Of a DNA stretch of 32,678 nucleotides, positions 1-32,678 are shown piece by piece. Source of the stretch: an uncultured Verrucomicrobiota bacterium (lineage in GTDB: Bacteria; Verrucomicrobiota; Verrucomicrobiia; Opitutales; Opitutaceae); NCBI GenBank assembly GCA_903904685.1, contig CAIVDS010000059.1:1-32678 (forward strand), in the 5' to 3' direction. The notes under the pieces are model-generated. The model did not search any database and was not told where the DNA came from. It worked only from the letters and a program-made list of their open reading frames with translations. How positions within the stretch are numbered: position 1 is the stretch's first letter; each line of letters opens with the position of its first letter. A program made the position numbers and the translations under genes.

Positions 1-555
1 ATCGAGGAAGACGTCGTCGGCATGGACGCGCACGACTACGAGAAGAACGTCGAGAAGTTCCTCACCGATCCCGAGCAGGCCAAGGACTTCCTGAAGCGCA
101 CCGGCACCGACAGCCTCGCGGTGGCCATCGGCACCAGCCACGGCGCCTTCAAGTTCAAGGGCAAGCAGTCCCTCCATTTCGACGTGCTCAAGAAGATCAT
201 GGCCCTCGTCCCTGGCTTCCCGCTCGTCATGCACGGCTCCTCCAGCGTGCCGCAGGATGAAGTCGCCCGCATCAACGCCGCTGGCGGCAAAATCGCCGGC
301 TCGATGGGCGTCGACGTCAACGAATACCTCCCCGCCGCCAAGCTCGGCGTCACCAAGATCAATATCGATACGGACGGCCGCCTTGTCTGGACCCGCGTTC
401 ACCGCGAGTTCTTCCGCGACAAGCCTCAGGAGTTCGACTTCCGCCCTCCAGGCAAGATCTTCATCGTCGAATACGCGAAGTTCATCGCCAGCCGCAACGT
501 GCTCCTCGGCAGCGCCGGCCAGCTCGACAGCCTCCGCGCCAGTCTCGGCAAATAA
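1..555 (+). CDS. fba: Class II fructose-bisphosphate aldolase, C-terminal part (5' end outside window)
   Basis: The reading frame is open from base 1 to a TAA at 553-555, so about 185 residues of a roughly 340-residue zinc aldolase are present. The enzyme splits fructose 1,6-bisphosphate into DHAP and glyceraldehyde 3-phosphate in cytosolic glycolysis and gluconeogenesis. Family landmarks are clear. The segment DSLAVAIGTSHG carries a zinc-ligand histidine, and HGSSSVP carries a second metal-binding histidine with the phosphate loop. KINIDTDGRL is the substrate-contact motif. The HGSSSVP variant fits the longer class II subfamily. The gene runs in the same direction as the peptidase behind it, but an intrinsic terminator separates them. 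The internal ATG at 22 lies within conserved sequence and is not a start. Confidence 0.93.
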   Translation: MEEDVVGMDAHDYEKNVEKFLTDPEQAKDFLKRTGTDSLAVAIGTSHGAFKFKGKQSLHFDVLKKIMALVPGFPLVMHGSSSVPQDEVARINAAGGKIAGSMGVDVNEYLPAAKLGVTKINIDTDGRLVWTRVHREFFRDKPQEFDFRPPGKIFIVEYAKFIASRNVLLGSAGQLDSLRASLGK

Positions 556-579
556 AGTTCTGCTCTCCGCGAAAATTCT

Positions 580-610
580 AGGCGCTGCCCTCACAGGTTG
601 CGCCTTTTTT
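580..610 (+). terminator. Intrinsic terminator after the aldolase
   Basis: A six-base stem, AGGCGC at 580-585 pairing with GCGCCT at 600-605, is followed directly by a run of T (606-610). It begins 25 bases after the aldolase stop codon and ends 19 bases before the peptidase start. The loop is 14 bases, so this is a modest terminator by sequence alone. Confidence 0.5.
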
Positions 611-628
611 GCGAATACCCACACCCCG

Positions 629-1768
629 ATGTCCGCCGTCCGATCCTTCCGATTGGCTGCCGCCCTGGCGCTGGCTTGGACCACATGCCAAGCCATGGCG
701 GCGGAACCCGCAACCGTCGCGCTGGGCGTCGGCGCGACCTTTCCCACGTTGCAGGTTGGCGGCGTCACCTACCACGAAGTCAGTGTACGCGCGGTCACGG
801 TGCGCAGCCTCGTCATCCTCCATCGCGACGGCATGGGCTCCGTCCGTCTGCGCGATCTTTCGTCGGAGCTGCAAAAAGCCTTCGGCTACTCCCCCGCCGC
901 CGAGGCGGCCGACGCCGCCTCCAAACCCGCTCCTCTCCCCGTGGCTGTCAAAAAGAACCCGCCTCCTCCACGGCGCACTGCATCAAAATTTGATACCCTC
1001 CTCCAGCAGTTCAGCCAGCCCCCTGAAATCCGCCCCGAAGTCAATCTGCGGCCCCGCTTCGTCGAACTAGGCCTTTACGCCAAAAACCAGGGTCGCCGCC
1101 CGAGCTGCGCCGTCTTTGCCGTCGTAAGCGCATTGGAGTTCCAAAACGCCGAGCTCCTCGGCCATGCCGAAAAATTATCCGAGGAATACCTCATCTGGGC
1201 CTCACGCAGGATCCTCGGACGTGATCGCCCTGCGCTCCCCGCCACGCCCGACGCACCGGCACCCGTTGGGGACGAAGACGAGGGTTTTGCCCTCACCGAG
1301 GTCGTCACCGCCCTCCGCAGCTACGGTATTCCGCTGGAGTCCTCCATGCCCGACACCCTCGGCCGGAAAATGCAGGATATCCCCGAACCGTCGCAGGCGC
1401 TGATTGACGAGGCGTGCCGACATTGCCATGTCGCCGTCTACCCCGTCCCGCAGACCAACCTCATCGGCAACCTCGTACAGGCCCTGAACGCCGGCGTGCC
1501 CGTTGTTGTAGGCATACAGTGGCCGCATTACGTCTCGATCAATTCCGGCTATCTCAGCCAGCAGAAGCCCATGGCAGGCTCCAGTCATGCGGTCACGCTG
1601 GTCGGCTATCGCTGCCCCACGGGATTGCCCGACGATGTCGTTTTCATCTTCAAAAACTCCTGGGGCGTGCAATGGGGTGCAGCCGGGTTCGGCCAGGCAA
1701 CCGCCGCCTACCTCAAGACCAACCTCACCGACGCCGTGATCCTGGAAGTCCAGCGTGCATCCGACTGA
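629..1768 (+). CDS. Secreted papain-family (C1) cysteine peptidase
   Basis: This is a 379-residue protein. The ATG at 629 was chosen because it opens a signal peptide (charged MSAVRSFR, hydrophobic stretch, A-x-A near residue 24) and lies beyond the aldolase terminator. The open frame extends upstream to 257, but that part overlaps the aldolase gene. Residues about 30-90 form a small domain (GVTYHEVSVRAV, then LVILHRDG and LSSELQKAFGY) like the short SHD1-like N-terminal modules common in Verrucomicrobiota; that link is from memory. The C1 catalytic set is complete: Gln154 (oxyanion), Cys160 in NQGRRPSC, His320 in SSHAV and Asn343 in KNSWG. The Gln-Cys spacing of six matches papain. The segment LSEEYLIW matches the usual LSEQ motif. 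There is no obvious propeptide inhibitor domain. The substrate is unknown. Confidence 0.85.
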   Translation: MSAVRSFRLAAALALAWTTCQAMAAEPATVALGVGATFPTLQVGGVTYHEVSVRAVTVRSLVILHRDGMGSVRLRDLSSELQKAFGYSPAAEAADAASKPAPLPVAVKKNPPPPRRTASKFDTLLQQFSQPPEIRPEVNLRPRFVELGLYAKNQGRRPSCAVFAVVSALEFQNAELLGHAEKLSEEYLIWASRRILGRDRPALPATPDAPAPVGDEDEGFALTEVVTALRSYGIPLESSMPDTLGRKMQDIPEPSQALIDEACRHCHVAVYPVPQTNLIGNLVQALNAGVPVVVGIQWPHYVSINSGYLSQQKPMAGSSHAVTLVGYRCPTGLPDDVVFIFKNSWGVQWGAAGFGQATAAYLKTNLTDAVILEVQRASD

Positions 1769-1794
1769 GCATTTTCAGCCCGGAGCAACAGCGG

Positions 1795-2838
1795 TCACAC
1801 CGGCAGGGGGCGCCATGGATAGGCGGCGTCCAGCCGCAGACATTGGTCGACGGTGAGCACCCCTTCAGAGCAGGTGGCGTCAAAGAGAGAACTGGCGGCC
1901 GCGCACACGCCGAGGCGAAGCGCATCGGTGATCGGCCAGTTCTCATGCATGCCGTAAAGCACACCGCCGGCGAACGCATCGCCCGCACCTGCGGTCCCCT
2001 TGATGGCCGAGGAGGGCACCGCAAGACTGGGCTGCCAATGCCCTGACCCGTGCGCATCCACCGCATAGACGGCCTCGGGAAAGTGCAGGACGACCCGGTC
2101 GCGCACGCCGAGCCGCATGAGTGCACGGGCGGCGGCTTCGACAGCCGCCCGCTGAATCCGTCCGTCTGCGCCGGTGCGCAGTGTTATGCCGGTGAGTTTC
2201 TCCGCCTCAAAATCGTTGGCGAAAAGCACGTCCACATCGGGAAGAACGGGTTTCACGACGGCGTGAAACCGCCCGCTGTTTTCACTGACGCAGTCGAGCG
2301 AGGTGAGCAGACCGGCGGCGCGAGCGCGACAAAACACGTTGACGGCGCAAGGATCACCGGTGACCGGATCAAGCTGGTCGAGTTGGTCGAGCAGCAGAAG
2401 GTAACCAAGGTGAAAAATCTTCGCCTGCGTGGCCGAAAAATCGAAATGTTCGGGCGCAAGCAGGGCGTTTGCGCCGCGTTGGTGGAAGAAGGTGCGGCGG
2501 CCGGTGGTGCCATCGGTCATCACATCGCTGTAGGCGGTGGCGGCGCAACCAATCTGGCGAAGCTGGGCGGTGTCGATGCGATGCCGGCGGCAGTCAGCAA
2601 GGATGCGCGCGCCATCCGCATCGTCGCCCAGGAGTCCGATGCCGGCGAGCGGAAAGGGCGCGCCGAGCCGTGAGAGGTTTTTGAGGATGTTATAGGGTGA
2701 TCCGCCGTTGCCCCATGATTCCGAGAGAATGTTGGCCAAGGCGTCCTGCGGGGGCCAGCCATCGATCAGTTTGACATGGTCGACGATCCAGTTGCCGCCG
2801 GCAAGGAGACCGGCACGGGTGGCTTGGCTCGTGTTCAT
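1795..2838 (-). CDS. PfkB (ribokinase-family) sugar kinase
   Basis: This 347-residue protein is a carbohydrate kinase that transfers phosphate from ATP to a sugar hydroxyl. Family motif 1 is at residues 45-59 (GGSPYNILKNLSRLG). The anion-hole and catalytic motif GTAGAGDAFAGG spans 281-292, with Asp287 as the likely base. The usual D-T before GAGD is replaced by G-T-A, a minor variation. It is the last gene of the DeoR-aldolase-oxidoreductase-isomerase-kinase run, and its ATG overlaps the isomerase stop (ATGA at 2835-2838), which indicates translational coupling. In this context it probably phosphorylates the ketose made by the isomerase, giving the substrate of the aldolase. The actual sugar cannot be read from sequence. 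Confidence 0.88.
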   Translation of the reverse strand: MNTSQATRAGLLAGGNWIVDHVKLIDGWPPQDALANILSESWGNGGSPYNILKNLSRLGAPFPLAGIGLLGDDADGARILADCRRHRIDTAQLRQIGCAATAYSDVMTDGTTGRRTFFHQRGANALLAPEHFDFSATQAKIFHLGYLLLLDQLDQLDPVTGDPCAVNVFCRARAAGLLTSLDCVSENSGRFHAVVKPVLPDVDVLFANDFEAEKLTGITLRTGADGRIQRAAVEAAARALMRLGVRDRVVLHFPEAVYAVDAHGSGHWQPSLAVPSSAIKGTAGAGDAFAGGVLYGMHENWPITDALRLGVCAAASSLFDATCSEGVLTVDQCLRLDAAYPWRPLPV

Positions 2839-3401
2839 TCGCTGAGGAGTCTAATTTGCGCGGGTTCGTCTTCCTCCACACCGGGAAAACGCCCGACGCC
2901 GGGATCGAGGAAAAAATTATCGTGAAGGTCGTCGTTGGCGGTGGAGACCTCGCCGATGATGCATTCATCGCTGGTCGGATAAAAGGCGTGCCAGACGCCG
3001 GGCACGAGGGTCACGCGCGAGCCGGCACGCAACACGAGGCGCGAGCCCGCGGCAAGGATGACGGGTTCGCCGTCCACCGGCACGGTGACCGTGGCGGGTC
3101 CGGAAGTTCCGGGCTTTGCGGGCCAGAGTTCGAGGGTGAGTTCGCCGGCGCGGCAGATGATGTCTTCTTTTTTCTTGGCATGGATGTGCGCCGGTGTGGT
3201 CTGGTTGCGGCGGGCATACATCAATTTTTCGCAATACTCGGGCTCGGTCGCCAGATTGATGAGGGTAAGACCGAAGCGCAAAAAGTCGCCGAGGCCGAAG
3301 TCGGTGATGTCCCAGCGAGGTCGCGGAGAGAGCGACCAACCGTGGTGCGCGAAGCAGGCCGAGGCGTCTCGAAAGGCGGCGTTGATTTCGGATCGTTTCA
3401 T
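2835..3401 (-). CDS. D-lyxose ketol-isomerase-like cupin
   Basis: This 188-residue protein has the segments that mark the bacterial D-lyxose isomerase cupin family: an N-terminal MKRSEIN, WDITDFGLGDF at 30-40, the metal site PAHIHAKKKEDI at 70-81 (His72, His74, Glu79), a late histidine in GVWHAFY (His138), GEVSTANDDLHDN at 150-162 and RFPGVEEDEPA near the end. Members interconvert aldoses and ketoses, D-lyxose with D-xylulose and often D-mannose with D-fructose. From memory the family is usually about 225 residues. This one lacks roughly 40 residues between the helical N-terminus and WDITDFG, so its specificity may differ. Its end overlaps the kinase start by four bases. It lies 69 bases downstream of the oxidoreductase gene. 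Confidence 0.85.
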   Translation of the reverse strand: MKRSEINAAFRDASACFAHHGWSLSPRPRWDITDFGLGDFLRFGLTLINLATEPEYCEKLMYARRNQTTPAHIHAKKKEDIICRAGELTLELWPAKPGTSGPATVTVPVDGEPVILAAGSRLVLRAGSRVTLVPGVWHAFYPTSDECIIGEVSTANDDLHDNFFLDPGVGRFPGVEEDEPAQIRLLSE

Positions 3402-3470
3402 GAGGAAGGGAAAGGCGAGCGTGGCGTGGAGAGCGTGACGAGCGGGGGTGGGATGGCCCGGGGCATGGGA

Positions 3471-4610
3471 TCAGAGCGTGACGACGGTCCGGGTGCGATG
3501 CGACTCAAGAGCGGCAGCCCAAAGCTCGTGGTGGGCGACGGCCTCGTCGGGGGTGGCGCAGCCGAAACGGTCGCCGAGCACGCCGGCGCGCTCGGCAAGG
3601 AAGGAGGCCCACATCTGCATGAGAATGTCGGGAAAACCCGGTTCGAAGATGCCGCCGGTGATCGTCTTGAAGGGCGTGCCGAAGCCGAGGTCGGTGGCGG
3701 TCCATGCCTGCTCCTTGCCACGCACGTAGGTAAGGAGCGTTTTGGGATGCTTGGTGGAGTAACGCACGCCAGCGTCGGTGCCGAGGATCTCGATTTCCCA
3801 AGAGTTGGTGTCGGTGGGGCTCATGCGCTTGGTCTCCAGCGTGAGCGGGACGCCGGGCTGGCCGGGAAAGTCCACGGTGCAATGAAGCACGGCGTTGTCC
3901 CAAGTGTCGCACGCGGCGGTGCCGCCTTTGCCGTCGGGGCGCTCGGTGTAGATTTTCTGGAGCTGGGCGTGGAGGCGGACGGGTTTCCAGCCGAGGCGAA
4001 TAGGGACATGGGCAACATGGAGGCCGAGGTCGTTCATCACGCCAGCCTCGCCGCAGAATCTATTCTGGCGTTTCCAGTTGATGGGCTTGGTCGGGTCGAG
4101 GTCGCTGGAGTGAAGGAAGCTGTTGCGTAGCGAAAGAATTTTGCCGAGCGAGCCGGAGCGGGCGATCTGGATGGCGCGTTGCACACCGGGCAGGAAAGGG
4201 AACTCGGAGGAGACGCGCACAAAGCGGCCGAGACGCGCGGCCTCGTCGCGAATACGGCGCGCGGCGGCGAGGTCGATGCCGAAGGGTTTTTCGGCGAGGA
4301 GATCCTTGCCGGCGCGGATGGCGTCGAGGTAGAGCGACTCGTGGAGATGGTGCGGGACGGCGATGTAAACCGCGTCGATATCGGCGCGGGCGAGCTGGGC
4401 GCGGTGGTCGGCATCGAAATATTTTACCGTGGGCACCTGGCGGAACCAGTCGAGGGCGGTGACGTTGACGTCGCATACGGCGACGAGTTCGGGGCGCACA
4501 GGGCAATCGAGGAGTGCGAACCAGCGGCCGAAGGCGCTGGCGACTTCCTTGCCCATGAGGCCGGCGCCGATGACACCGATGCGGACGACGGAAGAGGCGG
4601 GAGTGCTCAT
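3471..4610 (-). CDS. Gfo/Idh/MocA-family NAD(P)-dependent oxidoreductase
   Basis: This is a 379-residue enzyme with an N-terminal Rossmann fold (GAGLMG at 15-20, then AVCDVN), the family motif AEKPFGID with catalytic Lys108, and a C-terminal alpha/beta domain (about 130-360). The region with MNDLGLHVAHV has the His expected of the active site. Family members oxidise or reduce sugars, inositols and sugar derivatives. It starts only 4 bases after the aldolase stop codon, so the two are co-transcribed. In the operon it could oxidise the incoming sugar, epimerise it through a keto intermediate, or reduce the aldehyde released by the aldolase; the sequence does not decide between these. Confidence 0.88.
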   Translation of the reverse strand: MSTPASSVVRIGVIGAGLMGKEVASAFGRWFALLDCPVRPELVAVCDVNVTALDWFRQVPTVKYFDADHRAQLARADIDAVYIAVPHHLHESLYLDAIRAGKDLLAEKPFGIDLAAARRIRDEAARLGRFVRVSSEFPFLPGVQRAIQIARSGSLGKILSLRNSFLHSSDLDPTKPINWKRQNRFCGEAGVMNDLGLHVAHVPIRLGWKPVRLHAQLQKIYTERPDGKGGTAACDTWDNAVLHCTVDFPGQPGVPLTLETKRMSPTDTNSWEIEILGTDAGVRYSTKHPKTLLTYVRGKEQAWTATDLGFGTPFKTITGGIFEPGFPDILMQMWASFLAERAGVLGDRFGCATPDEAVAHHELWAAALESHRTRTVVTL

Positions 4611-4614
4611 GGGA

Positions 4615-5445
4615 TCAGGCGAGAAGTTTGAAGGCCTGCGCGGGCGAGACGTTTTCGTGGAGGATAGCCATGAGGGCGCGGGTCATCGCGGCGGGATTGG
4701 GGTGTTGGATGATGTTGCGACCGTAAACGATGCCGCGGGCGCCTTGGGCGACCAAAGCGGCGGTGCGTTGAAGGATGATCTCGTCGGAAACGCGGCCGCC
4801 GCCGCGCACGAGAACGGGGATGCAGCCGGCGGTCTCGACGACCTTGTGATAAATGGAAACGTCGTCGGTGGGGTCGGCCTTAATGATGTCGGCACCGAGT
4901 TCCACGGCCTGACGGACGAGCGGAATGATCTTCTGCGGATCGCCGTCCACCATGTAGCCGCCAGCCTTGGCGTTGGTCTTGAAGACGAGGGGCTCGATCA
5001 TGAGCGGCATTCCGTAGTGGTCACACTGCGGTTTCAGGCGAAGGATATTTTGGATGCACTGGTCGGTAACCTCGGGCTGCTCGGGGATGCGGAACAGGTT
5101 CACGACAACGCAGGTGGCGTCGAGGCGGAGGGCCTGAAAAACGGGCTCCTCGATCATGCGCGAGAAGAGGGTACGCGGAAGCTGATTTCCGTAGACGTTG
5201 GCAACGTCGGTGCGCAGGACGAGGGCGGGCTTGGGGCGGACGGGGAGGCGCTGGAGATGGGGGGCCTGCCCCACGGTGAGCTGGATGGCGTCAGGGGCTG
5301 CGTCCACGAGGGTGGCGACAGCCTTGGGCAGGTTTTCGATACCGGCGAGGAAGGAGGCTTCGTTGAAAAAGCCGTGATCGATCGCGACGTCGAAGCAGCG
5401 GCCGGTCTGGGGATTGAAGAGGCGGTTGAGGCGGGCGGTTTTCAT
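4615..5445 (-). CDS. Class I (Schiff-base) aldolase, FbaB/DhnA/LsrF family
   Basis: This is a 276-residue TIM-barrel aldolase. I chose the ATG at 5445; a TTG six bases further upstream would add only two residues. The barrel opens with DVAIDHGFF (19-27). The presumed Schiff-base Lys189 sits in GADIIKADPTDD. Phosphate-binding glycines follow in LVRGGGRVSDE, and the barrel closes with ARGIVYGRNIIQHPNP. Relatives cleave ketose phosphates to DHAP plus an aldehyde (FbaB) or act as thiolases on phosphorylated diketones (LsrF). Position right after a DeoR regulator and with an isomerase and kinase downstream favours cleavage of a phosphorylated ketose. It is not an obvious glycolytic aldolase, because a class II enzyme is already encoded at the window's left end. 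Confidence 0.85.
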   Translation of the reverse strand: MKTARLNRLFNPQTGRCFDVAIDHGFFNEASFLAGIENLPKAVATLVDAAPDAIQLTVGQAPHLQRLPVRPKPALVLRTDVANVYGNQLPRTLFSRMIEEPVFQALRLDATCVVVNLFRIPEQPEVTDQCIQNILRLKPQCDHYGMPLMIEPLVFKTNAKAGGYMVDGDPQKIIPLVRQAVELGADIIKADPTDDVSIYHKVVETAGCIPVLVRGGGRVSDEIILQRTAALVAQGARGIVYGRNIIQHPNPAAMTRALMAILHENVSPAQAFKLLA

Positions 5446-5456
5446 GGGCAAAAAGT

Positions 5457-6221
5457 TTATCGTGTGACGGAATGAAGCTGGGTTCCGTATCCTGAGAGAA
5501 TGCTACGCTCGGCGCGGGTCGGAGCGTAGTCGGTGAAAAAATCATGGATCTGGGCCCAATCGGCGTAACGGATGACCGCAGGTCGGCCCCACTTGGATGC
5601 GTCGGCGAGAAGGACAACCCGTCGCGCCTTGACGACGACGGCGCTTTTCACGCCTGCCTCGGAGAGTTCAGTGGTAGCGGGGCCTTCGGCGGGGTCGATA
5701 CCGGACGCTCCGAGAAAAGCCACATCGATCTTGATCCGCCGCACCCATTCGAGCGCGCCAGCTCCGGTGAGTGCCAGACTGAGACCGCGAACTTCACCTC
5801 CGAGCGCGATGAGATGCGAGCCCCCGGCCGGGTGCTCGTTGAGGAGCGGAATCGAATTGGTGAAAACCGTAAGCTTCCCCACCGCGAGAAGTCTCCGGCC
5901 AACCTCAAGCGCAGTGGAGCCTGCATCGACAAAAACCGTAGTGCCACTTTTCACCAGACCCATGGCGGCCTCGGCAATCGCGATCTTGGCGTTCAGCGCT
6001 GCGCGACTCTTCCGGTCAAAGGAAATCTCACCGTCCACGTGATCGGGATGCAGAACCCCGCCATGGGTGCGCACGATCTTGCCGAGGGTTTCAAGAAAAG
6101 TGAGATCACGGCGAACGGTGGCGGGCGACGCCTTCAGCAGCTTCTCCAATTGGACAATGGTAAACGGCGAACGCCTTTTCAGGGCTGCAAGAATGATTTG
6201 ATGGCGTTCGTGAGCAAACAT
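5457..6221 (-). CDS. DeoR-family transcriptional regulator of the sugar operon
   Basis: This 254-residue protein has an N-terminal DeoR winged helix-turn-helix (residues 5-57; FTIVQLEKLLKASPATVRRDL is the recognition region, followed by LGKIVRTHGG). The sugar-phosphate-sensing domain of the DeoR C-terminal family follows, with FVDAGSTALEVGRRL (about 98-112), TNSIPLLNEH, ALGGEVRG, FLGASGID and LLADASKWG. It is the first gene of the operon, with its stop 11 bases before the aldolase ATG, so it probably autoregulates and is released by a phosphorylated intermediate made by the kinase. No SD sequence precedes the ATG. The 213-bp region upstream is the only place for the operon promoter. Confidence 0.92.
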   Translation of the reverse strand: MFAHERHQIILAALKRRSPFTIVQLEKLLKASPATVRRDLTFLETLGKIVRTHGGVLHPDHVDGEISFDRKSRAALNAKIAIAEAAMGLVKSGTTVFVDAGSTALEVGRRLLAVGKLTVFTNSIPLLNEHPAGGSHLIALGGEVRGLSLALTGAGALEWVRRIKIDVAFLGASGIDPAEGPATTELSEAGVKSAVVVKARRVVLLADASKWGRPAVIRYADWAQIHDFFTDYAPTRAERSILSGYGTQLHSVTR

Positions 6222-6434
6222 GATCTATTTTCTAAAAGACGTCATAAGTAATCAAACCAGCCCAAACGCCAGCTTAAATAAACCCTCCCCGAGGCTTACC
6301 TCGTAGGATCACAGAAAAGGACTTCGCCCCGATGTCCGGCGAGCAGCATTCATTCAACTGCGGCCAAACCATCGAGTTTCTGCGCCTTAGCCAGCAAACA
6401 CCACGCATCCGCCTCGCCATTCCATCTTCTCTAT

Positions 6435-7853
6435 TTAATCCAAGGCTAGATTTTTCCCGTTGCTCGCAATGACCTCGCGATACCAGAGCGCGGAATCCTT
6501 CGGCGTGCGCTTGAGCGTGGCATAATCGACATGGATGAGGCCGAAACGCTCCTTGTAACCATCAGCCCACTCAAAGTTGTCCAGGATCGACCAGTGGAAA
6601 TACCCACGCACATCCACACCGTCGGCCATTGCCCGGCGAAGGGCGCGCAAATAACGCTTAAGGAAATCAATGCGGTGCGCATCGTGCACATGGCCATCAA
6701 GCGCCACCCAATCGGCTCCGGACAGACCGTTTTCGGTGATGACGACAGGGAGCTTGTAGCGCTCTTGAAAGAACTTCGGACCCCAGTAAAGCGCCTCGGG
6801 AGTGACCGGCCATTTGAGCGCGGTGCGAGGGAACCCCGGCCCCGGCCTCACCGACTCCGGCATTCCATCGGCGCCCGCGCGGGCCATGAGGCCACGGTAA
6901 ATATTTACACCATAAAAATCCAACGGCTGCGAAATCGTCGCCAGATCATCCGCCCGAAGCTCGGGCACGGCGGAACCAAAGGAAGCCCATCCATCCTCAG
7001 GATAATGTCCCAACACCACGGGATCGGACCACCATGAATTGGCCCAGAAAAAACCGTCTTCGCCTCGGGGCTTGGCCGGATCATGCGGCCCCATCGCAAA
7101 CATGGCCTGACGGGCGGCGGCGACATCGGCAGGTTTGGACGGATCTTCCGGAAGCACGGGAGTGCCGACCGGTGCCCAGCCGATCACGGGGGTGGTTTTG
7201 GCTTGGGTTCGAATCACTTGGACTGAACGGCCGTGCGCAAGCAGCGCATGATGACCGATACGCAACACCTCGGCCAGTCCGAGCCGGTCACCAGGCGCTT
7301 GGACGCCATGGTAATGGCCCAGGCCTGCGAAGCACTGCGGTTCGTTCAACGTCATCCAATGGCCCACGCGATCGGAGAGCCGATCAACCACTACCCGCGT
7401 GTAATCGGCGAACCACTCGGCACTGTCGCGGTTCAACCAGCCGCCCCGGCAGTAAAGTTCATACGGGAAATCCCAGTGGAAAAGCGTGACCCACGGCTGG
7501 ATGCCCGCAGTCAACAGCTCATCAACAAGCCGGTCGTAAAACGCAAGACCGGCTTCGTTCACGGCTCCCGTCCCGCCGGGAATCACCCGCGGCCACGAGA
7601 CCGAAAGCCGGTAGGCCTTCACCCCGATCCCCCTCATGATGGCGACATCTTCGCGGTATCGATGATAGTGGTCGCATGCCACGTCGCCCGTGTGTCCCTC
7701 ATACACGCGTCCCGACTGGCGGCACATCATGTCCCAAACGGACAGCCCCTTGCCGTCGGCGTTGGCCGCACCTTCGATCTGAAAGGCGGCGGCTGCAACA
7801 CCCCATGCAAAATCTACAGGGAAAGAAGAATCGGCAGAGACGGGTTTACTCAT
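6435..7853 (-). CDS. Glycoside hydrolase family 1 beta-glucosidase
   Basis: This 472-residue enzyme is full length for GH1 and lacks a signal peptide, so it acts in the cytoplasm on imported beta-glycosides. The N-terminal signature FAWGVAAAAFQIEGA is at 15-29. The acid/base Glu171 lies in TLNEPQ and the nucleophile Glu374 in VITENG. Further GH1 landmarks are YRLSVSWPRV (81-90), DFYGVNIYRG (312-321), and YFHWSILDNFEWADGY near the end, which contacts the sugar. It lies 213 bases upstream of deoR on the same strand. It may feed that operon or belong to a separate unit; the gap has no clear terminator. Confidence 0.95.
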   Translation of the reverse strand: MSKPVSADSSFPVDFAWGVAAAAFQIEGAANADGKGLSVWDMMCRQSGRVYEGHTGDVACDHYHRYREDVAIMRGIGVKAYRLSVSWPRVIPGGTGAVNEAGLAFYDRLVDELLTAGIQPWVTLFHWDFPYELYCRGGWLNRDSAEWFADYTRVVVDRLSDRVGHWMTLNEPQCFAGLGHYHGVQAPGDRLGLAEVLRIGHHALLAHGRSVQVIRTQAKTTPVIGWAPVGTPVLPEDPSKPADVAAARQAMFAMGPHDPAKPRGEDGFFWANSWWSDPVVLGHYPEDGWASFGSAVPELRADDLATISQPLDFYGVNIYRGLMARAGADGMPESVRPGPGFPRTALKWPVTPEALYWGPKFFQERYKLPVVITENGLSGADWVALDGHVHDAHRIDFLKRYLRALRRAMADGVDVRGYFHWSILDNFEWADGYKERFGLIHVDYATLKRTPKDSALWYREVIASNGKNLALD

Positions 7854-8009
7854 AAAATTAATGCGAGACTCAGATTAGTAGTTTGAAGGCGGCTCGGTCG
7901 AGATCGTTGACTCTCTGCAGGCACGACATCCAGCACGTTCACACCTGACATTACCGCAATGGTGGATGCGACTAAAGGAAGGAACCTCAAAAATATTGAG
8001 AAGAACAAC

Positions 8010-8522
8010 TCAAGGAATCGTCGTTGGGGACAAAATCTCACCGGCCTTATGGGCCACCATTGTCGTCATGCGTTGAACTTCGAGTTCTACGCTCCGTTTT
8101 TGGATAAGAAGATACTCCACGTCGTGGGCTGCATTGAAGGCTTCTTCGTTGAGGACTTTCTTTGAGGCTCGCAATGCGACGATCTGCTTTTCGAGCACAG
8201 CAGCCTGTTTCACCGCTTCACCGATTTGCAAATGATAGCGGGCAATGTCGTCGGCGATGCGAACGGAATCAGCCTCCCACTTGGCTCGTTGATCGGCCTC
8301 TTTTTTCAGATCTTCGGCAAGGTGGGCAGCGGCGCGTTTGTCGGCATCTTCGCGGGCATGGCGCTCGACTTCTGTTTTTTTTGCCTGCTCTGCAGCCTTG
8401 GCTTGGACGACGATGTCAGCCTTCCCTTTAGCAAAGCTCTCGGTGTCTTGTGAATGCTGCCAGTAGACTCCTCCAAAAGCGACCAACAGGACGAGGGGAA
8501 CGATGATATAAAAACGGTTCAT
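8010..8522 (-). CDS. Membrane-anchored coiled-coil protein, paralogue A
   Basis: I do not recognise a named family for this 170-residue protein. It has a single N-terminal membrane segment (residues 4-20, FYIIVPLVLLVAFGGVY), short Asp/Glu/Gln linker sequence, and then about 110 residues rich in Ala, Lys, Glu and Arg with heptad character (EQAKKTEVERHAREDADKRA onwards), most likely periplasmic. It resembles the gene before it (8532-9062) in length, anchor sequence (MNRFYIIVPLVLLV against MNKAYWIAPLLSLLV) and a shared region near the end (LNEEAF against LDEQAF), which indicates tandem duplication. It is the last gene of the ExbB/ExbD/TonB/TPR operon, starting 9 bases after the preceding stop. 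No SD sequence is seen. Confidence 0.75.
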   Translation of the reverse strand: MNRFYIIVPLVLLVAFGGVYWQHSQDTESFAKGKADIVVQAKAAEQAKKTEVERHAREDADKRAAAHLAEDLKKEADQRAKWEADSVRIADDIARYHLQIGEAVKQAAVLEKQIVALRASKKVLNEEAFNAAHDVEYLLIQKRSVELEVQRMTTMVAHKAGEILSPTTIP

Positions 8523-8531
8523 TAGGGGAGC

Positions 8532-9062
8532 TCAGAAGTTTTTCTTGTTGGTCGCCTCCACCGCCATGCGGGCGGCTTCGGCGGCGTTGATCTTGGTCAG
8601 CACGTCTTCCAGTGCTTTCACGTTGTCCTGCGCTTTTACGATGTAGGTCTTCAAGAAGGCCTGTTCATCAAGCGACGACTGGCGGTCCCGGTTGATCTGG
8701 GCGACCGCGTCCTGCTCGGAAGCGATGTCCCTCTTCAAGCTTTCAATCTGCTTGGTGAGTTTTTCCTGCTCATGAAAAGCCAAGTCCCGGGCATCCAGCG
8801 CGGCCTGCCGGGCATTTCTGCGGGCGCGTTCCTCGGCCTCCTTTGCGGCGCGTTCTCTTTGGCGTTCGGCCTGGGCGCGGACGGCGACGTCCACGGCTTT
8901 GCGCCGGGCCTCGGTCTCAGCCCGCAGCCTGGCGTCCTTCTCCGCCTGCACGTGCTCCTGCCATGATTTCACCCGCGCATCATGGTCACTTTTGAAGTTA
9001 GAATAGACGGCGCCGAACACCAAGAGAGAGAGAAGGGGGGCGATCCAGTAGGCTTTGTTCAT
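8532..9062 (-). CDS. Membrane-anchored coiled-coil protein, paralogue B
   Basis: This 176-residue protein is of unknown function. A hydrophobic anchor (residues 5-21, YWIAPLLSLLVFGAVYS) is followed by an extended, highly charged coiled coil (about 35-165; runs such as AEKDARLRAETEARRKAV and RAKEAEERARRNARQAAL) ending KNF. Topology by the positive-inside rule is ambiguous but suits a type II periplasmic rod. Its start is 8 bases after the TPR gene's stop and its stop 9 bases before paralogue A, so all three are co-transcribed. The low-complexity A/E/R composition makes weak TolA or OmpH matches likely in searches. Those would reflect coiled-coil character and not necessarily descent. Confidence 0.75.
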   Translation of the reverse strand: MNKAYWIAPLLSLLVFGAVYSNFKSDHDARVKSWQEHVQAEKDARLRAETEARRKAVDVAVRAQAERQRERAAKEAEERARRNARQAALDARDLAFHEQEKLTKQIESLKRDIASEQDAVAQINRDRQSSLDEQAFLKTYIVKAQDNVKALEDVLTKINAAEAARMAVEATNKKNF

Positions 9063-9070
9063 GGGCTTGC

Positions 9071-10453
9071 TTAGAGTTGTGATGTTTTGAATACGTCCCG
9101 CTTGGTGATGGCGGCTTTGATGGCCCGGGTAAGACGTGCCAGATCTTCTTCTTTAACGTCCGGTTTTCCGGCGGCCACCACGGCCCATTTAGCCGCATCG
9201 TCAAAACGCTTCAGCTCGTAGGCGACGTAGGCAAGGAAGACACAGGTCTGGCCGGGCTTGTCGAGGTTCCCCTTGGCGACGGCTATTTCGAGACGTGCGT
9301 AGGCCTCGGCAGGCTGGTCGTGGGCGTGGTAGAATTGCGCGAGGGAGAATTCGATCTGACCGTCCTCCGGGAGAATACGGATGGCCTCTTGGAGAGCCAC
9401 CACGGCCCTGGCATCATCGTGTTGCTGCTGGCAGGCGAACGAGAGAAGTTCCCAATTGCGCCGGGTGCTTGCGATCGAACCGTCCTTGAGTCCATTGGTC
9501 AAAAAAACTGCCATCTGGTCGAATTGCCGGAGATGAAAATAAAGGGCGACGATGTTGGAATTATCCGAAGGCGTGTCGAGCAACCCGTGAGATTGAGCGC
9601 GCTCATAGGTGATGAGCGCACGAAGATGATAACGGCGACTATCTCCTGCGTTTTTGGCGGCTTCGGCGAGCGAGTAGTAGGTCGCAAGGAGTTGCTGCCA
9701 GTAGAGTAATTTGCTCGGCTCACGTTGCACAAGAAGCTCAAGGATGTCCGCCGTCTTGCGGGTTTCTCCAAGCTGCTGGAGTGCGGCCAGCATGATGAGG
9801 TAAGCTTGAGTGTTGACCTGCAGATTCAGGTAGAGGCTTTTCTCCGCAGCCATGAGGGACTGGCGGATTTTTTCAAAATCGGTATGCGCAGGATCAAAGG
9901 TGGCCAGAGTGTAGAGAATCGAGGCGGCGAAGAGTTGGTTCTCCACCGATAGCTTGGGCGATTCACACAACCAACGATCAATGCAGGTATGGGCTTTTTC
10001 GAGGAGGATCTTTTTTAATGCAGGATCCTTAATCTCAATCCCCTGCCGATAATAAAGCTGACTGAGCGTGTAAAGAGTGCCGAGCACCGTGTTCTGGTCG
10101 AAATAATCATGGCGCCCCCCAATCTTGAGTCCTTCTTCAAATGCGCCAATAGCGGCGTCATATTGGGAGTCCGTCAGAAGAACTTGGCCCTTAATCTGAG
10201 ACAGGAGAGCCCGATCATAGCTCTCCGCGGGGGCGACGGCGATCAACGTGTCGAGCAGACGAATGCCCTCCTTGTAATTTTTAACCTCGACCAGAGCGCG
10301 CAACTTGCCCAGCTCGGCGGATACTTGAGCAGACAATTCCTTCCCAGGCGTATCCTGCGCCTGAATTTTAAGGACAAGTGAGAGCGACGCGATCAGCAGC
10401 AAGGCGGCGATGCCAAGGGAACGATGAGGAAACTGGAATGGAAACGGCCGCAT
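9071..10453 (-). CDS. Exported TPR-repeat protein of the TonB operon
   Basis: This 460-residue protein begins with a signal peptide or anchor (residues 1-32, hydrophobic IAALLLIASLSLVL, then IQAQ). Helical TPR-like repeats follow along its length, for instance KNYKEGIRLLDTLIAVAP (59-76), SQYDAAIGAFEEGLKIGG (95-112), DDARAVVALQEAIRILPEDGQIEFSLAQFYHAHDQ near 350-380 and KRFDDAAKWAVVAAGKP near 430. TPR proteins scaffold protein contacts. It sits 3 bases after the TonB stop codon and 8 bases before the coiled-coil genes, so it is probably a periplasmic partner of the ExbB-ExbD-TonB machine. No enzymatic domain is visible. Its coding sequence appears less GC-rich by eye than that of the sugar operon. 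Confidence 0.85.
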   Translation of the reverse strand: MRPFPFQFPHRSLGIAALLLIASLSLVLKIQAQDTPGKELSAQVSAELGKLRALVEVKNYKEGIRLLDTLIAVAPAESYDRALLSQIKGQVLLTDSQYDAAIGAFEEGLKIGGRHDYFDQNTVLGTLYTLSQLYYRQGIEIKDPALKKILLEKAHTCIDRWLCESPKLSVENQLFAASILYTLATFDPAHTDFEKIRQSLMAAEKSLYLNLQVNTQAYLIMLAALQQLGETRKTADILELLVQREPSKLLYWQQLLATYYSLAEAAKNAGDSRRYHLRALITYERAQSHGLLDTPSDNSNIVALYFHLRQFDQMAVFLTNGLKDGSIASTRRNWELLSFACQQQHDDARAVVALQEAIRILPEDGQIEFSLAQFYHAHDQPAEAYARLEIAVAKGNLDKPGQTCVFLAYVAYELKRFDDAAKWAVVAAGKPDVKEEDLARLTRAIKAAITKRDVFKTSQL

Positions 10454-10456
10454 GTC

Positions 10457-11110
10457 TTAATTAAGCCTAAAGGGAATGGTTTGTTCAACGCGACGCGTGG
10501 TGACGGCTACACCGCCCTTTTTCCCGGGACTAAACTTCCACTTGAGCACGCCATCAAGAACCGCGCTGTCAAATCCACGATTACTGGAACTCACAACACG
10601 GGGATCACGAACGTTCCCCGTAGAATCCACCATGAATTCTACGGTCACCTGCCCCTAGATCCCAGCACGCCTCAGATCAAAGGGATAGATCGGTAGCGGC
10701 CTGAAAACGGGTTCGGGGTTCTTGTCGAGATTCGCCAAATCGAAGATGTTGCCGAGACCCGCTCCAAGGCCGCCTAGGCGGCCTTTGGGAATGAATATGA
10801 TGCCAGTGGGCCGGGCAATGCTAGGCTGCGGTGGTGGCTGAATTTGCTGGGTGAAGGACGAAGCCGAGATCGAAGGAACGTCGACCTGCATCGGGGGGAT
10901 GACGTTAAAGATATCCGCAATCTCGCCGGGCTCATGTATTTCCTCGGGTTTGTCGGGCTCGACCGGCGGAATGGGCATGAGCTCCATCGTAGGGATTGCC
11001 TGGGAGACCGGCTTGAACGCGGGGCGGGCCTTGAGGAGTTGCCCGCCGAAAAAAACTCCGAAATGCAGCAACAGGGAAACAACCAAAGCAATGGTGAGAT
11101 TACGGCTCAT
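10457..11110 (-). pseudogene. tonB: TonB energy-transducer gene interrupted by an in-frame TAG (codon 152)
   Basis: Read as one frame, this is a 217-codon TonB. It has an N-terminal membrane anchor (residues 6-22, TIALVVSLLLHFGVFFG), a proline-rich spacer (about 40-100, with ELMPIPPVEPDKPEE and QPPPQPS) and a C-terminal TonB domain starting at PVFRPLPIYPFDLRRAGI. The domain continues after the stop as GQVTVEFMVDSTGNVRDPRVV and ends KWKFSPGKKGG...VEQTIPFRLN. The break is a single TAG at 10655-10657 within the stretch where relatives have A-G-I-x-G-x-V. No base is lost, and one C-to-T change from CAG (Gln) explains it. Split, the products would be 151 residues without the receptor-binding domain and a 63-codon remnant from GTG 10648. 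It could be a true nonsense mutation, a sequencing error or a read-through codon. The flanking genes look intact. Confidence 0.85.
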
Positions 11111-11114
11111 GGCT

Positions 11115-11549
11115 TCAACGTCCGGTGGGCCGGTAGGCAGTCTCGATGGAGACTTGGGTAATGCCGGCCTTGCGCACTTCGTCGAGGGCTTTCACGGCCG
11201 CGCCGTATTTGGCTTTGTCGTCGCCGGTGATCAACACGCGGACCGCGGAGTGGGTGCTTTTGTAGTCGGCGAGACGGGGTGCGATTTCGTCAAAGCCCAC
11301 CAGTTCCTTGTTCCAGTAGGCGGTGCCCGCATCGGAAATCTGGAGCACCACAGTTTGTGCGTCAGGATCGGCGGGTGCAGCCGTCGTGGCTGCGGGCAGA
11401 TCCACGGGCACGGATTGAATTGTGTTCAACGAGAGCGTGAAGAGGACAAACGTAGCCAGTAGAAAGAAGATCACATCGATCAGAGGGATGATCTCGATGC
11501 GGACTTTTTTCGGACCGCTGCTGTAATATCCATTGGGGAAACCTGCCAT
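11115..11549 (-). CDS. exbD: ExbD/TolR biopolymer transport protein (second copy)
   Basis: This 144-residue protein starts at ATG 11549, matching the start of its neighbouring paralogue. A TTG at 11579 would add ten residues and overlap the upstream stop. The ExbD core is plain: RIEIIPLIDVIFFLLATFVLFTL, with the essential membrane Asp in PLIDV, followed by a periplasmic domain ending DEVRKAGITQVSIET. ExbD with ExbB uses the proton gradient to power TonB at the inner membrane. It lies between the first exbD (26-base gap) and tonB (4-base gap). Its membrane segment is almost identical to that of the first copy while the periplasmic domains have diverged, which suggests an old duplication. Confidence 0.92.
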   Translation of the reverse strand: MAGFPNGYYSSGPKKVRIEIIPLIDVIFFLLATFVLFTLSLNTIQSVPVDLPAATTAAPADPDAQTVVLQISDAGTAYWNKELVGFDEIAPRLADYKSTHSAVRVLITGDDKAKYGAAVKALDEVRKAGITQVSIETAYRPTGR

Positions 11550-11575
11550 AAAAGGGTGCTGGAAACGGAGAGAAC

Positions 11576-12007
11576 TCAAGAGCCGGCGGGCCGGACGAGG
11601 GTTTCGATGAAAATTTTGGTGATGCCGGCCTTGCGCACCTCGTCCACCACATAGCGGGCCTGCTCGAAGGAGGCGTTCTCATCCCCGTTGATGAGGATGC
11701 GAGGGGTTGGCTCGACCTGCTTGTAGGCCTGAAGCCGGGCGATGAACTGATCCAGCGTTACCGGTTGCTTGTCCCAGGCGAGCGTGCCCTCGGCGGTGAT
11801 GGAGAGGGTGACGGCACCCTCGGCGTTACGCGGAATACTGGTGTCGGTCGCGGGAAGTTTCACGGGCAGACCACCGGTCTTATTTAGCGAAAGCGTAAAT
11901 AGCACGAAGGTTGCGAGCAGGAAGAAGATCACATCGATCAAAGGAATAATCTCGATGCGCGCCCGCCTCGGGCCACTGGAGGAAAAATCGCTGGAATATC
12001 CGGACAT
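11576..12007 (-). CDS. exbD: ExbD/TolR biopolymer transport protein (first copy)
   Basis: This 143-residue protein starts at ATG 12007 (MSGYSSDF). The open frame extends to 12067 but that would overlap exbB by 38 bases, and the paralogue alignment supports the shorter form. The signature RIEIIPLIDVIFFLLATFVLFTLSLN contains the proton-path Asp. The periplasmic domain runs to DEVRKAGITKIFIETLVRPAG. It begins 22 bases after exbB. Two ExbD subunits beside one ExbB suggest a heteromeric ExbD pair in this motor or alternative pairing with different transducers. Confidence 0.92.
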   Translation of the reverse strand: MSGYSSDFSSSGPRRARIEIIPLIDVIFFLLATFVLFTLSLNKTGGLPVKLPATDTSIPRNAEGAVTLSITAEGTLAWDKQPVTLDQFIARLQAYKQVEPTPRILINGDENASFEQARYVVDEVRKAGITKIFIETLVRPAGS

Positions 12008-12029
12008 CGGAAAGGGGAGCCGGAAGCGG

Positions 12030-12686
12030 TCAACCGGTCGAATCAGCCTTCTTGATGATGACCTCAAGCGCGTTCAAGGCATCGGAAATGGCATGCTTAC
12101 TGCCCTCGATGCGCGCGTTGAGGATGTTGTAAGGAAACAGGCCGATGATCGCGATGGCCAGACCGCAGGCGGTGGCGATGAGCGCCTCACCGACGCCACC
12201 GGTGATCTTGCTGGCGCTGGCGGTTATGTCACCTTCGCCGAGCGCGCCAAAGGTGTTCATCATGCCGGTTACAGTGCCGAGAAGACCGAGCAGCGGGGCC
12301 GCCGTGATGCAGGTATCAAGCACCGCCAAACCCTGGTGGAAACGATTGAGCTCCTTGTTGGCTGCACGCAGGAATGCGTTGGAAAGCGAGTGTTCCCTGT
12401 GGGTGAGCGCATAAGTGAGAATACGGGCGACGTAGTCCCGGCTTTTACGACCAAGCTGCACGGCCCCCTCGACGTCGTGATTTTCAACCAGATCCAGAAT
12501 CTTTTCGACCACCTCGGGCTCGCGCGTGGCATTCTCCATTACAAGGAAGATCGTGCGCTCGACCACAACGGTGACGGCGAGGAACGACACCAGCAAAATC
12601 GGCCACATGATCGGGCCGCCATGGCTGAAAAGTTCCATAGGGGTCTGCCCCATCAGAAACGCCAACGTAAGAGAAGTAGTGGTCAT
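12030..12686 (-). CDS. exbB: ExbB/TolQ/MotA proton-channel protein
   Basis: This 218-residue protein has the three-helix ExbB/TolQ pattern. Helix 1 is around residues 25-48 (PIMWPILLVSFLAVTVVVERTI), and a cytoplasmic stretch follows with DVEGAVQLGRKSRDYVARIL. Helix 2 is in TCITAAPLLGLLGTVTGMMNTF (about 124-145) and helix 3 in GGVGEALIATACGLAIAIIGLFPYN (about 162-186). The LLGLLGTVTGM and EALIATACGL motifs are the channel-lining signature. It forms the inner-membrane motor with ExbD and energises TonB. It is the first gene of a seven-gene minus-strand run, so the promoter should lie just beyond 12686, where a 12-bp direct repeat is found. Confidence 0.94.
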   Translation of the reverse strand: MTTTSLTLAFLMGQTPMELFSHGGPIMWPILLVSFLAVTVVVERTIFLVMENATREPEVVEKILDLVENHDVEGAVQLGRKSRDYVARILTYALTHREHSLSNAFLRAANKELNRFHQGLAVLDTCITAAPLLGLLGTVTGMMNTFGALGEGDITASASKITGGVGEALIATACGLAIAIIGLFPYNILNARIEGSKHAISDALNALEVIIKKADSTG

Positions 12687-13059
12687 AGGGCTGAAGCGAG
12701 AATGTGGTTAGCGAACCATGAGACAAAATGAAATTGATCGGGCGGCATCATGATTCAGAAGATGCGGGTCTAAAGCCAACATAGACGTTTGAAAAGAAGG
12801 TAAAGCCCACGATACAAGTGCCGGGACATTGACTGATCGGGCGGCCCGAGTCCCTCGATTTACATTCCTCTGCTCGTCCCACACATTGTTACGACGTTTT
12901 TCACGGTGCTGATCCCAATCTCCAGAATGTGATCCATGACGATAACTTCGCTCTTGAACTCTGTGGCTGATTCCGAAATGAACCTAACCTCTTGGCAATT
13001 GACGCGAGCCGGCTTGCCAAAGCCGACCTGCACTTGATTGTTAAAATCGAAAAATCATC
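12687..13059. other. Intergenic region between exbB and tRNA-Pro
   Basis: No convincing gene is seen in these 373 bases, which are more AT-rich by eye than the flanking genes. Visible structure includes a perfect 12-base direct repeat TGATCGGGCGGC at 12735-12746 and 12834-12845, and a dyad TTGGCAA (12992-12998) / TTGCCAA (13014-13020). A TTAAAAT at 13041-13047 could be part of a -10 element for the tRNA. The exbB promoter and the tRNA-Pro promoter must both lie here. I could not place either with confidence. Confidence 0.5.
12735..12845. repeat. Direct repeat TGATCGGGCGGC upstream of exbB
   Basis: Two identical 12-base copies occupy 12735-12746 and 12834-12845, with start points 99 bases apart. 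Both are upstream of the exbB start codon (12686). This may be a regulator-binding pair or chance. No match to a known operator is apparent. Confidence 0.45.
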
Positions 13060-13135
13060 GGAGCGTAGCTTAGCCTGGTAGAGCGCTACATTCGGGTTGT
13101 AGAGGTCGAGAGTTCGAATCTCTCCGCTCCGACCA
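13060..13135 (+). tRNA. tRNA-Pro (anticodon CGG)
   Basis: A complete 76-base cloverleaf with encoded CCA. The acceptor stem CGGAGCG (13060-13066) pairs with CGCTCCG (13125-13131), the discriminator is A and CCA is at 13133-13135. The anticodon stem CTACA/TGTAG holds loop TTCGGGT, giving anticodon CGG, which reads CCG. The T-arm is GAGAG-TTCGAAT-CTCTC. The C1-G72 pair and A73 fit proline identity. Confidence 0.95.
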
Positions 13136-13139
13136 TTTC

Positions 13140-13181
13140 AAAGGCCGGTCTAGTTGATTCTAGGCCGGTCTTTGTGCTTCT
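13140..13181 (+). terminator. Intrinsic terminator of tRNA-Pro
   Basis: A 14-pair stem, 13140-13153 with 13160-13173, closes a six-base loop TTGATT. It includes two G-U pairs and is otherwise perfect. The 3' side ends in TTT and continues TTTGTGCTTCT, a weak T tract. It begins 4 bases after the tRNA's CCA end. Confidence 0.75.
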
Positions 13182-13315
13182 GGATGTCGCACTTAAATAA
13201 CTTTAAGATTTTGAAATAAATTCTCATATGCGGCCGCACACCCCTCGTCTCCGCCTTCATCTCAATCGGAAATGAGTGAACACCGCCTAGCGCTGTGCAT
13301 AGGTTGATAAAAATG

Positions 13316-13343
13316 TTGATAAGTAGGGTGAACACCCTATTCT
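13316..13343 (+). promoter_or_regulatory. Possible promoter with an operator-like palindrome for the PEP-CTERM gene
   Basis: TTGATA (13316-13321), a 16-base spacer, and TATTCT (13338-13343) form a plausible sigma70-like promoter about 60 bases upstream of the ATG at 13404. The spacer and the first bases of the -10 box contain a perfect palindrome TAGGGTG-AA-CACCCTA (13324-13339). A direct repeat GTTGATAA occurs at 13303-13310 and 13315-13322. The arrangement would suit repression by a dimeric regulator binding over the promoter. This is inferred from sequence only. Confidence 0.4.
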
Positions 13344-13403
13344 TTACTAAGAACAATAGCCTTCTATCTATTCCCAATAGGATCATTTGTCTTTAAAACC
13401 GTC

Positions 13404-16400
13404 ATGAGCACACGCGTGAAACACCTCCTCCGGCTGATGCTGGGCCTTTGGGCCGGAGGACTGTCTGCGCAAACGGTGACACTCAACGGCTCCTTTACCG
13501 GTAGCACACTCGACTCTGGTTGGACGGTGGGCGGCACGGGCTATACTCCCGTGCTCACCGCATCCTCGGCGGGAGGCAACATCGACACTGCTGGCAACGG
13601 CTGGCTGCGCTTGACCAGTGCAAACACGAATCAGGCGACCTACGCTTACGACACCAATTCCTTTGCCAGTAAAAACGCGACGATCACCGCCTCGTTCAAC
13701 TATGTTTCTTATGCGGGCAGCGGCGCGGATGGCATCACCTTCTTTCTGGCCGATTCCAGCAAGACATTCGGCGTGGGTGCCTACGGCGGTTCCCTCGGCT
13801 ATGCGCAAAAAACAGCCGCCGGCGGCGGCGGCGCCGACATCAACGGCATGAACGGCGGCTACATCGGCCTCGGTATCGACGAATTTGGCAATTATGCGAA
13901 CCCCACCGAAGGGCGCATCGGCGGACCTGGCTTCATAGCAGATACTGTCTCGGTGCGCGGTCCCGGCACCGGGTTGACTGGTTACACTTACCTTGGCGGC
14001 ACCGGCGCACTGCCGAACTCGCTGGATTCGCCCAGCCCCAACACCACCCGCCCGACCACCAATACCTTCCAGATCGTTATCACCGCAACCAACCAGCTCA
14101 CCGTTTACATGGATCGGGGGGCGACCGGTAATTTCACGGCGCTCTACAGCATCGATCTTTCCGGTTATGCCCGCCCCGACAATCTCATCATGGGATTCAC
14201 CAGCGGCACCGGATCCTCGACCAACATCCACGAGGTTCAGACGGTCAACCTTTCCAGCGTGGTCGCCAATCTCTGGACCAACGTCAACGGCGACAGCGCT
14301 TGGGGCACCGGTAACGACTGGTATGGTTCTCCCAGCGGCGTTGTCCCCTCCAACTATGCCGACATCCTGCTCGACAACACCTACGTCAGCACCGCCCAGA
14401 CCATCGACGTCGCCAGCAACCGCACCATCCGTTCGCTCCAAATTGATGCGCCCTTCAGTTACACGCTGAACAACGGCACCCTCACCTTTGACACCGGCGG
14501 CATCGCCGGCCCCAGCGGCATCTTTGTCTCGCAAACACACGGCTCCGCCACCCAGACGGTCAACTCCGCCCTCGCGCTCAACAACGCCATTCAGATCCAA
14601 AACAACAGCGCCGGCGCGCTCAATCTCAACGGCAACGTCACCACCAACGGCAACGCCATCACTCTGAACGGCAGCGGCGCCGCCACGCTCGCCGGTGTCA
14701 TTTCCGGCGCCGGCGCCATCACCCAGAGCGGCACCGGCACAACGACTCTCTCCGGTGCGAACACCTATTCCGGCGGCACCACGATTTCCGCCGGCACGCT
14801 CAATGCCAACAACGCCACCGCGCTCGGTTCAGCCGCCGTCGCGCTGAACGGTGGCACGCTTGGCTCGACCAATGGAAGCACCATCGGCAACGCCATCGCG
14901 CTGAATGGCTCCGCCGGACTTTCCGGCATCACCACCAGCGGCACGCTTACGCAGACCGGAGGCAGCTACACGCTGGACATGGCCGGTGCCACCCAGTCCG
15001 GCGCGGTCAACCTGTCCAACAACAACACCGGTCGCACGCTCACGACGCAGGTGGACAGCGGCACTTCGTATATCACCGGCGTCATCGCCAACGGCGGCAC
15101 CGGCGCGGGCGGCCTCACCAAGACCGGCGCGGGCATTCTCCAGCTTTCCGGGGCCAACACCTACACGGGCGCCACCACGATCAACGCCGGCACCGTACAG
15201 CTCGGCGCCAGCAACGTCCTCTCCCAAAGTTCGACCGTGAACATCGCGGGAGGCACGCTTAACCTGAATGGCAACTCAAACAAGGTCGGTAATCTCACCT
15301 TCTCCAGCGGTGCCACCCTCGATTTCGGCACCGTCGGCAGCAACACCAGCTTTGTCTTCGCCAACCTGACTCCCACGCCTACCGGCGTCTTGACCATCAA
15401 CAATTATGTTGGCCCCACCAGCAGCAACTTCGGCGGCACGGGCGACTTCCTTGGCACCACCACTAACAATCTGTCCAGCACCCTGCTCAACCAGATATAT
15501 TTCTCCGGCTACGGCACAGGCTCCTTAGAAAACAACGGCAACCTGACCAGCGCCGGCAACGGCCTCGGCAACGCCTACCGCATCGCCCCCACCGCCATCA
15601 ACTGGACCAACTACACGTGGACCAGCAACAGCAATCAGAACTGGAGCACCAACTCCAACTGGCAGGGCGGCACCCATCCTCCCAGCACCTCCAACCCCAC
15701 CAATGTCTTCGTCGATTTCGGCACTGGCACCCAGACGGCCGTCCTCATCAACACCAACAGCACCATCAACGCCCTGCGCTTTGATTCCAGCGCGGCCGCC
15801 TACACCATTACCGATAGCGGCACTCGTACCCTGACTTTCCAAAACGGCACCAGCCTTGCCTTCGTGCAGCAGCAGTCCGCCAACAACCAGGCGCTCAACC
15901 CGGCAAACATCCTCATCAAAAACAATATGGTTTTCGACGTCACCGGCGCAGGTAACCTCTCGGTGGGCGCGGCCATCAGCGACGGTGGCAATTCCTTGAG
16001 CGTCACCAAGACCGGCTCAGGCGGGAAACTCATTCTTACCGGCAGCAATTCCTATGGCGGCGGCACCAGCATCCAGACCGGCATTATTCAGGCGCAGAAC
16101 TCCGGTGCGCTCGGTTCTGCCGCGGCCACGGTCTACAATGGAGCGGCGCTCAACCTTTCCGGCGGCATTAGCCCCACCAACACCCTTTCGCTTACCGGCA
16201 CCGGGGTGAGCGGCAACGGCGCCCTCGACAGCGTCTCCGGCAGCAACAGCGTGTCGGGTGCGATCACTCTCACCGGCGACACGCGCATTCAGGCCGACTC
16301 CGGCAGCACCTTGACCGTCTCGGGTGGCATCGGCGGTACCGCACACAACCTTGAGTTGACTGGGGCGGGCAGCCTCGCCATCAGCTCCGCCATCGCCACC

Positions 16401-17948
16401 GGCACGGCTGGCGTGACGCTCAACGGTTCCGGCACCACCACGTTCTCCGGAGCGGCCAATACCTACACCGGCGACACCACCGTCAACAGCGGCACGCTCG
16501 CCCTTTCAAAATCCGCCAGCACCACCTCCATCGCCGGCAACCTCGTCGTCAACGGCGGCACCGTCAACCAGACCGCCACCGGCCAGCTCACCACCACTTC
16601 GAACATCACGGTCAACAGCGGCTCCTACAACCTTTCCGGCGCCGGCACTATTACCCAGACGGTCCAGTCCCTCAATAGTTCCTCCGGCGGCACGGTTTCG
16701 ATCGGCACCTCGGACACGCTCACCGTCAGCGGCAGCGGCACCAGCACGGTCGGCGGTATTATCTCCGGTGCGGGTAGTCTTGCCACGTCGGGAACGGGCG
16801 GAGTTTTTCTCGGCGGGGCCAACACATACTCGGGCGGCACGACCATCGGCGGCGTCGTCACTGCGGCCAACAACAGCAGCCTCGGCACCGGCGCGGCCGC
16901 CATTAACACCAGCGGCAATCTCCAGATGCAGGGCGGCATCACGCTGGCCAACGCCTTCACCCTTTCCAGTGCCGGCACCTCGGCCAACGACGGCGCGTTT
17001 CAAAACACCTCCGGCAGCAACACTGTCTCCGGCACGGTCACGCTCTCGGGCAATTCCCGCATCCAGTCCGATTCCGGCACGCTCGCTTTGACCAACACCG
17101 TCGCCCTCGGGGCCAACACGCTCAACGTCGGCGGCAGCGGCAACGCATCCGTCAGCGGCGCGATCACCGGAACCTCCGCCAGCAGCATCACCAAGGACGG
17201 TGCGGGCACGCTCACCCTCAGTGGCAACAACTCCGGCTTCCTCGGCACCGTCGTCGTGTCCAACGGCACCGTCATCGCCGGCGCCTCCAACTGCTTCAAC
17301 AGCGGCAACGCCATCACCGTCAACACCGGCGCGACCCTTAACCTTAACGGCCAGACGCTCACCACCGGCCCCATTACCAGCACGGGCACGATCGCGTTTG
17401 GCGCGGGGGCCGCCGCTACACTCACGGGAGCCAGCACGCTGGGTGGCAACTTCACCGGCGCGGGCACGATCATCATCGGTCCCGGCGCGAGCGTCACGCT
17501 CGGCACCAATTTCAACAATCCCAACATCAACTTCGTCCTCAACGGTGGCACGCTCAACCTGGGCAGCGGCACGACGCAGACCTTCGGCAGCCTCACAGTG
17601 ACCGGCTCCAGCAACTCCGTCATCGACTTCGGCTCCACCGGAGCGACCACCGCGCAGTTTTCCAGCGTCAACGTCACCGGAAGCGGTCTGCTCAACGTGC
17701 AGAACTGGACCAACGCCGTGGACTACTTCCTCGACTCCACCAGCACCGGTGCGCAAGGCACGCTGCCGAATACCAAGATCGTCTTTGCGAGTTTCACCGG
17801 TGCCGACACCAAATATCTTTCCTATGGCATAAGCAACGGCCAGCTCACCCCCGTGCCGGAACCTTCGACCTACGGCGCGATCCTGCTCGGCGGCGCGTGC
17901 GGTTTGGTCTTCTGGGTCCGCCGGCGCCGGAGCGACCGCAAGAGCTGA
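13404..17948 (+). CDS. Giant lectin-domain / autotransporter-associated beta-strand-repeat surface protein with PEP-CTERM anchor
   Basis: This 1514-residue protein is exported by a signal peptide (residues 1-22, hydrophobic LLRLMLGLWAGGLSA). Residues about 25-290 resemble a legume-type (L-type) lectin fold, with GSGADGITFFLADSS, GGSLGYAQ and GLGIDEFGNY. The rest is a Gly/Thr/Ser/Asn-rich beta-helix region with repeats of the PATR type (core G-A-N-T-Y-S-G-G-T-T-I followed by G-T-L). They lie near residues 450, 582, 879, 1016 and 1137, with a degenerate copy near 1273. The C-terminus is a PEP-CTERM signal: VPEPSTYGAILLGG, a hydrophobic helix and RRRR. PEP-CTERM proteins are sorted by exosortase, which is not encoded here. 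There is no beta-barrel autotransporter domain. A surface polysaccharide-binding or matrix role is likely but unproven. Confidence 0.92.
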   Translation: MSTRVKHLLRLMLGLWAGGLSAQTVTLNGSFTGSTLDSGWTVGGTGYTPVLTASSAGGNIDTAGNGWLRLTSANTNQATYAYDTNSFASKNATITASFNYVSYAGSGADGITFFLADSSKTFGVGAYGGSLGYAQKTAAGGGGADINGMNGGYIGLGIDEFGNYANPTEGRIGGPGFIADTVSVRGPGTGLTGYTYLGGTGALPNSLDSPSPNTTRPTTNTFQIVITATNQLTVYMDRGATGNFTALYSIDLSGYARPDNLIMGFTSGTGSSTNIHEVQTVNLSSVVANLWTNVNGDSAWGTGNDWYGSPSGVVPSNYADILLDNTYVSTAQTIDVASNRTIRSLQIDAPFSYTLNNGTLTFDTGGIAGPSGIFVSQTHGSATQTVNSALALNNAIQIQNNSAGALNLNGNVTTNGNAITLNGSGAATLAGVISGAGAITQSGTGTTTLSGANTYSGGTTISAGTLNANNATALGSAAVALNGGTLGSTNGSTIGNAIALNGSAGLSGITTSGTLTQTGGSYTLDMAGATQSGAVNLSNNNTGRTLTTQVDSGTSYITGVIANGGTGAGGLTKTGAGILQLSGANTYTGATTINAGTVQLGASNVLSQSSTVNIAGGTLNLNGNSNKVGNLTFSSGATLDFGTVGSNTSFVFANLTPTPTGVLTINNYVGPTSSNFGGTGDFLGTTTNNLSSTLLNQIYFSGYGTGSLENNGNLTSAGNGLGNAYRIAPTAINWTNYTWTSNSNQNWSTNSNWQGGTHPPSTSNPTNVFVDFGTGTQTAVLINTNSTINALRFDSSAAAYTITDSGTRTLTFQNGTSLAFVQQQSANNQALNPANILIKNNMVFDVTGAGNLSVGAAISDGGNSLSVTKTGSGGKLILTGSNSYGGGTSIQTGIIQAQNSGALGSAAATVYNGAALNLSGGISPTNTLSLTGTGVSGNGALDSVSGSNSVSGAITLTGDTRIQADSGSTLTVSGGIGGTAHNLELTGAGSLAISSAIATGTAGVTLNGSGTTTFSGAANTYTGDTTVNSGTLALSKSASTTSIAGNLVVNGGTVNQTATGQLTTTSNITVNSGSYNLSGAGTITQTVQSLNSSSGGTVSIGTSDTLTVSGSGTSTVGGIISGAGSLATSGTGGVFLGGANTYSGGTTIGGVVTAANNSSLGTGAAAINTSGNLQMQGGITLANAFTLSSAGTSANDGAFQNTSGSNTVSGTVTLSGNSRIQSDSGTLALTNTVALGANTLNVGGSGNASVSGAITGTSASSITKDGAGTLTLSGNNSGFLGTVVVSNGTVIAGASNCFNSGNAITVNTGATLNLNGQTLTTGPITSTGTIAFGAGAAATLTGASTLGGNFTGAGTIIIGPGASVTLGTNFNNPNINFVLNGGTLNLGSGTTQTFGSLTVTGSSNSVIDFGSTGATTAQFSSVNVTGSGLLNVQNWTNAVDYFLDSTSTGAQGTLPNTKIVFASFTGADTKYLSYGISNGQLTPVPEPSTYGAILLGGACGLVFWVRRRRSDRKS

Positions 17949-17997
17949 GCCTGTTACGTCTGCCTCCCCGATTCTCGGGACAACTGCGTTTTCCGGT

Positions 17998-19521
17998 TCA
18001 AGGCGTCAGGCCTTGCGGGGAATCTGGCGAGTAACGATCAAGGAGCGCGTAGATGGTTTCCAGCGGCAAAGGCTGGAGCGCGGGCAGATAATTTTCAAAG
18101 TAGCCGGACGTTTTCCGGCCAAGGAAAAACTTGCCGGCGGCGTCCAGGCTTACGAGCCGAGCGCCGAGGATTTCCCTCAGGCGGGCGGCGCTCCACGTGA
18201 GACCGGATTCGTCCTTGCCCGCTCCGGCCGCGCAGAAAAACACCAGATAAGCGGTGTAGCCTTCTTGGTCCGAAGCCAGCGGAGATTGCTTGAGACGGGT
18301 GAAAAGCTTTTCGAACAGCCGGGCGTCGGGCCTGCGGATGAGATGAGTACCGAGTAACTCCACCACGGGAGCTGTGGGTGGAGGAGACAGCAGGAGATCG
18401 ACTTCCCGGTCCAAGATTGCGGTCCTGCCTAGCGCCGCGAGGGCGTCGAGGCGCAGGGCCGTGCGGTCCCCGACGTTCAAGCCGGTGTTCGGCTGATCGA
18501 GCAAGCCAATGGCCGCCTCGGGAAATCCGCGGGCGATCAACTGTCGGCAGATGAAGTAAAACGCGTAGCCGGTGACTCCATGTCCCGCCCCGGTCAACAG
18601 CTGGCGGGCGTCTTCCGCCGCGGCCGTGCGCAGAGCGGCGGCGAGCGTCAGTACGGTTCTCGTATCCGCCGGGAGTTGTCCGGTGCGGGTTTCTTCGATG
18701 AGCGAAACCAGGGCTTCCGTGTCGCCCGTGCGCCGGTTTGCGAAGAGAAAGGCGTTGAGCCATGCGGAGGAAGAGTCTGGTGCGACGATGATGCGGTTGT
18801 GGGCGAGCGTCTGCACGGCCTTGAAATCGCCGCGGGCCAACAGCGCATGAAAAAAAACCTGCGCCGTCTGCTCGGCGCGGGCCGGATGCCAAGCGATCAG
18901 GCGGACGTAAACACGGTTCGCAAGGGCGGGTTGGCCCGTCTGGCAAAGCTGCGCGAGCTGGAACCCGGCGTCGTAGTTTTGCGGGTTAAGATCATAAGCG
19001 ATGGAAAGGTCGAGCAATGCCTCGCGGATATCCCGCGCAGAGTAGGCGCGCTGGAACTTGGCATAAAAAAACTCCGACTTCACCGCGTCGAATCTTTTCC
19101 AAGCGGGTGGCCAGACGACGCCGGCATAGGTCGCATGATAACCGGCCGTGCGCAGGACGGTGAACACCGCCAGCGTGCCGACGAGATAAAGGGTTGCGAG
19201 GCTGCCGCCGTAAAACGCGAAGGCGCGGCCCCAGAAGGGGCGCACGTCGGCATTGTGGACGGAGCAACGCCACCGCCCCTCCGTATCTTTTAGCAGCAGC
19301 GGGCACACGCGGCGGAATCGGGCCGGTTGGTTCCAGTGAACGATGGCGTCGCAGCGGGTCTCCCAAGCACGACCGGAGTCGCTCGGGTGCTGGCAGGGAC
19401 AGTGTCCGCTGGTCCCTCGCAAACGATAGAGGGTTTTGCGCGCGTTCCAAAAAAGAAACCCGCCAACCAGCCGGAAAAAATCTGCAACCCATCCCATTGT
19501 TTCAAAGCGTGCGCAGGCCAT
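17998..19521 (-). CDS. Membrane protein with Cys-rich N-terminal domain and TPR-like repeats
   Basis: This 507-residue protein is not assigned to a named family. The N-terminal 90 residues hold Cys41 and Cys43 (GHCPCQHPSD), Cys57, Cys73 (RRVCPLLL) and Cys86 with His89 (WRCSVHN), a probable metal-binding knuckle. A hydrophobic segment follows near 98-125 (FYGGSLATLYLVGTLAVFTVL). From about 150 on, helical TPR-like repeats continue to the end (for example LDLSIAYDLNPQNYDAGFQLAQLC). The start is uncertain: ATG 19521 or ATG 19497 (MGWVADFF); neither has an SD sequence. It is convergent with the PEP-CTERM gene, 49 bases apart with no strong terminator between them. A role in surface assembly is only a guess from position. 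Confidence 0.75.
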   Translation of the reverse strand: MACARFETMGWVADFFRLVGGFLFWNARKTLYRLRGTSGHCPCQHPSDSGRAWETRCDAIVHWNQPARFRRVCPLLLKDTEGRWRCSVHNADVRPFWGRAFAFYGGSLATLYLVGTLAVFTVLRTAGYHATYAGVVWPPAWKRFDAVKSEFFYAKFQRAYSARDIREALLDLSIAYDLNPQNYDAGFQLAQLCQTGQPALANRVYVRLIAWHPARAEQTAQVFFHALLARGDFKAVQTLAHNRIIVAPDSSSAWLNAFLFANRRTGDTEALVSLIEETRTGQLPADTRTVLTLAAALRTAAAEDARQLLTGAGHGVTGYAFYFICRQLIARGFPEAAIGLLDQPNTGLNVGDRTALRLDALAALGRTAILDREVDLLLSPPPTAPVVELLGTHLIRRPDARLFEKLFTRLKQSPLASDQEGYTAYLVFFCAAGAGKDESGLTWSAARLREILGARLVSLDAAGKFFLGRKTSGYFENYLPALQPLPLETIYALLDRYSPDSPQGLTP

Positions 19522-19657
19522 GGATCGGCATCAACGGCGATCTGCGTGCTCCGGTGGCATCGCCTCCGCTAGGTCGGCGGTCCGGTTGACCGGTAATGCT
19601 TGCGGTACAGTGAAATGACCCGTGCCAAAAATAGCGCCCATTAACGAGGCCTATCCC

Positions 19658-20503
19658 TTACAGCACGAATGGATTAAAAGTCCGTTCATTTTTTATTGTC
19701 GTTAATGGACCATGTCCAGGGGCTACCACAGTCGTGTCCGGCAACGCCGCCAATAGCCGCGCAAGATGCTTTCTTAATTGTTTTAAACTAAAATAAGCCC
19801 CTCCCACGGAGCCTGCGAAAAAAAGATCTCCCGACACAAGCAGCGTAGCGCGATCCGACACTTTAGGCACACGCACCACGTAGCAGTTATGCGCTTCGGC
19901 ATGCCCTGGTGTAGCCAGCGCCTCAATCTCGATACTTCCCAGATTAATACGTGAACCTTCCGCCAATGCGGATGCACCGAGAACCTGAGCATCCATGGGA
20001 CAAAACACAGGAACAGGGCCGAATTGCCGCACCACTTCAACCAGCCCACCCGTATGCTCAGTCTCGGCGTGAGTGATAAATACTCCGTCAAGACGCTTGA
20101 TCGCCGCAGGCCAGACACGACGCAGCATGATAGGGTCACTACCGGTGTCGAAAAGCACTCCAGCGTTCTTGCAGCAATCGCCCACGATGTAGGCATTGGC
20201 CACCCCGATCCCATGAAGAGTGCGCAACGGATACAGACAAAAGGGCAGTCCAGCGATTCCAGGCAGAGGATAACGACCATCCGCGAGCGCCTGAACACCC
20301 ACTTCATTTAGTTGAAGCACGCCGGCCAGCCTACGCAGTTCGGATGGGGTGAGGTCGTAGCGATAGTCGATGGCATCCCTGATTTTTCCCACATCCACTT
20401 CGGCCTGCAACGCGAGTGCCTGCTCGTTAAGGCCGGCGTGGCGAATGGCCTTTTCCAGAACGTCGCCTAATTCGTCTTCCAGCGGTGCGTGTTCGATTAC
20501 CAT
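19658..20503 (-). CDS. XRE-like helix-turn-helix fused to a metallo-beta-lactamase-fold domain with altered ligands
   Basis: This 281-residue protein has an N-terminal helical region (about 10-75) with XRE-type helix-turn-helix features: LNEQALALQAEVDVGKIRDAID, then LTPSELRRLAGVLQL. Residues 85-275 form an MBL fold: FDTGSDP, the ligand motif THAETEHTGG (His145, Glu147, Glu149, His150), TPGHAEAHN (His201), SGDLFF (Asp226) and APGHGP (His264). The spacing 150-201-226-264 resembles glyoxalase II, but H-x-H-x-D-H has become H-x-E-x-E-H. Glutamate at the second position is known from flavodiiron proteins, which bind iron. No flavodoxin domain is present. It may be a hydrolase or a metal/redox-responsive regulator. 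It is divergent from pyrE, with 77 bases between the starts. Confidence 0.8.
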   Translation of the reverse strand: MVIEHAPLEDELGDVLEKAIRHAGLNEQALALQAEVDVGKIRDAIDYRYDLTPSELRRLAGVLQLNEVGVQALADGRYPLPGIAGLPFCLYPLRTLHGIGVANAYIVGDCCKNAGVLFDTGSDPIMLRRVWPAAIKRLDGVFITHAETEHTGGLVEVVRQFGPVPVFCPMDAQVLGASALAEGSRINLGSIEIEALATPGHAEAHNCYVVRVPKVSDRATLLVSGDLFFAGSVGGAYFSLKQLRKHLARLLAALPDTTVVAPGHGPLTTIKNERTFNPFVL

Positions 20504-20580
20504 GTGATCATCTTACAGTCCCGGGCACTGACGGCAAAAATGTTTTTGTTTTTTTGGCCAGCCCCTGCACCGTCTTCCCA

Positions 20581-21150
20581 ATGGATGCTCAACAGCAGGA
20601 AGTCCTCGATATTTTCACCCGCACCAAGGCGCTTCTAACAGGCCATTTTGTGCTCCGATCCGGCCTGCACAGCGGACATTATTTTCAATGTGCGCAGGTA
20701 TGCCAGCACATGGATGCCGTCACACGCCTCGCGGAGCTTCTCGTAGCCAAGCTGGGCGGACTCAAGTTCGGCACCGTGCTCGCCCCCGGCATGGGAGGTT
20801 TGGTGATCGGTCAGGAAGTCGCCCGACAAAGCAAGGTGCGCTATATTTTCGCCGAAAAAGAAAATGACCGACTGGTGCTGCGCCGCGGCTTCAAATTTGC
20901 CCCTGGCGAACCGGTGCTCATCGTCGAAGACGTCGTCACCCGAGGCGGTCGCGTGTTGGAGTGCATCGACATTGTGCGCAACGGCGGAGGCGTTCTCATC
21001 GCCGTGGCCATGCTGGTCGATCGCAGCGCCGGCACGATGCGTTTCGAGATTCCCGCCATCTCTCTCCTTGAATTGAGCTTCCCCACCTACCCCGCCGATC
21101 AAATTCCGGAATCCCTCGCCAGAATTCCTATTGAAAAACCTGGTAGCTGA
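20581..21150 (+). CDS. pyrE: Orotate phosphoribosyltransferase
   Basis: This 189-residue protein starts at ATG 20581, chosen because the upstream extension (from 20485) overlaps the divergent gene and lacks conserved sequence. It joins orotate to PRPP to make OMP in de novo pyrimidine synthesis in the cytosol. Landmarks are LRSGLHSGHYFQCAQV (25-40), the phosphate-binding LAPGMGGLVIGQEVA (67-81), FAEKEN (90-95) and the PRPP-binding motif VLIVEDVVTRGG (112-123). Orotate enzymes typically have this FxLRSGxxS start. The PRPP synthase gene prs lies about 1.5 kb downstream on the other strand. Confidence 0.9.
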   Translation: MDAQQQEVLDIFTRTKALLTGHFVLRSGLHSGHYFQCAQVCQHMDAVTRLAELLVAKLGGLKFGTVLAPGMGGLVIGQEVARQSKVRYIFAEKENDRLVLRRGFKFAPGEPVLIVEDVVTRGGRVLECIDIVRNGGGVLIAVAMLVDRSAGTMRFEIPAISLLELSFPTYPADQIPESLARIPIEKPGS

Positions 21151-21212
21151 TCGGCAAATCCCACCTGCCTGAAAAAAGTGCCGGATGACAGACCGTCGTT
21201 TTTCTGATAACG

Positions 21213-22613
21213 TCACTTCACGTTAAACAGCAGATAGCGAATCTGGCCTTGGTAATAGACCAGCAACCGATGAAGTCCCGGTTGTAACGCGGCTTTGGCC
21301 GTCTTCAAATCGATGATCGATCCTTGGTCCACTTCGAGGATCACTGCGTTGGGCGCGAGCTGATCCCGATAGGGCGAATCATCGGCCACCTTGGTGATGA
21401 GCAAACCATTGATGCGTCTATCAACCTTCAACCGGCGACGAGACTCATCGCCAAGAGGCTCGACTTGAACACCCGTTAGCAGCTCGTCGGAGTTCTCGAC
21501 CAGCTTACCCAGCACAACCGCAATCGTGATTTCCTTGCCGTTTCGGAGAGCCTTGAGGTTCACCTTGGAACCAGGCATTCCCTGCGCGATGGCAAACCGG
21601 AAATCCTCGCGCGAAGCGACCAGCTTGTCGTCAATCGCCAAAATCGCATCGTTGCGTTTCAAACCGGCCTGGGCCGCAGGACTGTCGGGGCTGATGTCAG
21701 AGAGCAAGACACCTTTGGCATTTTTCGGCAGGCCAATTTGCTCGGCGACCTCGGGGGTGATCGTATCGGTGCTCACTCCGAGAAAACCACGGGCAACCGC
21801 ACCGGTTTCGACGAGACTGCGCATGATGGAGGCCGCCAGATTAACCGGAACGGCAAAGCCGATACCGATGTTGACCTTGTCGGTCTTTGAAACGGAAAAG
21901 ATCGCGCTGTTAATGCCAACCAACCGTCCTCTGGCATCAATCAGAGCGCCACCGGAATTGCCCATGTTGATCGCCGCATCGGTCTGAATAAAACTTTCGT
22001 AGCCATTCACCCGATCAAGCAAACCCAGGTGGCTCCTGCCTTTGGCGGAGACGATGCCCATGGTGACCGTCTGGCCAACGCCCAGCGGGTTGCCGAGCGC
22101 AAAAACGACGTCGCCCACCCGAATCTTGTCGCTATCCGCGAGCGTGGCCGTCGGCAGATTTTGCGCATCGATTTTGATAACCGCGATATCGGTCTTCGGA
22201 TCAGCACCGATCACCTTGGCGACCAATTCCCGATCGTCAGAGAGCGCAACCTTCAGCTCATCAGCACCCTCAACGACATGATTATTGGTGAGAATATAGC
22301 CATCAGGAGAAACGATCACGCCGGAGCCGAGGCCGTCTTCCTCATGCTGGCCACCAATAATACGACCGGTAAAGAGATCAAACCCCAAACGCTCGCGCAC
22401 GATTTTTTTTGAGTAAACGGAGACGACGGATTTCTGAGCAGGCTCCACCACATCCGCATAGCTGACAACCACTCCGCCCGCACTCACCGGAGCTCCATCG
22501 ATTTTGAGTTCGGTCTTCTTTGGCAGGATTTTATCCTCCGCCGACACGTACAAGACCAAGGAGGAGACCGCACATGCGGCTGCCATGCAACGAACGAATA
22601 GTCTGATGTGCAT
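21213..22613 (-). CDS. HtrA/DegP-family periplasmic serine protease
   Basis: This 466-residue protease has a signal peptide (residues 1-25, hydrophobic CMAAACAVSSLVLYVSA), a trypsin-like domain (about 50-270) and two PDZ modules (about 280-375 and 385-466). The catalytic triad is His112 (LTNNHVV), Asp142 (PKTDIAVIKI) and Ser220 (NMGNSGGAL). ALGNPLGVGQTVTMGIVSA matches the family closely. The first PDZ carries GFLGVSTDTITPEVAEQIGL. The second is more divergent. It degrades or refolds damaged envelope proteins. The start is 78 bases after prs on the same strand, so it could be co-transcribed with lpxD and prs. DegP and DegQ cannot be told apart from this sequence. Confidence 0.93.
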   Translation of the reverse strand: MHIRLFVRCMAAACAVSSLVLYVSAEDKILPKKTELKIDGAPVSAGGVVVSYADVVEPAQKSVVSVYSKKIVRERLGFDLFTGRIIGGQHEEDGLGSGVIVSPDGYILTNNHVVEGADELKVALSDDRELVAKVIGADPKTDIAVIKIDAQNLPTATLADSDKIRVGDVVFALGNPLGVGQTVTMGIVSAKGRSHLGLLDRVNGYESFIQTDAAINMGNSGGALIDARGRLVGINSAIFSVSKTDKVNIGIGFAVPVNLAASIMRSLVETGAVARGFLGVSTDTITPEVAEQIGLPKNAKGVLLSDISPDSPAAQAGLKRNDAILAIDDKLVASREDFRFAIAQGMPGSKVNLKALRNGKEITIAVVLGKLVENSDELLTGVQVEPLGDESRRRLKVDRRINGLLITKVADDSPYRDQLAPNAVILEVDQGSIIDLKTAKAALQPGLHRLLVYYQGQIRYLLFNVK

Positions 22614-22691
22614 AAATTAAGGAGGCATCAAGGACACACTAAACCTCAGCAAAGTTCCTACACCCCCACGTCAAACCGGAGCAATCCCAGA

Positions 22692-23639
22692 TTAGAAGCC
22701 CTTGATTTTAAACAGGCTCGTGACGCTCTCGTTGTTATGAATGCGCATGATGGCGTCAGCCATCAGCGGGGCTATGCTCAGAACCTTGATCGGGAGATTA
22801 CGAGGATCCACCGGGATAGAATTGGTAGTGATAAGCTCGTCGATATGCCCGATCGCGAGACGCTCGTAGGCGATGGGGCTGAGCAAAGCGTGGCTCACGG
22901 CGGCGCGCACACTGAGGGCTCCACTGGCGCGCATGATCTTGGCAGCGTTGGTGAGGGTGCCCGCCGTCTCGGTAATGTCATCCACAAGGAGCACGTGCTT
23001 ACCGGCGACGTCGCCAACGACGTTGACCGTATCGACCGTGGTCGCGCTCGTGCGTTTCTTCCAAACCATGCCAAGTTGCGCACCAAGGATGCCCGCATAA
23101 GCGGCGGCCATTTTCATTCCGCCGACGTCAGGAGAAACCACGACCATGTTATCGGCGCTAAAGTGCTCCAGATATTTAAAAAAGACCGGCGAAGCGAAGA
23201 GGTGATCGACCGGGATATCAAAGAAACCCTGGATTTGCTGCGAATGCAGATCCATCGTCAGGATGCGATTGGCACCCGCGGCAACGAGCAGATTGGCCAC
23301 AAGCTTCGCGGTGATGGGCACACGAGGCTGGTCTTTACGATCCTGTCGGGCGTAGCCATAAAAAGGCATGACCGCCGTAATACGTTTGGCCGATGCACGC
23401 CGCGCGGCATCGATCATGATGAGCAACTCCATCAACGACTGGTTGGTGGGCGTGCAGGTGGGCTGGACGATGTAGACGTCCTGCCCGCGCACATTTTCAT
23501 TGATCTTCACGAAGGACTCTCCATCGGGGAAACTGGTGACCGTGGCCTCGCCCAGCGGCACTCTCATGTGAACGCAAATTTCCTCAGCAAGAGGACGGTT
23601 GGAATTGCCGGTGAAAATTTTAAGCCCAGGGATGCTCAT
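22692..23639 (-). CDS. prs: Ribose-phosphate pyrophosphokinase (PRPP synthase)
   Basis: This 315-residue protein is a full-length class I enzyme that makes PRPP from ribose 5-phosphate and ATP. Landmarks are IFTGNSNRPLAEEI at the N-terminus, FPDGESFVKINENVRGQDVYIVQ, YGYARQDRKDQPRVPITAK, the family signature DLHSQQIQGFFDIPVDHL and the PRPP loop VLLVDDITETAGTL. It lies 27 bases after lpxD and ahead of the HtrA gene. PRPP feeds nucleotide synthesis, including the nearby pyrE. Confidence 0.96.
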   Translation of the reverse strand: MSIPGLKIFTGNSNRPLAEEICVHMRVPLGEATVTSFPDGESFVKINENVRGQDVYIVQPTCTPTNQSLMELLIMIDAARRASAKRITAVMPFYGYARQDRKDQPRVPITAKLVANLLVAAGANRILTMDLHSQQIQGFFDIPVDHLFASPVFFKYLEHFSADNMVVVSPDVGGMKMAAAYAGILGAQLGMVWKKRTSATTVDTVNVVGDVAGKHVLLVDDITETAGTLTNAAKIMRASGALSVRAAVSHALLSPIAYERLAIGHIDELITTNSIPVDPRNLPIKVLSIAPLMADAIMRIHNNESVTSLFKIKGF

Positions 23640-23666
23640 GAATGGAAAAGAAACGTGTCAGGAATG

Positions 23667-24722
23667 TTACGGAGCGGAAGGTTTTTTTAAGTCTACCAGC
23701 TTGGTTTCCAGCGCATCGACCCGTTTAAAGAGATCGGGAATACGTTTGCGAAGGACGTTTATACGCTGCTCCAGATTATAGGGAAGCGCCGGCGTGCCCT
23801 TCATAAAACTGCCGGGAGCCAGATCGGAATTAATACCCGACTGGCCGTCGATCTTGCTGCCCTTGCCAACGGTGAGATGGCCGGCAAGTCCCGCCTGACC
23901 ACCAAGAACGACATAGTCCTCAACCGTGACGCTGCCTGAAATACCGACCTGCGAGCAGATCATGCAATGCCGGCCGATACGGACGTTGTGCGCGATCTGC
24001 ACGAGATTATCGATCTTGGTTCCCTCGCCCACCACGGTGTGGCTGAAACGCGCACGATCAAGCGTGGTGTTGGCCCCTATCTCCACATCGCTTTCGATCA
24101 CGACATTGCCGACTTGCGGGATCTTTTCGTGGTGGTCCGCTACAAACTCGTAGCCAAAACCGTCCGAGCCCACGACGACGCCCGACTGAAGACGCACACG
24201 ATCGCGCAACACGCATTCGCTCGCAATCGTGACGCGAGGCATGAGCCAGCAATCGGAACCAATGGCGACATTCCGGCCGATGAAAGCCTGCGCCTCGATA
24301 TGCGTGCGCTCACCCACGACAACACCCGCCTCAATGAGGCAAAGCGGCCCCACGGTGGCGCTGGCGGCGATCCGCGCCCCCATCGCAATGACCGCCGTCG
24401 GATGGATGCCCGGCTTTGGTTTGGGCCAAAGCAGTTGTTCTATACGCGCACATAAACGGGCAAGTGCCACCGAAGGTTTTTCAACAAAAAAATATTGCTG
24501 GCCCTGCCGTGGCTCGCCGACGTAATCCACTGGCAGCAAAATAATCGACGCCGCGGACGCTGCCACTTCCTGTCTATACTTGGAATTACCCAAAAACGAA
24601 AGATCCCCGATTTGCGCCAGATTCAAGGCAGCTATGCCGTTAATCACGGAATGGGTCGTCCCTTTGGAGGAAAGGGGTTGGATGATGGCGGCGATATCGG
24701 CCGCACTAAAAGCCAGCTGCAT
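23667..24722 (-). CDS. lpxD: UDP-3-O-acylglucosamine N-acyltransferase
   Basis: This 351-residue protein has an N-terminal uridine-binding domain (about 1-100, with [15 protein letters not shown]) and then a left-handed beta helix of hexapeptide repeats (about 105-310), such as [19 protein letters not shown] and [13 protein letters not shown]. The catalytic His245 sits in [11 protein letters not shown]. It ends in a helical tail. It adds the second acyl chain in lipid A synthesis, which shows a Gram-negative LPS-type outer membrane. It follows the bamA-skp genes as in many Gram-negative bacteria, but a strong terminator lies between skp and lpxD here, so it probably has its own promoter just beyond 24722. 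Confidence 0.96.
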
Positions 24723-24771
24723 GGTGAAAAAGCGTGGGCTGCGAGAAATGGCATGGCAAGCCGTCGCACAT

Positions 24772-24809
24772 AAAAAACAACCCCCTGCTCGATAAAGAGC
24801 GGGGGGTTG
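24772..24809 (-). terminator. Strong intrinsic terminator after skp
   Basis: On the minus strand a stem of CAACCCCC...GAGC type forms between 24796-24809 and 24778-24791 with one G-U pair, loop TTTATC, and is followed by TTTTTT (24772-24777). It begins 26 bases after the skp stop codon, and ends the bamA-skp transcript before lpxD. Confidence 0.9.
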
Positions 24810-24835
24810 CGGCTAAAAGTTTATGTCGTTATAAT

Positions 24836-25516
24836 TTACTTGGATACAGGGAAACTAACCGAAGGAGCCGAATCCTTACCGGCGGCAGGCTTGGCGGCAG
24901 GCTTGGCAGCAGACGCTGCAGGAGCAGCAGCAGAACCCGCCGGACGGTCCTTGTTAATCACCTTGGCGACATCTTCGGTGATATCGTAGCTGGAGTCAAA
25001 ATAGATGATATTGGAAATACCAATCAGTGAAGGACCGGATTTGTCCAAAAGAAGGGTCGCACCTTTGGACTTGGCGATATCGACCGCGATCTTACTGATT
25101 TCTTCAAGCAAGAGCTGCTTGAATGTATTTATACGCTGCTGCAGTTGGCGTTGGGTGTTGGCGCGGAAATTATTCACGTCATTCTGCTTGCGCTGGATTT
25201 CCTCGGCTTTGGCCTGAAGATCCTGCTGGGTCTTGGTCTTCGCAGCATCGGTGAGAGTCGCATTTTTAAGCTGCTCTTGGAGGTCTTGGGCCTGCTTAAC
25301 GAGCGCATTTCCTTCATCATTGAGCTTCTTTAGCTCATCTTCGGCTTTTTGCTGATCGGTGCGCAGCTTGGTATTTTGCTCCTCGGTCTTGAAGTGGCCG
25401 TCATAAAGCTTGGCCATATCGACGACGCAAACCTTGGGAGTAGATTGCGCTTGAACGGAGGCGGCGAAAAGGCCGGCAACCGCAAGAACAAAAAGAGACT
25501 TGAGCGATTTATTCAT
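24836..25516 (-). CDS. skp: OmpH/Skp-family periplasmic chaperone
   Basis: This 226-residue protein has a clear signal peptide (residues 1-23, LFVLAVAGLFAASVQA). A family start KVCVVDMAKLYDGHF follows, then a long charged coiled coil (about 45-145, with QDLQEQLKNATLTDAAKTKTQQDLQAKAEEIQRK). The region TLLLDKSGPSLIGISNIIYFDSSYDITEDVAKVIN is typical of the C-terminal OmpH core. It ends in a low-complexity Ala/Pro/Lys tail (about 192-215) not usual in Skp. Skp holds unfolded outer-membrane proteins for BamA, which is encoded 39 bases upstream. Confidence 0.92.
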   Translation of the reverse strand: MNKSLKSLFVLAVAGLFAASVQAQSTPKVCVVDMAKLYDGHFKTEEQNTKLRTDQQKAEDELKKLNDEGNALVKQAQDLQEQLKNATLTDAAKTKTQQDLQAKAEEIQRKQNDVNNFRANTQRQLQQRINTFKQLLLEEISKIAVDIAKSKGATLLLDKSGPSLIGISNIIYFDSSYDITEDVAKVINKDRPAGSAAAPAASAAKPAAKPAAGKDSAPSVSFPVSK

Positions 25517-25555
25517 GGAGTGATTAGTTAGGTTAGGGTTAGGAAAAAGAATGAA

Positions 25556-27934
25556 TTAGAAGCGGGTGCCAAACGAAAAATTGAACTGGTTGCCTTTTTT
25601 ACTGCCAAGATCTCCAGCGGTGAGAGGAATGCCAAAATCGAGACTAAGCGGCGCACCGGCAATGGTCAGGCGAAGGCCAAAACCGAAATCGTCACTGTAG
25701 TTGCTTGGGCTGAAATCATAGGAGCTGGCATTAACGAAGCCTGCATCATAGAAAACGGCGAAGCGAACAGGTTCCACGATATCAAAAGAATATTCGAGAC
25801 TCATAAAACCATAGGTTTTACCGCCCACTGGCACATTAGCGCCGCTCACCGTGGTCTGCGGGCCGACAACACGGTATTCAAAACCGCGCAAGGTATAGGG
25901 CCCACCAAGGTAGAAACGGTCATAGAATGGCACCGTCGCGGAGTTTCCAAATGCATCCATCACCCCTGCGCGGGCGATGACTGCAAGCACCTGGTTCTGA
26001 GTATCAAAAATCGGGAAGAATTGAGATCCGCGCAGCTCCAGTTTGTAATAATCGACATCCCCTCCCAGAGCGGTGGCCGCCACACTCGTATTAAACTCAA
26101 TCCGGTTGCCTTTCGTGGTGTTGATCAACTTGTCACGGGTATCGCGCAGCAGCTGCAAACTAACCTTGGACACCGTCTGGGTGCCGGGGGGATAAATGGT
26201 TTCGTAACCCGCCGTCACGCTTCGGATATCGACCACTTCGTAAGTATAGGCGAGGCGCCCTTCGACCAATTCGAAGAGACGCTTGCGTAGATAAACTTCG
26301 GCACCGGTGCGGATTTCCTGATAATCGGAGCTGTTATAGTTAGACGATGACCGGTAAATCGAAAAACCCAGCGCAAGTTGCCGCTGGAAAAGCCATGGCT
26401 CCTCGAAAGAAAGGATAGCCTCGCTCGACTTGGATCCCAACTGGAGCCGAAGGCGGAACTTCTGGCCATCACCTTGAAACATCGAGCGGCGATTGAAAAT
26501 ATCGAAATTGGACTGGGAGAGCTCTGCGTAGACGACCGCACTTTCAAGTGAACTAAAACCAGCGCCAAAGGTTAGATTACCCGTGCGGCCCTCCTTGACT
26601 GCGATCTTGAGATTTTTACGGCCGGGGATGGTCGTGGCTTCCGGCGTCATGTTCACATCCTCGAAAAACCGTGTGTTTTCCAAACGCAACTTGGACGTCT
26701 TCATGCGAACACCGTCAAAAACCTCCCCGGGTCCGATGGCTAACTCTCGCAGGATCACCGTGCTCTTGCTCTTAGTGTTGCCCTCGATCTTAATGGACTC
26801 GACATAAAATTTTTCGCTCTCCTTCACGCGATACTCGATGTCGATATTACCCGTGTTCAGATTGGGCTTACGAATGATGCCAACACGTGTCTCAATGTAT
26901 CCACCTGATCCGTAGGCGTCTTCCAAAGCCGTGATGTCCTTGTCGATTTTCGAAGGGCAGAAAACCATCCCGCTCGTCTGCTTCAGGGCAGCACGCAACT
27001 TCTCTGTGGTGATGATTGTGTTATCCGTGATGGTGATTTCACCGATCTTGTATTGGCGACCCTCATTAATGTGAATCGTAAGAACAAGCTTGCCTGACTT
27101 CGGATAATCATACGCCACCTTGTCAGCGGGAACCTCGACATCGAGATAACCGAGCTCTCGGTAATAATCGCGGATCTTATCCAAATCATCTTCAAACTGG
27201 TCGTCCTTATATCGACCGGAACCCGTGAGCCAAGAGAACATCCACCACCGCTTGGTTTCCATCTCCTTGCGGAGTTTTTTGGCCTTCACGTGATCGTTGC
27301 CGATAAACTTGATATCCGAAATCTTCACCTTGGCCCCCTCGCGAATGCTGAAAGTCACCGTGCCGAAACCGGTTACGCGATTGCGCTCAATCGCGTAACT
27401 AACTTGGGCCTGATTGTATCCGCTTTTCTGGTAATATGCGCGGATTTTCTCGGCATCCTCCTTGACCTGACGTTCATCAAGGGATCCGTTCGACTTGGTT
27501 TTGATCTCTTTGTCGAGCCGGCGGCTCTTGATCTGCTTGTTGCCATCGTAGCGAACGCTCAACACACGAAACTTGGCGGTCACCTCTATCACAAGATTCA
27601 CCGTGCGGTCGGGACGCACATCGCGTTTCACCTCGAGGAACTCGAAAAATCCGGTCTTGTAGAGCGAGCGGATGTCGTGATCGATCATCGTGTCATCAAG
27701 CTCAATTCCTTCGCGCAGCTGCATATTGGCTCGCACAATTTGCTCGTTGACGTTGGCCGGGCCGACAAACTTCACCGTCACTGTGCCCACCATGTAAGGC
27801 GCGTTGGCCGCCGGTTGCGCTGGTGCTGGTGGTTGGGTTTGCGCGCACACACGTCCTCCGGCCGCAACGAGCAATAGAAAGGCAAAGACGAGGCGAATGA
27901 CCCCGAAAACGGGGTTACTGGGTGTAGTTTTCAA
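25556..27934 (-). CDS. bamA: Outer-membrane protein assembly factor BamA
   Basis: This 792-residue protein has a signal peptide (about 1-32, VFAFLLLVAAGGRVCAQ), five POTRA-type domains (about 45-440) and a 16-strand barrel of the Omp85 type (about 450-792). Landmarks are GNKQIKSRRLDKEI, NEGRQYKIGEITI, the barrel lid motif near YLGGPYTLRGFEYR (VRGF/LRGF type) and the C-terminal aromatic FSFGTRF. It inserts beta-barrel proteins into the outer membrane. The first available start is TTG 27934, inside the 3' end of dnaB, giving a 20-base overlap. No ATG or GTG occurs before the signal peptide, so translational coupling is likely. Confidence 0.95.
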   Translation of the reverse strand: MKTTPSNPVFGVIRLVFAFLLLVAAGGRVCAQTQPPAPAQPAANAPYMVGTVTVKFVGPANVNEQIVRANMQLREGIELDDTMIDHDIRSLYKTGFFEFLEVKRDVRPDRTVNLVIEVTAKFRVLSVRYDGNKQIKSRRLDKEIKTKSNGSLDERQVKEDAEKIRAYYQKSGYNQAQVSYAIERNRVTGFGTVTFSIREGAKVKISDIKFIGNDHVKAKKLRKEMETKRWWMFSWLTGSGRYKDDQFEDDLDKIRDYYRELGYLDVEVPADKVAYDYPKSGKLVLTIHINEGRQYKIGEITITDNTIITTEKLRAALKQTSGMVFCPSKIDKDITALEDAYGSGGYIETRVGIIRKPNLNTGNIDIEYRVKESEKFYVESIKIEGNTKSKSTVILRELAIGPGEVFDGVRMKTSKLRLENTRFFEDVNMTPEATTIPGRKNLKIAVKEGRTGNLTFGAGFSSLESAVVYAELSQSNFDIFNRRSMFQGDGQKFRLRLQLGSKSSEAILSFEEPWLFQRQLALGFSIYRSSSNYNSSDYQEIRTGAEVYLRKRLFELVEGRLAYTYEVVDIRSVTAGYETIYPPGTQTVSKVSLQLLRDTRDKLINTTKGNRIEFNTSVAATALGGDVDYYKLELRGSQFFPIFDTQNQVLAVIARAGVMDAFGNSATVPFYDRFYLGGPYTLRGFEYRVVGPQTTVSGANVPVGGKTYGFMSLEYSFDIVEPVRFAVFYDAGFVNASSYDFSPSNYSDDFGFGLRLTIAGAPLSLDFGIPLTAGDLGSKKGNQFNFSFGTRF

Positions 27935-29324
27935 AGCGTGTAATATCCCGAAGGAACGTAAGTTTCAATTCTCCTACTGGCCCGTTTCGCTGTTTGGCAA
28001 CTATTAACTCAGCAGAATCGGCGGCTACTTGGTATTTTTCATCGGCATCTTTGGGCCGGGCAAGCATGAGAACCACGTCGGCATCCTGCTCAATGGAGCC
28101 TGATTCACGCAAGTCCGAGAGCCTCGGAGTGCGGCTCTCTTTTTCAGACGCGCGATTGAGTTGGCTCAAGACAAGCACTGGCAAATCAAGTTCCTTGGCC
28201 AATCCCTTCAAGCCACGTGAGATTTCGGCGACTTGCTGCTCACGTGGAGTTTTAGAATCAACAGGAGCAAGAAGTTGCAGATAATCAACGACGATAAATC
28301 CAAGGGGTGTTCGTGCATGAATTCGCCGAGCCTTGGCACGGAGTTCCATGATCGTAAGATGGCTGGAGTCGTCGATAAAGATAGGTGCTTTTGAAAGCTC
28401 ATCGGCGGCTTTTACTAAATCATGATATTCTTTGCCGCCTGGTTTGATGAAACCTTCCCTTAACATTTTCATGTTCACTCGGGCACGCGAACACAACATG
28501 CGCAATCCAAGTTGAGACCCGCTCATTTCAAGCGAAAAAACCAAGGTCGCCGATGGATTACCTTTTCTCGGTAAAGCGACCGCTTCAGCCATATTTAAGG
28601 CAAGAGACGTCTTTCCCATTGAGGGACGTGCCGCGAGCACGATCATTTCTGACTTTTGGAAACCATAAGTCATCGCATCCAAATCCTTGTAACCCGAAGT
28701 GATCCCGGTGAGCTCCCCTTTGTGATTCATCATTTTATCGATGATGATCCAAGCGTTCTTGGTGGTTTCTTGTATACCCTTAGCACCGTCCGAAACACGA
28801 TCTTGAGTGACCTTGAAAATATCCTGTTCAATCTTATCCACGAACTCACCGAGTCCGCCCTCATAGCTGTAGCAACTTTCGACCGCACCCGTGGCGACCT
28901 TGATGAGCTCGCGCAGCAGGTGCAGCTCGCGGACCTTTTCAATAAAATAGGTCGCCTGCGCAGTCGTCGGGATGCGCCCGCTGATCTGGGTCAGGTAGGC
29001 GTAGCCGCCGATTTCGTCGAGCTGGCGACCGGTCTTCAGTTCCTCGGCCAGAATCGCGAGGTCGATCGCGGTGCCTTTGTTGTAGAGTTCGACAAGTTTT
29101 GAAAAAATAACCCGGTTGGCCGGGAAATAAAATGCATCCGGCCCTAACTTGTCCGACAGGCAGCGGGAGACGATATCGGCCCCATCAAGGAAACAACAAG
29201 ACAGCAGGTATTCCTCTGCCTCGGCACTGTGCGGCGGAGTTCGTCCGATGGAGGACGGCGTGGAACCGTCGGAGTCGGTCGATGCACGCAGGCGTCGGGA
29301 AGATTTTTGCACGTCGTCAGCCAT
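27915..29324 (-). CDS. dnaB: Replicative DNA helicase DnaB
   Basis: This 469-residue protein is full length. I chose the ATG at 29324 (MADDVQKS); a TTG at 29366 would add 14 hydrophobic residues with no role in DnaB. The N-terminal domain opens at PPHSAEAEEYLLSCCFLDG. The RecA-type helicase core holds the Walker A motif AARPSMGKTS (about 231-240), FSLEMSG, the Walker B region IVVDYLQLL, and the DnaB signatures LSQLNRASE, LSDLRESGSIEQDADVV and AKQRNGPVGELKLTF. It unwinds the replication fork. It overlaps bamA by 20 bases and begins after the rplI terminator, so the promoter is in 29325-29440. No intein is present. Confidence 0.96.
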   Translation of the reverse strand: MADDVQKSSRRLRASTDSDGSTPSSIGRTPPHSAEAEEYLLSCCFLDGADIVSRCLSDKLGPDAFYFPANRVIFSKLVELYNKGTAIDLAILAEELKTGRQLDEIGGYAYLTQISGRIPTTAQATYFIEKVRELHLLRELIKVATGAVESCYSYEGGLGEFVDKIEQDIFKVTQDRVSDGAKGIQETTKNAWIIIDKMMNHKGELTGITSGYKDLDAMTYGFQKSEMIVLAARPSMGKTSLALNMAEAVALPRKGNPSATLVFSLEMSGSQLGLRMLCSRARVNMKMLREGFIKPGGKEYHDLVKAADELSKAPIFIDDSSHLTIMELRAKARRIHARTPLGFIVVDYLQLLAPVDSKTPREQQVAEISRGLKGLAKELDLPVLVLSQLNRASEKESRTPRLSDLRESGSIEQDADVVLMLARPKDADEKYQVAADSAELIVAKQRNGPVGELKLTFLRDITRFENYTQ

Positions 29325-29440
29325 GAGCAGGAGAAAAAAGGCAACAGGGTGAGACTCGGATAGCAACGCCGCTGTGCGAAAAGTTTTTCACGCGTTACTC
29401 ACCACATCGCTTTCCATTTACGACCTGTCCGCTGGATCGT

Positions 29441-29471
29441 AAAAAAGCCGCAGTCGTTAAGACTGCGGCTT
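29441..29471 (-). terminator. Strong intrinsic terminator after rplI
   Basis: On the minus strand a perfect 11-base stem AAGCCGCAGTC (29471-29461) pairs with GACTGCGGCTT (29455-29445), loop TTAAC, running into TTTTTT (29446-29441). It is 33 bases after the rplI stop codon and isolates the ribosomal-protein operon from dnaB. Confidence 0.93.
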
Positions 29472-29504
29472 GGAAAAGATACCGGAGAGAGATCCAGACA
29501 AATC

Positions 29505-30089
29505 TTACTTCCGATTACGCTCGCTGCGTTTGGCCTTGTCGGCGGCACGGGCGGCGTTCTGGGCCATCTTGGTGTGCTCGGCGTAAGGGTCGATGACCTT
29601 GGGCGCAGCGGTCGCGGCACCAGCCTCGACGATGGGATTCTCCGACACGACATCGAAGGACACCTCGACGGAAACTTCGGGGTGCAGCTTGATCTTCACC
29701 TCGTGCTTGCCAAGGGTCTTGATCGGGGTGTGGAGATGAATCTTCTTCTTTTCGATGACGACACCGGCCTCGGTAAGCTTCTGGTGGAGATCGGCGGAGG
29801 TGATCGCGCCGAACAGCTTGCCGCCTTCACCGGTCTTCACCGCGAATGCGATGGAAACTTTGGCGATCTGGGCGGCCAAAGCTTGGGCGCCGGCGAGTTC
29901 GGAAGCCTCGCGCGCGCCGCGGCGGGCCTTGAGGGCATCGACCTGCTTGCGGTTGGACTGGGTGAGCGCGACCGCGCATTTCTGCGGGAGCAGATAGTTG
30001 CGGGCGTAGCCGGCGCGGACTCTGACCTGGTCGCCTTCGGCGCCGAGGCCGTCAACGGGCTTGATGAGGAGAACTTCGTGATGAGCCAT
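29505..30089 (-). CDS. rplI: 50S ribosomal protein bL9
   Basis: This 194-residue protein has the bL9 N-domain (EVLLIKPVDGLGAEGDQVRVRAGYARNYLLPQKCAV), connecting helix and C-domain (TGEGGKLFGAITSADL; IHLHTPIKTLGKHEVKIKLHPEVSVEV). It carries an extra tail of about 40 residues (AGAATAAPKVIDPYAEH, ending KRSERNRK) beyond the usual length of around 150. It follows ssb by 54 bases without an intervening rpsR gene, unlike the common rpsF-ssb-rpsR-rplI order. Confidence 0.96.
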   Translation of the reverse strand: MAHHEVLLIKPVDGLGAEGDQVRVRAGYARNYLLPQKCAVALTQSNRKQVDALKARRGAREASELAGAQALAAQIAKVSIAFAVKTGEGGKLFGAITSADLHQKLTEAGVVIEKKKIHLHTPIKTLGKHEVKIKLHPEVSVEVSFDVVSENPIVEAGAATAAPKVIDPYAEHTKMAQNAARAADKAKRSERNRK

Positions 30090-30143
30090 GATGGGTGTTT
30101 AGTTTGAGTTTTATTGTTTAAAGAGAGATGCAGGCGACGCGCT

Positions 30144-30653
30144 TTAGAATGGAACGTCTTCGTCGATGTTGTCCTGCGGAGGAGGCGCGGGCTTGGCACC
30201 GGCGCGAGGCGGAGGCGTATGGCGCTCGACCGTCTGGTCGATACCTTCATCGCCGCCAGTCGGGGCAGCAGCACGAGGAGCGCCTGCGGAACCACCGTCA
30301 CCACCGCCGGGACCGCCTTCGCGGCCGCCGAGGAACTGGAAGTTTTCGAGGACGATCTTCATCTTGCTGCGCTTCTGACCGGTGGTCTTGTCGTCCCACG
30401 TGTCCAGCTTGAGTCGGCCTTCAACAAAGAGAGGCCGTCCCTTGACGCAGTATTTGGCGACGGTTTCGCCCTGTTTTCCCCAAGCTTCGATATCAACAAA
30501 GGTCGTCTCATCGCGGGTCGCGCCAGACTCGTCCTTGAAGGTGCGGTTGACCGCGAGGCCGAATTGACAGATGGCCGTCCCTTTCGGAGTGACCCTGAGT
30601 TCAGGATCACGCGTCAGGTTGCCGATGAGCATTACTTTGTTGAGGGAGGCCAT
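30144..30653 (-). CDS. ssb: Single-stranded DNA-binding protein
   Basis: This 169-residue protein starts at ATG 30653 (MASLNKVMLIGNL). Upstream in-frame sequence overlaps rpsF and is not conserved. It has the OB fold (about 1-110; GNLTRDPELRVTPKGTAICQFGLAVNRTF, FVDIEAWGKQGETVAKY, GRPLFVEGRLKLDTW), then a Gly/Pro/Ala-rich linker and the acidic tip DNIDEDVPF that recruits repair and replication partners. It sits 22 bases after rpsF in the ribosomal cluster. Confidence 0.95.
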   Translation of the reverse strand: MASLNKVMLIGNLTRDPELRVTPKGTAICQFGLAVNRTFKDESGATRDETTFVDIEAWGKQGETVAKYCVKGRPLFVEGRLKLDTWDDKTTGQKRSKMKIVLENFQFLGGREGGPGGGDGGSAGAPRAAAPTGGDEGIDQTVERHTPPPRAGAKPAPPPQDNIDEDVPF

Positions 30654-30675
30654 GGGAGGAGCGCGTTCACCTGAC

Positions 30676-30975
30676 TCAGACGGATTGAAGGAAGGTGCGG
30701 TAAACCGTGCTGTTGAGGCGGAGGCGCTCCTTGAGCTGGGCGGGGCCGGCGGCGGGAGCGGTGAACGAGATCTGGACGTAGGTCGCGCCCGGAAGGTTGC
30801 GATCGGTGACGCGGACGAAATCCTTGCGGCCAAGGGTCTCGATGGCGCCGACTTCGCCATCAACGGCGACGATGTCTTTTTTGACGCCATCGATGATCTG
30901 CTCGATTGTGTCTTCCTTGCCGCGATTATCAAGGATGAAGGTGGCGCGGTAGTTGCGTTTGGTGATGTTGCTCAT
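30676..30975 (-). CDS. rpsF: 30S ribosomal protein bS6
   Basis: This 99-residue protein matches bS6 in length and layout: NYRATFILDNRGKEDTIEQIIDGVKKDIVAVDGEV, LGRKDFVRV, then YVQISFTAPAAGPAQLKERLRLNSTVYRTFLQSV. Its ATG overlaps the pth stop as ATGA (30972-30975), so the two are translationally coupled. It binds the central domain of 16S rRNA with bS18, whose gene is not in this cluster. Confidence 0.92.
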   Translation of the reverse strand: MSNITKRNYRATFILDNRGKEDTIEQIIDGVKKDIVAVDGEVGAIETLGRKDFVRVTDRNLPGATYVQISFTAPAAGPAQLKERLRLNSTVYRTFLQSV

Positions 30976-31556
30976 TGGGAGTCTCTGCGGTTGAGTTGGT
31001 TCATGGCCCGGTCAGCCCCGTGTTCGATGACGAGGCGGAGGCCGGACATGTAGCGTTCTAAATTGGTTTCGATAAGGGATTGTTGATCAGAAGTGAATTG
31101 GCCGAGGACGAAGTCCTTGAGGTCTATCTGCGGTGGGTCTTTGGGACCAATGCCGATGCGGTAGCGGATAAATCCACCGCCGAAATGCTCGATGAGGCTA
31201 GCCACGCCATTGTGGCCGCCGGCGCTGCCGGTCACGGTGACTTTCACAAGACCGAGGTCGATCGTGAGATCATCATAAACTGCGATCACCGACGTGGCCG
31301 GGATTTTGTAGAACCCCGTCATCGCCTGCAGCGCCCGACCGCTCTCATTCATATAAGTGAGCGGCTTGGCGAACAGGACAGTGCGACCCGGGACCGGATC
31401 CCAACGGGCGACCTGCGCCTCGAACGACCGCTGCGTTTGCCACGCAAGGCCGAGCTGACGAGTGAGCGCCTCGACGACGACAAAACCCACATTGTGGCGG
31501 GTTTTGTCGTAATCGCGACCAGGGTTGCCGAGTCCGGCAACGAGCAAGATAGACAT
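30972..31556 (-). CDS. pth: Peptidyl-tRNA hydrolase
   Basis: This 194-residue protein has the Pth fold: VAGLGNPGRDYDKTRHNVGF with catalytic His21 and Asn11, FAKPLTYMNESGRAL, AVYDDLTIDLG with the catalytic Asp, and GGHNGVASLIEHFGG. It releases tRNAs from prematurely dropped peptides. It follows rplY by 60 bases and overlaps rpsF by four, an arrangement shared with many bacteria (rplY-pth). Confidence 0.96.
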   Translation of the reverse strand: MSILLVAGLGNPGRDYDKTRHNVGFVVVEALTRQLGLAWQTQRSFEAQVARWDPVPGRTVLFAKPLTYMNESGRALQAMTGFYKIPATSVIAVYDDLTIDLGLVKVTVTGSAGGHNGVASLIEHFGGGFIRYRIGIGPKDPPQIDLKDFVLGQFTSDQQSLIETNLERYMSGLRLVIEHGADRAMNQLNRRDSQ

Positions 31557-31576
31557 GACTCAAAGAACAATCGCCC

Positions 31577-31604
31577 CAGCCCGCTGCGGTCAAGCAGCAG
31601 GCTG
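31577..31604 (-). promoter_or_regulatory. Hairpin in the rplY-pth spacer
   Basis: On the minus strand CAGCCTGCTGC (31604-31594) pairs over 11 bases with GCAGCGGGCTG (31587-31577), one G-U pair, loop TTGACC. It is followed by GGGCGATTGTTCTTTG, which has no clean T run. It lies 12 bases after the rplY stop codon. It could be a weak terminator, a processing site or an mRNA-stability element that sets different levels of rplY and pth. Confidence 0.4.
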
Positions 31605-31616
31605 TGACGGGAAAAC

Positions 31617-32402
31617 TTACTTCTTGGCGGGAGCAGCGGCCGGCTTGGCGCCGGCGGCGGGTTTGGCTCCGGCAGCAGCAGGAGCGGCGCTGGCGGCGGA
31701 CTTGGCGCCGGCAGCAGGAGCGGCACCGGCGGCGGGAGCGGCGGCCTTCGCATCGCCACCAGCGGCTGGAGCGGCGGCGCCTGCGGCGGGAGCTGCGGCG
31801 GCTTCGGCGGCAGGCGTGGCAGCGACGACTTCGGCGACAGGCTCGACGCACGAAACGACGGATTGGCCCTTGGAATCAAGGAACTCGACACCGGCGATGG
31901 GATTTAGCGTGCCGACCTTGAACGCCTCGCCGACTTTTAGCTCGGTAACATCGACTTCGATGACCGGAGGAAGATCCTTCGGGAGACAGCGGATGCGCAA
32001 AGTATGCGTGGTGATTTCCAACACGCCGCTCTGGTTCTTAACGCCAAAGGACTCGCCGGAAATATGGATGGGCACGCGAATCTCGAGCTTCTCATCGGCC
32101 TTCACTTCCTGAAGATCGACGTGGAGAAACTTGTCGGTGATGGGATCGCGCTGGATTTCCTGCACGAAAGACAGCGCCTTGGACGATTTGTCCTTGCGGT
32201 TGAGCTCGATGAGGAGCGCGCGACCGGCGACAGACTTGAGGAGGCGAACAAACTCCGGAGCGTCGATGGCGAGCGTCTCCGGGTTGGTGTGCTTTCCATA
32301 AAGGATCGAGGGGATCTGGTTGGCCTTGCGCACGCGACGCGAGGCACTACGACCCGTCTGGGCGCGGGTCGTGACATTGAGGATCAGTTGTGCTTTGTTC
32401 AT
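31617..32402 (-). CDS. rplY: 50S ribosomal protein bL25 (CTC/TL5 type) with an alanine-rich tail
   Basis: This 261-residue protein starts at ATG 32402 (MNKAQLILNVTTRAQTGR), preceded by GGGGGAA, the closest thing to an SD sequence in the window. It has an N-terminal 5S rRNA-binding domain (to about 95, with RRVRKANQIPSILYGKHTNPE) and a C-terminal TL5 domain (about 95-185; VPIHISGESFGVKNQSGVLEI, LPPVIEVDVTELKVGEAF). A low-complexity tail of about 75 residues made of Ala, Pro, Gly and Lys ends APAKK. bL25 binds 5S rRNA in the large subunit. It leads the rplY-pth-rpsF-ssb-rplI operon. Confidence 0.95.
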   Translation of the reverse strand: MNKAQLILNVTTRAQTGRSASRRVRKANQIPSILYGKHTNPETLAIDAPEFVRLLKSVAGRALLIELNRKDKSSKALSFVQEIQRDPITDKFLHVDLQEVKADEKLEIRVPIHISGESFGVKNQSGVLEITTHTLRIRCLPKDLPPVIEVDVTELKVGEAFKVGTLNPIAGVEFLDSKGQSVVSCVEPVAEVVAATPAAEAAAAPAAGAAAPAAGGDAKAAAPAAGAAPAAGAKSAASAAPAAAGAKPAAGAKPAAAPAKK

Positions 32403-32508
32403 AGATTCGTTCCCCCGGTTCCTCCGGAATTGAAGGCAGGCGTAGTAGAAAAGGGTTCGAAGACATAGAATCGCACCGAGGGAAGGCAACCAAAACTTTA
32501 AAAATCTG

Positions 32509-32536
32509 CGAATACGACCAAAACGAGCGTTGACAA
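32509..32536 (-). promoter_or_regulatory. Candidate promoter of the rplY operon
   Basis: On the minus strand TTGTCA (32536-32531), a 16-base spacer and TATTCG (32514-32509) fit a sigma70-like promoter roughly 100 bases upstream of the rplY start. The same bases on the plus strand give TTGACA (32530-32535), a consensus -35 box pointing at tRNA-Asn, so the two transcripts may start back to back. The plus-strand -10 is poor. Confidence 0.4.
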
Positions 32537-32583
32537 CTCCTGTCTAAGCCTTGTTTTTCCAACCCTCCTCGCTGGAGGTTTAT

Positions 32584-32658
32584 TGCCTGGTAGCTCAGTG
32601 GCAGAGCAGGTGACTGTTAATCACTTGGTCGTAGGTTCGATCCCTACCCGGGCAGCCA
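32584..32658 (+). tRNA. tRNA-Asn (anticodon GTT)
   Basis: A complete 75-base cloverleaf. Acceptor TGCCTGG (32584-32590) pairs with CCGGGCA (32648-32654) including one T-G pair, with discriminator G and encoded CCA (32656-32658). The anticodon stem GGTGA/TCACT holds loop CTGTTAA, giving GTT for Asn. The T-arm is GTAGG-TTCGATC-CCTAC. The G73 discriminator fits asparagine identity. It is divergent from rplY. Confidence 0.95.
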
Positions 32659-32678
32659 CTTTGGCCCCAAAGACTTAC

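Follow-up and report, generated by a model that had tools for sequence, protein, structure and literature searches.

TonB energizes the uptake of nutrients across the outer membrane. The tonB gene of the window (the whole stretch of 32,678 nucleotides analysed here) carries an in-frame stop codon, and the locus raises the question of whether this bacterium has lost a working TonB or whether only its draft sequence is at fault. In our assessment, the stop is probably a real nonsense mutation that inactivates the one canonical tonB we could find in this genome, in a lineage that is losing the operon.

A compact tonB operon with one in-frame stop

The interrupted gene lies in a compact operon with the order exbB-exbD-exbD-tonB-TPR, which is common to relatives and comprises the following features:

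12030..12686, minus strand: exbB-like gene, open (PF01618, 98.2 bits)
11576..12067, minus strand: first exbD-like gene, open (PF02472, 92.2 bits)
11115..11579, minus strand: second exbD-like gene, open (PF02472, 87.8 bits)
10655..11110, minus strand: 5' part of tonB, with ATG start, N-terminal hydrophobic anchor and proline-rich spacer (both recognized by eye) and the start of the C-terminal domain, ending in TAG; no Pfam match when searched alone
10655..10657, minus strand: in-frame TAG, codon 152 of 217; the column is free of stops in all 39 aligned orthologs
10457..10654, minus strand: 3' part of tonB, the remainder of TonB_C, untranslated unless by read-through or restart; PF03544 at 52.2 bits when searched alone
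9071..10453, minus strand: TPR-repeat protein, conserved operon partner, open (TPR matches in Pfam)

Translated on the minus strand, 11110-10457 gives 151 codons, the TAG, 65 further codons and a terminal TAA, and no second lesion was seen in tonB besides the TAG. In the read-through product of 217 codons, TonB_C (PF03544, 65.2 bits) extends over residues 140-216; the stop therefore falls inside the C-terminal domain, as originally predicted, and a complete TonB_C in one open frame is absent. It is situated 3' of the motif 'YPFDLRRAGI' and 5' of 'GQVTVEF', a position that we take to precede the strands with which TonB pairs with the receptor. Sequence matches to the solved TonB proteins 2k9k, 6fip, 1xx3, 1u07, 2gsk and 2grx likewise extend over the stop.

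The neighbouring genes are open and separated from tonB by gaps of only 3-4 bases (the upstream exbD ends at 11115, and the TPR gene starts at 10453), which bears out the description of the flanking genes as tightly packed and intact. ExbB and two ExbDs were encoded upstream of the ortholog in all 17 loci L006-L022, and the TPR gene lay downstream in 16 of them, the stretch of L013 ending before this point. The TPR protein was matched in 10 of the 13 genomes of the genus, its own genome counted. Elsewhere in the window, a 1514-codon open reading frame (13404-17948, plus strand) shows repeated 'GANTYSGGT' motifs, which we assume to be autotransporter-like, and a C-terminal sorting-like tail.

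Within the family set of 252 genomes, own genome counted, 193 had a tonB match at E 1e-20 or better, and among the matches listed none except the tonB of the window had an internal stop. Thirty-nine orthologs (loci L006-L022, L035 and L157-L177) were aligned, and all of them extend past the column of the stop, where they have a sense codon, encoding T in 12, K in 10, S in 8, N in 5, R in 2 and E in 2 cases. A chance pairing of two frames is thereby ruled out, the proposal that the two same-phase frames are one TonB split by TAG is confirmed, and the stop is not a conserved feature of relatives. The proposed C-to-T change from CAG finds no support as the origin of the stop and was rejected, since neither CAG nor Gln occurs at this column in any of the orthologs. 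TonB-like matches with an internal TAG were also noted in two more distant genomes (G022:C108 and G026:C71); these are short and weak. The gene thus shares operon order, length, TonB_C and the matches to solved TonBs with known TonB proteins of such operons, and differs from them in the in-frame TAG inside the domain.

Probable operon loss in the genus and constraint after the stop

If the stop is used, translation would end at codon 152, and the truncated TonB would keep its membrane anchor and spacer and lose the receptor-contact strands. Such a protein is presumably non-functional, and with the contact strands lost the ExbB/ExbD motor of the operon would be left without a working cognate TonB. 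This presupposes that the organism itself carries the stop, rather than the assembly alone, as we infer from the evidence below. The lesion would then form part of a wider loss of the operon in a receptor-poor clade.

The genus set of 13 genomes, in which the genome of the window is G000, bears on this proposed loss. The tonB of the window found only weak matches of another type in G004 and G005 and no match in G006, and the TPR protein of the operon had no match in any of these three genomes. The best ExbD identity in them was 36-38%, as compared with 64-79% in the nine other relatives; several ExbD matches list stops, which probably reflect alignments overrunning gene ends. An rpoB tree could include 10 of the 13 genomes (G001 is fragmentary, and G003 and G005 gave no rpoB match), and in this tree G000, G004 and G006 group together with a support of 99 for DNA and 96 for protein. 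The search covered the tonB, exbD and TPR genes of the operon, and none of these was found in G004 or G006, the two genomes grouped with that of the window. Plug-domain matches, a measure of receptor number, amounted to three in G000 (one below the cut-off), two each in G004 and G005 and three in G006, and to between 5 and 15 in the nine others. Across the genus, an intact operon tonB is absent from all four receptor-poor genomes and present in all nine receptor-rich ones; nine of the 13 genomes have the operon intact, that of the window has it with one stop, and in the remaining three it was not found. The completeness of G004, G005 and G006 is 87-92% (88% for G004, 92% for G006), so that some absences could be gaps, which weakens the loss pattern and does not remove it.

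G004 and G005 encode another TonB (PF03544, 59-71 bits), whose contig also carries an ExbD-like gene and, in G005, an ExbB-like gene as well. PF03544 matches in G006 reached only about 31 bits, and a cut-off TonB may lie beside the ExbD-like gene on contig 81 of this genome.

Constraint may be slightly relaxed in the 3' part of tonB. GC at third codon positions (GC3) drops across the stop from 0.68 to 0.52, the largest drop among 40 sequences (p=0.031, uncorrected), and identity relative to the ExbDs ranks fourth lowest of 39 for the part beyond the stop and eighth lowest of 39 for the part preceding it. Of the near-invariant alignment columns, 31 of 35 are kept ahead of the stop and 21 of 24 past it; other sequences span the same range, and hence there is no clear decay. 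Together, these three results lend weak support to a real lesion of modest age. The original prediction of a recent lesion in a motor that is otherwise maintained is only half borne out. The gene is interrupted, its neighbours are open and the aligned relatives are free of the stop; but given the operon genes not found in G004 and G006 and the hint of relaxed constraint, the lesion looks like a step in the loss of the system. A single stop, open neighbours and operon genes not found in nearby genomes are what this case has in common with nonsense-mutation pseudogenes in lineage-specific loss; it departs from the typical picture in that uninterrupted receptors remain and decay is at most slight.

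Alternatives: sequence error, read-through or a split gene

The main rival to a nonsense pseudogene is that the tonB of the organism itself is intact and the stop reflects an error of consensus or assembly, or else a variant from a minority strain, the draft being perhaps metagenome-derived. We consider this possible, if doubtful. It is consistent with a draft of 114 contigs, with the uninterrupted receptors and with the conserved residues kept after the stop, and two further conserved genes of the same genome also show single clean in-frame stops. One is an ABC transporter ATPase, presumably of the LivF-type subfamily, with a TAA (L104, G000 contig 88, 5000-13000; at about 3824-4630, plus strand), whose PF00005 match spans the stop; the ABC ATPase frame just upstream of it is open, and it is the one interrupted case among 44 PF00005 matches, in a stretch that was chosen because of the stop. 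The other is an aldo/keto reductase with a TAG (L123, G000 contig 92, 20001-40000; at about 15133-16236, plus strand), where a PF00248 match of 244 bits spans the stop. Ordinary pseudogenes and consensus errors both fit these two stops. Against an error speaks the fall in GC3, as a consensus error should leave the downstream part normal, and so does the fact that the operon genes were not found in the genomes grouped with this one by rpoB.

A scan for coding continuity over 420,679 bases of G000 and 400,000 bases of G010 returned 13 and 11 candidates, respectively. The scan is insensitive, having missed the tonB stop itself at its threshold, and as the ABC ATPase stretch was chosen for its stop, the counts indicate no excess over G010 and provide no error rate. 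The 13 from G000 include the two interrupted genes just described; nine were submitted to Pfam, of which five are boundaries between two genes; and the remaining two (L113:18173 and L121:18034), outside the Pfam set, were judged from their translation to be noise. Ten of the G010 candidates were submitted to Pfam, and six of these look like gene boundaries, L142:15212 having been left out as too short. One of these six (L134:14003-14647) has a 31-bit PF01311 match over the stop, but this match overlaps stronger FliP and Bac_export_3 matches to the two sides of it, and the candidate was rejected as an interrupted gene in favour of a boundary. A tblastn comparison of all open reading frames between two genome samples suffered from GC-rich spurious frames, which generated hundreds of false stop sites. 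A cleaner between-genome comparison, covering few codons, recovered the tonB stop; the further hits of this comparison (one in L127, a pair in L117 and another pair in the window on the opposite strand) look like wrong-frame open reading frames and were not counted.

Full-length TonB could in principle be made despite a genuine stop, through a suppressor tRNA, recoding or programmed read-through, and the downstream part is indeed in frame and mostly conserved. However, none of the 42 tRNAs found in the genome, all typed by ARAGORN, has the anticodon CTA, and TAG serves as an ordinary terminator, ending 27 of 286 sampled gene-like open reading frames. Recoding is therefore unlikely, and a reassignment of TAG was rejected. 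Moreover, TAA interrupts one of the two other genes and TAG the second, which is not the pattern of one reassigned codon, and none of the 39 orthologs has a stop at the tonB column. The read-through considered as an alternative in the original prediction is thus highly improbable. Even less credible is a split gene in which the second part restarts at the GTG at 10648 and both pieces work together. This GTG lies two codons past the TAG, is preceded by a G-rich stretch and opens a frame of 63 amino acids; yet neither a membrane anchor nor an export signal is visible in the second piece, which would be expected to remain cytoplasmic and out of reach of the receptors, and a split at this place is found in none of the 39 orthologs.

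Receptors and other TonB candidates

A search of the genome with PF03544 did not find a second canonical TonB. The only other match over the cut-off was a 284-amino-acid protein of the TonB_2 type on contig 58 (27.8 bits), which adjoins ExbB- and ExbD-like genes in a cluster that appears to be Tol-type. Two further matches fell below the cut-off. One, a 387-amino-acid frame on contig 25 (15.0 bits), looks TonB-like in layout by eye; the other lies on contig 113 (13.8 bits).

The genome encodes four receptor barrels, all uninterrupted. Three of them were read as whole open reading frames; two of these match both plug and barrel, and the third matches the barrel alone. Uninterrupted barrels would be odd if the TonB system were dead. 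According to a published survey (PMC3422733), all Verrucomicrobia searched there have TonB, together with 1-25 predicted receptors; none of the papers listed in our literature search describes the present locus.

As a single gene lesion, the tonB stop is ordinary; the point of interest is how the four uninterrupted receptors are powered, if at all. Should the nonsense mutation be real, the loss of a TonB motor may have been caught midway in this genome, with receptors retained, and the genome would offer a small test case for TonB-dependent receptors losing their power source. A further, rather unlikely scenario is that a clade in the genus keeps intact TonB-dependent receptors after loss of the canonical TonB operon, powered by a TonB_2 (Tol-type) protein, in G000 the one on contig 58, or by another non-canonical transducer. 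One TonB-dependent receptor gene (L087, contig 64; 1353-3296, minus strand) adjoins a homocysteine S-methyltransferase gene (3621-4802, plus strand), which suggests a possible role of this receptor related to vitamin B12.
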